Source: Balneola sp. (GTDB lineage: Bacteria; Bacteroidota; Rhodothermia; Balneolales; Balneolaceae). From it: 64,000 bases of DNA. The stretch's first letter is position 1. Every line of letters starts with the position of its first letter. Shown here piece after piece: positions 1 to 64,000 of the stretch. Both the position numbers and the translations under genes were made by a program. The notes beneath the pieces were generated by a model. The model saw nothing but the letters and a program-made list of their open reading frames with translations. It did no database searches and was not told the DNA's origin. Location of the stretch: contig NZMW01000001.1 of assembly GCA_002694685.1 (NCBI GenBank), positions 372,001 through 436,000 of the forward strand, given 5' to 3'.

Positions 1-52
1 CAAAGCAGGCGCACTTATTCAGGCGCTTAGCGTAGCTTTAGATATTCAATGA
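1..52 (+). CDS. trpE: Anthranilate synthase component I, C-terminal end only (partial)
   Basis: Only the last 16 codons are in the window, read from base 2: they encode KAGALIQALSVALDIQ and a TGA at 50-52. The Lys-Ala-x-Ala-(5)-Ala pattern fits the C-terminal helix of TrpE/PabB-type chorismate-binding enzymes, and the position directly before trpS-trpG-trpD supports trpE. The stop overlaps the trpS start as ATGA. TrpE would combine chorismate with ammonia supplied by TrpG to make anthranilate. The identification rests on a short tail plus operon context; the rest of the gene lies upstream of the window. Confidence 0.65.
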   Translation, partial: KAGALIQALSVALDIQ

Positions 53-1041
53 GCGATACTAAAACAATTTTATCCGGAATTCAGCCTTCAGGCAAACTTC
101 ATATTGGAAATTATTTCGGAGCCATCCGCCAGCATATTCAAATGCAGGAGAAGGGAGAGGCTTTCTATTTTATAGCCAATTATCATTCACTTACGTCGCT
201 GAATGATGGAAAACAACTTAAACAGAATACCCTTGATGTTACGCTGGATTATCTGGCTTTGGGTCTGGATCCTGAAAAAGCGACGTTTTTTGCTCAGTCT
301 GATGTTCCGCAGGTTACCGAGCTAGCCTGGATACTTGGAACTTTAGCTCCAGTTTCTATGATGGAAAAAGGCGTTTCGTATAAAGACAAGATCGCAGCTG
401 GTCTCAACCCTAACATTGGCTTGTTCACGTATCCAATTCTTCAGGCGGCAGATATCCTGATATACCACTCAGATGTTGTGCCGGTGGGAGAAGATCAAAA
501 ACAGAATATTGAGATTACACGTGATTTGGCTGGTAAGTTTAACCATACTTTTGATGGGGAATACCTCAAGCTTCCGGAAGAGCACATAGTGAAGTCGGTT
601 GCCATAGTACCGGGTACCGATGGACGTAAAATGAGTAAGAGCTACAAAAATACCATTAATATTTTTGCGGAAGGAAAGGCCTTAAAGAAACGTGTGATGT
701 CTATTGATACTGACTCTACGCCACTTGAAGATCCCAAAGATCCCGAAACAGATAACGTATTTGCTCTGATCAAGCTTTTTGCTGACAAGGAAACACAGCA
801 AGAGATTGCTAAGAAGTATAAAGCGGGTGGTTATGGCTACGGTCACGCTAAACAAGAACTCTTGGGGATGATTGAAGAATATTTTGGTGAAGCCAGAGAA
901 CGCAGAAAAGAATTAGCCAAAGATTTAGATTACGTGCACGATGTTCTCCGGGAAGGTGGTAAGAAAGCTCGTGAAAGAGCTGAAACTGTCATGCAACCGA
1001 TTAGAGAAGTAACCGGTATTGTGAGGCATTTTAACTTATGA
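49..1041 (+). CDS. trpS: Tryptophanyl-tRNA synthetase
   Basis: Charges tRNA-Trp with tryptophan in the cytoplasm. The 330-residue length is normal for bacterial TrpRS. The class I signatures are visible: the HIGN motif at residues 18-21 within a GKLHIGNYFGA segment, and KMSKS at 194-198. The ATG overlaps the trpE stop (ATGA) and its own stop overlaps the trpG start (ATGA at 1038-1041), so translation is probably coupled on both sides. A tRNA synthetase gene sitting between trpE and trpG inside the biosynthetic operon is uncommon; it ties charging of Trp to its synthesis. No other start is needed, as the first Met precedes a canonical N-terminus. Confidence 0.97.
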   Translation: MSDTKTILSGIQPSGKLHIGNYFGAIRQHIQMQEKGEAFYFIANYHSLTSLNDGKQLKQNTLDVTLDYLALGLDPEKATFFAQSDVPQVTELAWILGTLAPVSMMEKGVSYKDKIAAGLNPNIGLFTYPILQAADILIYHSDVVPVGEDQKQNIEITRDLAGKFNHTFDGEYLKLPEEHIVKSVAIVPGTDGRKMSKSYKNTINIFAEGKALKKRVMSIDTDSTPLEDPKDPETDNVFALIKLFADKETQQEIAKKYKAGGYGYGHAKQELLGMIEEYFGEARERRKELAKDLDYVHDVLREGGKKARERAETVMQPIREVTGIVRHFNL

Positions 1042-1601
1042 TTTTAATAATTGATAACTACGACTCATTTACCTACAACCTGGTCCATCTGGTAGCTGCA
1101 GAAACCGATGATTATAAAGTTATCCGAAACGATGCTATGACTTTGGAAGAAGTTAAAGAGCTAAAGCCGTCGAAGATCTTAATTTCACCCGGACCGGGGC
1201 GACCTCATGAAGCGGGAATCACTGAAGAGATCATAAGAGAACTAGGTAAAGGGACTCCAATTTTAGGCGTTTGTCTGGGGCATCAGGCCATTGGGGAAGT
1301 CTTTGGAGCTAAAGTAGTTCATGCCCCTAAGCTCATGCACGGCAAAGTCTCAAAAGTTTCACATGATGGGAAATTTATATTTGATGGGGCCGAAAAAGAT
1401 TTTATAGCAACCCGCTACCATTCCCTGATTCTAGACCCCGATACTATTCCAGATGTTCTCGAAATTACCGCTCATTCTGATGATGGAGTAATTCAAGGTG
1501 TCAGGCATAAGGAATTCCCCATTCAGGGCATCCAATTTCACCCCGAAAGCATTTTAACCACCGAAGGACCTAAACTCATTTCAAACTGGTTACGACAATA
1601 A
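1038..1601 (+). CDS. trpG: Anthranilate synthase component II, glutamine amidotransferase
   Basis: Hydrolyses glutamine and passes ammonia to TrpE; it may also serve PabB, as the TrpG/PabA families are not cleanly separable by eye. It is a class I glutamine amidotransferase of 187 residues. The nucleophile Cys79 lies in GVCLGHQAIGE, and the His168/Glu170 pair lies in QFHPES; the oxyanion segment SPGPGRPHEAG is at about 50-60. It is translationally linked to trpS (ATGA) and to trpD (TAATG at 1599-1603). Confidence 0.96.
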   Translation: MILIIDNYDSFTYNLVHLVAAETDDYKVIRNDAMTLEEVKELKPSKILISPGPGRPHEAGITEEIIRELGKGTPILGVCLGHQAIGEVFGAKVVHAPKLMHGKVSKVSHDGKFIFDGAEKDFIATRYHSLILDPDTIPDVLEITAHSDDGVIQGVRHKEFPIQGIQFHPESILTTEGPKLISNWLRQ

Positions 1602-2641
1602 TGGATTTCAAAAGCATATTAAATAAACTTTCTTTCTCTGAAGACCTAAGCCAAATCGAGGCCGAAACAGCTCTGAACCTTATCATGACAGGTGAAGTTT
1701 CTGAGGAGCAAATTGCTGCTTTTCTTACAGCTATGCGGCTTAAAGGTGAAACGGTGGAAGAACTCACTGCTTTCGTAAAAGTAATGCGTTCTAAAGCTGT
1801 TAAAGTTGATGTAGATATCAAAGGAGCAATTGACTTAGTAGGAACGGGAGGAGATCAGTCAGGTACATTCAATATATCTACAGCATCGTCCTTTATTACG
1901 GCTGCAGCTGGAGTTGCAGTTATCAAGCATGGAAACCGCAGTGCATCCAGTAAATGTGGAAGTGCAGATGTTTTGGAGCATTTAGGAGCTTCTATAGAGC
2001 TTGGAAAAGAGGGCGTAGAGCAGGTATTTAGTGAAGTTGGGATGGCTTTTATGTTTGCCCCAATGTTTCATCCTGCAATGAAGTATGTAATGCCTACCCG
2101 CCGTGAGCTTGGGTTCAGAACGTTCTTTAATATTTTAGGGCCAATGGTAAATCCGGCGGGAGTCCAACGCTATGTTATTGGAGCCTTCAACAAAGAAGTA
2201 GCGGAAAAAATGGTGCATATCCTGGCTAATCTGGATACCGATTTTGCCTATACCTTTAACGCTCATGATGGACTCGATGAAGTCAGCCTGACTTCCCAAT
2301 CTGAAATTTTTGAACTTAAAGACAAGGTTGTTTCAACTTCGATATTGTTTGATCCTGAATCAATTGGCTTTAAAAAAGTAGAAATGGATGCTTTGATGGG
2401 CGGTGGGAAAGAAGAAAATGCCGAAATTTTGACCAACATTATGTCTAATAAAGCAACAGAGGCCCAACAAGGCATTGCGTTACTGAATGCTTCTTTTGCA
2501 ATTCAAGCTTCAGGAAAAGTAAAGAAACTGGAAGAGGCTAAAGAATTAGCCATAGACGCCCTTGAATCCGGTAAAGCTCGCAAGATGCTAAATGATTTTG
2601 TAGATGCTACTAATGACGCGATGGGGACGTTTAAGTATTAA
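1601..2641 (+). CDS. trpD: Anthranilate phosphoribosyltransferase
   Basis: Transfers phosphoribosyl from PRPP to anthranilate, the second step of the Trp pathway. The 346-residue length is usual. The PRPP/anthranilate site motifs GTGGDQSGTFNISTAS (around residue 82) and KHGNRSASSKCGSADVLE (around 107) are intact, followed by the RRELGFRTFFNILGPMVNP segment. It starts on the last base of the trpG stop and ends with the same TAATG arrangement into trpC. Confidence 0.97.
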   Translation: MDFKSILNKLSFSEDLSQIEAETALNLIMTGEVSEEQIAAFLTAMRLKGETVEELTAFVKVMRSKAVKVDVDIKGAIDLVGTGGDQSGTFNISTASSFITAAAGVAVIKHGNRSASSKCGSADVLEHLGASIELGKEGVEQVFSEVGMAFMFAPMFHPAMKYVMPTRRELGFRTFFNILGPMVNPAGVQRYVIGAFNKEVAEKMVHILANLDTDFAYTFNAHDGLDEVSLTSQSEIFELKDKVVSTSILFDPESIGFKKVEMDALMGGGKEENAEILTNIMSNKATEAQQGIALLNASFAIQASGKVKKLEEAKELAIDALESGKARKMLNDFVDATNDAMGTFKY

Positions 2642-3459
2642 TGAGTACCATTTTAGACAAAATAGTAGAGCAAACAGCTGAAGACCTTGCCAAAAGTAAG
2701 GGAAAGGTATCGTTTAACGATTTTAACTCTTTTGCTGGTTTTGAGAAAGAACCAATATCTTTCAAAAAAGCTCTTTCTGGTAACGAATCAGTTTCCATAA
2801 TTTCAGAAGTAAAGAAAGCCTCTCCATCAAAAGGAATTATTCGGCCGGATTTTGACCCGGTTGATATCGCTTTGAGATACGAGGAAGGAGGTGCTTCAGC
2901 AATCTCTGTTCTAACCGATCAGCCTTTCTTTAAAGGAGACTTAAAATATTTAGAAGCAATTTCTGAACGGGTCAAATTGCCACTCCTCCGAAAAGATTTC
3001 ATTATCGACCCTTATCAGATGAAAGAGGCAAAAGCTTATGGAGCTGATGCTGCCTTAATAATTGTTGCAATCACTGAAGGGAGTCAGCTTGAAGAACTGC
3101 TTCATGCAGCCAGAGAATTTGGGTTAGATGCATTAGTAGAATGTTATGATCAGGATGACTTTGACCGAATAGATTTTGAGTTGATTGACATCCTTGGTGT
3201 AAACAATCGAGATTTAAAGACTTTTGAAGTGGATGTCCATCGTGGAATATCCATTTTAAAGCAAGCGCCTGAGGGAACCACATTGGTTTCAGAAAGCGGA
3301 CTGTCATCGGGTGATGATCTTGCCTTATTGAAGAAGGAAGGTATTCATTCGGCATTAATCGGAGAGTATTTCATGAAACAAAAAGATCCCGGACAAGGCG
3401 TAAAAGACCTAATTGAGCAAACTGAAGAAGCATTTTCATTACTGTTGAACAATGAGTAA
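2641..3459 (+). CDS. trpC: Indole-3-glycerol-phosphate synthase
   Basis: Closes the indole ring from CdRP. It is a TIM-barrel enzyme of 272 residues. Catalytic landmarks are visible: SEVKKASPSKG near residue 55 (beta-1 Glu/Lys), LLRKDFIIDPYQ near 116, the GVNNRDL segment near 195 and VSESGL near 220. It is a separate gene, not fused to trpF as in enteric bacteria. The start overlaps trpD by one base, and the end overlaps trpF by 8 bases. Confidence 0.97.
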   Translation: MSTILDKIVEQTAEDLAKSKGKVSFNDFNSFAGFEKEPISFKKALSGNESVSIISEVKKASPSKGIIRPDFDPVDIALRYEEGGASAISVLTDQPFFKGDLKYLEAISERVKLPLLRKDFIIDPYQMKEAKAYGADAALIIVAITEGSQLEELLHAAREFGLDALVECYDQDDFDRIDFELIDILGVNNRDLKTFEVDVHRGISILKQAPEGTTLVSESGLSSGDDLALLKKEGIHSALIGEYFMKQKDPGQGVKDLIEQTEEAFSLLLNNE

Positions 3460-4105
3460 TAATACCGAACGCACCAAAATTAAGATTTGTGGCATCACCA
3501 ACCTGGAAGACGCACGCTTTGCAGCGGGTGCTTTAGTAGACTACCTCGGGTTTATCTTTTATGAAAAGAGCCCACGTTACATTGAACCCGGAGAGGCAGG
3601 AGCTATCATCAACTGGATAGAAGGTCCTGAAAAGGTTGGCGTATTTGTAAATCAGCCCCTCGATGACGTGAATCGTATAGCTAAAGAAACCGGCCTTGAT
3701 TTCGTACAGCTTCACGGAGATGAATCAGTTGAGTATTGTGAACTTGTGGATAAACCGATCATCAAAGTCATTCATATTGAAGAAGAAACGGTTCCTTATT
3801 TGTTGGAACATCAGATTGATAAGTATTCTAAAGTAGCTGAGTTCCTTCTTTTCGATACAAAGATCGAGGGTCTTTGGGGCGGAACAGGGAAATCATTCGA
3901 CTGGAATATGCTTAATGAAGCAAGTATTGATATTCCTTTCTTCTTGTCAGGAGGATTGAATGCAGAAAATATCAAAGAAGCCACTGAAACTGTTCAGCCT
4001 TATGCCATTGATGTTTCAAGCAGTTTAGAGCAAAAACCCGGTCTTAAAGATTTTGAAAAGGTAGAAATCTTTATGGATCAAATGAAGACTATAGAGACTA
4101 ATTAA
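3452..4105 (+). CDS. trpF: Phosphoribosylanthranilate isomerase
   Basis: Isomerises PRA to CdRP by an Amadori rearrangement. It is a 217-residue TIM barrel. The family's N-terminal KICGITNLEDA segment carries the catalytic Cys, FVQLHGDES carries the general-acid region, and LSGGLNAEN and IDVSSSLE form the phosphate site. The chosen start lies inside trpC (8-base overlap), which suggests coupled translation. 15 bases separate it from trpB. Confidence 0.96.
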   Translation: MSNNTERTKIKICGITNLEDARFAAGALVDYLGFIFYEKSPRYIEPGEAGAIINWIEGPEKVGVFVNQPLDDVNRIAKETGLDFVQLHGDESVEYCELVDKPIIKVIHIEEETVPYLLEHQIDKYSKVAEFLLFDTKIEGLWGGTGKSFDWNMLNEASIDIPFFLSGGLNAENIKEATETVQPYAIDVSSSLEQKPGLKDFEKVEIFMDQMKTIETN

Positions 4106-4120
4106 CTGAGTACCGATATC

Positions 4121-5326
4121 ATGACTACAGAAACAAAAGCTAAAAAATACACTTTCCCTGATGCCAGAGGCTATTATGGAAATTATGGTGGAAAGTTCGT
4201 CCCTGAAATTCTCATCCCAGCCATACAGGAACTGGAAAAGGAGTTCAAAAAGGCTAAAGATGATCCTGAATTTCAGAATGAATTCAAGTTACTGCTGGAT
4301 GAATATGTGGGAAGGCCAACTAAGCTGACTTATGCTAACCGATTAACAGAGCATTACGGAAAAGCCAAAATCTATCTCAAGCGGGAGGATTTATGCCACA
4401 CCGGAGCTCATAAGATCAATAATGCAATTGGACAAGTTTTACTGGCTCGCCGAATGGGTAAGAAGCGCATCATTGCTGAGACTGGAGCTGGACAGCATGG
4501 AGTAGCAACGGCGACAGCCTGCGCTAAGTTTGGCCTTGAATGCATCGTATACATGGGCGAGGAAGATATGGTTCGCCAGAAATTGAATGTTGACCGAATG
4601 ACGCTTCTCGGAGCTGAAGTCCGTGGAGTAAGCAGTGGCTCAAAAACTCTAAAAGACGCCACAAATGAAGCTATTCGTGACTGGGTAACGAATGTTGATT
4701 CCACCTTTTATATCATTGGCTCAGTAGTAGGTCCTCATCCTTATCCAATGATGGTTCGTTATTTCCATGAAGTAATAGGCCGGGAAACCAAGAATCAAAT
4801 TCATGAATACGAAGGAAGGAATCCTGATTATCTAATTGCTTGTGTAGGTGGAGGATCGAATGCTATCGGGTTTTTCTATCCTTTTATTGATGATGAGGAA
4901 GTAAACATCATTGGTGTTGAAGCAGCTGGTTTTGGCGTTGAGTCTGGAAAAACAGCAGCTACTATGAGTAAAGGAACGCCCGGAATTTTACACGGTTCGC
5001 TAAGTTACCTTCTTCAAAGTAATGAAGGGCAGATCGAACTCGCTCATTCAATCAGTGCAGGACTTGATTACCCAGGTGTGGGTCCCGAGCATGCTCATTT
5101 GAAAGACTTGGGCAGGGTAGAATATAATGCCGTTACTGATACGGAAGCTATGGAAGGAGTAAAGCTCTTATCAAAGCTGGAAGGTATTATTCCGGCACTT
5201 GAAACTGCGCATGCTTTCGCCTGGTTAGAAAAACTCATGCCCGAAACATCAAAAGACGAAATTGTTATTCTGAATTGCTCAGGTCGTGGTGACAAAGACA
5301 TGGGTACTATTTCTGAGAATTTATGA
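4121..5326 (+). CDS. trpB: Tryptophan synthase beta chain
   Basis: PLP enzyme that joins indole, channelled from TrpA, with serine. 401 residues is the usual TrpB1 length. The PLP lysine is in [13 protein letters not shown] (about residue 100), the glutamate-bearing AETGAGQHG segment follows, and the phosphate-binding glycine loop [10 protein letters not shown] is at about 245. The C-terminal [11 protein letters not shown] is also typical. The stop overlaps the trpA start as ATGA, as expected for an alpha2beta2 pair made together. Confidence 0.98.
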
Positions 5327-6132
5327 TCGATACTATGAATAGAATTCAAAATGTATTTGAAGAAAATGGAAAAGAATCAAAACTCATGAGTTTATTCCTT
5401 ACAGCAGGCTTTCCAGATCTGGATGCTACTGTGGACCTAATTTTGGGCTTTGAAAAAAACGGAGCTGATATCATCGAGTTGGGGATGCCCTTCAGTGACC
5501 CGCTTGCAGACGGTCCAACCATCCAATATTCAAGTGATATTGCCATTAAAAATGGTATCACTATGGATAAGATTTTTGATATGGTAAAGGAAGTCCGAAA
5601 GCAATCCGAAATCCCAATTATCCTTATGGGATATATGAACCCGGTATTGCGATATGGAGTCGAGAAGTTCTGCAAGAAAGCCGAAGAAGCTGGTGTAGAC
5701 GGACTTATCATACCCGACATTCCAATTGAAGAAGGAGGGATTATTGAGCAGCAAGCCAAAGATTCCAAGCTATCTTTAATTTATTTGGTAGCTCCAAATA
5801 CCATTGATGAACGCATGAAGCAGGCTGATGAAAAGTCAGAAGGATTTGTATATTGTGTTTCAGTTACGGGCGTAACCGGAGCTCGGGATGGAGGCGAAGT
5901 TTCTAAATCTGTAAATCGGTTTATACAGCGGGTTAAATCAAATATCACAAAGAATCCGGTTATGGTAGGCTTTGGAATTAAGTCATATGAAGATGCAACC
6001 GATATCGCATCAAATGCCGATGGATTTATTGTTGGAAGTGCCTTAATTGATACCATCAAACAACATTACCCGAATAAAGGCTGGCAATCTGAGTTGTTTT
6101 CCTTTGTTCATTCATTGAAATTCGGAAATTAA
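5323..6132 (+). CDS. trpA: Tryptophan synthase alpha chain
   Basis: Cleaves indole-3-glycerol phosphate to indole and G3P and passes indole to TrpB. It is a 269-residue TIM barrel. The catalytic Glu lies in [16 protein letters not shown] (about residue 50) and the catalytic Asp in [11 protein letters not shown] (about 130); the phosphate loops [13 protein letters not shown] and VGFGIKS are present. ATG at 5323 overlaps trpB by 4 bases; a second ATG at 5335 would also be possible. It is the last trp gene; 9 bases follow before the DUF4837 gene, so transcription may continue. Confidence 0.97.
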
Positions 6133-6141
6133 TAGTTCAAT

Positions 6142-7245
6142 ATGCGATTATCGATAGGTTCATTTTTAATAATTTTCACAGCCTTACTATTTGTGTCTTG
6201 TGATGGGGATTATCGTCCATTAGCAGACGGCAACACCCGTGAAGTTGTTGTAGTAATGGATTCAACACAGTGGGAAAGCCAAACTGCTTCTGCAATTCGA
6301 GATGTTTTCGGAAAGTGGGTTTTAACCGTACCGAACGGAGAGCCTTTTTACGACCTCAGGTTTACGCAAATTAGATCTGAAGCCCATTTAGAAAGACTCA
6401 GAAATCAAAAGAACTTAATTTTTGCTGCTCCTATTAATGAAGAGTCTAACGTAGGAAGACAAATACGCGGGTTCCTTGATGAGCCGGTTGAAGAGCGGGT
6501 TAAATCCGGAGAAAGTTTCTCATTTCAAGTTGAAGATCAATGGTACCGAGATCAGTACGTATTGATTTTGAGTTCAACTTCTGATTCTGCTTTAGCACAA
6601 AAAATCAGAAATACAGAAAATTCCTTGCTCACTAATATGCTTCAAAAAGAATTAGAAAGGTGGGAATATTTCGTTTACGAGAAAAAAGAACAGTCCTATC
6701 TATCTGACTCGTTATGGGCAAACAGGGGTTTCAAAGTTCGATTCCAGCATGACTATATCAAGAATATTGACACACTAAACTTTATTAGTTATCGCCGGTT
6801 TTTACCTCAAAACGATCGATGGATGTGGATCTGGTACCAAGACGATGTAAGAGATATTTCCTTTCTCGACGATGATTGGATCATTGCTACACGCGACTCA
6901 CTTTCTAAACAGTTTATTAAAGGAGCTCGTGATTCCATGTACGTTCAGACTTATGAGAATGAAGATGTAGGTCGTCCTGTTGTTACTGAATCTTTCCAAA
7001 AAGGACGATTAATTGCTTACGAAACCCGCGGTACATGGCACATGATTAATGGTTTAATGGGTGGCCCGTTCGTTAATTTCACCTATTATGATCCAGATAC
7101 AAATAGATTGTTTATGGTCGATTACAATCAGTTTGCTCCAGGTGTGCGGAAGAAATTGCCTTTTGTACGGCAATTCAGAGCTATGGGAAGAACATTCGAG
7201 TCTGATTCTACCTGGACTTCCAAAACAAAATCTCCGGCTTCTTAA
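6142..7245 (+). CDS. DUF4837-family lipoprotein
   Basis: A 367-residue exported protein. The first 20 residues form a signal peptide ending in a lipobox-like LLFVSC, so Cys20 is probably lipidated. The following DGDYRPLADGNTREVVVVMD start and the overall pattern match the DUF4837 family, known mostly from Bacteroidota and relatives, with no established function. It sits between the trp and bio genes with gaps of only 9 and 3 bases, so it is probably co-transcribed with both. No catalytic motif was seen. Confidence 0.75.
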   Translation: MRLSIGSFLIIFTALLFVSCDGDYRPLADGNTREVVVVMDSTQWESQTASAIRDVFGKWVLTVPNGEPFYDLRFTQIRSEAHLERLRNQKNLIFAAPINEESNVGRQIRGFLDEPVEERVKSGESFSFQVEDQWYRDQYVLILSSTSDSALAQKIRNTENSLLTNMLQKELERWEYFVYEKKEQSYLSDSLWANRGFKVRFQHDYIKNIDTLNFISYRRFLPQNDRWMWIWYQDDVRDISFLDDDWIIATRDSLSKQFIKGARDSMYVQTYENEDVGRPVVTESFQKGRLIAYETRGTWHMINGLMGGPFVNFTYYDPDTNRLFMVDYNQFAPGVRKKLPFVRQFRAMGRTFESDSTWTSKTKSPAS

Positions 7246-7248
7246 CAT

Positions 7249-8424
7249 TTGAGTGAAAGAACTAACAAACTGAATTTTATTAGCGAAGCTCTGAATCAAC
7301 GTAGAACTGAGCTTCAGTTTCGGGATCTTGAAACCATACGTCCGGAACTTGAAGGCGCCAGAGTATCAAAATCGGGTCAGACTAAGTTAAATTTTTGCTC
7401 CAATGATTATCTCGGATTGGCTAGTCATCCGGAGGTCATAAAAAGAAGCAGAGAATTTACTGCCAAGTTTGGAGCCGGGGCTACGGCTTCCAGACTAGTA
7501 AGCGGGAATTATTCTATTCATGAAGAACTGGAAAAGAAGCTGGCAGAGACTTTCGAAGTCGAAGCGGCGCTGCTTTTTAATACAGGTTTCCAGGCAAATG
7601 CTACGGTATTAGCTACACTGGCCGACCGCAATTCTTTAGTAATAGCAGATAAGAAAGTTCATAATAGTTTACTGCAGGGAGCAATTCTAAGCAGAGCTGA
7701 TCTTCAAAGGTTTAATCATAATGACTATGACCATTTAGAGGACTTGCTAAAGAAAGGGCAGGATAAATCATATAATAGAATTTGGGTGGTTTCTGAAACG
7801 GTTTTTAGTATGGACGGAGACCGAAGCGATTTAGAGCAACTTATATCCTTAACTGAACAATATAATGCGCTTCTGTTTTCCGACGATGCTCATGCGCTTG
7901 GTGTATATGGTGAAAAAGGACTGGGATTTAACTTTCGGAAAAGTGGAATCCATATTTCTTTGGGTACTTTCGGGAAGGCTTTTGGTTCATTTGGCGCTTT
8001 TGTAGCCTGTTCAAAAGAAATGAAGGATTATCTGATCAATTTCTGTCCCGGTTTTATTTATACCACAGCCTTGCCGCCAGCAGTAATTGGAGCCCTTGAT
8101 GCTAGTTTAGAACTCATTCTAACTATGGATAATGAGAGAGCTGAAATACATCGCAATATTGAGCTGTTTAAGAATAGTATTAACGAAATAGGGTTTGAAA
8201 CAGGTGACACAAATTCGCAAATTATACCCGTCATAATTGGCGATGAAAAAGAAACACTGGCTTTATCTAAAGAATTAGAAAAACAGGGCTTTTTAGCCAC
8301 AGCAATACGACCACCAACCGTTGAAGTCGGTGCATCCCGGATTCGAATAACAATAACGGCCAAACATCAACAGAAAGACATAAACCAACTGCTAAGTGCC
8401 TTCAGAAACTGGAAATCGGCTTGA
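7249..8424 (+). CDS. bioF: 8-amino-7-oxononanoate synthase
   Basis: PLP-dependent alpha-oxoamine synthase that condenses pimeloyl-ACP or -CoA with alanine in biotin synthesis. It has 391 residues. Recognisable segments are FCSNDYLGLASHPEV near residue 50, GAGATASRLVSG near 76, SDDAHALGVYG near 210, and the PLP lysine in LGTFGKAFGSFG near 243. The start is TTG, three bases after the previous stop, and no ATG is available nearby. The 3' end overlaps the next gene by 29 bases. Confidence 0.94.
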   Translation: MSERTNKLNFISEALNQRRTELQFRDLETIRPELEGARVSKSGQTKLNFCSNDYLGLASHPEVIKRSREFTAKFGAGATASRLVSGNYSIHEELEKKLAETFEVEAALLFNTGFQANATVLATLADRNSLVIADKKVHNSLLQGAILSRADLQRFNHNDYDHLEDLLKKGQDKSYNRIWVVSETVFSMDGDRSDLEQLISLTEQYNALLFSDDAHALGVYGEKGLGFNFRKSGIHISLGTFGKAFGSFGAFVACSKEMKDYLINFCPGFIYTTALPPAVIGALDASLELILTMDNERAEIHRNIELFKNSINEIGFETGDTNSQIIPVIIGDEKETLALSKELEKQGFLATAIRPPTVEVGASRIRITITAKHQQKDINQLLSAFRNWKSA

Positions 8425-9127
8425 AACAGAAATAATTGCTTACCATGGCTGGGGATTTAATGCCTCATTTTGGAAGAATTGGGAAGATGTTTTACCCGAT
8501 AGCGTTGCATTCAAAACAGCTGATAGAGGCTATTATCTAGAAGAGAAGTTACCCCGATTCTCTAATGATGCTACACAGAAGGTGCTCTTCCTGCACTCAT
8601 TTGGATTGCATTGGTGCCCAAAAGAAAGCATCCAAGAAGCAAATTGCATCATTATTTTTAACGGTTTTAAAGAATTTCATACAGGCATAGGTGTTGATAC
8701 AAAAAAATCTAAAATGGTGCTAAAAAGGATGATTTCTGAGTTAGAACTACATCCTGATAAAGTGCTTAAAAAGTTTGCAGAAAATGCATTCTATCCAGAG
8801 AAGCCAAAGCAATTTCCTGATGGAAGGTATGATAAAGAATTGATGCTCAGTGATTTAAAAAAATTGGACACAAGTGCCTTTGACCTTAATCATCTAGAAA
8901 ATGGTAAACCTATCATAAGTCTGGACGGTGGGAATGATCACATTTTGTTTCAGAATAGAGGAAAAGGTTTTACCGAATTCACGGAAGGCAATGCGGTTTA
9001 TCATTTTATAAAAGAAGCAGGTCATTGCTTGCCCGCTACACATTCTCAAGATTGCTGGTCGTTTATCAATGCAATGATTCCTATTTTTCAGCACAATGGA
9101 AATTATAGAAAGAAAAGACATCAGTAG
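8396..9127 (+). CDS. Alpha/beta-hydrolase, candidate pimeloyl-ACP methyl ester esterase (BioH/BioG role)
   Basis: A 243-residue protein placed between bioF and bioC, where many genomes carry the esterase that removes the methyl group added by BioC. Visible features fit an alpha/beta-hydrolase: an early YHGWGF segment (oxyanion loop), a nucleophile-elbow-like HSFGLHW near residue 68-74 (Ser69), an Asp-containing LDGGNDH near 183, and a late His in EAGHCLP near 212. The elbow is not the usual GxSxG, and the sequence does not look like classical BioH or BioG, so it may be a divergent or separate family. The start is GTG at 8396, 29 bases inside bioF; the end overlaps bioC by 32 bases. Function is inferred from context. 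Confidence 0.6.
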   Translation: MPSETGNRLETEIIAYHGWGFNASFWKNWEDVLPDSVAFKTADRGYYLEEKLPRFSNDATQKVLFLHSFGLHWCPKESIQEANCIIIFNGFKEFHTGIGVDTKKSKMVLKRMISELELHPDKVLKKFAENAFYPEKPKQFPDGRYDKELMLSDLKKLDTSAFDLNHLENGKPIISLDGGNDHILFQNRGKGFTEFTEGNAVYHFIKEAGHCLPATHSQDCWSFINAMIPIFQHNGNYRKKRHQ

Positions 9128-9905
9128 TATAGCCCGTAATTTTGGAAATGCTGCTGAGCAGTATCATCAAGAAGCAAAAATTCAGAATAAAGTAGCCGAG
9201 GGTTTAATCTCTTCACTATTACCCTGGCGAGATCTCTTACCACCCGGACCAATTTTAGAGGTCGGCTGTGGAACAGGCTTTCTTACTAAGAAACTTATCA
9301 AACACTTCCCGGATAAGGAATTTGTGATTTCTGATATAGCTCCTGGTATGTTGAATTTTTGTAAAGCAGAACTGGATAGAGAAGGTTTACTATCAGAAAA
9401 GATCGAGTTTAAAGTTTTGGATGCCAACTCTTTCAAAGCTGATGAACCAAAATACAGCATGGTAATCAGCAACTTTGCACCTCAATGGTTTGATGACACC
9501 GCTCTGGTACTTGAAGAATTATCCAAATCCATTTTACCCGGTGGGCTTCTGCTATGTTCATTCCCGGGGAATCATACTTTCGAACAGTGGTATGAAAACT
9601 GCCTCAAACTCGGCATACCGTACACGGCCAATCCAATGCCTGAGGTAGAAGAGGTGGTGGTAAAACTTTCCATGGGACCTCTGCAAATCGATTATTACGA
9701 GAATGATTTATTTGAGGAATTTGATTCAGCCATTTCTTTTTTCCGGCATTTAAAGAGTATCGGAGCATCTGAAAATTTGAAAGGTAATTCGCTCAGTTCA
9801 AAACAATTTCGCCTTTTGATCAATCACTGGGATGAACAGTCAGAAGAAAAAATTAAAGTAAAATGGCATGTCGTTTACTTGGCAGCCAAAAAAGATATGG
9901 CGTAA
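9096..9905 (+). CDS. bioC: Malonyl-ACP O-methyltransferase
   Basis: SAM-dependent methyltransferase that disguises malonyl-ACP so that fatty-acid synthesis can build the pimeloyl chain. It has 269 residues. The SAM-binding motif I EVGCGTGFL is at about 54-62, followed by the acidic loop end FVISDIAPGM and the post-motif segment VISNFAPQWFDD, which resembles the NLALQWC/D region of BioC. ATG at 9096 overlaps the upstream esterase gene by 32 bases. It ends with TAATG into bioD. Confidence 0.9.
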   Translation: MEIIERKDISSIARNFGNAAEQYHQEAKIQNKVAEGLISSLLPWRDLLPPGPILEVGCGTGFLTKKLIKHFPDKEFVISDIAPGMLNFCKAELDREGLLSEKIEFKVLDANSFKADEPKYSMVISNFAPQWFDDTALVLEELSKSILPGGLLLCSFPGNHTFEQWYENCLKLGIPYTANPMPEVEEVVVKLSMGPLQIDYYENDLFEEFDSAISFFRHLKSIGASENLKGNSLSSKQFRLLINHWDEQSEEKIKVKWHVVYLAAKKDMA

Positions 9906-10522
9906 TGAAAATAAATTTCCCTAAGAAATTCTTTGTTTCTGGCACTGACACTGGAATTGGTAAAACACTCGTTTCGGCAATGCTTATGTCGTCTTTGGAT
10001 GCTACTTATTGGAAGCCTATACAAGCAGGTCTTGACGAAGAAACGGATACCGAGTTTGTAGAACGGGTCTCTGAGGCTTCTTCAGAAAGAATTATCCCGG
10101 AGCGGTATCGGCTACATACTCCAATGTCTCCTCATGGCGCGGCTGATATTGATGATGTCGAGATTTCTTTGACAGACTTTGCTCTTCCTGAATTTAAAAC
10201 GGATCACCTAATCGTTGAAGGAGCTGGTGGTCTTTGGGTTCCAATTAACTGGGAAGAATCCATACTTGATATGATTACTCATTTGGACCTGCCTGTTTTG
10301 CTTGTAGCTCGCAGCGAGCTAGGGACACTCAATCATACTCTATTATCTATAGAGGCTCTTAGAAGACGAAACGTAGAGGTGTTTGGGGTGATTTTGAATG
10401 GTGCTCATCACCAAAGCAATAAAGAAACAATCGAGCATTTTGGACAAATTCCGGTTTGGGAGGTTGAGCCATTAGAAGAAGTCAGTCTTCATTCACTTAA
10501 AGAAGCTTTTAAAAAATTATAA
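9905..10522 (+). CDS. bioD: Dethiobiotin synthetase
   Basis: ATP-dependent carboxylation and ring closure of DAPA to dethiobiotin. From ATG 9905 the protein has 205 residues and begins with MKINFPKKFFVSGTDTGIGKT, placing the P-loop at residues 13-21 as in BioD. An in-frame ATG lies 42 bases upstream inside bioC, but the TAATG junction at 9903-9907 and the family N-terminus favour 9905. Other family segments are KPIQAG near 37 and VEGAGGLWVP near 101. Confidence 0.95.
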   Translation: MKINFPKKFFVSGTDTGIGKTLVSAMLMSSLDATYWKPIQAGLDEETDTEFVERVSEASSERIIPERYRLHTPMSPHGAADIDDVEISLTDFALPEFKTDHLIVEGAGGLWVPINWEESILDMITHLDLPVLLVARSELGTLNHTLLSIEALRRRNVEVFGVILNGAHHQSNKETIEHFGQIPVWEVEPLEEVSLHSLKEAFKKL

Positions 10523-10587
10523 ATGACGGGTTTTGAATGCTGAACGGATCTAAGTAAGCGTTCAAGATTTAAAATCTAAAATTTCAT

Positions 10588-11856
10588 ATGCATAAAAATC
10601 TCTGGCATCCTTTTACCATACTTAAAGACGCTCCTGATCCTATTAAAGTTAAAAGCGGGAAGGGTTCTTGGCTTACTCTTGAAGATGGACGGGAAGTTAT
10701 AGACGCAATTTCAAGCTGGTGGGTTAACATTCATGGCCACACTCATCCTGAAGTAGCAGATGCAATTTATGAACAAGCTCAAACCTTAGAGCATGTAATT
10801 TTTGCCGGTTTTACTCACGATCCTGCAGAACAGCTGGCTGAGATGTTAGTTGAGAAACTTCCAAAGAACCTGAACCGCGTTTTCTATTCTGACAATGGAT
10901 CTACAGCTGTTGAAGTAGGAATGAAGCTTGCCTATCAGTTTTGGAGGAATAAAGGTGAAACCCGTAAAACGTTTATCTGCTTTGAAGGCGCTTATCATGG
11001 AGATACGTTTGGGGCAATGTCAGCGGGAGAGCGATCTGTTTTTACGGATGTATTCAAGGATCTTCTCTTTGATGTTGAAGTGCTTCCTTTTCCTGAAACC
11101 TGGATTGATGACAAGAGCCGGTCTACTAAAGAAGATGAAATTATTGAGAAGCTGGAAGATCTTCTTGCTAAGAACCCTGATAAATACGCCGGTATTTTAA
11201 TGGAACCTCTTGTTCAGGGAGCCGGAGGAATGCGCATGTGTAGTGAAGAGTTCTTGCAAAAACTACATTGGGTAAACCGCCAGTTTGGGGTGTTACTTAT
11301 CTTTGATGAAGTTATGACTGGTTTTGGGCGTACCGGGGATTATTTTGCCTGTAAAAGAGCACAAGTTGAACCTGACATCATTTGTTTGTCTAAAGGAATA
11401 ACAGCCGGATTCATGCCATTGGCTGCTACCGTATGCTCGGATGAAATCTATCAAACCTTCAATTCTTCAGATCCCATAAAAACATTTTGGCATGGTCATA
11501 GCTATACGGCTAATCCAATTGGCTGTGCAGCAGGCGTTGCGTCAATGAAAATTCTGGAAAGGGAAGAGGCTTTCAAAAATGTTGAGGAAATTCACAAAAC
11601 AGAAATTCAAAAGCTGAAAAATCATCCTAAACTCGAGCATTTTAGAATTACTGGTACAATTGCCGCAATGGATATCAAGAATGATGAGGAAGGTGGTTAT
11701 TTAAATTCAGCGGCTAAAAAGATTAAGGAAGAATGTGTTGATCATGGAGTTTTGCTGCGGCCATTAGGCAATGTTTTATATGTAATGGCACCTTATTGTA
11801 CTTCGGAAAAAGAATTACAAAAAATTTATTCAGTAATAGCCGAAATAGTAGATTAA
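10588..11856 (+). CDS. bioA: Adenosylmethionine-8-amino-7-oxononanoate aminotransferase
   Basis: PLP class III aminotransferase that uses SAM as amino donor to convert KAPA to DAPA. It has 422 residues. Segments supporting it are the N-terminal LWHPFT, SSWWVNIHGHTHPEV (BioA-type Trp-Trp), YSDNGSTAVEVGMK, GAYHGDTFGAMS, IFDEVMTGFGRTG and the PLP lysine K269 in LSKGITAGFMPL. It is separated from bioD by 65 bases, the longest gap in the operon. bioB is not in this window. Confidence 0.96.
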   Translation: MHKNLWHPFTILKDAPDPIKVKSGKGSWLTLEDGREVIDAISSWWVNIHGHTHPEVADAIYEQAQTLEHVIFAGFTHDPAEQLAEMLVEKLPKNLNRVFYSDNGSTAVEVGMKLAYQFWRNKGETRKTFICFEGAYHGDTFGAMSAGERSVFTDVFKDLLFDVEVLPFPETWIDDKSRSTKEDEIIEKLEDLLAKNPDKYAGILMEPLVQGAGGMRMCSEEFLQKLHWVNRQFGVLLIFDEVMTGFGRTGDYFACKRAQVEPDIICLSKGITAGFMPLAATVCSDEIYQTFNSSDPIKTFWHGHSYTANPIGCAAGVASMKILEREEAFKNVEEIHKTEIQKLKNHPKLEHFRITGTIAAMDIKNDEEGGYLNSAAKKIKEECVDHGVLLRPLGNVLYVMAPYCTSEKELQKIYSVIAEIVD

Positions 11857-11908
11857 TTTCAGTATCTAATAGTTAGTAAAACAAACCTGCTAACCTGAAA
11901 TGTAAAGA

Positions 11909-12892
11909 ATGAGTTTTTCAGAAAATCGTTATAGCCAAATTCCCTATCGCAGATGTGGTGATAGTGGACTAATGCTTCCAATACTGTCATTAGGTTTGTG
12001 GCATAATTTTGGAGGTAAAGCAGATCTTGATAATGCCAGAGATATTCTTAGAACGGCTTTTAATCATGGGATAACCCATTTTGACCTTGCCAATAACTAT
12101 GGGCCGCCTCCGGGCTCAGCTGAAGAAAATTTTGGTAAAATCCTGCATTCTGACTTTAAAGGTTATCGTGATGAGTTGATTATATCTACCAAAGCAGGTT
12201 ACAGAATGTGGGATGGTCCTTATGGAGAATGGGGATCTCGAAAATATCTTATCTCCAGTATCGACCAGTCTTTAAAAAGAATGAATCTTGATTATGTCGA
12301 TGTGTTTTATCATCATCGTCCGGATCCTGATACTCCGCTTGAAGAGTCCATGATGGCTCTGGATCAAATTGTACGCTCAGGAAAGGCACTATACGCTGGT
12401 ATCTCAAACTATGGAGGCGAAAAAACCCGGCAAGCAAAACACATTTTGGCTGAATTAGGAACTCCTTTCATCATACATCAGCCCATGTATAATATGTTTG
12501 TGCGCGGACCTGAAGAAGATTTATTTCCCGTACTTAAAGAGGAGGGCATTGGCTGTATTCCATTTTCTCCCTTATCCCAGGGGCTTCTGACAAATAAGTA
12601 TATTGGAGGAATTCCTGAAAAATCTCGTATTGCTGATCCAGATGGATTCCTGCAGGAAAATGACCTTACCCAAGAAAAGCTTGATAAGATAATAGCTTTA
12701 AATGAAGTAGCTGAGAAGAGGGGGCAATCTCTTGCTCAGTTAGCTCTTGTATGGGTTCTCAGAAATGAGGTGGTTACTTCAGCTTTGATTGGGGTAAGTA
12801 AAAAAGAGCAGCTATTAGACAATATAGCCGCTCTTGATAATCTTGAATTAACAGAAGAAGAGCAGAATCAAATAGAAAGTATATTAAATTGA
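11909..12892 (+). CDS. Aldo/keto reductase (YghZ/Gpr-like)
   Basis: NADPH-dependent reductase fold of 327 residues. The N-terminal YRRCGDSGLMLPILSLGLWHNFG, the FDLANNYGPPPGSAEE segment (catalytic Asp/Tyr), the ISTKAGYRMWDGPYGEWGS segment (catalytic Lys) and YHHRPDPDTPLEE (catalytic His) resemble the E. coli YghZ group, which acts on L-glyceraldehyde 3-phosphate and methylglyoxal. The exact substrate here is unknown. It stands 52 bases after bioA and is the last gene before a convergent junction. Confidence 0.87.
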   Translation: MSFSENRYSQIPYRRCGDSGLMLPILSLGLWHNFGGKADLDNARDILRTAFNHGITHFDLANNYGPPPGSAEENFGKILHSDFKGYRDELIISTKAGYRMWDGPYGEWGSRKYLISSIDQSLKRMNLDYVDVFYHHRPDPDTPLEESMMALDQIVRSGKALYAGISNYGGEKTRQAKHILAELGTPFIIHQPMYNMFVRGPEEDLFPVLKEEGIGCIPFSPLSQGLLTNKYIGGIPEKSRIADPDGFLQENDLTQEKLDKIIALNEVAEKRGQSLAQLALVWVLRNEVVTSALIGVSKKEQLLDNIAALDNLELTEEEQNQIESILN

Positions 12893-12981
12893 TATTTAAT
12901 TATGATAAGTCATTCTGTTTTTTTAAAATCAGACTGATTCAGGGTTTGGGTTTTTGGGGTTCATTTTTTCATTCCCTTTTT

Positions 12982-13017
12982 TATTTCAACATATAGGTTA
13001 TTCTATATGTTGAAATA
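12982..13017. terminator. Perfect 15-bp hairpin between convergent genes
   Basis: TATTTCAACATATAG at 12982-12996 is followed by a 6-base loop and its exact reverse complement at 13003-13017. It lies between the aldo/keto reductase (+) and a minus-strand membrane protein gene. There is no run of T immediately after the stem on either strand, so it is not a classical intrinsic terminator, although its position suggests a transcript end or 3' stabiliser for both genes. Confidence 0.5.
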
Positions 13018-13034
13018 GTAGATAGAGTATTAAT

Positions 13035-13472
13035 TCAGCTTATCCAGTTTTGGTCTATAGCACGTCGTGATAGCCAAATAAGTCCTATTCCAAATAATAC
13101 AACCATAATAGGCATCACAGCACCACCGGGTCCATACACTTCAATGGAATTACTCATAAAAAGTGAATGATACATCTGCACTAATACTGCAACACACGAG
13201 AGTATGAAAAGTGGATGGGCTAATTTCTTTTTTAACAAAAGAAAAAGAGAACCGAATGCACCGCCAAATACAGCCAGTGCAAAGGCTCCTGTTGCCCAGG
13301 CTGGTGTGTTTGCTATGATTTCCTGCTGAGCTTCCGGCATACTTGCCATCATTTCGGGACTCATTGTTACCTGCATGATATAGGCAAATACACCCATTAA
13401 ATTCCAAAGCAGTGCGCCCCATCCTACAATCCAGAACCAGACGGGTATTTTGTTTTTATTCTCTTCAGACAT
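13035..13472 (-). CDS. Hypothetical four-helix membrane protein
   Basis: 145 residues with about four membrane segments: roughly 11-33 (VWFWIVGWGALLWNLMGVFAYIM), 57-79, 86-106 and 119-136. A Met-rich loop (MSPEMMASMPEAQQ) connects the first two. No enzymatic motif is seen. Similar small membrane proteins occur in Bacteroidota, sometimes labelled sugar transporter without evidence. The gene is downstream of and co-directional with tadA (94-base gap), so it may have its own promoter. Confidence 0.7.
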   Translation of the reverse strand: MSEENKNKIPVWFWIVGWGALLWNLMGVFAYIMQVTMSPEMMASMPEAQQEIIANTPAWATGAFALAVFGGAFGSLFLLLKKKLAHPLFILSCVAVLVQMYHSLFMSNSIEVYGPGGAVMPIMVVLFGIGLIWLSRRAIDQNWIS

Positions 13473-13566
13473 GATTAATCAATTTAGTTTTGGTTAAAGC
13501 CCAGCGTGTCTAATTTTGAATAGCTAACCGATTGTAGGAAAAAAATACAACAAAAGTGAATCTGCT

Positions 13567-14046
13567 TTATCGTTCTCTTTTTTCCTGGAAGAATGCTTTC
13601 ATGAGATGCTCACAATCAGCTTCCATTACTCCCTGAATAACCGACACTTTATGATTGAGTTTATTATTTGCAACGATATTAAACACACTGCCGCAACCAC
13701 CGGCTGCAGCATCAGTAGCTCCAAATACAACTGTTCCCAGTTTGCTCCAAACACTTGCGCCTGCACACATAGGGCAGGGTTCAAGCGTTACATAGAGTGT
13801 ACAATCACTAAGGTATTTTTCATTTAGTGTTTCACATGCAGCCGATATAGCCAGCATCTCAGCATGGGCAGTAGGATCATTTAAGCGTTGAACCTGATTG
13901 TAGCCCTTTCCAATTATTTGATTATCCTGAACGACTATGGCACCCACCGGAACTTCACCTTCATCATAAGCCTGTTCAGCGAGCATAAAAGCCCGAGCCA
14001 TAAATCGCTGATGTTGTTGCCAAACCGGAAGATCAATTTTATTCAT
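13567..14046 (-). CDS. tadA: tRNA-specific adenosine deaminase
   Basis: Zinc-dependent deaminase that converts A34 of tRNA-Arg(ACG) to inosine. It has 159 residues. The zinc/catalytic motif is complete: H61-A-E63 within DPTAHAEM and C91-x2-C94 in PCPMCAG. The length and the family N-terminal FMARAFMLAEQAYDEGEVPVGAIVV support TadA rather than a cytosine or guanine deaminase. Confidence 0.92.
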   Translation of the reverse strand: MNKIDLPVWQQHQRFMARAFMLAEQAYDEGEVPVGAIVVQDNQIIGKGYNQVQRLNDPTAHAEMLAISAACETLNEKYLSDCTLYVTLEPCPMCAGASVWSKLGTVVFGATDAAAGGCGSVFNIVANNKLNHKVSVIQGVMEADCEHLMKAFFQEKRER

Positions 14047-14051
14047 AGTAC

Positions 14052-14083
14052 TTGATTGCTATCGATGGTTTTAACTACCTTGG
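14052..14083 (+). promoter_or_regulatory. Candidate promoter, Bacteroidota type, ancestral to apt
   Basis: TTG at 14052-14054 and TACCTTGG at 14076-14083 are separated by 21 bases, close to the TTTG / TAnnTTTG pattern of Bacteroidota-type sigma factor promoters (one mismatch in the second box). It would drive transcription starting about 14090, just before the ATG at 14105. If the gene at 14105 is an insertion, this promoter originally served apt. Confidence 0.45.
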
Positions 14084-14103
14084 CGCGAACTTAATCCAAT
14101 ATT

Positions 14104-14124
14104 GATGAAAAAAGTAGAGCAAAG
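14104..14124 (+). repeat. Direct repeat, copy 1 (apt start region)
   Basis: G followed by ATGAAAAAAGTAGAGCAAAG. The same 21 bases occur at 15349-15369, where they are the native first codons of apt. Here they form the start codon and first residues (MKKVEQS) of an unrelated secreted protein. Confidence 0.95.
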
Positions 14125-15331
14125 TAGGTTTATATTTCTATTTATTTTGACAATTTCAGTTTTTTGTTTCTTAGTATTTATTCCGTTGAAGGCTCAAAAT
14201 ATACAATTAAGCCTAGTATCTAAACCTGTACAGAGCGATGTTTTTATACCTAACTGGGAGGAGAACAGAGACTTGTTTGGAGTTCTTGCAGCAGGAATAG
14301 AAATAAAAACTGAACTTCTTGAATTAAATTTTAAGTCAGATAAAAATGTCGTTAGTACATTCAAAAAAGATTATGGATACTTAGTTCTGGTACCTGTCAA
14401 TGCAAGTTATCTAGAAGTAAACGGAGAATATATTATACCTGAAAAATATGTATTCAAAAATTTAGGCATAGAACTTCAAAGTGGTAAATCATGGACACTA
14501 TTCATTGAGGATATGTTTGCGTCAAAAAATAATTTTGATGAAGAGGAAAATAAGAGTGGATTCAATTCTTATTTAAAATTAAATACAAACCAAGATTCAC
14601 TAGAATTCACTTTGGAAAGAGGAAAAACAAAGGTTAAGAATTGGATTGGCGAGGGTATTTTTCAATTAGAACCTGGTCTTTATGAACTTTATGCTGAAGG
14701 CTTAAATCGAAAGACATATAATCAAAAAATTTCTATAAAAAGTAATGATACACTTGCCCTAACAGTTAACCCTGAAAAATACCTTTTAGATTTCTCTAGT
14801 GGTACTGGAAAAATGAAAATTTACTCTAAAAAATATTCTGATACAGAATTTGCAATTCGCCATCAAGGGAATCTAGTTGCAAAATGGTTTGATAGAGAAA
14901 ATGATATTAGATTACCTGTTGGACTGTATAACATTAAAGTTCAATCCTCATCTTACTTAACCTTCAATATGAATGTTTACCTAAATAAAGGAGAAAATAG
15001 AAGTATTGAGGTGCCTTCTCTTCAAAATTTTAAATACTCAGATAAGGTTTCTTTAGTTTGGCTTAATCCTTATTCAACAAACGTTCGCACAAACAGTAAT
15101 CATTTTAAAATACTAGCTTGTTTAGTTTCAGAGGAATTTGATGACAAACAAGTAAAGCTTGACGTTAATGGGAACGAAAGAACAACTAATTTTTATAGAC
15201 CCATGGGTATTGAAAAATGCAACTATATCATTGAGGAGAACTTAGATCTTTTAGTCGGTGAAAATAAAGTTTATATAAAGTCTGAAGGGAGGGTAATAGG
15301 TTCTAAATTAAGTATTTTCAGAACTAACTAG
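14105..15331 (+). CDS. Secreted protein with PEGA-like repeats, probable insertion
   Basis: 408 residues from ATG 14105 (a TTG precedes it by 3 bases). The N-terminus is a signal peptide: charged MKKVEQSR, hydrophobic FIFLFILTISVFCFLVFIPL, then KAQN. The body shows at least two PEGA-like units, e.g. EPGLYELYAEGLNRKTYNQK and LPVGLYNIKVQSSSYLTFNM, beta-rich modules common in exported proteins. The coding sequence is visibly richer in A and T than its neighbours. Its first 20 bases are identical to those of apt, and the gene lies between apt and the promoter-like site at 14052, pointing to recent insertion. Function unknown; possibly a cell-surface or adhesion-related protein. Confidence 0.75.
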   Translation: MKKVEQSRFIFLFILTISVFCFLVFIPLKAQNIQLSLVSKPVQSDVFIPNWEENRDLFGVLAAGIEIKTELLELNFKSDKNVVSTFKKDYGYLVLVPVNASYLEVNGEYIIPEKYVFKNLGIELQSGKSWTLFIEDMFASKNNFDEEENKSGFNSYLKLNTNQDSLEFTLERGKTKVKNWIGEGIFQLEPGLYELYAEGLNRKTYNQKISIKSNDTLALTVNPEKYLLDFSSGTGKMKIYSKKYSDTEFAIRHQGNLVAKWFDRENDIRLPVGLYNIKVQSSSYLTFNMNVYLNKGENRSIEVPSLQNFKYSDKVSLVWLNPYSTNVRTNSNHFKILACLVSEEFDDKQVKLDVNGNERTTNFYRPMGIEKCNYIIEENLDLLVGENKVYIKSEGRVIGSKLSIFRTN

Positions 15332-15348
15332 TTACAATAAATTTAAAG

Positions 15349-15369
15349 GATGAAAAAAGTAGAGCAAAG
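15349..15369 (+). repeat. Direct repeat, copy 2 (native apt start)
   Basis: Second copy of the 21-base repeat at 14104-14124; spacing start to start is 1245 bases. In apt it encodes MKKVEQS, which leads naturally into the family N-terminal helix. Confidence 0.95.
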
Positions 15370-15892
15370 CATAATAGATTTCATTTCGGAAACTATACGA
15401 ACCGTACCTGATTTTCCAAAAGAGGGAATTCAGTTTAAAGATATCACAACATTATTACAGGATAAACAGGCGCTCGAACTTACTTCCTATATGCTCGAAA
15501 AACCTTTTATAGGTGAACATGTTGATTTTGTGGTTGGGCTGGAGTCACGAGGTTTCTTATTTGGAACTAATCTGGCTCAGGATCTTCATGCCGGCTTTGT
15601 GCCCGTACGTAAACCGGGCAAGCTTCCCGCAAAATCAATTTCAGAAACATATGCATTAGAGTATGGTGAAGATAGCATTGAAATGCATGAGGATGCTATT
15701 TTTGAAGGAGCTAAAGTAATTATTCATGACGACCTGATTGCAACAGGAGGTTCAGCTGCTGCTGCCTCAAAATTAGTTCAAAGACTTGGCGGTGAAGTAA
15801 TAGGGTATTCCTTCATTATTGAACTTTCTTTTCTTAATGGCCGCGAAAAACTTATCCCAAATGTTCCGGTTGAAAGTATTCTCATAGAATAG
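15350..15892 (+). CDS. apt: Adenine phosphoribosyltransferase
   Basis: Salvages adenine to AMP with PRPP. It has 180 residues. Family landmarks are TVPDFPKEGIQFKDITTLL (17-36), VVGLESRGFLFG (61-72) and the PRPP-binding loop VIIHDDLIATGG (123-134). The first seven residues are repeated at the start of the gene upstream, which probably displaced apt from its own promoter; the present leader between 15332 and 15349 is only 18 bases. Confidence 0.95.
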   Translation: MKKVEQSIIDFISETIRTVPDFPKEGIQFKDITTLLQDKQALELTSYMLEKPFIGEHVDFVVGLESRGFLFGTNLAQDLHAGFVPVRKPGKLPAKSISETYALEYGEDSIEMHEDAIFEGAKVIIHDDLIATGGSAAAASKLVQRLGGEVIGYSFIIELSFLNGREKLIPNVPVESILIE

Positions 15893-15957
15893 CGGAACAT
15901 AATCTCAGTTTGTAGATACAATTACTCAAACAACTAACAGTAATTGAGGACACAGAT

Positions 15958-16449
15958 ATGAGACCCCAAAGATTAATTCCGATTATTTTGTTGGCTTCAA
16001 TCGTGATGGCAGGCACGGCTTGCAAAACGTTTGTGGTCAAAAATGTAAACTACGCTCACCAAATTGAATCAGTACTTACTCCTGATGAAAATGGAACAGT
16101 GAATGACGTTCGGCACGGAATTTCATTCAACGTTCAGCCATTCCAGAAAAAGGAATTTGGAGAAAATGACAGCACTCTTATTAAAGAAGTGCGCTTGATT
16201 AGAAACGAGGAAGGATTCTACTTTATCACTGCTAATCAGTTCAAAAATGTATACGTGATGGAGCCAGAAAGCGGTTCACTAAAACTGGTGAAGAAAATCA
16301 AAGTATCTGACACCGGTGTCTCAGAACCTGCCTTTAATATGAGAGATGGAATTGTACAGTTGGTAAAGATTGAAACCAATGAAATTGTAAGCCTGAATGA
16401 AAAAGGCATCCAAAAGAATAATAATGACAGTAAGGAGGAACAATCATGA
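15958..16449 (+). CDS. Hypothetical lipoprotein
   Basis: 163 residues. A signal peptide (MRPQRLIPIILLASIVMAGTAC) ends in a lipobox with Cys22. The rest is a small beta-rich domain without recognisable motif. A good ribosome site (TTGAGGACACAG) precedes the ATG. The stop overlaps the next start as ATGA (16446-16449), so the two products are probably made together and may form an envelope complex. Confidence 0.7.
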   Translation: MRPQRLIPIILLASIVMAGTACKTFVVKNVNYAHQIESVLTPDENGTVNDVRHGISFNVQPFQKKEFGENDSTLIKEVRLIRNEEGFYFITANQFKNVYVMEPESGSLKLVKKIKVSDTGVSEPAFNMRDGIVQLVKIETNEIVSLNEKGIQKNNNDSKEEQS

Positions 16450-17672
16450 AACGGCTTATAACAACAACTTTTATAGCAGTATTACTGATAATAGGAACCG
16501 CAAGTGTATTTGCTCAAACTTCAGATTATCAGATTAAGAACAACTTTGAAGAGCGTTATGCTGAACTAAAGAACTCTATTGAAGAGGCGATGACGGTCAA
16601 TAGAATTGATAGTCTTAAGGGTGAAATCGAGGATTTTGAATATTACAATGAAGATCACGAGAAGCTCCTTAATAATGCATTATACCCTGATTCTTTTGAG
16701 GGTAGTATTGCCGAACTTCACCAAAGGGCCAGAGCTGCAGAGCATAAACTACTGATTATTGAAAATCAGGATGAGAAACTTGCCAGCCTTACTTCAGAAC
16801 TGAATTCCTATAAGTCTGAAATAGCAAATTTAAACAGCCGGACGGATTCGCTGAGAAATGCGATTGTAGCTTCAGAGCAAAGTGAAAGTAACCTATCTAA
16901 TCTTGTAGAACGTTACCGTAAGAGTATGGAGGAAAGAGATGAATTTGTTCTCAATATGATTGATTCTCTTTTCATCACTTATAAAGACATGCAGGGCCAG
17001 GCATTGGCAGAGTTTTCTGAAGAAAACGGCTCTCGTGCACTTCAACAACAAGATAACCCACTCGAATTGATTCAATCCGTGATAGAGGAAAACATCCAGA
17101 TTCTTAAATCAAATGATGGATCACTTCAAACGGAAGATTATCTAAGAATGTATGTGGTGCAAAGCCGATTCTCAGAAGTATGGAACCAGATTGGTGATGA
17201 CTTGACCAGAATTTATGCCGGCGATAAAGCAAACCAGTGGGAGAATAATATTGAAGGAAAACTGCACGATTGGAGAGCCAGTGCTTCTAAAAATATGTGG
17301 GCTTCCATGGATACCTACCTAGAAGAGAATAATGTTGATCTTGGTGCTTTCGATAATAATGAAAGTTTCTACAAAGCTATTGATAGCTTTATTAGCAAGG
17401 CAACTGATGCGAGCCGTGAGAAAGTCGTAACAGAAGACAACTATAAGGATTTTCAGGCTTTTTATGATTTCTGGAATGGAAAAATTAAAAGTGACTGGGG
17501 CCGATTTGTGCAGGAAGGCGAAGTTCTTACCATGACTCAAATTTCAAACATTGATAGCGAAATGATGACATGGAGAGATGAAGCTAAGCCAAAATCATTC
17601 TTAATCCCCATTCTCTTTGGCATCAGTTTGTTAACCATAATCGGACTCATCATAGTAATTGCACGAAGATAG
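16446..17672 (+). CDS. Exported coiled-coil protein with C-terminal membrane anchor
   Basis: 408 residues. A signal peptide covers about 1-24 (ending VFAQ). Residues about 110-170 look like coiled coil (heptads in LASLTSELNSYKSEIANLNSRTD), followed by a helical domain, and a single membrane helix at about 386-405 (FLIPILFGISLLTIIGLIIVIARR) with a basic end. The strong ribosome site AAGGAGGAA overlaps the end of the lipoprotein gene. No known family recognised; a scaffold bridging periplasm and inner membrane is a guess from topology. Confidence 0.7.
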   Translation: MKRLITTTFIAVLLIIGTASVFAQTSDYQIKNNFEERYAELKNSIEEAMTVNRIDSLKGEIEDFEYYNEDHEKLLNNALYPDSFEGSIAELHQRARAAEHKLLIIENQDEKLASLTSELNSYKSEIANLNSRTDSLRNAIVASEQSESNLSNLVERYRKSMEERDEFVLNMIDSLFITYKDMQGQALAEFSEENGSRALQQQDNPLELIQSVIEENIQILKSNDGSLQTEDYLRMYVVQSRFSEVWNQIGDDLTRIYAGDKANQWENNIEGKLHDWRASASKNMWASMDTYLEENNVDLGAFDNNESFYKAIDSFISKATDASREKVVTEDNYKDFQAFYDFWNGKIKSDWGRFVQEGEVLTMTQISNIDSEMMTWRDEAKPKSFLIPILFGISLLTIIGLIIVIARR

Positions 17673-17700
17673 ATTTACCCCATATACTAACTGTCAAAAG

Positions 17701-17728
17701 AGGTCGGCTGGAAAGTCGGCCTTTTTTT
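17701..17728 (+). terminator. Intrinsic terminator
   Basis: AGGTCGGC (17701-17708), loop TGGAAA, then GTCGGCCT (17715-17722) pairs over 8 bp with two G-U pairs, followed by six T at 17723-17728. It closes the lipoprotein/coiled-coil operon. Confidence 0.85.
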
Positions 17729-17799
17729 ATTATCCTAAAGTAACAGGAAGTTCTTTTCTTCGTAGCAAACTCCTGAATTCAGAAACCTAACCCAGTACT

Positions 17800-18315
17800 A
17801 TGAAAAAGCTTTTTTTACTTTGCTCCATACTTCTTTTCAGCGGACCACTTTTAGGACAATCAACAGATAATGCTGCACAAGAAACTACTTTAATAATGGT
17901 TCGCCATGCCGAAAAAATGGATGATGGAACCAGAGATCCTTCCTTAAATGACGCAGGGGTAGAAAGAGCTGAAAGATTAGCTAACTTGCTTCAGGAAGAT
18001 TTTGAAGTTAGTGCCGTCTATAGTACTCCCTATAAACGAACACAGGAAACAGCAAAACCTCTTGCCGATTTGATTGGCTCTGAAATTCAGACGTATGATC
18101 CAAGAGATCCTCAAGGCTTTATTGGGTTTTTGATGGATTCAAAAAAGGGGAAGACCGTGCTTATTGTTGGGCATTCCAATACCACGCCGGCACTGGTAAA
18201 TCTTGCTCTTGGAGAGGATAAGTATGAACAACTGGATGAAAGTGCTTACGGTAATATCTTCATCGTTTCTATAGATGAAAAAGGAGAGGCTTCAGTAGAA
18301 GAAAGAATGTATTAG
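17800..18315 (+). CDS. Secreted histidine-phosphatase family protein
   Basis: 171 residues with a signal peptide (MKKLFLLCSILLFSGPLLGQS). The catalytic RH motif is in MVRHAEK at about 34-36, with a second conserved Arg in YSTPYKRTQETAKPL and the late His in LIVGHSNTTPAL (about 125). This is the branch-1 phosphoglycerate-mutase-like fold, acting on unknown phosphate esters in the periplasm. It stands alone and converges with the vWA gene, only 5 bases away. Confidence 0.85.
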   Translation: MKKLFLLCSILLFSGPLLGQSTDNAAQETTLIMVRHAEKMDDGTRDPSLNDAGVERAERLANLLQEDFEVSAVYSTPYKRTQETAKPLADLIGSEIQTYDPRDPQGFIGFLMDSKKGKTVLIVGHSNTTPALVNLALGEDKYEQLDESAYGNIFIVSIDEKGEASVEERMY

Positions 18316-18320
18316 AATTA

Positions 18321-20417
18321 TTAAGGAAGGGAATAGTATTTTCTTAGCAGCCATTCACTTCCCAATAACAACAATACGATCACAAACCAATAGACAGAAC
18401 GGACTGGAAAGGAATAATTCTCAATAGTCTGAGTTTGAGTTTCTAAGACATTTGCTGTTCTCAGGCTATCCCAAAACGTGCTCACATCCTGATAGGTAAA
18501 AAATCTGCCGCCCGAGTTTCTTGCAATAGCACCCAGAAGTTCATCGTCACGTATCGTATTTGTGAGCTCGGAACTGGAGTTTGAAATCAAAAACTCTCCA
18601 CTTTGACTCTCAATTTCTCGCTCACCTTTTCTGGCAACGGCATCATACTTGTATAAACCCTCAGAAAGGCGGGGGAGATCTAACCGGTAATTTCCATTTC
18701 CTGAATTTTCCATGTTAAAAGTTCTGGATTCTCCAGCCTCAGTTTCCAGCTCAACTTCAATAATGCCATCACCCTCAGGGTCGCCACGCTCGTTCTGAAG
18801 GCTCCCGTTCAAGATAGCAGACTCTGCAGTACTAAAAGTTTTTTTAGACGGTGAGATGCGTAATAAGCGATTATCCGGATCGCTGGAGGTCCATGATACA
18901 ATATTCGAGATCAGGGCTATTACAAATTCACGCTGACTTGGATTTGTGCTTTGTGTCATTCTATACCAACCCCAGGGTAGAACATGAGATCTTCGAATAT
19001 TCCCCTGTTCTAAAACTGCAATAGCAGGAAAGTCAGTATTAAGGCCGTCGTAGTTGATCGAAAATAAGGCCGTGCTTTGTAAAGCACTGAGCTCGGTTCG
19101 CAAGGGAGAGTAAAGGGGAGGTGAATCGGCTAAGTTAATGGCCGGTAATTCAAGAATAGGTTGTTCATCAGCTTCAAGCAGCTGATTCAATGTTATTTGT
19201 GATGCCTGATTGTTCCGTTTGTTAATCAGCTCAAGAAGATTCTGGTTTTGAACCCGATTGATCCTTGAAGTACTTAATTCAAAAAATAAGGTCGGAGTGT
19301 TTTCAAGGTCTTCTAAAAAGGGGAATACTTCCTGAGTGTTGGGGACCCCGTGAACTATGACGAGATTGAAGTCTGATTCTTCAGGAAGGTCTTCAACGAA
19401 ACGATTGCCTCCAAGCCAGGTTAAAGTCGTTAACTCATTGCTTTCATCTTGTTGAATGATGGAACGAATAGCTTTTATATCAGGGTGAATTTCAAAAGCA
19501 ACGTGTAAGATTTTCACTTTACTATCTAAAACATCAATGGTGAACAAACGGTTGTTGTTCGATTGAGTCCATTCATCGGCAAGAGGAGCAATTCGTATGT
19601 CGTATTGCTTGAGTCCAGGTTCTGTTAGTTCCAGCTCAAAACTCACTTGTTTTAGCTGATCATCAGTTTCAAAACTTACTTCCTGAGTGTCCAGAGTTTC
19701 GTTATCAGACACCAAAGAAACCGTAACCGTGTTGTTGGCAAAGCCTGACTGAGTAATTTCAGCCTCAATGATATGATTTGTATTTGTATATCCGGTGGCA
19801 TTCGTCAAAACATTCGAAACCGAAATATCACGAACCTTTGAAGTATCCCCAATAGCTACTGTATAAAGTGGGATGGAGGAGTTAAAAGCATTTACAGAAG
19901 GATTTCTGCCAAAAGTTATGATTCCATCCGAAATGATAACACCGGCCTGAACCTGTTCTTCCATTTCCAAAACAGCATTAATTGGATCAGATAAATTGGT
20001 TTGGGTTATGGAGGCATTGAGAGAATCAGGATTAAATTCCGAAACCGTTTCTCCTATAGAATAGAACTGGATGTCAGCAATATTACGTGATTCAAAATCG
20101 AGGGTATTTAAAAGCTCCTTATAGGTTTGGAGACCGTTATAATCGCCTTTTGTTATCCCAATACTTTCGGAATTATCAAGAAATACGGCAATGTTTGGTT
20201 TCAGTTCAATTTCCTGAGAAGAATAGAAATAGGGATTGAGTAAAAGCAAAAGAATCATGATAAGGGCTGAAGCTCTTAACGAAATCAGTCCCCATCGGCT
20301 TAAGGGAGGGATGCTGCTAAATTTTCTATAGGCTGCCCAGGAAAGAAAAATAAGCCCTGCGGCAATAAGGATAAGTACAGCCGGCGGAAAAATATGTTGA
20401 AAACCCTGGAAATCCAC
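18321..20417 (-). CDS. Membrane vWA-like protein, last gene of the MoxR/parvulin operon
   Basis: 698 residues. Two N-terminal membrane helices (about 10-28 and 43-60) precede a periplasmic or cytoplasmic vWA-like domain with a MIDAS-like D81-N-S83-E-S85, then an amidotransferase-like region (about 290-470), a beta domain and a final membrane helix near 675-692 (VYWFVIVLLLLGSEWLL). This layout matches membrane proteins found beside MoxR ATPases and BatA/BatB-type genes in Bacteroidota. The start is GTG at 20417; 23 bases separate it from the moxR stop. Likely role: metal-dependent binding partner or effector of the MoxR chaperone; unproven. Confidence 0.7.
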   Translation of the reverse strand: MDFQGFQHIFPPAVLILIAAGLIFLSWAAYRKFSSIPPLSRWGLISLRASALIMILLLLLNPYFYSSQEIELKPNIAVFLDNSESIGITKGDYNGLQTYKELLNTLDFESRNIADIQFYSIGETVSEFNPDSLNASITQTNLSDPINAVLEMEEQVQAGVIISDGIITFGRNPSVNAFNSSIPLYTVAIGDTSKVRDISVSNVLTNATGYTNTNHIIEAEITQSGFANNTVTVSLVSDNETLDTQEVSFETDDQLKQVSFELELTEPGLKQYDIRIAPLADEWTQSNNNRLFTIDVLDSKVKILHVAFEIHPDIKAIRSIIQQDESNELTTLTWLGGNRFVEDLPEESDFNLVIVHGVPNTQEVFPFLEDLENTPTLFFELSTSRINRVQNQNLLELINKRNNQASQITLNQLLEADEQPILELPAINLADSPPLYSPLRTELSALQSTALFSINYDGLNTDFPAIAVLEQGNIRRSHVLPWGWYRMTQSTNPSQREFVIALISNIVSWTSSDPDNRLLRISPSKKTFSTAESAILNGSLQNERGDPEGDGIIEVELETEAGESRTFNMENSGNGNYRLDLPRLSEGLYKYDAVARKGEREIESQSGEFLISNSSSELTNTIRDDELLGAIARNSGGRFFTYQDVSTFWDSLRTANVLETQTQTIENYSFPVRSVYWFVIVLLLLGSEWLLRKYYSLP

Positions 20418-20440
20418 CTTAATAATTCCTCATCGTAAAT

Positions 20441-21433
20441 TTAGCCTTCTTCTATAAGCATCTGGATCAGCTTAACCGTAGTATAACCTTCGGCTTCGGC
20501 TGCATAATTATTGACTATTCGATGCCTTAATACCGGAATGGCTAATTCCTTAATATCGTCTTCAGTTACATGATATCGTCCTTGGGATAAGGCTCGTGCT
20601 TTCCCGCCTAAAATTAGATACTGAGACGCTCTGGGGCCCGCACCCCAACTCATGTACTTATTAATATAATCAGGGGCCATATCGGTGCCTGGGCGAGTCT
20701 TAGAAACAAGTTCCACCGCAAAGTCTAGAACATTATCGGGAACCGGAACTTCTCGAACCAGCGCCTGAAGTTCCTTGATTTTTTCTTTCGTCACCAAGGC
20801 TTGAATATTAATATCCTGATGTGCCGTTGTTTTACTAACAATCTCCTTTTCTTCTTCAAGGGAAGGATAATCAACCCAAACATTGAACATGAAACGGTCA
20901 AGCTGAGCTTCCGGCAGAGGGTAGGTTCCTTCTTGTTCAATTGGATTTTGTGTAGCTAATACAAAGAAGGGGGTGTCCAAGTCGTAGGTCTTACCACCGG
21001 TTGTTACGTGATATTCTTGCATCCCCTCAAGCAAAGCTGCCTGAGTTTTTGGAGGAGTACGGTTGATCTCGTCGGCTAAAAGGATGTTTGCAAAAACAGG
21101 CCCTTTTATAAAAGTAAATTCTTTACGCCCAGTGTCTTTATTCTCTTCAATAACCTCGGTACCTGTAATATCACCAGGCATTAGATCCGGAGTAAACTGT
21201 ATACGATTGAAAGTCAGACTAAGAGATTCTGATAGAGTTCGGATTAACAACGTTTTTGCCAGTCCGGGAACACCTACCAAAACGCAATGTCCTCTGGAGA
21301 ACAAACTGATAAGCAGGAGGTCAATAATATCATCCTGACCAATAACTGCCTTATGTATTTCTTTTTTTATCTGATGAAAAACCTTATGGAATTCATCCGC
21401 CAACTTCACCGGGTCCTGTACATCTGTGCTCAT
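20441..21433 (-). CDS. MoxR-family AAA+ ATPase
   Basis: 330 residues, cytoplasmic chaperone-like ATPase. Walker A GVPGLAKT is at 54-61, Walker B ILLADEINR near 116, and the sensor-1 segment FVLATQNPIEQEGTYPLPEAQLDRF follows, which is diagnostic of MoxR. Such ATPases work with vWA proteins to mature or insert metal or envelope targets, and the vWA gene lies directly downstream. ATG overlaps the stop of the upstream parvulin gene as ATGA. Confidence 0.93.
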   Translation of the reverse strand: MSTDVQDPVKLADEFHKVFHQIKKEIHKAVIGQDDIIDLLLISLFSRGHCVLVGVPGLAKTLLIRTLSESLSLTFNRIQFTPDLMPGDITGTEVIEENKDTGRKEFTFIKGPVFANILLADEINRTPPKTQAALLEGMQEYHVTTGGKTYDLDTPFFVLATQNPIEQEGTYPLPEAQLDRFMFNVWVDYPSLEEEKEIVSKTTAHQDINIQALVTKEKIKELQALVREVPVPDNVLDFAVELVSKTRPGTDMAPDYINKYMSWGAGPRASQYLILGGKARALSQGRYHVTEDDIKELAIPVLRHRIVNNYAAEAEGYTTVKLIQMLIEEG

Positions 21434-22797
21434 AAACTATTCTCCTTACCGGGGACATCAATTTTATATTCAATATAAATTTCATCGCGCAGATCCTTCA
21501 TCCACGTCTGCATCACTCTATACTGTTTTTGTTGTAGCGCAATGTTTTTAATACGCTCATAATCTTGTTCAAGGTTAGCAATGTGTTCAGGAATCTGTCT
21601 ATCTAATCGAACAATTCGATAGGCTTTCTTATTCTGTCCTCTTAGTGTGAATGACTTAGGTTCAGAGATATATCCCACTTCATCCATAAGAAGAACAATT
21701 CTATACATTGCCGGATCTAAACGGTTAAGAGCAATCAGTCGTTCACCGCTTTGAGGATCAAAGATTTTTCCGCCTAAATTCGCCGTTGCTTCATCTTCAC
21801 TGAGTTCACGTGCAACAGCAGGGAATTTAACTTCTGGATTGGTCATAATGCTATCACGGATAGTATTAAGTCTGTTAATAGCGTAGTCATCATCTAGCTC
21901 TTCATTATCTACAGTAATGAGGATGTGATTAGTCTCAATTCTGTCACCAACCCTGCGGTTTAGCTTAATTACGTGGTAGCCAAACTGAGTCTCAACTACT
22001 TTGGAAATCCCACCCGGTTGCAGGGCAGAAGCCGCCGCTGAATACTCAGAGACCAATTCATCCAATGACATAAGCGGTAGTAAACCACCGTTTCTTGCAG
22101 AGCCTTGATCATCACTGTGTCGACGTGCTAACTCCTCAATTGATTTACCGTGTACTAAAATGGAATCCCTTAACTGCTTGGCAAATTCAAAAGCATTTTC
22201 TTTCGCATTATCTTTTGCGGGAGGTAGAATTACAATTTGAGATAGAGCAACTTGTTCAGGGATAGTAGGGAGGGAGTCAGTTGGGATGTTTTCAAAAAAC
22301 TGATTCACTTCCGGACGGGTAATGGAGATTGACTGCATTTTACCCTGTTGTACACGACTTGTAATCATTTGCTGACGAAAGTCTTCTCTGAAGTCTGCTT
22401 TCAGTTGTAAAATTGATTTGCCGAATGTTTCCTCAAGAGCTTGTTCACTACCTGCACGGGCTGTTAGCTCACGAATTCGCTGATCCATACGGAGTTCAAC
22501 TTCATCATCTGAAACGACAATAGAGTCAATCTGAGCTTTTTCCAGAAGCACGTAATTATCAATAGCTGATTCTAGAAAGTTAAACCAAAGTTCACGACTG
22601 AATTGTACTCGTTGCCCCTGAACTTGAGATTGTCTCATGTAATCAGCAACACTCTGATCGATCTCAGATTTTAGAATGATGTTGTCATTAACATGAGCAA
22701 CAATACGATCTGCAATTTGTTTTTGCTGTGCCTGTAAACCGGATGTAAGTAGTAAGGATAGTGAAAGGAGAGGGAGAAATAAGTAATTATTCTTCAT
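21430..22797 (-). CDS. SurA-like periplasmic peptidyl-prolyl isomerase/chaperone
   Basis: 455 residues with a signal peptide (MKNNYLFLPLLSLSLLLTSGLQAQ). A SurA N-terminal helical region (IADRIVAHVNDNIILKSEIDQ) is followed by two parvulin domains, the first at about 175-285 with SDDQGSARNGGLLP and FGYHVIKLNRR, the second at about 285-390, more degenerate. The order N-domain, P1, P2, C-helix is that of SurA, which escorts outer-membrane proteins. It overlaps the upstream parvulin gene by 11 bases. Confidence 0.87.
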   Translation of the reverse strand: MKNNYLFLPLLSLSLLLTSGLQAQQKQIADRIVAHVNDNIILKSEIDQSVADYMRQSQVQGQRVQFSRELWFNFLESAIDNYVLLEKAQIDSIVVSDDEVELRMDQRIRELTARAGSEQALEETFGKSILQLKADFREDFRQQMITSRVQQGKMQSISITRPEVNQFFENIPTDSLPTIPEQVALSQIVILPPAKDNAKENAFEFAKQLRDSILVHGKSIEELARRHSDDQGSARNGGLLPLMSLDELVSEYSAAASALQPGGISKVVETQFGYHVIKLNRRVGDRIETNHILITVDNEELDDDYAINRLNTIRDSIMTNPEVKFPAVARELSEDEATANLGGKIFDPQSGERLIALNRLDPAMYRIVLLMDEVGYISEPKSFTLRGQNKKAYRIVRLDRQIPEHIANLEQDYERIKNIALQQKQYRVMQTWMKDLRDEIYIEYKIDVPGKENSL

Positions 22798-23698
22798 TAG
22801 TAATTTGGTTCAATGAAACAGTATCGCTTACTGCTGTATTCGTTTCATTCGTAACGTTATAAATTTTAATTTCATTATTGGCCTGTCCCTGAAGATAAAG
22901 ATTCTTTACGTATGTGTTGAATGCTCTTTTTCGCTTTTCAAGCGTTAGCCATTCTTCAATCTGATCAATTAACCAGTCTAAATCAGGATGATCGCCTTCA
23001 GGCCTTTCATCTGTTAACTGTACAAAGTGATATTCATTGCCCGAACGATATGTTGGTGATATTTCGGAAGGACCAATGATCGTTAAATATCGATTCAACA
23101 TAGCAATATCGCCGCCTGCAATGGATATAGGCCAGTATCGCTCAGATTCTCTGATCTTCAATTCAGCATATTTAGAATAATCCTGGGCGACAGTTTCCCA
23201 TTCAATTCCTCGCATGAGATCCCTTTTAGCTTGCTCAGCTTCTGCATTTGAGTTTGCTATCAAATGTCGATAGCGTACATAACGCTCATCGAGCGTGAAT
23301 TTATCTTTGTTCTGCTGGTAGTAGTTTCGAGCTTCTTGTTCGCTTACATCAGAGTCTTCCTCAAATTCAGCAATGATATAATCCTGGACGGCTTGGAGGA
23401 TATATTCTTCCCGAATGCGCTGTAGTTTTTCTTCAACTCCGCTTCTTCGGGTGAAGTTTAGCCGTTCTGCTTCCTGTAAAATAACTTGCCGCCGAATCCA
23501 ATCTTCACGGTATTTGAGGTAGGCCGAAGTACTGTCCGATTCAAATATGTGTTTGGGTATTTCAGCTTTAGCTGCCTCTTTAGTAAGTCTTTCAGCGCCT
23601 ACTTCAGCTAATAGAACCGTAGAATTACCTGTGTTATTTGTGCATGAACTTGCAAAAAAGAACAAGGCGCTAACTAAAAAGAGAGATGCTGCTTTCAT
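22787..23698 (-). CDS. Parvulin-type lipoprotein (PpiC family)
   Basis: 303 residues. The signal peptide ends LFFFASSC, so Cys19 is probably lipidated. A SurA/PrsA-like N-terminal helical region is followed by one parvulin-like domain (about 140-235), divergent, with a truncated version of the catalytic core. The middle member of three tandem parvulin genes; by analogy with PrsA it may be a membrane-anchored folding factor. The gap to the 644-residue parvulin gene is 7 bases. Confidence 0.78.
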   Translation of the reverse strand: MKAASLFLVSALFFFASSCTNNTGNSTVLLAEVGAERLTKEAAKAEIPKHIFESDSTSAYLKYREDWIRRQVILQEAERLNFTRRSGVEEKLQRIREEYILQAVQDYIIAEFEEDSDVSEQEARNYYQQNKDKFTLDERYVRYRHLIANSNAEAEQAKRDLMRGIEWETVAQDYSKYAELKIRESERYWPISIAGGDIAMLNRYLTIIGPSEISPTYRSGNEYHFVQLTDERPEGDHPDLDWLIDQIEEWLTLEKRKRAFNTYVKNLYLQGQANNEIKIYNVTNETNTAVSDTVSLNQITNEE

Positions 23699-23705
23699 TA
23701 TATAA

Positions 23706-25640
23706 TCAGGAGTCTTTTCGGAATGCCGATTTTAGCTTATTCCGATGTACTTTAATATTGTACTCACTTCGCAGTTCGGCCAACCACTCTTGCTCTCGAA
23801 TTGGTTGGTACGTTGACAAGACACGGTTAAAAGCCTCATCAAATGTCATGTTGCGAGCAGGTAAGCGTTCTTCCAGCCAGAACATGCCTCTGTTGTTATA
23901 ATCAAAGGGCTCTGAGAAACTATTTTCGCTCATCTCAGCTAGTCTATCGAAGGGATCTTCAGTGAAATTAGTAGTGGAATCAACTGCCACACCTAATCTC
24001 TCAATGTTTGATCTGAGACTATCCGGTGATCCACCATTATTAACAAAGGCTTTTGCTTTCATCAAAGTAGAATCGTTGCGTGCAGTCAACAGATAATAGA
24101 AAGGACGCTCAGGATATTGGTAGTTGCTGATATTGTCGTTATAAATGCTACGCAGGCGCGAAGTATCAACAGTTGCTGCACTCCATACATTGGCTTCATT
24201 TATGTTATAAACAACCAGGCCATTGAGATAGCTATCGGATTGCTGCTGAAAATCAGGGTATGTGGATATGGTGAGTTCAACAATCTTAGAATCCACTATT
24301 GTACGGGTATAAGTATTGAACCAGTTATCGGAATAAATTTTTGCCATCCTGCTGCCGTAAGTGTCTACCAGATAATTATGAAAGTCCTGAACTGAATAAG
24401 ACTCTCCATTAAAAGAATAGACATCCATATTCTGCATTGACGATGGGGATGGAATCGCACCTATGGTAGTAGTGTCATTACTTAGAAGCCAGCTTTTATA
24501 CTGGTTTATGTTTTTCTCGAATGAAGTACCCTCGAATTTCTCTTCAAGAAAATCGACTACAAAATCATTGCTCTCTTCATAATAGGGTGTTTCTTTAAGC
24601 TTTTGCATGAGCAATTCATCTCTGACTTCTTCGGAAGGATAACTCTCTACGGAATCAATCTTGAAAATGTGAAACCCATATTGGGATTTGAAGGGTTCCG
24701 AATATGTATCTGAAGGATCAACAGAAGCTACAGCTTCTACAATATCTGATGGGAAATTCTGTTGGTAACTAATCCATCCAATGCGGCCATTATTCCTTTT
24801 GGATGCGGCATCTTCTGTCATTTGATTTACAACAGCGCCCCAATCCTGTCCGCTTTCAAGCATTTCATACGCCTGATAAATCTTGTCATAGGCTGTAGAA
24901 TCGCCAGTTCCTCTTACAAAAACATGAGAAGTCAGGCGGGCAGGAGTTCGTTCTCTTCTATCCTGAAGCAAAACTATATGGTAGCCAAACTGCGTTTTGA
25001 AGGGGTCCGATAATTCTCCTACTTCAAGCCCGAAAGCTACATCCTCAAACTCTGCAACGGTTCTTCCAGCTGAAATCCATGGAATGTCTCCACCCATGCT
25101 GCGGCCGCCTCGGACGGAAGAATACTTTTGGTTCACTTCATCAAGAGCAACTCCACTTTCAATCTCTTTCTTTGCTTCATTCAACTTTTCTATGGCTGCA
25201 TCGATTTCATCTTGAGAAGCATTCGGGCCTACAGCAATCAAAATATGATAGGTCTTTAACTCTTCATTAGATCTCGCCTTAAATTCATCAAATGCCAAAG
25301 GCTTGATTTCTTGCTCAAGCCAAAAAGCGTAAGCTGCTTGTTTTACGTAAGACTGATGCTCAGCTTTTAACGTTGAATCCTGATAGTAACCCTGATCTTT
25401 TGCTGCCAGCAATTTTGCTTTATAGTCCAGATAGATAGGGAGGAAGCTTTCAAGATCTTCAAGGGTAGGTGTTGCTGTTGAACCGCTGCTATAGTTTGCT
25501 TTTAACTCAGCATAGGTGACTTTCTGATCACCAACTGTACCAACAACGGTCTTATCGTTCTTTGACTGACCCATTAAAAGAGCCGGTATAAATAGAAGTA
25601 TAAATAAGCTGTAAAAATATCGGTTCGTTATGTTCGCCAT
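23706..25640 (-). CDS. Large exported parvulin-type peptidyl-prolyl isomerase
   Basis: 644 residues, first gene of the three. A signal peptide (ending LLMGQS, about residue 25) precedes a short helical region and two full parvulin domains, about 125-235 (GGRSMGGDIPWISAG, FGYHIVLLQDRRE) and 235-345 (NNGRIGWISYQ, YGFHIFKIDSVE). A long C-terminal helical part (about 350-644) resembles the PpiD/SurA clamp. Likely envelope protein folding. 38 bases upstream lies the nucleoside transporter gene on the same strand. Confidence 0.85.
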   Translation of the reverse strand: MANITNRYFYSLFILLFIPALLMGQSKNDKTVVGTVGDQKVTYAELKANYSSGSTATPTLEDLESFLPIYLDYKAKLLAAKDQGYYQDSTLKAEHQSYVKQAAYAFWLEQEIKPLAFDEFKARSNEELKTYHILIAVGPNASQDEIDAAIEKLNEAKKEIESGVALDEVNQKYSSVRGGRSMGGDIPWISAGRTVAEFEDVAFGLEVGELSDPFKTQFGYHIVLLQDRRERTPARLTSHVFVRGTGDSTAYDKIYQAYEMLESGQDWGAVVNQMTEDAASKRNNGRIGWISYQQNFPSDIVEAVASVDPSDTYSEPFKSQYGFHIFKIDSVESYPSEEVRDELLMQKLKETPYYEESNDFVVDFLEEKFEGTSFEKNINQYKSWLLSNDTTTIGAIPSPSSMQNMDVYSFNGESYSVQDFHNYLVDTYGSRMAKIYSDNWFNTYTRTIVDSKIVELTISTYPDFQQQSDSYLNGLVVYNINEANVWSAATVDTSRLRSIYNDNISNYQYPERPFYYLLTARNDSTLMKAKAFVNNGGSPDSLRSNIERLGVAVDSTTNFTEDPFDRLAEMSENSFSEPFDYNNRGMFWLEERLPARNMTFDEAFNRVLSTYQPIREQEWLAELRSEYNIKVHRNKLKSAFRKDS

Positions 25641-25678
25641 TACGAAGTAAGATTAATTTTCTTGATGATTACGGTTAA

Positions 25679-27007
25679 TTAAAAGAGCATTCCGGCAAAT
25701 GTAGCCGTCATTAAGTTAGCTAAAGTTCCGGCAAAAACAGCCTTAATTCCAAACTTAGCCAAATCTGATTTTCTGCTTGGAGCCAACCCCCCGATACCTC
25801 CAATTTGAATGGCGATAGACGAAAAGTTAGCAAAACCACACAACGCAAAAGTTGCCATAGCTATTGTTTTGGGTGAAATTGAAGCTGCACTAACATTCTC
25901 AGCAAGCTTCAGATAAGCAACAAACTCATTCAGTACTATTTTAGTACCTAGCAAGGAACCCATGTTCACGGCATCAGCCCAGGGAACTCCAATGAGCCAG
26001 GCGATAGGGGCAAAAGCCCATCCCAAAACCATCTCAATAGTCAGGCTTTCTCCAAGTAATGAGGTAATACCTGTAAGATCACTTCCCCAACCTAATATTC
26101 CATTAAACATCGCTAGTAATGCAATGAACGCCAATAACATAGCGCCTACATTTAAAGCAAGATGAAGGCCGGTTCCCGCACCAGTAGCAGCTGCATCGAT
26201 ACCATTGGCATCGGTTTTTTCAACGTTCATCGATACATCACCTTTGGTAACCGGTTCGCCATCTTCCGGATAAAGAATTTTAGCAATCACTAAAGCAGCA
26301 GGAGCAGCCATTAAACTGGCCCCTAAAAGTCGTTCAGCAAAAAGTTGTTGAGCAACCTGTATTTCCAACCCATTCGCTTCAGCAAATGGAGCGCCAAGCA
26401 TTGCTACATAAGCAGCCATAACACCACCGGCGATTGTTGCCATACCTCCGGTCATTACAACCATGAGTTCAGATTTAGTCATTTTCTCAATGAATGGCTT
26501 AATAACCAGGGGAGCTTCTGTTTGCCCTACAAAAATGTTCGAGACAACCGAGAGGGTTTCTGCTCCTGAGGTTCCCAATAGTTTCTGCATTCCTTTAGAA
26601 ACCATCTTTACAATAAATTGCAAAACGCCATAGTGATACAATATGGCCGTCAGCGAAGCAAAGAAGACAATAGTAGGGAGCACCTGAAAGGCAAAAAAGA
26701 CGCCAAGACTATCCTCATATTGAGGGCCATGTCCCAATCGCCCAAAAATAAAAGAAGCTCCTTCAGTGGTATAGTTCAAAACGACCACAAAGAAACTGGC
26801 AATCTTCTGGAACAAAATCATAGGCCATCCGAGCGGACCCCAAAAGCCTGCAAGAACATCAGCCTTGAGTATAAAAATAGCCAGGATAAACTGAATCCCT
26901 ATTCCAATACCGACTAATCTCCAGTTTACATTTTTCTTGTTGTTACTGAAAATAAAAGCAAGCCCAATTAAGCCTACAATTCCGATAAGACCTCTTATAA
27001 TATCCAT
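25679..27007 (-). CDS. Concentrative nucleoside transporter, NupC/CNT family
   Basis: 442 residues, polytopic inner-membrane protein. The CNT substrate-binding landmarks are present: [23 protein letters not shown] (about 160-183), [15 protein letters not shown], and the C-terminal [19 protein letters not shown] with Na+/H+ coupling residues. It overlaps the thymidine kinase stop by one base, forming a nucleoside uptake and phosphorylation pair. Confidence 0.93.
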
Positions 27008-27681
27008 TAGCTGTTTTCTGAGTTGATTTCTTCTGTTTTTTCTTCCTTTTGCTTTCCAGATTCAGGAGCAGCAGGTATAATAAATGGCTTAATAGGCCGA
27101 CCACGACGCCGATCGACGGGAGGGCGGAAGCAATGACGTGCCCGGGGTTCATATGCATCGTACTCCCCAACTAAAACCTGAGCTTCCTTCTCTACGATAC
27201 GTTGTGAATAATGCGCCATAGTACCACTTTCAGCACATACGGCGTGAAGTTTGGTTACATACTCGGCAATTGCCAGCAAGTAGGGCATAGGACCAAAAGG
27301 TTTGCCTTCAAAATCCATGTCAAGCCCTGCAACTATGACTCGCTTTCCATCATTTGCCAGAGAGTTAGCCACATCCACTACACGGTCGTCAAAAAACTGG
27401 GCTTCATCAATACAAACCACCTTGGCATCACCGGTTAGTAATACAATCTGGTCGGCAGTATCAACTAAAATACTGGGAAGGGCTGTCTCGTTGTGAGATA
27501 CGACTTCGTTGTCACTATACCTTTTGTCGAGAGCGGGTTTAACAACCACAACTTTTTGTCCTGCAATGTGAGCGCGCTTAGCACGGCGAATCAGTTCTTC
27601 GGTTTTCCCGCTAAACATACCGCCACAAACGACTTCTATCCATCCAAATTCCCTTGGCGCTAACGAAGGTTCGTTAATCAT
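27007..27681 (-). CDS. tdk: Thymidine kinase (type II)
   Basis: Phosphorylates thymidine in the salvage route. It has 224 residues. The P-loop [11 protein letters not shown] is at 20-30, the Walker B-like [10 protein letters not shown] at 88-97, and [14 protein letters not shown] at 118-131 is the usual lid/substrate segment. Of the four Cys that normally bind the structural zinc, C149 and C184 remain but their partners are Ser152 and Ala181, so the zinc site looks lost. The C-terminus is a charged tail ([16 protein letters not shown]). Followed directly by the transporter gene. Confidence 0.93.
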
Positions 27682-27756
27682 TTACTGTTTACTTAATATT
27701 TGAACCTTTTGATTTTGAGGACGGAATATATTTGGGTATTCGGACAATTGGAAAAA

Positions 27757-28332
27757 CTAATTCTTAAGATTTATATCTCCGATGTGTTCAAATTTACCCA
27801 GGTTTTTATCTCGTTTGAGAATGACCAGCTTCTCAACACTAAACTCGTGATTAAAATGAATAGGGCTAAACCTTTTTTTAAGCTCCTTAAAGGAAGAATT
27901 TGCTAACTGATTAGCTATTGTGATATGTGGAGTTCTGCTGTTGTAGAAATTTTTCTTTTTTGTTTTTACTACTTCCTGCCTGAGTATTTCGAATTCATCA
28001 ATAAGGCTATTATAAGAGTCGGGTACTTCAACATTCACAAAAATCGTATTACCATTCTCAAAAGAGGAGAAGCCATTGAGTCTGATACTAAAAGCTTTAA
28101 ACTCTGAGATATGTTTTTCTATTGCAGATAAAACCGGCTTCATTCGTTCATCAGCTACTAAAAAGTCATTGACTGTTACATGTGCGGTAGAGTAGCGGGA
28201 AGTGAAATCACCAAACTCTTCAGAGATCTCTTTCTTGAGCAACGCAATATATTCAACAATCTCTTTTGGCGGTTCGATGACAATCAAGACTTCACTGATC
28301 TTTACATCTTCGCGAAACAAAGGTAACTGCAT
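27757..28332 (-). CDS. 2H phosphoesterase / 2'-5' RNA ligase-like protein
   Basis: 191 residues. The two H-x-T/S-x motifs that define the 2H superfamily are clear: HVTV (His51, Thr53) and HITI (His137, Thr139), with the usual spacing. Members act on 2'-5' linkages or cyclic phosphates of RNA or nucleotides; substrate here unknown. It lies upstream of tdk on the same strand with a 75-base gap and is divergent from the helicase gene. Confidence 0.82.
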   Translation of the reverse strand: MQLPLFREDVKISEVLIVIEPPKEIVEYIALLKKEISEEFGDFTSRYSTAHVTVNDFLVADERMKPVLSAIEKHISEFKAFSIRLNGFSSFENGNTIFVNVEVPDSYNSLIDEFEILRQEVVKTKKKNFYNSRTPHITIANQLANSSFKELKKRFSPIHFNHEFSVEKLVILKRDKNLGKFEHIGDINLKN

Positions 28333-28418
28333 TCTTATTTCTACTGATATTGAATAATTAAATACCCTTTAATTAACACATAATTTTTACATATATCCAT
28401 CATTTACTATTTTAGGGT

Positions 28419-30437
28419 ATGAAAAAATTCGTTCTCCAAAAAGAAGAGCCTCGAAAGCGCCCCGAAGACTATTCCATTCCGTATGCTGAATTACTAAATG
28501 AACAGCAGTTAGAGGCCGTCTTCCATGAAAAAGGTCCGGCTTTAGTTGTAGCTGGAGCCGGGACCGGGAAGACACGCACTTTAGTCCACAGAGTAGCACG
28601 ATTGGTAGAAAGCGGTATTAACCCATCCAATATTCTGCTTCTTACTTTTACTCGGAGAGCGTCGAAGGAAATGCTAAACCGAGCCAGTAATATTTTGGAC
28701 GAACGGTGTAAACAAGTGCAAGGAGGGACATTTCATTTTTACTGTAGCTTGTTACTTCACCGGCACGCAGAAGTCATCGGCTTTCCATCAAACTTTACCA
28801 TTATAGATACAGCGGATGCTTTAGAGGTGATACAGTTTGTGCGGACTGAGCTTAATCTTCAGAAAAAGAAAAAAAGATTCCCAAATAAAAACACCTTACT
28901 TAATATCATCAGTACGTGCATCAATAAGCACCTGGATTTACGAATCGTTTTGCAGGAGCAATACCCGCAGTTTATGGAGCAGGAAGAAAAGATTGAGCAA
29001 GTAGCTTTTGGGTATCAGGATTATAAGGAGAAGAACTTTGTAATGGACTTTGATGATCTCCTTATAAAAACGAGGCAACTTCTTACACAGCATGATGATA
29101 TACGGATTAAAGTAGCTTCGAAAAATGAATTTGTGATGGTGGATGAGTTTCAGGATACCAATAAGTTGCAGGCTGAACTTACCGAGCTTTTTTCGAGTGT
29201 TCATGGAAATGTGATGGCCGTTGGCGATGACGCTCAGAGCATCTATTCATTCCGGGGAGCTGACCATCAAAACATTATGGACTTTCCGGATCGTTTTGAC
29301 GGAACTAAAGTGATCAAGCTTGAAGAGAATTATAGATCCACACCTCAAATTCTGGAAGTGGCTAACAACCTACTCAGGCAAGCTAACTTTAAGTTTGAGA
29401 AAGAGCTTTTTTCAAAAAATGAAGAAGGAGAGTTGCCCGCTTTAGTACAATCTTCCAGTGAGCATGACCAAAGTCGATTTCTAACTCAGATGGTACTCCA
29501 GCTGCGGGAACAAGGCATGGAACTTAATGAGATGGCTGTATTATTCAGAAATGGTCGTGATTCTTTTGATCTTGAAGTAGAGTTGAATCGCAAGAATATC
29601 CCTTTTGTAAAGTATGGTGGGCAGAAGTTTACGGAAGCCGCTCATATTAAAGATGTATTAGCCCATGTCCGGGTTTTAGTAAATCCCATGGATACCATTG
29701 CCTGGAATCGAGTGCTTATGCTGCTGGACGGAATTGGCCCAAAAACAGCTCAGGATTTATTTGATTGGATTCGCTTAGCAAAGAATCCCTACAAACTAGA
29801 CCTTTCTGACACCACGAGTAAAGCATACCTCGATCAGCTAAAGGTTCTTAGTAAATTACTCATTGAGCTCAATGAAAACGATCATTCAGTATCCAAAGTT
29901 ATAGAGCTAATTGTTGACTATTACCGTAATTTCTGCAAAGATAGATACGATGATTATCCAAAGCGCCTTAAAGACTTAGAGGCTTTTGTTAATGTATCAG
30001 AAAGCTTTACTTCACTTCCTAAAATGCTTGAAGAACTTGCTCTCGATCCTATTAATGCAACAGCTGTTGATACCGAGCAAAAAACCAAGGAAGAAGCTCC
30101 TTTAATCCTAAGTACCATCCATTCTGCAAAAGGACTGGAGTGGAAACATGTATTTATCATTCAGTGCCTGGATGGTATTATTCCTTCTGCATATTCCGTG
30201 GAAGATGAGGATCAACTGGATGAAGAGTTAAGGCTTTTATATGTAGCGGCAACCCGAGCTAAAGATATGCTCTATTTCAGCTATCCTGTTCTGGCTCAAT
30301 CTGCTTATGGAGATTATTTTACGCAACCTTCACGATTCCTTAAAGAGATGAATGACAAATTAGTAGAAGAGTGGAAGTTGGTAGAGGAAGAACAAAATCA
30401 GCTTTCAGAGGGAAATCAACAGCAATTGAGTGATTAA
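28419..30437 (+). CDS. UvrD/PcrA-type ATP-dependent DNA helicase
   Basis: 672 residues, superfamily 1A helicase. Motif I GAGTGKT is at 46-52, motif II MVDEFQDTNK near 241, motif III AVGDDAQSIYSFRGAD near 267, motif IV ENYRS near 303, motif V STIHSAKGLEWKHVF near 565 and motif VI YVAATRAKD near 608. It is shorter than typical UvrD because the C-terminal extension is reduced. It probably serves DNA repair or replication restart. The stop overlaps the possible GTG start of the next gene by 8 bases. Confidence 0.92.
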   Translation: MKKFVLQKEEPRKRPEDYSIPYAELLNEQQLEAVFHEKGPALVVAGAGTGKTRTLVHRVARLVESGINPSNILLLTFTRRASKEMLNRASNILDERCKQVQGGTFHFYCSLLLHRHAEVIGFPSNFTIIDTADALEVIQFVRTELNLQKKKKRFPNKNTLLNIISTCINKHLDLRIVLQEQYPQFMEQEEKIEQVAFGYQDYKEKNFVMDFDDLLIKTRQLLTQHDDIRIKVASKNEFVMVDEFQDTNKLQAELTELFSSVHGNVMAVGDDAQSIYSFRGADHQNIMDFPDRFDGTKVIKLEENYRSTPQILEVANNLLRQANFKFEKELFSKNEEGELPALVQSSSEHDQSRFLTQMVLQLREQGMELNEMAVLFRNGRDSFDLEVELNRKNIPFVKYGGQKFTEAAHIKDVLAHVRVLVNPMDTIAWNRVLMLLDGIGPKTAQDLFDWIRLAKNPYKLDLSDTTSKAYLDQLKVLSKLLIELNENDHSVSKVIELIVDYYRNFCKDRYDDYPKRLKDLEAFVNVSESFTSLPKMLEELALDPINATAVDTEQKTKEEAPLILSTIHSAKGLEWKHVFIIQCLDGIIPSAYSVEDEDQLDEELRLLYVAATRAKDMLYFSYPVLAQSAYGDYFTQPSRFLKEMNDKLVEEWKLVEEEQNQLSEGNQQQLSD

Positions 30438-33408
30438 TTTCCTTTTTTATTCGTTCATAAAAATTAGGCAGAAGGCATTGATAAAATACGTATCGCTATT
30501 ATTCACTTTTTTCCTCTCATCACAGCTTATATACGCACAAGGGTTCAATTCCTCGAATGGACGAAATCACCCCGAATTAAAGTGGCAGGTTGCTGAAACT
30601 GAGCATTTTAAAATCATGTTTCCGGAACGGTTAAGGGGGATTGAAGACAAAGCAGCTTCCATTGCAGAAGAGACCTATGATGTATTATCAAAGAACCTTG
30701 AGGTCACATTTGATTTTAAAATTAGAATCTATCTTTCGGATGAAGACGAGATTAATAATGGCTTTGCTGTACCTTTTAATAACGCCTACACCGATATTTG
30801 GGTTAACTTAAACGACTATAGTGAAATTTGGACAGGGCAGGAGAAGTGGCTCCGAAAAGTAGTAGCCCACGAGCTGGCTCATATTTTTCACTTTGAGGCT
30901 GTTAAATCTCCAATGGGATTATTTCAGTATGCCATCGCAAATCCCCTTCCTAGCTTTTGGACAGAAGGACTTGCTCAATACGAAACGGAAGAATGGGATT
31001 CCCAAAGAGGCGATCGATGGCTCCGAAAGGCTATATTTGATGACAACCTGAACTACGCATCTGGTCAATCTATGGAAGACGGCAGGCTGCGGTATGCATT
31101 GGGAAATGCTCAACTTCGTTACTTTGCGGAGCAATATGGCGATTCAACTCTTGCAGATTTACTGGCGCATAGAGATAAACTTTGGGGGTTATTCAGATAC
31201 CACGATTTTGGAACTGCATTTGAGGAAACCATTGAAGGAGGGTACAGTAAATTTTATGATAATTGGCGAAAACATAAAAATGTCTATTACAATACTCTAG
31301 CCGGACAAATGGAGCGTACCGATTCTCTGAATGCAGATGAATTAAGATTTCCTGGGCAATTTTATTACGATGCATCCATAAGTCCAAATGACAGTGTAGC
31401 AGCCGTTTTATCGCTCACATCAATGTCAAGGCCGGTTAAGAGGCTTCACCTGATTACCCTAGACTCTACTAAAACCACAAATTTGATAGGTGAAGGTGCT
31501 ATTAACAGTGATTTAAGCTGGAGCAATGAAACTCAACTATTGTACTCAAGACTAGTTAGAGGGAAGAATTCCTCTTTAATGAATGACGTATTCCTATATA
31601 ATTTAAAAGATGAACGTGAAAAACAGATCACCTTTAATAGACGAGCAAAGTTTCCCGTAGCCGGTCAAAGCGATACCCAAATAGCTTATATCGTTAATGA
31701 AGATGGAACAGGTAATTTATTTACGATGAATTTAGAAACAGAGCAGGAAACCCGGGTTACAAATTACAGCGGTGATATTCAGGTGCTTTGGCCGCTTTGG
31801 GTTGAGTCTCAGCAAAGCTGGCTCATCCATAAATTCAGCGAAAACGGTGACCGGAATTTGGTACTCATAAGTGATAATACCGGAGAAGAAACAGTTATTG
31901 ATTCAGGAGATTTAGATAACCGAAAAGCTCTCCTAAGCCCTGATGGTACTAAAATCGCCTATATTTCTTTACGGGACGAAGTTCCTAACGTCTTTATCTA
32001 CGATTTTGAATCGAGGGTTGAGTCCCGGTTTACGAATCTGTTTACAGGGGGTGATGTATTCGGCTGGCTCGCCGGTGACGATTCAACAAACACTGAGCAT
32101 ATTATAGTAGGGGCCTCTGAGTCGAGGAATCGGGATCAGTTATACATGGTACCTGCTGATCGAAAAGTTTATAAACCGACAGTTCAACTTCCGGAAACTT
32201 ATACAACTTGGAAAACGCATACTCCTCCAAGTGTTATTGCATCCAAGGTTGAACCTAATCCTGATTTAATTACAGATAGATATCGGTATAAGTCACTAAA
32301 AAACCTTACACATGTTGCTTCCTTTGGGTTTCCTTACTACGCTGATTCAGAAGATTGGGGCTTTTTTGCTACTACAAATTGGACAGAGCCCCTTGGTAAA
32401 CATTCAATTACTGCCGGCGGATGGATTTCCATCCCTGATTTAAAGAATGAGTCTTACGGCGGGTTCGGTTATGTAAATAACCAGCTTTATCCAACCATCG
32501 CTTTTTCTCTTTATAAACTTCCCGAGAACGGACAATTTTATGGAGATGAATTCTTACTTGAAGAGTATGTCGGCGGTGATATATCTGCAACCTGGCCACT
32601 TGATATGTTTTCAGCTCCTTATCAATCCAGTCAATTTTCTACAAAACTAAGGTACTATTCCACTAAACCTTATGGAGTGAGTCGGTTTACTGGAAATACA
32701 AACGTAGCCACTCCTCAATCTGCAGATGTAAGTGACCTACAGATAAGCTGGCAAATAACAAAGCAACGTCCCTGGAAGGATAATTTACTCCATCCGTTAG
32801 ATGGAACGGGGCTAAGAGTAAGTGTACTTCGAACAGAAAAAGTTGCGGGTTCGGAAGTGAGTTCTTTCGAAACAGACATTCATGCTTACGCCATTCTCCC
32901 GAGTATTGGGATGCATAGGCTATTTATTGAAGGTCGATATCAGCAACAATGGGGAAATCAACTTCCACAAAATTACATCGGTTTTTCAAAGTATGATAAC
33001 ATTGATATTGATATACCCGGCAATGTTCCTTTTCAATTCTTTGGCAGTATAAACCGGGTAAGAGGTTATAAAGAATTTGTAGCAGGTAACCGGGTTGTAT
33101 TTGGTAGTTTAGAATACCGAATGCCATTCATTCCATCCCTTGAAACTGAGTTGTTAGGACTTATAAGTTTTGGAGGTGTTGCCTTTTCGCTTATTTCTGA
33201 TGTTGGAATGATTTGGGAGGCAAGATCAGCAACCGGAGAAACTGGATCTATAGTTAGATGGGGTTCAGGTGTAGAATTTAAGAATCAGCTCTCATTTTTT
33301 GGATTACCGCTCACACACGCGGTTGGATTTGCACAGCCCACTGAAAAATTGTTTACTGAAACTGCAGGTGATCTCTATTACAGGGTCAAAACAACGATTC
33401 CTTTCTAA
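30430..33408 (+). CDS. Exported metallopeptidase-like / TolB-propeller / Omp85-like barrel fusion
   Basis: 992 residues from GTG 30430; an in-frame TTG at 30478 (residue 17) gives a more usual signal peptide (LIKYVSLLFTFFLSSQLIYAQG), so the true start is uncertain. A peptidase MA-like gluzincin domain comes first, with H147-E148-L-A-H151 and the third ligand E179 in FWTEGLAQY. Residues about 300-620 form TolB/PD40-like blades (e.g. LSPDGTKIAYIS). The last third is beta-barrel-like, with the Omp85-type RVRGY near 877-880 and a terminal Phe. Likely an outer-membrane protein with a periplasmic protease-like and propeller part. Confidence 0.75.
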   Translation: MINFLFYSFIKIRQKALIKYVSLLFTFFLSSQLIYAQGFNSSNGRNHPELKWQVAETEHFKIMFPERLRGIEDKAASIAEETYDVLSKNLEVTFDFKIRIYLSDEDEINNGFAVPFNNAYTDIWVNLNDYSEIWTGQEKWLRKVVAHELAHIFHFEAVKSPMGLFQYAIANPLPSFWTEGLAQYETEEWDSQRGDRWLRKAIFDDNLNYASGQSMEDGRLRYALGNAQLRYFAEQYGDSTLADLLAHRDKLWGLFRYHDFGTAFEETIEGGYSKFYDNWRKHKNVYYNTLAGQMERTDSLNADELRFPGQFYYDASISPNDSVAAVLSLTSMSRPVKRLHLITLDSTKTTNLIGEGAINSDLSWSNETQLLYSRLVRGKNSSLMNDVFLYNLKDEREKQITFNRRAKFPVAGQSDTQIAYIVNEDGTGNLFTMNLETEQETRVTNYSGDIQVLWPLWVESQQSWLIHKFSENGDRNLVLISDNTGEETVIDSGDLDNRKALLSPDGTKIAYISLRDEVPNVFIYDFESRVESRFTNLFTGGDVFGWLAGDDSTNTEHIIVGASESRNRDQLYMVPADRKVYKPTVQLPETYTTWKTHTPPSVIASKVEPNPDLITDRYRYKSLKNLTHVASFGFPYYADSEDWGFFATTNWTEPLGKHSITAGGWISIPDLKNESYGGFGYVNNQLYPTIAFSLYKLPENGQFYGDEFLLEEYVGGDISATWPLDMFSAPYQSSQFSTKLRYYSTKPYGVSRFTGNTNVATPQSADVSDLQISWQITKQRPWKDNLLHPLDGTGLRVSVLRTEKVAGSEVSSFETDIHAYAILPSIGMHRLFIEGRYQQQWGNQLPQNYIGFSKYDNIDIDIPGNVPFQFFGSINRVRGYKEFVAGNRVVFGSLEYRMPFIPSLETELLGLISFGGVAFSLISDVGMIWEARSATGETGSIVRWGSGVEFKNQLSFFGLPLTHAVGFAQPTEKLFTETAGDLYYRVKTTIPF

Positions 33409-33411
33409 AAA

Positions 33412-33654
33412 TTAATCGCCTTCTTTCATGTACTTTCGCTGTAGGTACATATCTACAATAAGCCAAACCACTGGGTAAGGAGGGAAGAAGATAGCTAGCA
33501 CTACCTGCCAGGTACTGCCTTTTTTACGGCCACCATCATAAGGCAAAGTGATGCCTGCGATTCCTGCCATCCAAAAAATAAAAAAGATGAATAGAAAGAA
33601 GGCGAGGAACAAAGCGCCGAAGAATCCGAAATTGTCGTAAAAGCTTTGAAGCAT
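33412..33654 (-). CDS. Small two-helix membrane protein
   Basis: 80 residues from ATG 33654. The open frame extends further upstream to 33801, but that part is antisense to der and includes no likely coding signal. Two membrane segments (FGALFLAFFLFIFFIFWMAGIAG and WQVVLAIFFPPYPVVWLIVDMYL) flank a charged DGGRKKGS loop; the PPYPVVW pattern recalls small Pmp3/superinfection-immunity-like proteins. Convergent with the upstream fusion gene (3-base gap), divergent from der. Confidence 0.6.
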   Translation of the reverse strand: MLQSFYDNFGFFGALFLAFFLFIFFIFWMAGIAGITLPYDGGRKKGSTWQVVLAIFFPPYPVVWLIVDMYLQRKYMKEGD

Positions 33655-33721
33655 AGTATAATTAAGTGCTGAATAATGCGTACCTTTATAACTTGTTGAA
33701 TCTAAGAATCTAAGACTTAAA

Positions 33722-35032
33722 ATGCTTCCAGTAGTTTCTATTGTAGGACGCCCTAACGTTGGTAAATCCACCTTATTTAATCGACTCATCGGAAAACGCA
33801 AAGCTATCGTGCACGATGAGTACGGAGTGACCCGAGATCGCCACTATGGCGAAACATTTTGGAATGGGAGAGACTTCACCGTAATTGATACGGGAGGCTA
33901 TCTTCCTAATGAAATGAATGTGATGGTGGTTGGAATCCGCGAACAGGTTCACATTGCCCTTGAAGAATCTGATGTCATCCTTTTTGTTGTTGATGTAACA
34001 GATGGGGTAAATACACTGGATAAATCCGTTGCTGAATTACTTCGTCATCAGGATAAGCCGGTTTTATTAGTCAGTAATAAGGCTGATAATGAAGAACGCC
34101 GATTTAATTCTACTGAGTTCTATGAGCTTGGCTTTGAAGATCTGTTTCCGGTCAGTTCTATCAATGGCACAGGAACAGGTGAGTTATTAGACAAAGTTGT
34201 CGAATTGCTTCCTGAAGAAACAGAACCTGAACCAGAAAGTGATACACCAAAATTAGCCTTTGTCGGTCGGCCAAATGTGGGGAAAAGCAGCCTTTTTAAT
34301 GCTTTACTGGATGATGAACGAGCTATTGTTACCGATATAGCTGGCACTACCCGAGACTCAATCAACAGCAACCTCAACTATAATGGCAAGGATTACCTAC
34401 TAGTTGACACTGCAGGACTTCGTAAGCGGACAAAAGTAAAAGAGAATATTGAATTCTACAGTACCATTCGTACAGATCGGGCAATACGTGAATGCGATAT
34501 TGCGATTCTTTTAGTTGATGCTATGCAAGGTTTTGATGCTCAGGACAAGCGTGTTATTCGTGAAGCAGAGAAGTTTAACAAAGGTCTCATTATTGTACTT
34601 AATAAATGGGACCTGGTGCCTGAGAAAGACACGAATACGGTCAGAGACTTTGAGGAATACATCTATACATCGGTTCCTCAGCTTGGTTATGTGCCTATTG
34701 TGACAATTTCTGCAATGAATAAAACCCGTATTCACAAAGTAATTGATTTAGCTGATCATGTGATTGCAGAACGGAATAAGGAAATTAACACTTCCGACTT
34801 CAATGATTTTATCGATAAGATGTTAGGTGAAAAACCTCTCCCAATGAAAAGAGGAAGACAGCTTAAAATCACCTATGCAACACAGGTTAAGAGCAATCCA
34901 CCGGTATTTAAATTCTTTATGAACAGTCCGCATGATTTGCCACCGAACTACCGCAGATATATTGAAAATAAAATTCGGGAACGTTTTGGATTTGTAGGCG
35001 TTCCGATTACCATGGTTTTCCGCCAAAAATAA
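33722..35032 (+). CDS. der: Ribosome biogenesis GTPase Der (EngA)
   Basis: 436 residues with the tandem G-domain layout unique to Der. G1 of the first domain is GRPNVGKSTLFN (8-19), with NKAD as its G4; the second has GRPNVGKSSLFN (about 181), DTAGLRKR as G3 and NKWD as G4. The C-terminal KH-like domain follows (about 350-436). It acts in 50S subunit assembly. Confidence 0.97.
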   Translation: MLPVVSIVGRPNVGKSTLFNRLIGKRKAIVHDEYGVTRDRHYGETFWNGRDFTVIDTGGYLPNEMNVMVVGIREQVHIALEESDVILFVVDVTDGVNTLDKSVAELLRHQDKPVLLVSNKADNEERRFNSTEFYELGFEDLFPVSSINGTGTGELLDKVVELLPEETEPEPESDTPKLAFVGRPNVGKSSLFNALLDDERAIVTDIAGTTRDSINSNLNYNGKDYLLVDTAGLRKRTKVKENIEFYSTIRTDRAIRECDIAILLVDAMQGFDAQDKRVIREAEKFNKGLIIVLNKWDLVPEKDTNTVRDFEEYIYTSVPQLGYVPIVTISAMNKTRIHKVIDLADHVIAERNKEINTSDFNDFIDKMLGEKPLPMKRGRQLKITYATQVKSNPPVFKFFMNSPHDLPPNYRRYIENKIRERFGFVGVPITMVFRQK

Positions 35033-35054
35033 AATAGAAAAGCTCAGAAATAAC

Positions 35055-35086
35055 TTTGATGCTAACCCAACAATGGTTTATTTTTG
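35055..35086 (+). promoter_or_regulatory. Promoter, Bacteroidota type, for nuoI
   Basis: TTTG at 35055-35058 and TATTTTTG at 35079-35086, a perfect TAnnTTTG, are separated by 20 bases. A start near 35092 would give a leader of about 30 bases before the ATG at 35122. Confidence 0.6.
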
Positions 35087-35121
35087 AGTGCTAATTACTA
35101 CATGAAACCGATTCGAATTGA

Positions 35122-35811
35122 ATGGCTAAGAATCTAGAAAAACCTTCAGTAAACGCACTAAGCGATAACTACAAGAATGAGCGAAAGCTTAACTTTCTTG
35201 AAAGCTTGTATTTGCCTGAGATATTTAAAGGAATGTGGTATTCCTTTAAACAGATGTTTCAGCCAACTTTCACGCTGAATTACCCGGAAGAAAAGTGGGA
35301 TCCACCTGCAATTTTCCGTGGACGACCTGTTCTTGTAGAAGATCACAACAAAGAACGATGTGTTGCTTGTGGTTTATGTGCTCGAGCATGTCCGCCGCTT
35401 GCAATAAGCATGCAGGCTAAAGAGACAGAAGATGAGAAGGAGAGGTACCCTGATTTCTTCGAGATCAATATGCTTCGTTGCATATACTGTGGATATTGTG
35501 AAGAAGTTTGCCCCGAAGAAGCTATTGTGATGAGTAAAGATTACGATATCGTATTCGAATCAAGAGAAGATGCTATATATGATAAGGAACGATTATTGGT
35601 TCCTAAGGAAGACGTTGAAGAGCGTCTTGAGTATCTCAAGAAATACAGAAATCAGCAATTTGGTTCTTTTTGGGATTTTCAGGAAGAGAATAATATTCAC
35701 TCTGTAAGAGACAGGGACAAAGACTGGAATACCGGATTGTCTTTGGTTGACATGATTGAGCAGCAAGAAAAAAATGATTCAACCCCGGCATCATCAAGCT
35801 GGTCTACCTAA
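35122..35811 (+). CDS. nuoI: NADH-quinone oxidoreductase subunit I (NuoI-like 2[4Fe-4S] protein)
   Basis: 229 residues. Two ferredoxin-type clusters are seen: [12 protein letters not shown] and [12 protein letters not shown], with the N-terminal [14 protein letters not shown] segment typical of NuoI, which carries electrons through the hydrophilic arm of complex I. The C-terminus is about 50 residues longer than usual and charged. No other nuo gene is near; it has its own promoter. An alternative is a NuoI paralogue serving another oxidoreductase. Confidence 0.85.
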
Positions 35812-35824
35812 TTAGTCTTTGAAG

Positions 35825-36355
35825 ATGGATATTAAACAAAGCCAGATTGATACTCTTATTGACGACGTTGCCTATCTTGAGCATGAAGCTGAAGCCCTCA
35901 AGTATGTAATTGATTCTGTCCCATATAGCGAAGCCCCTCCAGAAGGTCGCTCTATTGCTGAGATTCTCATGTTTTTAGATCATGCTCAGCAAAATTACTA
36001 CCGGAAAGTCATTGAAGATGCCTTCAAAAATGCACGGCCAATCAATCTAAATGCCTATGTGGAACCGGAGGAAACCTTTGAAAAAGATGAAGACCTTGCC
36101 AAAGACATTCAAAAGCTTCTCTATAAAATTTCAAAGCATCGCGTAGCACTCTTAAATCTTATTAAGAATATTCCGGTCATTGATTGGGAAAGAGAAATAA
36201 CTAAAGGAAGGCATAGCATCAGCTTGTTTGAATTTGCCAACCAAATGGTTCGAAACGAGCGAAGTACCCTTAAAGAAATAGCTGATCTGGTAATGACTTA
36301 CCAACAGAGTAAACAAATGCAGAGAGAGCTAGAAAGCCGAAATCCGGAAAGCTGA
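35825..36355 (+). CDS. DinB-like four-helix protein
   Basis: 176 residues from ATG 35825 (a TTG lies 6 bases upstream). The pattern of four long helices with DHAQQNYYRKV near residue 50 resembles the DinB/YfiT superfamily, often metal-binding with three His. Here the expected second His cluster reads RNERSTLKEI, so metal binding is doubtful. It lies 13 bases after nuoI and its stop overlaps the next ATG (TGATG). Confidence 0.55.
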   Translation: MDIKQSQIDTLIDDVAYLEHEAEALKYVIDSVPYSEAPPEGRSIAEILMFLDHAQQNYYRKVIEDAFKNARPINLNAYVEPEETFEKDEDLAKDIQKLLYKISKHRVALLNLIKNIPVIDWEREITKGRHSISLFEFANQMVRNERSTLKEIADLVMTYQQSKQMQRELESRNPES

Positions 36356-36960
36356 TGGATCCGGCTAAGTGGACAGACCTTGTTGTTTCTCTTTCTTTTG
36401 GAACGGTATTTGTATTATTAATTAAGCTATTTATTAGGCGCAGATCACTATTAGAGCTTTATTTCAGCTTAGCCGCATTAATAATTACGATTCCGTATTT
36501 ATTTGATCTTTTTCAAATTCAAACTCCGTTAAATTTATTCCAATGGGGTAAACTGGTATCCGTCACTATATATATAAGTGGCCTGCTCGTTTTGATTCGG
36601 GAATCAAAGCCTATTTTTGCACGTTTTCCCGTCTATCTAACCGCTTTACCTTTTGTAAGTTTTCTATTTTTTCCATTAATAATTGATTCTATTGTAATTA
36701 AGGACCTTATTAATGCCATCTATCAAGGAGGGGCATTAATAGTAACTGTTCTCGTATTTGCCCTTAAACAGGCTAAAAAAAGAAATAGAAGGTATTACAT
36801 CATTGGAATCACTGGTGTAGCAACGTCATACCTTAGTTACTGGCTTATCTTTAATCGATCAACAAGTGTTGATATGGTGTGGGTTTCAGAAATTTTACTC
36901 TGTGTGGGAATTCTTTTTGCTACGATTAGATTTATCCATAGCGAAGAGTATAAAAACTAA
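36355..36960 (+). CDS. Hypothetical polytopic membrane protein
   Basis: 201 residues with about seven hydrophobic segments (starting LVVSLSFGTVFVLLIKLFI and LYFSLAALIITIPYLFDLF) separated by short basic loops such as KQAKKRNRRYY. The seven-helix pattern, with no soluble domain, recalls sensor-type membrane modules without output domain, but no family is recognised. Coupled to the DinB-like gene by a 1-base overlap. Confidence 0.6.
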   Translation: MDPAKWTDLVVSLSFGTVFVLLIKLFIRRRSLLELYFSLAALIITIPYLFDLFQIQTPLNLFQWGKLVSVTIYISGLLVLIRESKPIFARFPVYLTALPFVSFLFFPLIIDSIVIKDLINAIYQGGALIVTVLVFALKQAKKRNRRYYIIGITGVATSYLSYWLIFNRSTSVDMVWVSEILLCVGILFATIRFIHSEEYKN

Positions 36961-36977
36961 ACACGTATTCTAACTTC

Positions 36978-37433
36978 ATGGATAAAGCACCAAATTTCAC
37001 TCTGAAAGACACCAATAACGAAGATGTTACCTTAGAAAGCTATAAAGGCGAAAAGAATGTGGTTCTTTTGTTTTTCCCTTTAGCTTTTAGCGGAGTTTGT
37101 ACCAAGGAATTGTGTACAACTCGTGATAATCTCAAAATCTATGAAGCACTTGATGCTGAAGTATTTGGGATCAGTATAGACAGCTTTTTTACGCTTAAGG
37201 CATTCAAGGAAGCAAACAATTTGAATTTTAAGCTTCTAAGCGACTTCAACAAAGAAGTAAGCGAGATGTATGGAGTCTTATATCAAGATTTTTTTGGTAT
37301 GAAAGGCGTGGCTAAGAGATCCGTATTTATTATAGACCAACAGGGAAGAGTAGCTCACTCTGAAATCCTGGAAGACTCAGGCGAAATGCCAAACCTATCA
37401 AAAGTGCAGCAAGTACTAGCCGATCTAAATTAG
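36978..37433 (+). CDS. Peroxiredoxin (AhpE/Bcp-like)
   Basis: 151 residues, thioredoxin-fold peroxidase. The peroxidatic Cys41 is in FPLAFSGVCTKELC, where the usual PxxxTxxC Thr is replaced by Ser38; Cys46 could be the resolving residue. It is 17 bases after the membrane protein gene and may share transcription from the nuoI promoter. Confidence 0.88.
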   Translation: MDKAPNFTLKDTNNEDVTLESYKGEKNVVLLFFPLAFSGVCTKELCTTRDNLKIYEALDAEVFGISIDSFFTLKAFKEANNLNFKLLSDFNKEVSEMYGVLYQDFFGMKGVAKRSVFIIDQQGRVAHSEILEDSGEMPNLSKVQQVLADLN

Positions 37434-37751
37434 AAGTACAGGACCTAAAAGTTCCGCATCGAATATATAGCTGCTCGATTATAGATAAGTAATAGTAGAG
37501 AAGACTATGTTTATAAACTAACGCTACTTTACATAATATAAATTATAGGAGTAATTCTATTCTATTATGACGACTGAGTCACACCGGTATCAATTCATAA
37601 ACATTAAACCTAATTAACTTACACTTCTAGAACTGACTTTGTATTTTTACCGTGTACCAAGTTAATAGAGATTATAAATCTTATCTCTAAAGCTCTATAT
37701 TATTCAAAAAGTATTACATCAGTTAAGTATAAATAGCTTATCTTTGCTCTT
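37434..37751. other. 318-base AT-rich intergenic region
   Basis: No gene is supported. A 16-codon ORF at about 37567 lacks a well-spaced ribosome site. The only recognisable element is the TATCTTTG box at its right end. No tRNA or strong hairpin was seen; the length would allow a small RNA. Confidence 0.6.
37739..37746 (+). promoter_or_regulatory. -7 type promoter box very close to the response regulator start
   Basis: TATCTTTG matches TAnnTTTG exactly and ends five bases before the ATG at 37752. No clear TTTG box lies 19-23 bases upstream (TTAC at 37714). If used, transcription would begin at or next to the start codon, giving a leaderless mRNA. Confidence 0.45.
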
Positions 37752-38120
37752 ATGAAAATTATTATTGTTGAAGACGACAAAGTGCTCTCGTTACTTTTAT
37801 CCAAGATGATTCAGCGGCTAGATTACGATGTACTTGAAGTTATTACTAAAGGTCAGGAAGCTATCGAAAAGATTGAAGCTCTCAACCCTGATTTGATCCT
37901 AATGGATATAATGCTTGAAGATGACGTTGATGGTATCGACGCAATGCTTGCTCTGCGTGAAAAATCTATTGACACCCCTGTTATCTATATTACCGGTAAT
38001 TCAGATCCTTTAAATCGGGAAAGAGCAAAATCTACTAATTATGTAGAATATCTTATTAAACCTGTAGGATTTGATGAACTCAAGAATACCATTGCCTCTC
38101 TTAATACAACGGAATCCTGA
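37752..38120 (+). CDS. Single-domain response regulator (CheY-like)
   Basis: 122 residues consisting only of a receiver domain. The acidic pocket is E7-D8-D9, the phosphoacceptor D52 is in LILMDIML, the switch Thr81 in VIYITGNSD and the conserved Lys103 in YLIKPVGF. There is no output domain and no kinase gene next to it, so the partner is encoded elsewhere. The gene is monocistronic. Confidence 0.93.
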   Translation: MKIIIVEDDKVLSLLLSKMIQRLDYDVLEVITKGQEAIEKIEALNPDLILMDIMLEDDVDGIDAMLALREKSIDTPVIYITGNSDPLNRERAKSTNYVEYLIKPVGFDELKNTIASLNTTES

Positions 38121-38160
38121 GTTCGTTTAATTTCTTATGATTGTCTGGCTTGACGTATGT

Positions 38161-38841
38161 CTAACTTTCAGTTTCGAGTCTAAATGAGACCGGTAGACTA
38201 AATTTAACCACTACAGGCTTTCCTCTTTGTCTGCCAGGTACAAACTTCACTTTTGATACGGCCTTAAGAGCTTCCTCATCACAGCCGCCTCCAATTCCTC
38301 TAATTACGAAGGGATCTCTGACATTTCCTTCTTTATCAATTAAGAACTGAACGATGACTTTTCCTTCAATCCCGGCTCTTATAGCCATTGGCGGGTATGT
38401 AATTTGTTTTTGAACAGCGGCCATTCCCCCAATTAATTCAGGCATTTGCTCCACTACCACAAAGATTTGTTCTTCAGCTTCATCTTCGATTTGTCTTGGT
38501 GGTGGTGGCGGTAATTCCATTGCAAAAGCATCTAAATCAAGCTCAGCATCCAGGTCGATGATCTCATCTTCGATGATTTCATCATTTGGAACCGCAACAG
38601 GAACTACAGGTCTTGGCGGCGGCGGAGCTTTAATTTCTTGCTTGGTTTGTACAATTTCCTCCATGAAAACTTCTTCTTGTCTATCAATGGAGATGCCTTC
38701 ATTACTCTTTTCAGCCCTGATATCCATTTTTACTGCGGCTATGAAAATAAGTAATGAAGCTATTACCCCAATTTCCATGCGGATTAAGTAGCCTTTTTTT
38801 AAATCATTTTTTCTGTCGATTAACTTTACCGGACCTCTCAT
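38161..38841 (-). CDS. Energy transducer TonB
   Basis: 226 residues. One membrane helix at about 25-42 (IGVIASLLIFIAAVKM), a Pro-rich periplasmic spacer (KAPPPPRPVVPVAVP and MELPPPPPR) and a C-terminal TonB domain (YPPMAIRAGIEGKVIVQFLID onward to SLPVSF) form the standard layout. It powers TonB-dependent outer-membrane transporters with ExbBD. An unusually strong ribosome site (AAAGGAGG) lies 7 bases before the ATG. Confidence 0.92.
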   Translation of the reverse strand: MRGPVKLIDRKNDLKKGYLIRMEIGVIASLLIFIAAVKMDIRAEKSNEGISIDRQEEVFMEEIVQTKQEIKAPPPPRPVVPVAVPNDEIIEDEIIDLDAELDLDAFAMELPPPPPRQIEDEAEEQIFVVVEQMPELIGGMAAVQKQITYPPMAIRAGIEGKVIVQFLIDKEGNVRDPFVIRGIGGGCDEEALKAVSKVKFVPGRQRGKPVVVKFSLPVSFRLETES

Positions 38842-38922
38842 TTTTTCCTCCTTTAATGTTAGAAGTTATATGAGAGTACTCAGAATCTGTGAAGATTTAA
38901 TGAAGCCTGTAACTCAATTTAG

Positions 38923-39813
38923 TTAACCGGTAATGACGGAAAGACCAGCTTTAAGTAATTTAAAATTAATTACCGTGCCTGGCGAAACTTGTTCGCCATC
39001 AGCATGGCATTTAAGATGATCATCTGTTTTAATGGTACAGTTTTCCTGTAGAGAAAATCGATGTACAAGTGTGTCATTAAATTCAAAGCCGAAAGACAAT
39101 TTTAGGAAAGCTATAATTAGTTTTATTCTCTGGACGGCTTTTACCACTATTACTTCTACTTTACCATCATAGTTCAGGGATTCCGGAGAAATTTTGTACC
39201 TCCCTCCTTCAGATTTCCCATTTGCTACTGCTATCATCCAGCATTTGGCCTCTAGATCAATTTGGGATCCATCTATGCTTAAATCTGCCTTAAAAGGGGT
39301 TGATTTGAAAAGTGCAATCAGTCCACCAGAAAAATATTTTAGCGCTCCTTTTTTAAACCTGGACTTTGATGCGTAGTAATTTGTAAGACCATCAACTCCA
39401 ATCCCGAATGTGTTAACAAAAAATCCCTTCTCAATTTCTATAACATCAGTAGGACGGGTTTTCCCCTTTTTAAGAATGGATAAGTTTTCCTCAAACTGAT
39501 TTCCCAATCCAATACTTTGTGCAAAATCATTTCCGCTGCCAAGTGGTAAAACGCCTAATATGGCCTCAGAACCCATAATACCATTAGCGACCCGGTTTAC
39601 GGTTCCATCACCGCCACAGGCAATAATATGAGTAAATTCGTTAGCCTTTTCACGAACAATATCAACAATGGAATCATCTTTTTGAATATATACAAACTCA
39701 GGATTGCCAAAAATTTGAGCTATTTGTCTCTCCTTTGATTTTAAAAATGAAGCTGCTTTAAAAGAGTTTGATGCACAGTTGATTATAAAGCAATATGTAG
39801 GCTTTACGGTCAA
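38923..39813 (-). CDS. Diacylglycerol/lipid kinase family protein (YegS/DgkB-like)
   Basis: 296 residues. The nucleotide-binding GGDGT is at 67-71 and the GVLPLGSGNDFAQSIG segment near 97; both define the DAGK catalytic family that phosphorylates diacylglycerol, sphingosine or similar lipids. The start is TTG at 39813, overlapping the DUF952 stop as TTGA. It is the last gene of the rimB-rimK operon. Confidence 0.85.
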   Translation of the reverse strand: MTVKPTYCFIINCASNSFKAASFLKSKERQIAQIFGNPEFVYIQKDDSIVDIVREKANEFTHIIACGGDGTVNRVANGIMGSEAILGVLPLGSGNDFAQSIGLGNQFEENLSILKKGKTRPTDVIEIEKGFFVNTFGIGVDGLTNYYASKSRFKKGALKYFSGGLIALFKSTPFKADLSIDGSQIDLEAKCWMIAVANGKSEGGRYKISPESLNYDGKVEVIVVKAVQRIKLIIAFLKLSFGFEFNDTLVHRFSLQENCTIKTDDHLKCHADGEQVSPGTVINFKLLKAGLSVITG

Positions 39814-40157
39814 TCGAAATGTTTAACATTCAGAGAAAACGTACCCTTTTTCCCCGCGGATAATTTAATCTTATCAATGATAGCATCAATTGTAACAGCT
39901 CCCTGAACAGCAACAAAATTGAAGCCATCCTCCTGAATACGTTTTATTGGACTTTGAATTCTCAATGGATCCAAAACGACTAGTAAAACTGTGTCATCTT
40001 TGTCAAAATAATGGTTAATAATACTTTCAGCTTGTTCACCTGTAAAGCATTTAACCCGTCCTTTTTCCTCTACAGATTCTGGTTCAAATTTGCCACTGTC
40101 TGATACAGATTTCCAGTCAGAGTCCTTAATTGCCGTGAATAATAAATCTATTTCCAA
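39810..40157 (-). CDS. DUF952-family protein
   Basis: 115 residues. The N-terminal FTAIKDSDWKSVSDSGKFEPES followed by GRVKCFTGEQAESIINHYF and VLLVVLDPLRI match the DUF952 pattern, a small ADP-ribosyltransferase-like fold without known function. The start appears to be TTG at 40157; no ATG is close. It sits between the AspA/AstE-like gene (15-base gap) and the lipid kinase (4-base overlap). Confidence 0.72.
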   Translation of the reverse strand: MEIDLLFTAIKDSDWKSVSDSGKFEPESVEEKGRVKCFTGEQAESIINHYFDKDDTVLLVVLDPLRIQSPIKRIQEDGFNFVAVQGAVTIDAIIDKIKLSAGKKGTFSLNVKHFD

Positions 40158-40172
40158 TGTCTTAACTTCTAT

Positions 40173-41117
40173 TTATTTGTTATATGCAAAATGAATAAGG
40201 GCATCGCCTTTATTTACTACGGGGCAGTTATTTAGCCCAATTACCATCCCATCCTTTGGAGCAATTACTCTAGAGTTTAATTCCCCATATGGGTCTTTAA
40301 TCGAACCTAATACCTGACGCTTATTAAACTCTTCTCCAAGCTCAGCCTTTGTAATAAATAATCCTGCGTTCTTTGTTCTGATCCAAGTTGAGCTGTCGAA
40401 TATTTTTGTCTTATTAGGCCTTGGTGCTTCTTTGATCATTTTGAGGTGTTTCATGAGACGTTGCGCTCCGTCTATGCCTTCCTCAATACCAAACTCATCA
40501 TAACGGAGAGATTCCCCGGTTTCATAAACGAGTATTTCTATGCCTTTTTTATGGGCTGCATTTCTAAACGACTTAGTGATAAGCGAAGAATGCATCATAA
40601 CCGGAGCACCCATAGCAGCAGCTAATTCTTTGGCTTTCTTTATTTTAAACGAGCACCTTATCTGCGGATAGTTAGCTCTAGCTGCACCACCTGTATGGAA
40701 ATCAATACCGCAATCCACTTCCGGAATAATTTCCTTCATCAAGGTATGAGCCAGTAATTTGGCCAGTGAACCTCCTTTAGCGCCAGGAAAGCTTCGATTT
40801 ATATCTTTACCATCCGGTAACCCACGGGAGTTCTGAATAAACCCATAAATGTTTACTATCGGAATAGCGATTACCGTACCAAATTCGGGTACTACAATTT
40901 CACGTTCAATCATACGGCGTACAATTTCAACACCGTTAATTTCATCACCATGCAAACCCCCGGTCAATAAAAGAACAGGACCATCTTTAGGGGCTCTATA
41001 AACGCAAACAGGCAGATCAATACTTGTGTAGGTAGGTAGCCTGGCAATATTTAGATTAACAATCTTCTGTTCGCCAAGACCAATTTTTTGTTTATTGATC
41101 GTAATAAACTCAGGCAT
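40173..41117 (-). CDS. Succinylglutamate desuccinylase/aspartoacylase-family zinc hydrolase
   Basis: 314 residues. The zinc-binding [12 protein letters not shown] (His and Glu) and the later GIDFHTGG (His) define the M14-like AstE/AspA family, here of the type found beside rimK. The C-terminal part carries a biotinyl-lipoyl-like beta domain ([20 protein letters not shown]). Its ATG lies 8 bases inside rimK. The substrate is unknown; context suggests processing of glutamate-tailed products. Confidence 0.85.
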
Positions 41118-42033
41118 GCTTTTTCGCTTTTTTCTTACGAGCCGGGTTTTGCTTCCGTTCTTCTACGGCTTTTTCGATATAGCCAATTATAAATCCTGCA
41201 ATATCCTTTTTGGTTGTTTTCTCGATGCCCTCAAGCCCCGGAGATGAATTAACTTCAAGGATTAAAGGACCGCGCTCGGATTGGAGCATATCAACACCAG
41301 CGATGGATAGGTCCATTGCCCGGGCTGCTGTCAGTGCTGCTTCTCGTTCTGCTTTGCTTAGTTTAATGAGCTGGCTGGAACCACCTTGGTGGAGGTTAGA
41401 ACGGAATTCGCCCTCTTTACCCTGTCTTTTCATGGCTCCAACTACTTTGCCATCTACAATAAAAGCACGGATATCTGCGCCTTTAGATTCAGATATAAAC
41501 TCCTGTACAATTACTCGGGCTTTCATAGCGTGAAATGCTTCAATAATTGATTCAGCTGCTTTCTTGGTCGGCCCAAGAACAACACCGTGTCCCTGAGTTC
41601 CTTCAAGTAGCTTCACGATTAGAGGAGCTCCACCAACCGATTCAATTAACTTTTTAACCTCTTTAGAATAGTTGGTGAAAACCGTTTTTGGAAGCCCCAC
41701 ACCAGAACTTGCCAAAAGCTGCAGACTTCTCAGCTTGTCTCTTGATCTTACTAATGCTTGAGAATGGACTGCTGTAAATACTTCCATCATTTCAAACTGA
41801 CGAACTACAGCTGCCCCGTAAAAGGTAACTGAAGCTCCGATTCTTGGGATGATGGCATCCAGATAGTCAATTTTATTACTCTTATAGTAAATTTTTGGGC
41901 TATCCTGCTCAATAACGATATCACACTTCAGGTGGTCAATTACTTCCACTTCGTGTCCAGCAGCTTCAGCGGCTTCGACTAATCGGGAGGTTGAGTATAG
42001 TGATGAATTTCTGGAAAGAATTCCTAACTTCAT
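41110..42033 (-). CDS. rimK: RimK, ATP-grasp glutamate ligase for ribosomal protein S6
   Basis: 307 residues. The N-terminal [22 protein letters not shown] and the ATP-grasp core ([19 protein letters not shown] near 135, [22 protein letters not shown] near 175, [14 protein letters not shown] near 265) match RimK, which adds glutamates to the C-terminus of S6 and tunes ribosomes. A basic tail ([10 protein letters not shown]) is present. rimB lies 12 bases upstream. Confidence 0.92.
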
Positions 42034-42045
42034 TATCTAAAATTC

Positions 42046-42492
42046 CTAGTTCTTTAAAGTTTTAAATAGATTTTTTTGTGTCACATCAACCAGAAAAGGA
42101 CCTTTTTGCAAGAATTTCCTTCCAATAAGTAGCGGGTATTTCATGGCAGATCTATCAGTGAGCGAAAACTCAATGCTATAATTCCCGTCATAAAATTCAA
42201 TCTCCGTTTGTATGAAATAGCGAAGTTCTGTTTCTCCATTTGAGCTTTTGACTTCCCGTTTATCGTGCAATGGCATTTCCAGCATTTTGTCGCTGTAGGA
42301 TTCATGATCCGGGTCCAACATATAAAACCTGATCCATTCTTCATCTTCGCGTTTAAAAGGCTCTATATGATGACAATGCAGGCTTGAAGTAAAAGCTCCG
42401 GTATCAATTTTGGCGTCCAGGTTTTTGAATTCCCATTCAGGTAAATTTACCTGTTCAATTCTGCCAATAATCTTGTGGGTTGATGAATTCAT
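42046..42492 (-). CDS. RimB-type retropepsin-like zinc protease associated with RimK
   Basis: 148 residues. The retropepsin-like D30-T-G32 within LDAKIDTGAFTSSLHC, then FMLDPDHES and PLLIGRKFLQKGPFLVDV, match the ATP-dependent zinc protease family that accompanies RimK. In Pseudomonas, RimB opposes or trims RimK-made glutamate tails. First gene of the operon; divergent from the e(P4) phosphatase gene. Confidence 0.88.
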   Translation of the reverse strand: MNSSTHKIIGRIEQVNLPEWEFKNLDAKIDTGAFTSSLHCHHIEPFKREDEEWIRFYMLDPDHESYSDKMLEMPLHDKREVKSSNGETELRYFIQTEIEFYDGNYSIEFSLTDRSAMKYPLLIGRKFLQKGPFLVDVTQKNLFKTLKN

Positions 42493-42543
42493 TTATCTTT
42501 AAAAATAAAGGTTTTACTGCGCGATTCACATTTCCTGCTAAAA

Positions 42544-42577
42544 TTTGTTTAGCTCTACTTTTGATTTCCTATCTTTA
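42544..42577 (+). promoter_or_regulatory. Candidate promoter for the e(P4) lipoprotein gene
   Basis: TTTG at 42544-42547 and TATCTTTA at 42570-42577 (one mismatch to TAnnTTTG), spacing 22 bases, with the ATG at 42604. Confidence 0.5.
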
Positions 42578-42603
42578 CCTAATAATACAAATAAATCTAT
42601 CTT

Positions 42604-43452
42604 ATGCAGTCATTAAAGCTATTTTTGTTATTACCTGTTTTTCTATTTGTTTCTTGCAGCTCTACTAAAACCATTAATATTCAGGACGATTCTACTACAC
42701 AAGCTACATTGTGGGTACAGAACTCGGCCGAATATAAAGCGATCACTACTCAGAACTATGCTTCAGCACTAAGAACCCTTCCCCTGCCTATGGAAGACTC
42801 ATTCTGGACCGCATCGCTCAATCAGGAAGAAAACGATGAGTTTATGCGACTCCCTCCTGCTATTATTTTAGATATTGATGAGACCGTTTTAGATAACTCT
42901 CCCTTTCAGGCTCGAATGATTAAAAAAGGGTCAGACTTCAACATCGAAGACTGGAATGCCTGGTGTAAAGAAGCTAAAGCAGAAGCAATTGCCGGAGCCG
43001 TTGAGTTTACCCAGTATGCAGCCCGGGAAGGAATAACCATTTTCTACATAAGTAACCGTGGGTATGAAGTTGAAGAAGCAACCCGTCAGAATCTAATTGA
43101 AAAAGGATTCCCGGTCTCTTCTTCTATGGATAACATCATGACAAATGGCGAGGAACCCGGCTGGACGTCATCAAAAATTGAACGACGTAAGCAGGTTGAA
43201 GAAAACTATCGGGTTATTATGATGTTTGGTGATGACCTGAATGACTTCCTTCCCGCTAAAGAAATCTCACAAAAGAAAAGAGCAGATCTCGTGGATGAGT
43301 ACAGCGATTACTTTGGCCGTCGCTGGTATATGCTTCCAAACCCTGTTTATGGTTCTTGGGAACAAGCCTTGTATGATTTTAACAGTGAGTTAAGTGAGGA
43401 AGAGCGGAATGAAAAGCTTCGCAAAAGATTGAATAGTAAGTCAGGAAACTGA
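42604..43452 (+). CDS. Lipoprotein e(P4)-type acid phosphatase / 5'-nucleotidase
   Basis: 282 residues. The signal peptide ends FVSC with Cys18 as lipid site. It is a HAD-superfamily class C acid phosphatase: D90-I-D92 in ILDIDETVLDNSPF, YISNRG near 140 and GDDLNDF near 207. The Haemophilus homologue takes phosphate from nucleotides such as NMN at the outer membrane. It has its own promoter. Confidence 0.93.
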   Translation: MQSLKLFLLLPVFLFVSCSSTKTINIQDDSTTQATLWVQNSAEYKAITTQNYASALRTLPLPMEDSFWTASLNQEENDEFMRLPPAIILDIDETVLDNSPFQARMIKKGSDFNIEDWNAWCKEAKAEAIAGAVEFTQYAAREGITIFYISNRGYEVEEATRQNLIEKGFPVSSSMDNIMTNGEEPGWTSSKIERRKQVEENYRVIMMFGDDLNDFLPAKEISQKKRADLVDEYSDYFGRRWYMLPNPVYGSWEQALYDFNSELSEEERNEKLRKRLNSKSGN

Positions 43453-43621
43453 TTTCTGATGGTTTACAAGTATGACCGTAATCATTTCTAAACTATCCGT
43501 CCTTGTTTCTTTAAAAAAAGGAAATGTGGCCTTGAAAATTACATTTACTGCCATATTTTAGGGATCAATTTTCTGTCATCCAAGATTTCCCAAACTTCGT
43601 TATAAACTAATTAGTACAAAT

Positions 43622-44689
43622 ATGTATCCGTTTCCTACGCTCTTTGTTGATCTAGATATTGTTAAGAGCAATATCGAAAACATGGTTTCAAAAGCGGCTA
43701 AAACAGGCCTTGAACTTCGCCCTCATTTTAAGACACACCAGTCAAAAGTAATTGGCAAGATATTCCGTGAACAAGGCATAAAGGGGATTACTGTTTCCTC
43801 TCCAAAAATGGCTGATTATTTTGTAATGGATGATTGGGATGATATCACTATTGCATTCCCTGCCAATGTTTTAGCCCATAAAGAGTATAACCGAATCGCA
43901 GAGAACGCTTCCCTTAAGACCTTGGCAATTTCAAGAGAAGTTGTGGAAAAACTAGACAAGAAATTAAAGCATAAAATTGGTCTTTATGTAGAAATTGATC
44001 CGGACTATGGGCGGAGCGGAGTTCCTGTTTCTAACCTGGATGCAATTAAAGCAGTAGTCAATGCAATTGAGCAGTCTTCAAATTGTTACAATGCTGGTTT
44101 TTACTGCCATGCGGGACATACCTACAAGTGCCGTTCTAAGGAGGAAATTCGAAATAAAGGTAATGAAGTGCTCAATAAGCTTGAGGTCCTGAAAGAGCAC
44201 TTCCCTGAGCTCCCTATCTGTTATGGGGATACTCCTTCGTGCAGTGTTCTGGAAGAATTTGGACCTGTAGATCAACTGAGTCCTGGTAATTTTGTGTTTT
44301 ATGATTGGATGCAAGTTCAAATAGGATCTTGTTCACCAAATGAAATAGCCGTGCATATGGAATGTCCGATTATTGAAAAATTCTACGAAAGAACGGAAGT
44401 TTTAATTCACGGCGGAGCTATTCATTTCTCCAAAGACTCTGTGCAGATTGATGACTACCTCAGTTTTGGAGAACCAAAGCTTGAGTATCTATCCGAAGAA
44501 ACCTATGTGAAAAGCTTATCCCAAGAACATGGGGTTATACAGTGCAGCCCAAATGTTTTCAGTAAGGTTCATGTGGGTGAAACCATACAAATATTTCCCA
44601 TACACTCATGCCTCACGGCAAATTTGATGGGTAAATACTTTACCAAGAAAGGTCAGGTACTCGACCACATGAATTATCAGCCCAATTAA
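43622..44689 (+). CDS. D-threonine aldolase / D-serine dehydratase-like PLP enzyme
   Basis: 355 residues, fold type III PLP protein. PLP lysine K37 is in LRPHFKTHQS. The C-terminal His328-Ser-Cys330 in FPIHSCLTANLM matches the His/Cys zinc site of eukaryotic-type D-serine dehydratase rather than the His/Asp site of D-threonine aldolase, so D-serine or a related beta-hydroxy D-amino acid is a possible substrate. Monocistronic, preceded by 169 bases without a clear promoter. Confidence 0.85.
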   Translation: MYPFPTLFVDLDIVKSNIENMVSKAAKTGLELRPHFKTHQSKVIGKIFREQGIKGITVSSPKMADYFVMDDWDDITIAFPANVLAHKEYNRIAENASLKTLAISREVVEKLDKKLKHKIGLYVEIDPDYGRSGVPVSNLDAIKAVVNAIEQSSNCYNAGFYCHAGHTYKCRSKEEIRNKGNEVLNKLEVLKEHFPELPICYGDTPSCSVLEEFGPVDQLSPGNFVFYDWMQVQIGSCSPNEIAVHMECPIIEKFYERTEVLIHGGAIHFSKDSVQIDDYLSFGEPKLEYLSEETYVKSLSQEHGVIQCSPNVFSKVHVGETIQIFPIHSCLTANLMGKYFTKKGQVLDHMNYQPN

Positions 44690-44690
44690 A

Positions 44691-44718
44691 AAGGGAAGAT
44701 CAGCTTAGACCTTCCCTT
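44691..44718 (-). terminator. Hairpin terminator, best oriented for the minus strand
   Basis: AAGGGAAG (44691-44698) and CTTCCCTT (44711-44718) are exact complements with a 12-base loop. On the minus strand the stem is followed by TTTTTAATT. It may also help end the plus-strand gene that stops at 44689. Confidence 0.6.
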
Positions 44719-44739
44719 AAATGAATCAATAAAATAAGT

Positions 44740-44849
44740 CGTCACCCTGAACTTGTTTCAGGGTCTGAGAAGAGTGATTTATTGAACCCGACAAGCTTTT
44801 TCGCTAATACCTCATCCTTTTCAGATGCTGAATCGAGTTCGGCATGACG
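44740..44849. repeat. REP-like intergenic element
   Basis: The left part, ACCCTGAA-CTTGT-TTCAGGGT at 44744-44764, is a perfect short hairpin. The 13-base ends (CGTCACCCTGAAC and GTTCGGCATGACG) are imperfect inverted repeats of each other. Such CCTGAA-type elements recur widely in bacterial intergenic DNA. A single copy is in this window. Confidence 0.6.
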
Positions 44850-44968
44850 ACCTATTAGCTCATGATGCCTTTTCTGCCTTAGAATAGCCTAAACAAAATA
44901 CGTACAGTTGCCATTTGTAGGCTGAGTGACTGCAGTAATTATTCTAAACCGAACTAACGTTTCTGCTG

Positions 44969-46606
44969 CTATCCCTTGTAGTAATAATCATCTGCTTTGG
45001 TGGGAGTTTTATCCATGGTATCCCGCTCAACGTATTCGAAATAATCGAAATCTGCTGGCTTCTTTCGCCCTGATAAATCTTGATTACATACTCCTACAAA
45101 CGCCCCGGTGAAGTGTCCATCCCCTCCTCCATCGTCATATTCGTCAGAAAGAGTACTAGCGTCAAATATTTGTCCGGTGAAGTTCCAGTCATCACCATTC
45201 TCGGAGTAGAAGAACCGAAGTTTGTCATAATCAACTTTAGCTCGCAAGTAAACCGGGCCTTCATCGTTCACAGAAATGCGATTTTGATGCAGCGGCTCTT
45301 CATATTCGCCTTTAATATTTGTAATGATATCGATGCAGCGGCCCAGTTCTTCATGCCATGTTACATGTAAGTAGTAAAAGTTCTTGTTATCGTACATGCA
45401 GATTAAGCCAGCCATCTGCTGAAAGGTTTCAGGGGCGAACTCAAGCTTAGTTTCAGTAGTATAGAAAAAGGATTGTTGGCGTCGGGCAACTAATGACTGC
45501 CGATGGTGTGAATTCAGGGATTCACCGCCGTACAGCCGTAAATAACCGGGTCTTTCGGTTAGGGAAACCAGGTCTTTTGAAATATCAACCCGTAAAAACT
45601 GGAAATTGATGTCCAATTCCTCTGAATCGAAATCGTCCCGGCTTGGTTCTTTCTCCCAAGGATGTTCCGGCAAATCCGGTCCGTCTATAACCAAGCTTGG
45701 TTCGTTAGTGCCATCAGCAAGTTCCAGCCAGCCAGCATCATTCCAAACTACTTTCTGCAGGGCTGTCTCCCTTCCCATTGGGCAACGACCGCGAGACGGC
45801 ATTCTTCGCCCTGCCAAGTGAGCCAGGTACCATTCTCCGGTTTGCGTTTCCACTAGGGAAGCATGACCCGCTCGCTGTAGCTCAAGCTCGGGATTATTAA
45901 AGGATGTCAGCATAGGGTTATTCGGATCGGTTTCGTACGGTCCGTCGATATTCTTTGACCGAGCCATGGTTACGGCGTGACGAAGTACCGTTCCCCCTTC
46001 CGCCGTCATCAGATAATAGTACCCATCTTTTTTATACAGGTGAGGCGCTTCGGTAAGCTTGATATCGGTGCCTGTGTAAATATTTTTAACTGGCCCGACA
46101 AGCTTTTCTTGCTCATGATCATATTCCTGAAGCAGAATTCCACCAAACGGATGTTTCTCAGATCGGTGATCCCAAACCATGTTCACAAACCACTTTTTCC
46201 CATCGTCATCATGAAACAGCGATGGATCAAATCCGGAGCTGTTCATGTAAATTGGTTCTGACCAGTCCCCCGAAATTGAATCCGAAGTAACCAGATAGTT
46301 GTGAGCATCTTTGAACGCTCCTCTAAAGGTCTTCACATCGGTATAAATTAGAAAGAACGTACCTTCATGATAAGACAAACAAGGCGCCCAGACTCCACAT
46401 GAGTTTGGATTTCCGGTCATATCCAGCTGAGAAGTTCTGTTTAAAGGATGCGCAATAAGCTTCCAATTTTTGAGGTCCTTGGAGTGATGTATCTGAACCC
46501 CGGGAAACCATTCAAACGTTGAGGTTGCGATGTAATAATCGTCGCCTACTCGTAAAATGGAAGGATCAGGATTAAAGCCGGGAAGTATGGGATTGGTAAT
46601 TTTCAT
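44969..46606 (-). CDS. Glycoside hydrolase family 43 (beta-xylosidase/arabinofuranosidase-like)
   Basis: 545 residues without signal peptide, so probably cytoplasmic. The five-blade catalytic domain (about 1-320) shows the catalytic base Asp in FNPDPSILRVGDDYY, the pKa-modulating Asp in GFDPSLFHDDDGK, and the general acid Glu in LTEAPHLYKK. A C-terminal beta-sandwich (about 335-525) matches the family's XynB-type accessory domain. Such enzymes trim xylo- or arabino-oligosaccharides. No sugar transporter gene is adjacent. Confidence 0.92.
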   Translation of the reverse strand: MKITNPILPGFNPDPSILRVGDDYYIATSTFEWFPGVQIHHSKDLKNWKLIAHPLNRTSQLDMTGNPNSCGVWAPCLSYHEGTFFLIYTDVKTFRGAFKDAHNYLVTSDSISGDWSEPIYMNSSGFDPSLFHDDDGKKWFVNMVWDHRSEKHPFGGILLQEYDHEQEKLVGPVKNIYTGTDIKLTEAPHLYKKDGYYYLMTAEGGTVLRHAVTMARSKNIDGPYETDPNNPMLTSFNNPELELQRAGHASLVETQTGEWYLAHLAGRRMPSRGRCPMGRETALQKVVWNDAGWLELADGTNEPSLVIDGPDLPEHPWEKEPSRDDFDSEELDINFQFLRVDISKDLVSLTERPGYLRLYGGESLNSHHRQSLVARRQQSFFYTTETKLEFAPETFQQMAGLICMYDNKNFYYLHVTWHEELGRCIDIITNIKGEYEEPLHQNRISVNDEGPVYLRAKVDYDKLRFFYSENGDDWNFTGQIFDASTLSDEYDDGGGDGHFTGAFVGVCNQDLSGRKKPADFDYFEYVERDTMDKTPTKADDYYYKG

Positions 46607-46701
46607 AATGCGATCTGTAGTACTTCGAAAAATTGGTTATCGGTTTTAAGGCTATCCAATATCAATATATCGCAACGGACATTCCACCCTTATTTAAAAT
46701 T

Positions 46702-46723
46702 TTTGCTCATAATTTTGAGCAAA
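46702..46723 (-). terminator. Hairpin downstream of the amidohydrolase gene
   Basis: TTTGCTCA (46702-46709), 6-base loop, TGAGCAAA (46716-46723). On the minus strand it is followed by AATTTTAAAT and lies 30 bases after the stop at 46753. Confidence 0.55.
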
Positions 46724-46752
46724 TTCCCGCAAATCTTTTTTTCCCTAAGCTA

Positions 46753-48135
46753 CTACCATTCTGTTTCGCTGACAGGGCCAAGCTTCCCTTCTGCTTTCTT
46801 TAGGATTTCATCGGAATCGAATATCACCCCTCCCTTGATGACGGTATGTACGCTTCGGGTGTTACGAATGTCGTTAAGTGGATTTCCTTTGATCACCATG
46901 AGGTCAGCGAGTTTGGATACTTCAATGGTTCCGATTCGATCCCCCCAGCCAATAGCTTCTGCCCCGTTAATGGTAGCTATTTTAAGCACGTCGGCGTTAC
47001 TGATTCCTGCATTAGCCATGATATCCATCTCCCTATGGATGAAAAAACCATTCATGTAATTACCCAGATTCAAATCCAGATAGAACGGGCGATCTGTTCC
47101 CAGCGTAACTCTGCCTCCCATTTCGTGATACCTTTTTAGCAAGATTTTCTTTTTGGCATACACGCTGGCAATCGTCGGCTGGATGTCTTGAGGTTCGTTA
47201 TCTGTTGCCTTGATAAACTCAGCAGTAAATGGTGTCAGGTATTTGTATTCATCAACCCAATAGTCAAAGGCACCGTCATTGCTTCGGGACCAGCCGCCGT
47301 AGGTTCCGATGGTAGCGTTGAAAGCGACACCATGATCTATGAAGTCTTGCATGGCATCTTCCACACCCTCACTTTGGGTATTTAAATTAGCGATTTCATC
47401 ATAGGCACCTGATTCACCGGGCAGCATTTCTCCTCCCAAAAAGTGTTCAACGCGATCAATTCCCAATTCAATGGCATCTGCTGAACTCACTCCTCCATAT
47501 GCTCCTGAACCCAGGTGTGCAGTCACGGTCAAACCATAATTATGAGCTCGTTCAATTAAATACTTTAACTGATTGTAGCTGATACCTTTAGCTTTGAATC
47601 CATTCGTGCCTTTTTCCGCCCATTCATCCACAATACTGTAGATATCTTCTTTAGTGAAGTCGCGATTCCATTCCGAATTTGCTGATCCGAAATATGGACC
47701 GGAGTTTAAAATTCTTGGTCCGATAGCCCCTCCTCTGTTCACTTTATGTTTGAACTCCAGAGTCAGTTCAGGGTTGGGATCTCCGGCAGTAAAAGTAGTG
47801 GTGACTCCGTTGGCCAGGAATAACTTTGGAGTAACAACCGTATCCGTTTTGGTAACGCCATTATAGCGGACGTGATAATGGGAATGCAGATCAATCAGCC
47901 CGGGCAGGATATAATCCTGATCTTCTAATCTAAGTATGGGAAAATCCTCCCGGCTTGGGTTTCCAATTTCATGAATTTTACCAGCTACAATGGTTATTCC
48001 GGGGTTTTCAATGGCAGTGCCCTCTTCCACCTGAACCAGCCAGCCTCCTTGTATAATCAAGTCCTGAGTAAACGCGACAGGGCTACTCAATAGAATAAAG
48101 CTTAACAGAGCTACAAATGCCGTAATTGATTTCAT
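46753..48135 (-). CDS. Secreted amidohydrolase-family protein
   Basis: 460 residues from ATG 48135 (TTG lies 9 bases upstream). A signal peptide (MKSITAFVALLSFILLSSPVAFTQ) precedes a metal-dependent hydrolase barrel: HSHYHV (HxH metal site) near 92, TAHLGSG near 195, DRVEHFLGGE near 225, and LGTDRP near 345. It resembles imidazolonepropionase-like exported amidohydrolases; substrate unknown. Related to the barrel part of the fusion protein at 58167-61655. Confidence 0.88.
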   Translation of the reverse strand: MKSITAFVALLSFILLSSPVAFTQDLIIQGGWLVQVEEGTAIENPGITIVAGKIHEIGNPSREDFPILRLEDQDYILPGLIDLHSHYHVRYNGVTKTDTVVTPKLFLANGVTTTFTAGDPNPELTLEFKHKVNRGGAIGPRILNSGPYFGSANSEWNRDFTKEDIYSIVDEWAEKGTNGFKAKGISYNQLKYLIERAHNYGLTVTAHLGSGAYGGVSSADAIELGIDRVEHFLGGEMLPGESGAYDEIANLNTQSEGVEDAMQDFIDHGVAFNATIGTYGGWSRSNDGAFDYWVDEYKYLTPFTAEFIKATDNEPQDIQPTIASVYAKKKILLKRYHEMGGRVTLGTDRPFYLDLNLGNYMNGFFIHREMDIMANAGISNADVLKIATINGAEAIGWGDRIGTIEVSKLADLMVIKGNPLNDIRNTRSVHTVIKGGVIFDSDEILKKAEGKLGPVSETEW

Positions 48136-48210
48136 GAAGAACAAGATTGGGTGAGAATTTCTGAAATGAATGTAGCTGAAATAGGAAAGCCGTGCAAAAG
48201 CAGATGATCC

Positions 48211-48279
48211 GTATGGAAATCTAAGATTTCCTAGGCGAGAGCTTATAAGTCATTGCTTCGCTGAAGACTTAAAAGAGCT
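48211..48279 (-). repeat. Composite palindromic repeat, copy A
   Basis: Two hairpins in a row: GGAAATC-TAA-GATTTCC (48215-48231), and AGCTTATAAGTC (48240-48251) pairing with GACTTAAAAGAGCT (48266-48279). It lies 20 bases after the antitoxin stop. The last 25 bases are identical to copy B at 49028-49052. Confidence 0.75.
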
Positions 48280-48299
48280 GGGGGGGCTAGCCTATCGGA

Positions 48300-48536
48300 T
48301 TATAGTTTGTCATATTCTTCAGGTTCCACATCAGGTACTTGATTCATTATATTTTCAAACCCCTGCTTGCTTCCCTTTTCTGCTCGTTCTTTAAGATAAT
48401 CTATGGTCAATAATGCCGACATTTTTTCGGATACCGCCAATGTGATGAACTGATTCATAGAAACACCTTCTTTTTTAGCCAGTTCTTTTATTTTTTTATG
48501 TAGTGATTCGGGTAATCGAACGCTTAATGTACTCAT
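48300..48536 (-). CDS. Ribbon-helix-helix antitoxin candidate
   Basis: 78 residues. The N-terminal TLSVRLPESLHKKIKELAKKEGVSMNQFITLAVSEKM is a ribbon-helix-helix DNA-binding pattern (beta strand SVRLP, two helices). The C-terminal half is charged and probably binds the toxin. It starts within the toxin stop (ATGA, 48533-48536). RHH antitoxins usually repress their own operon; a palindrome at 48961-48984 would be the operator. Confidence 0.85.
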   Translation of the reverse strand: MSTLSVRLPESLHKKIKELAKKEGVSMNQFITLAVSEKMSALLTIDYLKERAEKGSKQGFENIMNQVPDVEPEEYDKL

Positions 48537-48961
48537 GGTAACTCCTGTATGATTTGGAGAAATTCTTTTGCTGTCACCAACTCAATATTAAATTTATCAA
48601 TGCCTTGAAAATCAGCTTTGTTGTACGTTACAATGTAATTGCAATTAGCTCTAACCGCTAATTCCAGGATCATGTCATCTTCAGGATCCTTCAAAATTGG
48701 ACGCCATAAAAAATAGACTTCATGCCAGTTTCCAACCAGACACAAGTAATCTAAGAATTGGCCGATCTGAGACTCACTAAAGTTGAGTGTATCAAGCTTT
48801 CTAAGTAATACATCTTCATACTCAATAACGAGTGGAACCGACAAATTGATTTCAAATTTGGAAGAATCCAACAAAGAAAGCAATCTATATGAAGCCCCTC
48901 GCCTTGACCGAAGTGCTGAATAGATGATGTTTGTGTCTAATACAATTTGATGAATTGACAT
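48533..48961 (-). CDS. PIN-domain toxin (VapC-like, COG1569-type)
   Basis: 142 residues. PIN nuclease acidic residues are visible: D9 in IVLDTNIIYSAL, E47 in VIEYEDVL, D96 in DPEDDMILELA and D117 in TYNKADF. Probably a Mg-dependent endoribonuclease. It is the first gene of the pair, which is the reverse of the usual vapBC order. The start codon abuts a perfect palindrome. Confidence 0.85.
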   Translation of the reverse strand: MSIHQIVLDTNIIYSALRSRRGASYRLLSLLDSSKFEINLSVPLVIEYEDVLLRKLDTLNFSESQIGQFLDYLCLVGNWHEVYFLWRPILKDPEDDMILELAVRANCNYIVTYNKADFQGIDKFNIELVTAKEFLQIIQELP

Positions 48962-48984
48962 ATGGTATTATATATAATACCATA
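48961..48984 (-). promoter_or_regulatory. 24-bp perfect palindrome, operator candidate of the toxin-antitoxin pair
   Basis: TATGGTATTATA at 48961-48972 is followed without gap by its exact reverse complement to 48984. It begins on the first base of the toxin start codon and contains a TATA-rich core that could also be the promoter box. A dimeric RHH antitoxin binding here would block transcription initiation. Confidence 0.7.
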
Positions 48985-49024
48985 AAAAGTAACAAGTGAC
49001 GATTCACTTTTATATAGGCTAACC

Positions 49025-49052
49025 ACCGCTTCGCTGAAGACTTAAAAGAGCT
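49025..49052 (-). repeat. Composite palindromic repeat, copy B (partial)
   Basis: Contains the 25-base segment at 49028-49052 shared with copy A, ending GACTTAAAAGAGCT. The left arm is degenerate. It lies 28 bases after the stop of the 82-residue membrane protein gene and forms, with copy A, a pair flanking the toxin-antitoxin genes. Confidence 0.7.
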
Positions 49053-49079
49053 ACGGAACCTGCAACTAACCGAATTCGA

Positions 49080-49328
49080 TTATTGTAAATTTCGCGCTTT
49101 CAATTCTTTCTTCAGCGTTTCATACTTTTTCGGTTTTTTCAAAAATACATAAATCAAAAACAGAGGTATTAAGGTGAGAAATCCCCAAGCGTTTGAACCC
49201 ACACTAAAAATGATGATTCCAACCAAAAACCCTATAAAAAAAGCATCTACCAAAGGTGATGGCTTATTACTCTGTGCTGCTTCAAGCAATTCGCTATCGG
49301 ATAGTTGGGATAGTTCTTTTTGGTTCAT
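49080..49328 (-). CDS. Hypothetical small membrane protein
   Basis: 82 residues. The cytoplasmic N-terminus (MNQKELSQLSDSELLEAAQSNKPS) is followed by a hydrophobic hairpin (AFFIGFLVGIIIFSVGSN and FLTLIPLFLIYVFLKK) and a basic tail. Similar short proteins with a SDxELLEA start are widespread in Bacteroidota; function unknown. Confidence 0.65.
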   Translation of the reverse strand: MNQKELSQLSDSELLEAAQSNKPSPLVDAFFIGFLVGIIIFSVGSNAWGFLTLIPLFLIYVFLKKPKKYETLKKELKARNLQ

Positions 49329-49402
49329 TTTTTCTTTGATATTGATTAATAATAAAAAGGCGATAGCTTTTAAATCACCCTACACTTACGTAAATAACGT
49401 CG

Positions 49403-50527
49403 TTATTCATCATAGGATTTAAAACCTCCCAGGTGTTTTGCAGCTTCTTCCAAATCCATAATCAGGAAACCGAAGCCGGCACCGGGTTCAGTATTATCTT
49501 TTCCTATCTGAATGCTCATATATTTTCCATCATCTGATATTACTCCCTGATTAGCCTTGTATCCTCTATAATCAGTGAAATGGGTTAGTCTCTGCATTTC
49601 GCCTGAACCATCTAATTTCAACTTATACAAATCAATTAAAGGCCATGCTTTTTCCTCAGAATTTGCGTGTTCAACCAATGTGTGTAACCCGTCTGGGAAA
49701 ATTCCTTCAGCTTCATCGTAGCAGCAAGGAGAGTTGGTCATGGCTTCGTATTCTCCGGTTTCAGTATCTACCATAAAAACATCGGTGTTATTTCCCTCAT
49801 TAATCGTGTAAGCGGTAAATGTTACTTTTACATCCTCCGGTGGGACTATGCTTTGTGTTTCAAGGCTGGCATCACCCAGTGAAAAAGGCAATTGCTTAGA
49901 ATCGAAGATCTCTCTTTGGTTGGACAACTGTGGCACACCATCTTCATACATTATTTCAGCCATATACAACTTCGCCCTGTTTTTCCACAGCTCGGGTAGT
50001 TGGCGATCCCGTATGGTCCAGGCTATTTTCATATTGTTTCTGGAAACAGCAGGACCTTCAGCACACATAGTGTTTAACGGTACCGGAGGCTTTTCACCAC
50101 TTTTATCCATTACTGATAACCAAGTTATGTTACGAGCCCGATATCTCTCTTCTTCATCCGTTGGATCAAAGGGTTCATTAGGTCCGGCAAGTAAAATGTC
50201 GCCATTAGCCAGATACTTGGCGCGAGTAAAACCGTAGTGATTAAAGTGTAAAGTCTTTGGCCTTATAATTCCGGTTGACAGTTCTAATTCATACACTTCA
50301 CCCATCGGCTTATCTAAAAACAGAATGAATTTGCCATCATGAGACCAATTTGGACGTTCTCCAAAGCCACTTACAAGTTTGATATAGGGTGGCAAATTGT
50401 CTTCTGGACTACCGATTAATGAACCCGGTTCTGTTGCGTTACTTTGCCCAAATACACTGAGCGGCTGTAGCAAGAGGGATAAAAAAAGGATGGGTAGCAG
50501 TCGAATAGTCTTTTTCATGGTTGTCAT
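49403..50527 (-). CDS. Secreted TolB/PD40-like propeller protein
   Basis: 374 residues; ATG at 50527, with a second in-frame ATG (residue 4) equally plausible. A signal peptide (MKKTIRLLPILFLSLLLQPLSVFGQ) is followed by repeated blades with the pattern RPNWSHDGKFILFLDK and VSRNNMKIAWTIRD, giving a beta-propeller. No enzymatic residues are evident; a binding or scaffold role in the periplasm is likely. Confidence 0.72.
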   Translation of the reverse strand: MTTMKKTIRLLPILFLSLLLQPLSVFGQSNATEPGSLIGSPEDNLPPYIKLVSGFGERPNWSHDGKFILFLDKPMGEVYELELSTGIIRPKTLHFNHYGFTRAKYLANGDILLAGPNEPFDPTDEEERYRARNITWLSVMDKSGEKPPVPLNTMCAEGPAVSRNNMKIAWTIRDRQLPELWKNRAKLYMAEIMYEDGVPQLSNQREIFDSKQLPFSLGDASLETQSIVPPEDVKVTFTAYTINEGNNTDVFMVDTETGEYEAMTNSPCCYDEAEGIFPDGLHTLVEHANSEEKAWPLIDLYKLKLDGSGEMQRLTHFTDYRGYKANQGVISDDGKYMSIQIGKDNTEPGAGFGFLIMDLEEAAKHLGGFKSYDE

Positions 50528-50608
50528 ACAGTCGTGTTATTCTGAATAGTTGAGGGAAAATGAAGAAATCAGTTTTTATATCAAAGAAGGAATTACTCAA
50601 TTAAAAAA

Positions 50609-50624
50609 AGCTCCCGAAGGAGCT
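50609..50624 (-). terminator. Intrinsic terminator, usable on both strands
   Basis: AGCTCC-CGAA-GGAGCT with A-rich and T-rich flanks. It would end the Old Yellow Enzyme mRNA on the minus strand. An identical stem and loop occurs at 58075-58090. Confidence 0.8.
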
Positions 50625-50718
50625 CTTTTATTTATCGTAATTCATTAATGGTCATTTGCTTAAAACAAAATCCCATCAACGATTAACGATCATGCTATTC
50701 ACGAATATCGAAAAAATA

Positions 50719-51825
50719 CTAAGCTTCAACCTCTTCCAGTTTGGGGTAATCGGTGTAGCCTTTTGTACCGGGGGTATAGAAAGTATCTTCATCCCATTCG
50801 GCCAGGTCGGAATTTCCACGGAAGCGTTCTACCAAATCCGGATTGGAGATATACATCTTCGCAAAAGCAACCAGATCGGCATTGCCTTCTTCGATTACTT
50901 TATTTCCGCTTTCCTGATCAAAGCCGGCGTTAATCATAATGGTGCCATCATACATTGGGCGGTAACGTTTGGCTATTTCGGTCTCAGCATAAGGGATATC
51001 AGAAACATCGTTAAACGGTTCTGAGAGATGGATATAAGCCAGATCATAGTCGTTGAGCTTCTCGATCACATAATCAAAGGTTGGGATGGTTTCTTCATCC
51101 ATTTCCATTCCAAAAATTCCGTGCAGCGAAGGATTGAAACGAGCGCCGATCTTCCCTTCCGGCACTTCTTCTTTCACGGCATCAAGGACCTCAAAAAAGA
51201 ATCGGGCGCGGTTTTCAATACTGCCACCATATTCATCGGTTCGGTGATTGGAAGTGCCATTAAAGAACTGGTGGATCAGGTATCCATTGGAAGAGTGAAT
51301 TTCTACTCCGTCAAATCCTGCTTCCATCGCGTTGCGGGCTCCCATCTGGAAGTCTTCGATAGTTTGTTCGATATCGGCTTTGGTCATTTCTTTGGGAGTG
51401 ACCGTATCTTTGAAGCCTTCGGGTGTGTAGGACTTCTCCCCGGGATTTAAAGCGGACGGTGCGTGCGGCAGATCTCCGTCATGGAAATCAGGGTGTGAGA
51501 TTCTTCCCACATGCCATAGTTGAAGAAAGATCTTCCCTCCTGCATTGTGCACACGTTCGGTTACCTCTTTCCACCCTTCCACTTGTTCCTGGGTATGAAT
51601 TCCCGGCGTATTTATATATCCAATGGCTTTCTCTGAAATTTGAGAACCTTCTGAAATAATAAGTCCTGCAGAAGCACGCTGCTCATAATAGAGTCCCTGA
51701 AGCTCTCCTGTGGGTACATTGCCTTCGTTATCGGCTCGGCTTCGGGTCATAGGCGCCATCACGACCCGGTTATCCAATTCTAAATTATCTGATTTGAATG
51801 GCTTTAATAATGGTTGTTCACTCAT
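50719..51825 (-). CDS. Alkene reductase, Old Yellow Enzyme family
   Basis: 368 residues, FMN-dependent TIM barrel that reduces activated C=C bonds with NAD(P)H. Segments: MAPMTRSRAD, LQLWHVGRISHP, FDGVEIHSSNGYLIHQFFNGTSNHRTDEYGGS (His/Asn substrate pair and phosphate region). Similar to NemA. Monocistronic with a terminator downstream; often induced by electrophile stress. Confidence 0.93.
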   Translation of the reverse strand: MSEQPLLKPFKSDNLELDNRVVMAPMTRSRADNEGNVPTGELQGLYYEQRASAGLIISEGSQISEKAIGYINTPGIHTQEQVEGWKEVTERVHNAGGKIFLQLWHVGRISHPDFHDGDLPHAPSALNPGEKSYTPEGFKDTVTPKEMTKADIEQTIEDFQMGARNAMEAGFDGVEIHSSNGYLIHQFFNGTSNHRTDEYGGSIENRARFFFEVLDAVKEEVPEGKIGARFNPSLHGIFGMEMDEETIPTFDYVIEKLNDYDLAYIHLSEPFNDVSDIPYAETEIAKRYRPMYDGTIMINAGFDQESGNKVIEEGNADLVAFAKMYISNPDLVERFRGNSDLAEWDEDTFYTPGTKGYTDYPKLEEVEA

Positions 51826-52059
51826 GGGTGGTTTTCTCTTTTAAATATTCTTGAATTTTGTTCTCTGACCGAGTCTTTTTTATCAGTAATAATATTTTCG
51901 ACTGCTCGGCATTGCTTAACCAACAGTTAGATGAGGTGAATCAATCCATGTAAATAAGGTTTGGCGTTTTATTTTGAGGCAGGAACAAACCTTAGATGAC
52001 GTTAGCTCTACTGGTCTAAGCGTCAAGTGAATATGGATCTGATAAACGTGATGTTTAAA

Positions 52060-52467
52060 CTATACAGAAAGAACTTTTTTCCTTTTTTGCCATAAATAGA
52101 TGCCGGCAATTAGAAAAGCCACACTGAGAAGAATACTCGCTAGTCCCAATTGCCCGTCTACATGACCTTCCGGTACTGGCTTTACAAATAGATTCGCCAT
52201 ACTCAACAAAAGCCTTACCGTTGCCCAAAGGATGATTAAAACAGACCAGGAACCCACACTCCATTTAAAGACATTAGGCGATTTATTTAAACCAACCATC
52301 AGCAGGCATAGTATGATGATAATGAAGAGCAAGGGTACATAACTTCCAATCAGAGCATAATGGACTCCTTTGTAAACGAAGAAGAGCAATGTAATGCTCA
52401 GGATTAAGCTAAAAAGCTGGTTTTGGCGGAATACGTTGTATAATTGATTCACTAATTTTGTCATCAT
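52060..52467 (-). CDS. Hypothetical four-helix membrane protein
   Basis: 135 residues with about four membrane helices (LFSLILSITLLFFVYKGV, YVPLLFIIIILCLLMVGL, WSVGSWSVLIILWATVRLLL, LGLASILLSVAFLIAGIYLW). No family recognised. It overlaps the stop of the M28 peptidase gene by 4 bases, so it is co-expressed with it. Confidence 0.68.
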   Translation of the reverse strand: MMTKLVNQLYNVFRQNQLFSLILSITLLFFVYKGVHYALIGSYVPLLFIIIILCLLMVGLNKSPNVFKWSVGSWSVLIILWATVRLLLSMANLFVKPVPEGHVDGQLGLASILLSVAFLIAGIYLWQKRKKVLSV

Positions 52468-53411
52468 TTCACCAGTTTTTCAATGATATCTGCAACCAGA
52501 TTTGAGCTGGACAATAAATAGTTAAAATCCACCGTCTCAAAGGTGTCATCCGGACTGTCTTTATAGGGAGTTGAATCACGGTGATAAAATAATTCTCCGG
52601 CTCCGATCACATCATAACCGGCAGGGACAAAAACATCGAAGTCGGTTGAGCTTACCTCGTATCCAACCGGATCAATGACTATTTCGCGAACAGGGATATT
52701 ATGTGATACCGCTGTTTCCTTATAGATTGTTCGTAATGATTCAGTTGGCGAAAAAATCTCAATAGCTTTGTCCTGATCCTCATCCCAGCCAACCATATCG
52801 AAGCAATGTATGGAGTGTACATCCCACTGCTGTTGTTTGATATGTTCAAGAAAAGCTCGGCTGCCGATAAGTTCTTCCTCCTCCTGATCAAAAAAGACCA
52901 CTAAAATATTCTTCTGCCTGGATTCCAGTTCTGTCATTTCCTTGACCACACTATAAATTAGAGCGATCCCCGTTGCATTATCAATGGCTCCGGGTGCATT
53001 TCTTTTCCCCGTATCATAATGAGCACCCAGGATGATATACTCATTACTGGGTTGGGTGGCTGGAAGAATACCGTACACATTGGTCCCTCGAAACGGGCCA
53101 AGAATTAAATCAATTGCAAAGTTGAGGTTTGGCGATATATAGTCTTGTTCCTGAGGCTCGATATTCAATTGCAAAAGCAACTCTTTTAAATACCTCCTTG
53201 TCAACTCCCGTTCTTCTTTGGACCATCGGCTGGCTATGGTTGTATTATCAGCCAAGACATATTCCCCCGATAAATGCCCAACAATCTGTTGCTGATATTC
53301 CGTTTTTTGAACCGCTAAATCTTCCGTCAAAAGGGGCTGAAAATTATCATTGCTTGAACAGGCAGATAAGGTCACAGTTATTGTGATAATTACAAGAAGT
53401 GTTCTCAACAT
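52464..53411 (-). CDS. M28-family metallopeptidase, lipoprotein
   Basis: 315 residues. The signal peptide ends TVTLSAC with Cys18 as lipid site. Zinc ligands of the M28 di-zinc aminopeptidase fold are visible: GAHYDTG (His, Asp), GAIDNATG (Asp), FFDQEEEELIGS (Glu-Glu), FDMVGWDE (Asp). Probably an envelope aminopeptidase. A strong ribosome site (AGGAGG) precedes the ATG. Confidence 0.9.
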   Translation of the reverse strand: MLRTLLVIITITVTLSACSSNDNFQPLLTEDLAVQKTEYQQQIVGHLSGEYVLADNTTIASRWSKEERELTRRYLKELLLQLNIEPQEQDYISPNLNFAIDLILGPFRGTNVYGILPATQPSNEYIILGAHYDTGKRNAPGAIDNATGIALIYSVVKEMTELESRQKNILVVFFDQEEEELIGSRAFLEHIKQQQWDVHSIHCFDMVGWDEDQDKAIEIFSPTESLRTIYKETAVSHNIPVREIVIDPVGYEVSSTDFDVFVPAGYDVIGAGELFYHRDSTPYKDSPDDTFETVDFNYLLSSSNLVADIIEKLVK

Positions 53412-53474
53412 TTATCCTCCTATTTCCCGGGTTCTGCCTTAATGTAAGAAATAAGAAATTCTATTCACTCTAAT

Positions 53475-53540
53475 TCTTCCTATATGAGGCTTTCTGGACA
53501 AGAACTTTTAAGTCACCGCTTGGCTGAAGACTTAAAAGAG
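53475..53540 (-). repeat. Composite palindromic repeat, copy C
   Basis: CTTTTAAGTC (53505-53514) and GACTTAAAAG (53529-53538) are exact complements around a 14-base loop (ACCGCTTGGCTGAA). The stretch TCTAATTCTTCCTATATGAG before it is shared with copy D at about 54604. Confidence 0.75.
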
Positions 53541-53601
53541 ATTAGGTGGTTCACATAGATTAGCCCAAAGACTGAATGTATCTTCCCTAAAATTGGAAAA
53601 C

Positions 53602-53643
53602 AAAAAGAGTGAGGGAAAGAACGGTTCAAACTTCTCCCCTCAC
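53602..53643 (-). terminator. Intrinsic terminator of the DUF2892 gene
   Basis: GTGAGGG (53609-53615) pairs with CCCTCAC (53637-53643), with further pairing inside. On the minus strand the stem is followed by TCTTTTTGTTTT. It lies 28 bases after the stop at 53672. Confidence 0.75.
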
Positions 53644-53671
53644 ATATATCGATAAGCTTTTGATAGCTTTT

Positions 53672-53884
53672 TTAGTTGGTTTCTTTTACCGGACAAGTTT
53701 TGATGCCAAAGGGAGCGTAAAGTGGACAAAAACTTATCAAACTTGTTAGGAGAAATATTCCAGCCAAGGCTAACATAATGATACCTACTGTTCCAGAAAC
53801 TGTACCTGTGAAATATAACACTCCTGCTACAGCTGCAATGATTGTTCTGATTACTCGATCTGCTGTTCCCATATTCTTTTTCAT
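53672..53884 (-). CDS. DUF2892 (YgaP-type) inner-membrane protein
   Basis: 70 residues. The N-terminal MGTADRVIRTIIAAVAGVLYFTG and C-terminal FCPLYAPFGIKTCPVK are characteristic of DUF2892, which in YgaP is attached to a rhodanese. Two membrane helices; two Cys near the C-terminus. A Crp/Fnr regulator gene lies 79 bases upstream on the same strand, a common pairing in Bacteroidota. Confidence 0.85.
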   Translation of the reverse strand: MKKNMGTADRVIRTIIAAVAGVLYFTGTVSGTVGIIMLALAGIFLLTSLISFCPLYAPFGIKTCPVKETN

Positions 53885-53963
53885 AATTCTAAAGATTTAT
53901 TAGATTTAAAATTTATTGTGGCACTAATATGCGAACACTTTAGCTACTATTCAGTGACTGCAG

Positions 53964-54590
53964 TCACCACTCGTCAATAATTTTTATACCAACTGAATTT
54001 TGTTCCACTTTGCCTTCAGTTTTCAGCTTACTTAACACTCTCGTTACCACTTCACGAGCCGTGCCTAATTCATTTGCAATCTGGCTATGACTCATCCTGA
54101 TGGTTTTATCCTTGGTCAAAAGGGATTTCTTTTTGAGATGATCATAAACTCTCTTGTCCATATTGTCTACCAAAAGATGGCCGATGGTATTTAAAAGCTC
54201 TGTATATCTCAAATTAAACTGGTTGTAAAACAACTCGTTAAAATCCGGGTATTCTTTCAGCCACCCCGGTAAATATTGGACTGGTATTAAAAGGATTTTG
54301 GAGGCCTTTTCAGTAGTTGCAAATACTTGACTGGGGGTGTTTTTGAGAGCAGCATAAAAAGTCATAACACAACTTTGACTTGGCTCTATGTAGTACAACA
54401 GTAGCTCTTTCTCATTAAATCTTGAGTAAACCTTAACCAGTCCCTCAATGACTATTGGCAATACCTTTACATATTGTTCTTCCCTCAAAATTTCAGTGCC
54501 TTTTGGAAACTCTTTAACCGAAGACATTTCAAAAACTTCTTCCCGAAGTTCCGGTTTTAAAAATGAAAGAAAATTTTTATCGAACTCCAT
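53964..54590 (-). CDS. Crp/Fnr-family transcriptional regulator
   Basis: 208 residues. An N-terminal cyclic-nucleotide-binding-like beta barrel (about 15-125, EILREEQYVKVLPIVIEGLVKVY) is followed by the long dimer helix and a C-terminal winged helix with recognition helix in MSHSQIANELGTAREVVTRVLSKLK (about 165-190). There is no N-terminal Cys cluster, so not an FNR-type iron-sulfur sensor. Probably controls the DUF2892 gene and related redox functions. Confidence 0.9.
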   Translation of the reverse strand: MEFDKNFLSFLKPELREEVFEMSSVKEFPKGTEILREEQYVKVLPIVIEGLVKVYSRFNEKELLLYYIEPSQSCVMTFYAALKNTPSQVFATTEKASKILLIPVQYLPGWLKEYPDFNELFYNQFNLRYTELLNTIGHLLVDNMDKRVYDHLKKKSLLTKDKTIRMSHSQIANELGTAREVVTRVLSKLKTEGKVEQNSVGIKIIDEW

Positions 54591-54603
54591 TCTACCCTAT
54601 TAC

Positions 54604-54655
54604 TCTAATTCTTCCTATATGAGACTTCCTCAAAACTTTTAAGTCACCGTTTGGC
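54604..54655 (-). repeat. Composite palindromic repeat, copy D, overlapping a gene end
   Basis: CTTTTAAGTCACCG at 54636-54649 and TTGGCTGAAG at 54651-54660 correspond to the left arm and loop of copy C; the right arm is missing. The last codons and stop of the 54644 gene lie in the repeat. Confidence 0.7.
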
Positions 54656-55081
54656 TGAAGCCTCATCTTTGACATTACTAAAATAATCTTTTTCTCTTAG
54701 GCTCTGGAATGTCTTTATAACAGAATAAAGGGTTGTCAAAAATGCCCAGACAAAAATAAAGATAAACCAACGCACTACTTGCGTGGTTCGCACTATAGCC
54801 TCGTTATATGTTTGCAGATAATTAAGGAGTTGTTCATTTGACTGTATCTCATTGACCGTTTCCGGAAAACCGAAAGTACCAAGCGAAGGGGTTGAGGGAA
54901 GCATAAACCATAAGACTACCAGCAGAAACCCCGTTGAGAAAATGTTAATCTTTAGCAGAGAAATGGCCTTTTCCAACTCATCTTCTTTTTTGCCTTCCCA
55001 AAACTTGAATCCAATGGTAAAAAGCAGGACAAAAATTATTGCGGATCCTAATATTGAATAGAAATCAGATTCGATAAACAT
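54644..55081 (-). CDS. Hypothetical three-helix membrane protein with repeat-derived C-terminus
   Basis: 145 residues. Membrane helices at about 7-26, 47-63 and 104-124 and a cytoplasmic tail. No family recognised. The last residues SAKR and the TGA are encoded by a copy of the dispersed repeat, so the original C-terminus may have been longer. It is 53 bases upstream of the Crp/Fnr gene on the same strand. Confidence 0.62.
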   Translation of the reverse strand: MFIESDFYSILGSAIIFVLLFTIGFKFWEGKKEDELEKAISLLKINIFSTGFLLVVLWFMLPSTPSLGTFGFPETVNEIQSNEQLLNYLQTYNEAIVRTTQVVRWFIFIFVWAFLTTLYSVIKTFQSLREKDYFSNVKDEASAKR

Positions 55082-55129
55082 TTATAGGAGTTTTGAATGG
55101 TTAACGTTTACAGGAAATGATATTAAGTA

Positions 55130-55190
55130 AATGGAGCCTCTACCCTTTTATGTGGGAATAAGCCGATGCCATGTGGAAGTCAGAGACTTC
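55130..55190 (-). repeat. Composite palindromic repeat, copy F (first half)
   Basis: Shares the CTCTACCCTTTTATGTGGGA...ATAAGCCGATGCC lead-in and the GGAAGTC-AGA-GACTTC hairpin (55175-55190) with copy E. The second hairpin is absent. It lies just after the stop of the P-loop kinase gene. Confidence 0.65.
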
Positions 55191-55204
55191 TTTTGATGTG
55201 CTTG

Positions 55205-55699
55205 TTATGCATTTACTGTGCAACCGTGTTTAAGCTCTTCTTGGCTGGGAACTTCAAACTTTGGTTCCATGAAGTTGAACATCATATCGGTTACCTCAAA
55301 AGCATACACAGATGGGTCTTTTTCTAAATTACGTTTTTTGATACGCTTTTTGCGAATATCCTTTGGTGCATCCAAGTAATGGATTTCAGCATTTATACCC
55401 AGTTCCTTAGCTCTGTTAACAAACACATCTCTTTGCTCTTTAGTAGTAAAGCCTAAATCTAAAACGACATTTCCATCAAGAACTAAAATTTGTTTACTTA
55501 CTTCCCATATTTGTTCATAGCATCTGTTTACTCGCTCAATCATCCACGAGTAATCAAGTGAAACCATGTCTTCAGAGAATAACGTTTGCATCCATGGGTC
55601 TATAGAAAACCGAACTGCGCCGCTTTTCTTAGATAAAGATAATGAATAAGTCGTTTTACCAACCCCGGTTGGGCCGCAAACTAAAATTAATTTTGCCAT
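55205..55699 (-). CDS. Small P-loop kinase-like ATPase
   Basis: 164 residues. Walker A GPTGVGKT is at 9-16, followed by a zeta-toxin/shikimate-kinase-like layout: FSIDPWMQTLF, VLDGNVVLDLGF and a late Arg-rich lid (RKKRIKKRNLEK near 125-136). This pattern occurs in AAA_33-type nucleotide or antibiotic kinases. The substrate is unknown. The unusual flanks and adjacent repeats suggest it is accessory DNA. Confidence 0.75.
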   Translation of the reverse strand: MAKLILVCGPTGVGKTTYSLSLSKKSGAVRFSIDPWMQTLFSEDMVSLDYSWMIERVNRCYEQIWEVSKQILVLDGNVVLDLGFTTKEQRDVFVNRAKELGINAEIHYLDAPKDIRKKRIKKRNLEKDPSVYAFEVTDMMFNFMEPKFEVPSQEELKHGCTVNA

Positions 55700-55809
55700 A
55701 TAAACTCGATTTCTCTTTTATGCATTACGACCCAGCGTTTAAACGGCGCGGAGTTTATGATTTATTTGAAGTAGCGAAATAAATTCCTGGCAATCAAGTT
55801 CCATCGTGA

Positions 55810-55915
55810 ATGTAACCTCTGCCCTTTTACGTTGGGATAAGCCGATTGCCTGTATGGAAGTCGGAGACTTCCGGGGCGAGAACTTTTAAGTCTCCGCATC
55901 GCTTAAGCGATTTTT
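55810..55915 (-). repeat. Composite palindromic repeat, copy E (longest)
   Basis: Contains the CTCTGCCCTTTTACGTTGGG lead-in, the hairpin GGAAGTC-GGA-GACTTCC (55856-55872) and the CTTTTAAGTC arm (55882-55891), followed by GCTTAAGC instead of the usual right arm. It lies 6 bases downstream of the HNH gene stop. Confidence 0.7.
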
Positions 55916-55920
55916 TAGAA

Positions 55921-56589
55921 CTATCCATAGTGTTTTTTGCGGTGACAATTTGGACATAGTGCAACAACATTTTCTAATGTATCCTCTCCACCATCTGAAA
56001 GCGATTTGATGTGATGTACTTCGAGAAAAGGAGTTCCATCCGATGCTCGGTGAAATGGAGCAGGCTTCTTGCAGTTCTCACAAAATCCATCTGCTCGTTT
56101 TAATGCCTCAACAATAATGTCTGGATTGCGTCGATAGGTATAAGAATAAACTCGTTGTCTTTTTGGTCTTTTTTCCGCATTTGCTATGCGTTCATAGCGT
56201 GCTGCAGATGTATCTTTTCTGGATTTTGCTATTTCCGCAGTTTCGTCATCAATTAATGTTTTTATATTAATGATGCTCTCTCCGTTTTCCAGAAAGGCAA
56301 TGATCGAACTGAAATCCTGACTATCAGTTCTAAGAACATCTATTGCTTTAGATTCCGGTATGTCTTGAAATATTCCACGAAAAGCGGCTTTCAATCCCAG
56401 AAAATGCAGAATGCCCATAGACTGATAGCCTTTGGATACATTTCGATCCAGTCCAAGGACATCTTCATCCAGTTGTCTATGGGTTTTGCTAAAGAAAAGC
56501 CATCCACGAATTACTTGTGCACGCAATTCGTCGCTGTAGGCATCAAATTCTCTGCTTCTATTGCTGGGGTCTAATTTCGGAATATTCAT
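55921..56589 (-). CDS. HNH endonuclease-domain protein
   Basis: 222 residues. The C-terminal HNH domain is intact: C170-x2-C173, LEVHH (His192-His193), N207 and C212-x2-C215-H216, so a structural zinc plus beta-beta-alpha metal nuclease site. The N-terminal 150 residues are helical and not recognised. A McrA-like restriction nuclease or a phage-type nuclease are both possible. The start lies 12 bases from the end of the attC-like element at 56601-56722. Confidence 0.82.
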   Translation of the reverse strand: MNIPKLDPSNRSREFDAYSDELRAQVIRGWLFFSKTHRQLDEDVLGLDRNVSKGYQSMGILHFLGLKAAFRGIFQDIPESKAIDVLRTDSQDFSSIIAFLENGESIINIKTLIDDETAEIAKSRKDTSAARYERIANAEKRPKRQRVYSYTYRRNPDIIVEALKRADGFCENCKKPAPFHRASDGTPFLEVHHIKSLSDGGEDTLENVVALCPNCHRKKHYG

Positions 56590-56600
56590 TTATGAGTTCT

Positions 56601-56722
56601 AACGGTCTGCGGTTTAACCGGCTTGGCTTTATTGGCTGGTAATGTAGTTAAAACTGGGAATTTCAATAAGCCAACAAATTTTGAATCGGCAAACAGCAGC
56701 CAAGTCCGCATTGAAACCGTTG
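56601..56722 (-). other. attC-like folded element
   Basis: On the minus strand, CAACGGT at one end pairs with ACCGTT at the other (56716-56722 with 56601-56606). After unpaired spacers of 7 and 12 bases, a second stem CGGACTTGGCT / AGCCAAGCCG pairs with one bulged A (56698-56708 with 56619-56628). About 70 bases form the terminal loop. Two stems, asymmetric spacer, an extrahelical base and AAC...GTT ends are the layout of integron attC sites. The GTTRRRY box reads GTTAGAA (one mismatch). No integrase gene is in the window. Confidence 0.45.
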
Positions 56723-56735
56723 CTATGCAAATATT

Positions 56736-56891
56736 TTACGAATTGCTATTAGAAGAATCTGAACTTGATTCGGATGATTGAGCTGAAGACTCTGGTCTTT
56801 TTAAACTTCCCAAATTATTTAGGCTTTTTTCTTCTTGTGATGGGCTATTCGATTGATTTGTGTTCTTTTTGGAATCATTGTTATCAGACAT
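56736..56891 (-). CDS. 51-residue Ser/Asn-rich protein, small-gene cluster member 4
   Basis: ATG at 56891, TAA at 56736-56738. It is disordered and polar, ending in a run of Ser, Asp and Asn. The one hydrophobic island, EKSLNNLGSLKRPE (residues 21-34), matches the motif SLNKLGRLKK in the 42-residue protein of the same cluster. It starts 11 bases after the membrane protein gene. Unknown function; coding status is supported by tight spacing and the shared motif. Confidence 0.5.
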   Translation of the reverse strand: MSDNNDSKKNTNQSNSPSQEEKSLNNLGSLKRPESSAQSSESSSDSSNSNS

Positions 56892-56902
56892 AATGATATG
56901 AT

Positions 56903-57289
56903 TTAATTGATGTTTATTACTCCAATAATAATAGTAAAAAGTATTCCAATTGAGAAGAAAAGAACAGCCATATAATCAAAAAAACCAAGTACTTTATCGT
57001 TTTTTCTTGTCTCAGAAGAAAGAAGTTTTTCTATATATTTTGCATTTCGGCTGAAAATGACGATAACTGAAGCTATACACAGTGTAAAGGAGATAAATGC
57101 GATGTAATACAGCATTGAATGACAGGGAGCAATATTCTCTTTGAATTGAAGAAAAGTTACTAACAAGCCTACCCCTCCAGAGGATAAGGTCAATAATGCT
57201 TTATCCCTCTCCATCTTCGATTGTATCCAAGCATTTATTGATGCTGATCGAAAAACTTCGTCTTCTTTATCATTTTGATTTTTTCTCAT
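56903..57289 (-). CDS. Small-gene cluster member 3: three-helix membrane protein
   Basis: 128 residues from ATG 57289 (a GTG is 3 bases upstream). A charged amphipathic N-terminus (RSASINAWIQSKMERDKALLT) precedes three membrane segments: LTLSSGGVGLLVTFLQF, YYIAFISFTLCIASVIVIFS and FDYMAVLFFSIGILFTIIIGV, with a basic/acidic loop (RNAKYIEKLLSSETRKNDK). The layout recalls small membrane effectors near defence loci, but no family is recognised. It overlaps the 42-residue gene by 20 bases. Confidence 0.62.
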   Translation of the reverse strand: MRKNQNDKEDEVFRSASINAWIQSKMERDKALLTLSSGGVGLLVTFLQFKENIAPCHSMLYYIAFISFTLCIASVIVIFSRNAKYIEKLLSSETRKNDKVLGFFDYMAVLFFSIGILFTIIIGVININ

Positions 57290-57398
57290 CACTCTTATTT
57301 TTTTTTACTGTAACTTTTAAAGAATCATCTTTCTTTAACCTTCCTAATTTATTTAAACTCTCTTTTAGAATTTCTTTTCGGGTTATTTCTTTGCTCAT
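57270..57398 (-). CDS. Small-gene cluster member 2: 42-residue basic protein
   Basis: ATG at 57398 and TGA at 57270-57272. The sequence is highly basic with a Lys-rich tail (KKNKSDEKKSK) and the core KESLNKLGRLKKDD (residues 12-25). The frame is open further upstream, but ATG 57398 is the first Met after the previous stop (11-base gap). The core motif recurs in the 51-residue protein. Unknown function. Confidence 0.5.
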   Translation of the reverse strand: MSKEITRKEILKESLNKLGRLKKDDSLKVTVKKNKSDEKKSK

Positions 57399-57409
57399 AA
57401 CTTTAAGAA

Positions 57410-57718
57410 TTATTTTATAAATATTACGTCTGAAACTACATCTGTTGCTGCTACAGTTAATTGACAATTAAAATTACCCATCATATTAATTTCAGTTGCT
57501 TCAATCTCAGCCTTAACAACCTCAAATACTACTTGTGCATTTTCCCCACTTACAGACTTAAATAGCGTTGTACCATTATGAGTTTTGTCTGAAGAATAAG
57601 AAGATCCTAACAAACTGAAGCTATTTACTTCTTTCATTAAAGAAATTAACTTTTCCAGTTGCTCTTTGCTACAATTCTTTTCAGTAATGTGTAATATTAC
57701 AGCATATGGTCTTGACAT
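57410..57718 (-). CDS. Small-gene cluster member 1: 102-residue soluble protein
   Basis: Preceded by a good ribosome site (AGAGGAAG). The alternation of strands and helices (YAVILHITEK, KEQLEKLISLMKEV, ENAQVVFEVVKAEIEA, NCQLTVAATDVV) suggests a compact alpha/beta, possibly ferredoxin-like, fold. No family is recognised and no catalytic residues stand out. First gene of a four-gene set ending at 56736. Confidence 0.6.
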   Translation of the reverse strand: MSRPYAVILHITEKNCSKEQLEKLISLMKEVNSFSLLGSSYSSDKTHNGTTLFKSVSGENAQVVFEVVKAEIEATEINMMGNFNCQLTVAATDVVSDVIFIK

Positions 57719-57851
57719 AATCTTCCTCTTTTTTGGGTTCTATTGGCAAAACAAAATATTATATGAACAAAGGCTTGGTTAGCAAACGGAAGATAAAATC
57801 CCGAAATCGCCCTTTAAACCCATTATTTGTTGTATTTAGGATGTTCTCCGT

Positions 57852-57910
57852 CTCGTAAGTTGGATAATATCAACGGATAACATCATTCTAACTCGTAACA
57901 AGATAACATC
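57852..57910. repeat. Phased GATAAYATC direct repeats
   Basis: GATAATATC or GATAACATC begins at 57863, 57876 and 57902 (steps of 13 and 26 bases). CTCGTAA begins at 57852 and 57892 (40-base step), so the unit CTCGTAA...GATAAYATC occurs twice. The 13-base phasing would suit a repeatedly bound protein. Confidence 0.55.
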
Positions 57911-58020
57911 TTAACTCATTATTACAACTGTAATTAATCCCAAATTATTAAAAACTGTCCCACAGCTAATACCGAAAGCTTAAAGCTTTAAAAGAGAGCT
58001 ATGTTTATTTCAAAATCCAG

Positions 58021-58040
58021 ATTCCTGCCTTCGCAGGAAT
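58021..58040. repeat. Short REP-like hairpin
   Basis: ATTCCTGC-CTTC-GCAGGAAT, a perfect 8-bp stem. The surrounding CCAGATTCCTGCCTTCGCAG pattern is of the kind scattered through intergenic DNA of many bacteria. One copy here. Confidence 0.6.
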
Positions 58041-58074
58041 GACAATTGTGGTTGAGTTGTAGTGGCATAAAAAA

Positions 58075-58090
58075 AGCTCCCGAAGGAGCT
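58075..58090 (-). terminator. Intrinsic terminator
   Basis: AGCTCC-CGAA-GGAGCT with runs of A before and T after, functional on either strand, same stem-loop as at 50609-50624. On the minus strand it ends the mRNA of the propeller-amidohydrolase gene. Confidence 0.8.
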
Positions 58091-58104
58091 TTTTTCGTTA
58101 TTCA

Positions 58105-58146
58105 TGAATCGTTATTCGGGTAAACCTGAATCCGAATAACGATTCA
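58105..58146. repeat. 15-bp perfect inverted repeat
   Basis: TGAATCGTTATTCGG (58105-58119) and CCGAATAACGATTCA (58132-58146) are exact complements around a 12-base loop, 20 bases after the stop at 58167 on the minus strand. Together with 58075-58090 it makes a double-hairpin 3' end. Confidence 0.75.
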
Positions 58147-58166
58147 CCATTTTTACCATTAACGAA

Positions 58167-61100
58167 TCATTTTTCGCCCGGTAAGGTCATTTGGGATGGA
58201 TTCGGGAATTCCCACTCATAAGGACCGGCTTTCACCTGCATTGGGTACAGCTGGTCGAGGGTATTACCATCATAGAGTCTTCCGTTTTTCATCACCATTT
58301 GTATGGTGTTGGTGTTTCGGAGATCATCCAGCGGGTTGGCGTTCAGAATAACCAAATCTGCCAGTTTACCGGATTCAATGGAACCGAGGTCACCGTCTAA
58401 GCCAATAGCGGTAGCACCGTCAATCGTGGCCACCTGAAGGGCATCGTGGTTATCCATCCCTCCTGCAGCAACCGACCATAGCTCCCAATGGAAACCTAAG
58501 CCCTGCAGCTGTCCGTGACTACCCACACCGGAAAGTCCGCCTGCTTCTTTCAGATCTTTCTGGAAAACGGCAAGCTTTTGAAAAACGTGCTCATCATCAT
58601 GGAACCAGCCCGGACGTCGGCGTGACTTGGAAGCCAGCTCGGTGTACGGAGTAAAGGTTCTGAGCTTCTCATCAAAGAATGGGTTTTCGCGAGAGTAATA
58701 ATAATTCTCAGCCCACGGTCCGCCATAAGAAACCAGTAAGGTTGGCGTCACTGCCATTTGCAGATCAGCCACCGTTGTTACCACATCACTGTAAATCGGG
58801 TAAATCGGCAGCGAATGCTCATGTCCGGGATAACCATCCAGAAGCTGAGTCATATTCAGTTTCCAGTCTAAGGCACCTTCGGTCGTTGGCATGATGCTTT
58901 GCTCTTTAGCCGCCATCAAAATCCACTGACGCTGCTGGCGATTCCCAGCCAGGTACATCTTAATGGTTTTGGTGTTGTAGTACTTGCTGTACTGCTTCAT
59001 CACGTCCTGAGCATGCTCGAGGCTTTTGATATTGTACGCCCAGAAACCAAGTCCGGGTCCGGTAGAATACACGCGCGGACCTTCCATCATACCGGTTTCA
59101 ACCATATCAGAATAGGTCAAAACATCGGTGGTAGCTGTTTGAGGATCACGGGTTGTGGTTACACCATAGGCAAGATTTGCGGCATAGCCCCAGAAGCGTT
59201 GCTTGTGAATGCCCCATGCAGCCCAAAGGTGAGCATGCGTATCAACGAAACCGGGAACAATGGTTTTGCCACTCATATCCATGGTTTCGGCACCACTTGG
59301 CGCTGAAAGGTTGGTTCCCACTTCAATAATGCGGTTGTTCTCAATCAGGATATCTCCGTTTTCAATCACCTCGTCACCATTCATAGTAATGATGCGTGCA
59401 TTTTGAAGAAGAATGGTTCCTTCCGGAATGTCTCTGGTAACCACCACTTCGATGCTGAGTTCTTCCGGCATATAGCCTTTGTCCTCTTCCTTCTCTTCGT
59501 CTTCTTCATCCGATTCTTCCTCTGTCTCCTCTTCCGCATCACCGGAATCGTCATCAGAATCATCGTCTTTTTTCATTTTCTCTTCTTCCTTCTTCTTCTC
59601 AGCTTCGGCTTCCTTGGCGGCTTCTACGCTGTCAGCATAGGCTTCGGCATCATCCAGATCATAGATGAAATGTCCGTGGCCAATGGACCAGTGTACTTTT
59701 CCGGCATCATCAGACCACTGCGGGAATTGTCCACCAATGGTTGTCAGTTTTTTGGAAGGAAATGCTGCACTCGGCGCACTTGCAACGGATATTCTTGGCG
59801 TATCGCCACCTACTTTAGGGACGGTAACCACGTAAATATCGTTGTTGATAAGCGCCATAGCCTGATCTCCGCTCGGGGCCATCGTAATTAACCCGGCATT
59901 GGAAGGAGGATTATTTTCTTTCGCAGCTTCTTCAGGATGCAGCATATCCGGAGTCGGATAATTGGTGCCCATCTCATTAAAGCCTGCCGTAGTAATACCG
60001 GTTACACGAACGTACTCTTTCTCATCGGTTCCATCCCATCGGATAGAAAGCAAGGTTCCGTTTCCTCTGTTCATGTAGATTCGGTCATTGGACTTCACAA
60101 AGTGAGGATTACCTCGTCCACTGCTCTTAGCAATGAAGTTTGCATTTCCTCCATCCGGAGAAACCCATACGATATCTTCAGTAGATCCAAAGGCATTAGG
60201 CCCGATGGATTGGTCATAACTTCTGTTATCGCCCTTCAGAGCCACAATTCGGTTGCTGTTGTACGACCAGGCCGGATCACTGTACACACCCGGTTCGTTA
60301 GTGATTTTCTCAGCACGAACACGTCGGGCATTAGGATTTACTTTGTATAAAGCCCCGCCGTTTTCCATATCGTAGGTGGCATACACAATCCATTTTCCAT
60401 CGGGAGACCAAACAGGCTGAGCTTCAATAAGGTCAGAGTCGGTCACTCGTTTAGGCTCACCATCCGGTAAGTTTTGGATGTATAATTTATTCAGAACGGT
60501 AAACGCCAGTTGCTCTCCATTCGGTGAAGGCACGGCATCCCGAATTTGTGTAGCAATCATTTCCTTGTTGTCATCCACCGGATATTTGAAGAAAACTTCA
60601 GGCCCAGCTTCGAGGTGAGCGTTTACTTCAAACGGAATTTCAGTAGCTTCTCCACTTGTGATGTTAATACTGTAAATGCTTCCACTGTAGTACGTTAATA
60701 AGTTCTTACTATCTGGTGTGAAGGTCATTCCGGGCAACACTCCCATCGTAGCAATGGATTCTTGATCGTCTCGTTGAACCGGATAAGCCAACCATCTTTC
60801 ATCACCGGTTTCCATATCTCTAAGCACTAAGCCGGTCTTATCTTCATATCGGGAACCGTACACCATCCACTTCCCATCATCCGATAAAGTTGGAGTGAAT
60901 GCTGATCCGTAGCGCGAGGTAATGGTTCTTCTGGAGCCATCCTCCCGATCGTAGCGAGCTATCTGATACTGTGGAAGCTGGGCATTGTAGTTCCATGCTC
61001 CATTTCGCTGTGAGAAATACACATAACGACCATCCGGTGAAACCGCAGGGTCAATAATCTTTAGGTTGGCAGGTTCGCCAATGAGAGCTGTTCCGCTGCC

Positions 61101-61655
61101 GCCTTCTTTGTGAATCATCCATAATTTTGGAGTCAATCCACCTTTAGAAGCAATGATATATTCACCGTCGGGAGTCCAGTCGGCATTGGTATAGCGGGTA
61201 TTTCCGCCTTTGGTAACCTGTGTAATCTCAGACGTGTCGGCGACTTCCACATAGTATAAATCTTCTTCGCCGGAGGCATCAGAAGTAAATAAAACGTATT
61301 TGCCATCCGGGCTGTATCGTGGATGCGTATCAAACGCCATTCCATCGGTTAGTTGCTCCGCTTCTCCTCCACTTGCAGGGATTCGAAAAATGTCTCCCAT
61401 CATATCAAAAACTATATGTTGTCCGTCCGGACTTATATCCAGCGACATCCAGGTTGCTTCCGTAGTCGAGAATTCAACAATGCGTCCCGGCTTCATCGGT
61501 AATTCGTTGTCAGCCTTTGGTATGGTCGTTGTATCCGTTTCAGTGGTGTCTTGCCTCATTTCATAAGCAGAAGCCGTAACACTCTGAATTGCAAACACTC
61601 CCATCATTAAACACAGTGGAATCTGAGCCCACTTCTTTAAAGTAAATGTAGTCAT
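58167..61655 (-). CDS. Exported TolB-propeller/amidohydrolase fusion protein
   Basis: 1162 residues. After a signal peptide (ending VTASA, about residue 30), residues about 55-660 consist of TolB/WD40-like blades (SPDGKYVLFTSDASG, SPDGKWIVYATYD). A linker rich in Asp, Glu and Lys follows (about 680-735). The C-terminal amidohydrolase barrel (about 745-1140) has VDTHAHLWAAWG (HxH), NTKTIKMYLAG, and GSIESGKLADLVILN. Such fusions are frequent in Bacteroidota-like and Gemmatimonas-like bacteria; the substrate is unknown, peptide or imide bonds are likely. Confidence 0.87.
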   Translation of the reverse strand: MTTFTLKKWAQIPLCLMMGVFAIQSVTASAYEMRQDTTETDTTTIPKADNELPMKPGRIVEFSTTEATWMSLDISPDGQHIVFDMMGDIFRIPASGGEAEQLTDGMAFDTHPRYSPDGKYVLFTSDASGEEDLYYVEVADTSEITQVTKGGNTRYTNADWTPDGEYIIASKGGLTPKLWMIHKEGGSGTALIGEPANLKIIDPAVSPDGRYVYFSQRNGAWNYNAQLPQYQIARYDREDGSRRTITSRYGSAFTPTLSDDGKWMVYGSRYEDKTGLVLRDMETGDERWLAYPVQRDDQESIATMGVLPGMTFTPDSKNLLTYYSGSIYSINITSGEATEIPFEVNAHLEAGPEVFFKYPVDDNKEMIATQIRDAVPSPNGEQLAFTVLNKLYIQNLPDGEPKRVTDSDLIEAQPVWSPDGKWIVYATYDMENGGALYKVNPNARRVRAEKITNEPGVYSDPAWSYNSNRIVALKGDNRSYDQSIGPNAFGSTEDIVWVSPDGGNANFIAKSSGRGNPHFVKSNDRIYMNRGNGTLLSIRWDGTDEKEYVRVTGITTAGFNEMGTNYPTPDMLHPEEAAKENNPPSNAGLITMAPSGDQAMALINNDIYVVTVPKVGGDTPRISVASAPSAAFPSKKLTTIGGQFPQWSDDAGKVHWSIGHGHFIYDLDDAEAYADSVEAAKEAEAEKKKEEEKMKKDDDSDDDSGDAEEETEEESDEEDEEKEEDKGYMPEELSIEVVVTRDIPEGTILLQNARIITMNGDEVIENGDILIENNRIIEVGTNLSAPSGAETMDMSGKTIVPGFVDTHAHLWAAWGIHKQRFWGYAANLAYGVTTTRDPQTATTDVLTYSDMVETGMMEGPRVYSTGPGLGFWAYNIKSLEHAQDVMKQYSKYYNTKTIKMYLAGNRQQRQWILMAAKEQSIMPTTEGALDWKLNMTQLLDGYPGHEHSLPIYPIYSDVVTTVADLQMAVTPTLLVSYGGPWAENYYYSRENPFFDEKLRTFTPYTELASKSRRRPGWFHDDEHVFQKLAVFQKDLKEAGGLSGVGSHGQLQGLGFHWELWSVAAGGMDNHDALQVATIDGATAIGLDGDLGSIESGKLADLVILNANPLDDLRNTNTIQMVMKNGRLYDGNTLDQLYPMQVKAGPYEWEFPNPSQMTLPGEK

Positions 61656-61751
61656 GTTATTAAGTGATTAGTTGTAGTTTAAAATCATCCCTACGGAATT
61701 AAAGCAAATTGTTACTCCCGTGTTTGAATAATTTTCTGAATATGGATTTGA

Positions 61752-64000
61752 TCAGAATAGAATCACAAAACCGAAGGAGCTTCCGTATTCCCCGTAAAGC
61801 TTTCTACTGAATTCGGTGTAGAATACTCCAAAAATCTTTGATACAGCTATGCTGAGTTCAGCTTGCGTTTGAGACCCTGAATAAGGCAGCAGTGGCTCTA
61901 AGGTTTGTTTTTGATCAACAACTCCTACTGTAACAGCAGATGAAATTTGTATTCCGCTTTTCTGTATGAAGTTGATGGGAATACTTCGGGTTAAGGAACT
62001 GCCAAACTTGTAGCGAATCTGCAGCTCTGAGACCCGAAAGCCCAAAGGTTCTTTATAAACCACGGTATAAAACGGGCGGAACCGAACGTAATCATCTACA
62101 ACAAAGCCATTGTAGGTAAACATACGCTGATTGGGCACTCCTGAATCCGAAGCCCCAATAATGATATCAGTTTGAACGGAATGTGAGGATAAAACCGGCC
62201 AGTAGAACTTCAGCCCAAGTCGATATCGGTCGTAATCAAAGTCACTGCCCCAGCTGTTGATTCCTTTTTCAAGAACCGCATCTGCCAGCCAGCCGAATTC
62301 ACGGAGGTTGTAATCCCGCAAAAACTGGGTTCGTAAATACTGCCGGGTATCATGATGAAGGTGCAGGTACAATCCCTTTACATTCCCTTCCTGAGCGGGA
62401 TAAGTAGCGTCGTTGTTCTGATATTCTTCCGGGGTCAGCCTATTCTTGTAGATGCTGAAATCAGATGTCGAGCTTAAGGAATTGTGAGATTCATCAAGAT
62501 ACAGCGCCCTTAGAAAGGACTCAGTGTCGAAGCGCAGTCTTAGTCCGGCTTCAAATCCTTCCCGTTCAAAAAAGTTATTTCCGGTCGTGCCGCTAAATAG
62601 TGCATACATGGTTTGGCGGGCTTCAAAGAAATCCAAAGGAGTTCGGTTGTATTCATAATCCTGATACTGACCTACCGTTGTTTTGTGGTAGCTTCCTTCG
62701 GGCGCTATGAAGTCATTGCCCAAAAAGTGATATCCACTTAATTCGTAACTCCAGGATTGATTCCCAAAGCCGTATCCACCAATGGCTCTGTAGTCATAAT
62801 CCGGATGGACCGGAGTTCTGAGACCGATACCTACATAATTACCCTCTACCCTGTTGTATCGATAAAAATCACTGAAGTTGGTGATATAAAACCGCTCTAA
62901 TTGATATGGAAGGCGGAAAAATGTACGCATGGCAGCCATCCCAAATTTAACGGAAGCCCGGTCTTCTTCGTAATCCTTGGCTTCTTCAAGCAGTTCTGTG
63001 TTGGTATTACTTTCCTTGTTGGCTAGAGTGTCCCAATACACATCCTTCCGTTTATGGGCATTTGCCTTAATGTCGATTGTTTTGAGTTCTACTTCCTGAG
63101 GTTCAATCCCCGAAATATTCACATCAAAGTTATTCCAGCTCCATTCGTCGTGATAATAAATGCGTTCTTTTGAAGTGAGGAACCGAATGATGGCCGACAG
63201 TTGGGTTCTTTCAGGAAGCCAGAAGTCGCCCTCTTTCTGATAGGTTTGCTGATACCGCAGGTTTGAAATGCTGTAAGCCCCCGTATTGGTATTCGAATAT
63301 TCGTTGAGGGTCACGTCAATACCCAGAATCACCGATTGGTCTTCATCATACCAAACCTGTCCTCGAAATAGCGGACGGGTGTCTATCTTGGGCTCAAAAT
63401 AAATCTCTATGGTACCGGGTGGCCAGGTGCTGTCGGCCTCCTCATCGTAGAGTTCATAAAATTTCCCGGCCTGATCCGAAATAGGTCCTATCACCGTTAG
63501 GTTTTCGGACATGATACTCAGCTTTATCTCATCAGAGTTTAAATTCAGCGGAGCTCCCCCGGTCGAAAAGAAGTCATATTCGCTAAAGAAGTTTTCACTG
63601 GCTCGGTTTGCCTCTATTGTTTCAGAATACCGTTCCGGAGAGGATAAATAGCGAATGGTTGATTTCCGTTCTGAGAAAGCAATCGGTTCTAACTCCTGAT
63701 TTTCGGCATCTTCATACCTAAAATCCTTACCCACGTTACTTAGAATCGCTACTTTATAGACATCAGCTACATAAGAATTGAGGTTCGAATTCTGCTGATC
63801 TCTGATATTAGCCAGTTCCTGAACTTTCCGGGCCACGCGATTGGCGCTTACCGTTATATTCATGGATGCCATATCGGGCTTGAGATAGATATCCTGAGTT
63901 ATCTCTTCGTTTTCCTTGATCTGAAATTCTAGTACTGTATCTCTGAAAGAAATGAAGCGATATCTGATTTTCACCAAGCCGGTATCAAGCTTTATGGAAT
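61752..64000 (-). CDS. DUF5686-type outer-membrane protein with carboxypeptidase-like N-domain (5' partial)
   Basis: About 749 residues are in the window; the reading frame runs open past 64000, so the TTG at 63977 is probably internal and the true start lies outside. The visible N-part (RDTVLEFQIKENEEITQDIYLKP) is the end of a carboxypeptidase-regulatory-like Ig domain. The following VSANRVARKVQELANIRDQQ and the long barrel-like part, ending in FGFVILF, match DUF5686 proteins. Probably sits in the outer membrane; role in transport or surface assembly is unproven. Confidence 0.75.
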   Translation of the reverse strand, partial: SIKLDTGLVKIRYRFISFRDTVLEFQIKENEEITQDIYLKPDMASMNITVSANRVARKVQELANIRDQQNSNLNSYVADVYKVAILSNVGKDFRYEDAENQELEPIAFSERKSTIRYLSSPERYSETIEANRASENFFSEYDFFSTGGAPLNLNSDEIKLSIMSENLTVIGPISDQAGKFYELYDEEADSTWPPGTIEIYFEPKIDTRPLFRGQVWYDEDQSVILGIDVTLNEYSNTNTGAYSISNLRYQQTYQKEGDFWLPERTQLSAIIRFLTSKERIYYHDEWSWNNFDVNISGIEPQEVELKTIDIKANAHKRKDVYWDTLANKESNTNTELLEEAKDYEEDRASVKFGMAAMRTFFRLPYQLERFYITNFSDFYRYNRVEGNYVGIGLRTPVHPDYDYRAIGGYGFGNQSWSYELSGYHFLGNDFIAPEGSYHKTTVGQYQDYEYNRTPLDFFEARQTMYALFSGTTGNNFFEREGFEAGLRLRFDTESFLRALYLDESHNSLSSTSDFSIYKNRLTPEEYQNNDATYPAQEGNVKGLYLHLHHDTRQYLRTQFLRDYNLREFGWLADAVLEKGINSWGSDFDYDRYRLGLKFYWPVLSSHSVQTDIIIGASDSGVPNQRMFTYNGFVVDDYVRFRPFYTVVYKEPLGFRVSELQIRYKFGSSLTRSIPINFIQKSGIQISSAVTVGVVDQKQTLEPLLPYSGSQTQAELSIAVSKIFGVFYTEFSRKLYGEYGSSFGFVILF

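Follow-up and report, generated by a model that had tools for sequence, protein, structure and literature searches.

Why should two unrelated neighbouring genes begin with the same bases? In the window, by which we mean the whole 64,000-base stretch of Balneola sp. DNA that was analysed, the housekeeping gene apt is preceded by a 408-aa open reading frame, and both start within copies of one 21-base sequence, GATGAAAAAAGTAGAGCAAAG, repeated directly and exactly at a spacing of 1245 bases (Table 1). A sequence-only reading of the window had pointed to these identical starts and proposed that a gene for a secreted protein had been inserted exactly at the start codon of apt, taking over its promoter and start and leaving apt a second copy, in a unit that carries no recombinase.

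A duplicated gene start

The repeat and the layout around it are as that reading described them. The left copy opens the 408-aa frame and the right copy opens apt, such that the ATG and first six-odd codons of the inserted gene are those of apt (in the list of reading frames the inserted gene starts at the in-frame TTG just upstream, at 14102, which adds one codon), and apt starts 18 bases past the stop of the inserted gene, inside the second copy. A single ORF and no recombinase lie within the unit. The inserted gene is AT-rich, with a GC content of 0.301 (0.222 at third codon positions, GC3) against 0.389 (0.271) for apt and 0.429 (0.312) for the divergent tadA-like gene beyond it. Between tadA and the left copy lies a promoter-like site of the form TTG-N21-TACCTTG, which fits the Bacteroidota-type consensus. 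Chance as the source of the repeat is made unlikely by a genome-wide count, in which the 20-mer that begins with the ATG is exact at two sites only, both of them copies of the repeat, with three more sites at three mismatches, and by a random draw of paired 300-base windows across this genome, in which 4 of 3000 pairs held an exact direct match of at least 15 bases and 1 of 3000 a match of at least 20.

Table 1. Features of the tadA-apt region (positions in the window)
Feature	Position	Strand	Basis
tadA-like deaminase gene	13567..14046	-	Pfam MafB19-deam / dCMP_cyt_deam_1; adjoins apt, divergent, in 96/96 order genomes with an apt match, own included
Promoter-like site of apt, TTG-N21-TACCTTG, now 5' of the inserted gene	14052..14083	+	Pattern match; block kept 5' of apt in 8 of 9 congeners
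Left copy of 21-base repeat (G before ATG plus first 20 bases of apt); start of inserted gene	14104..14124	+	Exact repeat; congener comparison
Inserted gene (408 aa); weakly PEGA-like, with a signal peptide judged probable by eye	14105..15331	+	ORF, Pfam, composition
DNA missing from nine congeners, 1224 bases	14125..15348	+	Congener and order-wide comparison
Right copy of 21-base repeat; start of apt	15349..15369	+	Exact repeat; congener comparison
apt, adenine phosphoribosyltransferase-like, intact	15350..15892	+	Pfam Pribosyltran; 86% identity to nearest congener over whole length

The empty site in related genomes

A match to apt was found (E 0.001) in 35 of the 37 genomes that were first searched, its own included, one of the matches being weak. 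At all nine congener loci tadA adjoins apt, there is no match to the inserted protein, and the DNA corresponding to 14104-15348 is absent by sequence. A block reading CTTGGCGCGAAC or CTTTGGCGCGAAC lies 5' of apt in eight of the nine congeners, and in the window it lies 5' of the inserted gene instead. The first 20 bases of apt are identical in five of the nine, and the G that precedes them is present in seven.

The same arrangement extends across the order, where 96 of 128 genomes, the window genome among them, have an apt match (E 1e-30), the other 32 being uninformative on the apt site at this cut-off, and in all 96 tadA adjoins apt divergently. Measured between match ends, with an error of up to some tens of bases, the gap between the two genes is 43-699 bases (median 95) in the other 95 genomes and 1303 in the window genome; this uses 98 of 120 tadA rows, the 22 dropped rows coming from genomes without an apt match. 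No gene stands between tadA and apt in any of the other 95, as judged by distance and, for the 699-base gap of genome G032, by a reading-frame check that gave no convincing ORF.

It follows from the congener and order-wide comparison that the left junction consists of apt's own first 20 bases behind their native promoter and leader, and that the right junction runs into native apt, which bears out the placing of the gene between promoter-like site and apt. The empty site in all nine congeners, together with the promoter/leader block in eight, marks this as a recent, lineage-specific insertion of one AT-rich gene. Comparison shows that this single gene went in after the 20th base of apt, in this Balneola lineage, and that apt's first 20-21 bases now flank it on both sides. 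The relatives did not show the shared gene order with a diverged repeat that an older arrangement would have left. The earlier reading had also led one to look for other genes at this site in other genomes; there were none (0 of 95), and apt as a hotspot for insertion is unsupported by that count.

The inserted protein and its relatives

The inserted protein falls just under the Pfam cut-off for PEGA (20.2 against 20.8 bits), and at E 0.01 it is matched in 8 of the 128 order genomes, its own included, all matches but itself being partial and weak. In a sister species, the N-terminal part of a 654-aa protein with a PEGA domain is its best match (31.5% over 130 residues), and by these matches the gene is a distant relative of the PEGA-domain proteins of the same bacteria. 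Its product is probably exported. The 654-aa protein also has a short stretch before its hydrophobic segment, and apt's seven codons therefore occupy the place expected for the gene's own first codons. Within the first 80 codons of the inserted ORF the only other in-frame starts are TTG at codons 15, 28 and 57, and a proper signal peptide therefore needs the duplicated ATG. A structure prediction from the one sequence gave a mean pLDDT of 33.6 and nothing usable.

A sample of the phylum gave matches in 6 of 394 genomes, own included, and the plasmids and phages searched held no relatives. Eleven stretches in genome_contigs and three in viral_contigs fit peptide patterns of the inserted protein, none of them encoding a relative. 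A degenerate search for the 20-mer returned eight genome stretches and three viral ones, only that of Balneola sp. EAC52 carrying it at apt, with a translation that is not apt-like in the other ten. Among the genomes searched there was no donor with the inserted gene beside apt, and the donor may be unsampled.

The nearest relatives of the inserted gene stand in an operon that is conserved in several Balneolaceae (L059, L057, L062, L064, L067) and that comprises genes for a PEGA protein, for an LPP20-like lipoprotein and for three exported proteins without a name. In the window genome the end of contig C6 (L058) is identical to about 5.3 kb of contig C13 (L057, G000:C13:163000-178000), including the PEGA-protein gene, which would be either a recent duplication or an assembly repeat.

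Other candidate single-gene insertions

The least biased test for similar events took the stretches of the window genome that are missing between the same two orthologues in a sister genome, G007. Among the 22 segments found, 20 have a longest exact boundary repeat of 7-10 bases, and two have 21 (apt) and 22 bases; several of the segments hold ordinary core genes, and some may reflect loss in G007 or an orthologue that was overlooked. Reciprocally, 15 of 16 segments of G007 have boundary repeats of 7-11 bases and one has 15 bases, the last being a tandem gene duplication.

A scan for direct repeats covered 1,654,516 bases of the window genome (G000) and 800,000 bases of three relatives. Under conditions on gene ends and cargo, with repeats having an internal palindrome and clusters of equal spacing excluded, it gave eight direct against three inverted pairs, and seven against none for units of one gene. 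The seven are apt, C10:116124/117626, C10:240548/241785, C1:552371/555954, a propeller unit in G007, C1:500945 and one in genome G039; the eighth direct pair flanks three genes, and its repeat is AT-rich. The pair at C1:500945 looks like the starts of paralogous genes and was set aside.

The clearest companion to apt is C10:116124/117626, where an exact 22-base repeat encloses a single 396-aa lipoprotein-like gene of 29% GC, whose product has a six-bladed propeller domain. The unit sits at the 3' end of a 185-aa gene, methyltransferase-like in appearance. This host gene is present in 9 of 10 genomes of the genus, own included; in the eight other congeners that have it, the 396-aa protein is without a match for 1.5 kb around it, and in the two closest of them 53-54 bases (between match ends) separate it from the next gene. 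The right copy continues into an apparently native gene end. We regard it as the same kind of event as at apt, at a 3' end, and the cargoes of the two clean cases carry PEGA-like and DUF5128 domains.

The remaining cases are less clean. At C10:240548/241785 (a transporter-like host, with a DUF3078 protein as cargo) and at C1:552371/555954 (a 95-aa host gene, with a 1132-aa protein that has a secretion tail), most of the differences between the paired gene-end copies are synonymous, which would fit DNA from a related species; for the transporter, the comparison rests on the correct gene end from three of six loci (L153, L154, L156), the other three being in the wrong frame. Both copies at C1:552371/555954 are without the last codons of relatives, and a history of more than one step is therefore indicated. 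G007 has a 340-aa propeller gene with a 29-base copy of one gene end on either side, and the window genome has at that position a 48% identical gene and no second copy, which points to an older history and counts against simple insertion there. The two loci (G007:C2:482086-483275, L201; G000:C10:98092-100548, L127 and L128) share their conserved flanking genes, 83% and 89% identical, around the propeller-type genes that are 48% alike, as if the position exchanged alleles.

Other repeats in the genome also enclose genes. At 48255-49052 of the window, two small genes that overlap and resemble a toxin-antitoxin pair stand between exact direct copies of a 25-base repeat; the palindromic family of this repeat is dispersed, and another copy lies at 53501-53540. 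At 53467-54623, exact direct copies of a 22-base sequence enclose genes for a 70-aa membrane-type protein and a Crp/Fnr-like regulator (both named by eye), and one and the same dispersed palindromic repeat comes after either copy. At G000:C10:204964-205777 (L133), two small toxin-antitoxin-like genes lie between two 55-base imperfect repeats at the 3' end of a 252-aa gene.

How the gene may have entered

The locus as a whole is, with good probability, best explained by the insertion of one gene at the start of apt, with duplication of the target, the joining being most likely illegitimate or by short homology. The inserted gene, as read from its position, appears to have captured the promoter and start of apt, as had been proposed, with expression presumably under their control. 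What once led into apt, its promoter, leader and start codon, now leads the inserted gene together with the first six-odd codons of apt, and apt stays whole through the second copy of its start. The two genes may be read from one transcript, and the first codons of apt may supply the n-region of the signal peptide in the new protein. How the DNA came is a more tentative matter: at a little under even odds, it arrived as a small fragment (e.g., by natural transformation) and was joined at a gene end by a crossover with short identity or none. Such joining would resemble homology-facilitated illegitimate recombination, or would be a single crossover of a small circle, giving target duplications of tens of bases, and these would sit at gene ends because only events that spare the neighbouring gene survive. 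A ComEC domain is present in the window genome, in support of putative natural transformation; Ku was not found there (the control, Bacillus subtilis, gave a match), and Ku-dependent end joining was rejected on that ground. No donor was seen to carry the gene beside apt, and tadA-apt is conserved throughout, which leaves little room for a one-sided homologous anchor.

Illegitimate or short-homology joining explains the variable gene-end copies at different targets, but the fusion, in frame and in register with the start that the gene lacks, and the duplications of 21 and 22 bases are tidier than it requires. These two features are better explained by site-specific recombination in trans, in which the circle of a one-gene cassette would carry a copy of the target gene end as its attachment site, an enzyme encoded elsewhere would act on it, the cassette's copy would restore the host gene, and the inserted gene's start would lie within the circle's site. 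Two other units, at 3' gene ends, also speak for it, since the flanks of their copies have diverged around 19-20 identical core bases, as if from the attachment sites of earlier hosts, and so do the 11 integrase domains of the genome. C10 has none of these domains, however, and on C1 some 259 kb separate apt from the closest of them; target and core differ in each case, the unit ends are unlike one another, and none of the other 95 genomes has an insert at apt. We consider recombination in trans possible but unlikely, and rank illegitimate or short-homology joining above it as more likely, short of proof. Slightly more doubtful is the broader idea of a Balneola that acquires genes one at a time, most of them coding for exported proteins, as cassettes that an enzyme in trans integrates at the ends of coding sequences. 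Duplication of 20-50 bases would let the host gene survive, and at a 5' end the new gene would gain promoter, leader and start in a single step.

That two clean cases of 21 and 22 bases occur in one genome could also suggest transposition by an enzyme that duplicates 21-22 bases of its target. We think this improbable: among the units of the window genome there are no shared ends and no inverted repeats beyond chance (the longest shared stretch, 7 bases, is equalled in 39 and 35 out of 300 random pairs), and no transposase lies inside the units by their ORFs and the Pfam matches of their cargo. Least credible of all, at a very small probability, is that the layout is an old one lost elsewhere, a chance repeat or an assembly error. 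The species is represented by one assembled genome, but an old arrangement would require losses in all 95 other order genomes and was rejected, and the exactness of the 21 bases speaks against chance; against an error of assembly, the best matches of the insert, weak as they are, lie in the same genus and family, fitting genuine DNA of such bacteria, and a like case stands on another contig.

Comparison with known systems

Islands that carry an integrase enter the 5' or 3' ends of genes and restore the gene, and are usually much larger. The apt unit is like them in its clean entry at a gene end, its short direct repeats, the rebuilding of the host gene by a second copy, and its new promoter context; it is unlike them in being 1.2 kb with one gene and no integrase inside or near. 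Kinship with such 5'-end elements, whose resemblance the sequence-only reading had noted, is no more than possible, given the distance of the nearest integrase domain and the place of the other likely cases, which are at the 3' ends of different genes. Repeated use of the apt site, as integrase-borne islands would show, was not found in the 95 other genomes. The apt unit has neither the terminal inverted repeats nor the transposase of a DNA transposon, and a scan for the attC site of an integron gene cassette behind the inserted gene, by short core motifs only, gave single scattered matches.

Homology-facilitated illegitimate recombination, with one homologous and one illegitimate junction, is described from laboratory transformation and conjugation (PMC3240628). 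It could carry in a small stretch of foreign DNA and would account for gene-end copies some tens of bases long; none of the genomes searched was a donor with the gene next to apt.

In the literature searched, mostly titles and the openings of abstracts, we found no description of start-codon capture by a single inserted gene. By this route a lone foreign gene without a promoter or mobility genes of its own could be expressed at once through a housekeeping promoter and start codon, while the host's housekeeping gene stays alive through the copied start; and a second event in the same genome, with a duplication of near-equal length, makes single-gene entry with target duplication testable within one genus.

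The nearest precedent is the insertion with long target duplication of Helicobacter pylori, in which restriction-modification genes enter the chromosome and the duplications are long and variable (Nobusato et al. 2000, as cited in PMC1643837, PMC4978471 and PMC3031569). As far as these citing accounts go, the likeness lies in the clean entry, with no obvious mobile element and a direct duplication of the target, and the empty site in relatives and the flanking direct duplication are both found at apt. The difference lies in the cargo and the length, restriction-modification genes and long variable duplications there as against a lone gene for a probable exported protein and 21 bases at apt (21 and 22 in the two clean cases), and, unlike the duplications in those accounts, the one at apt holds the start codon that the new gene would use.
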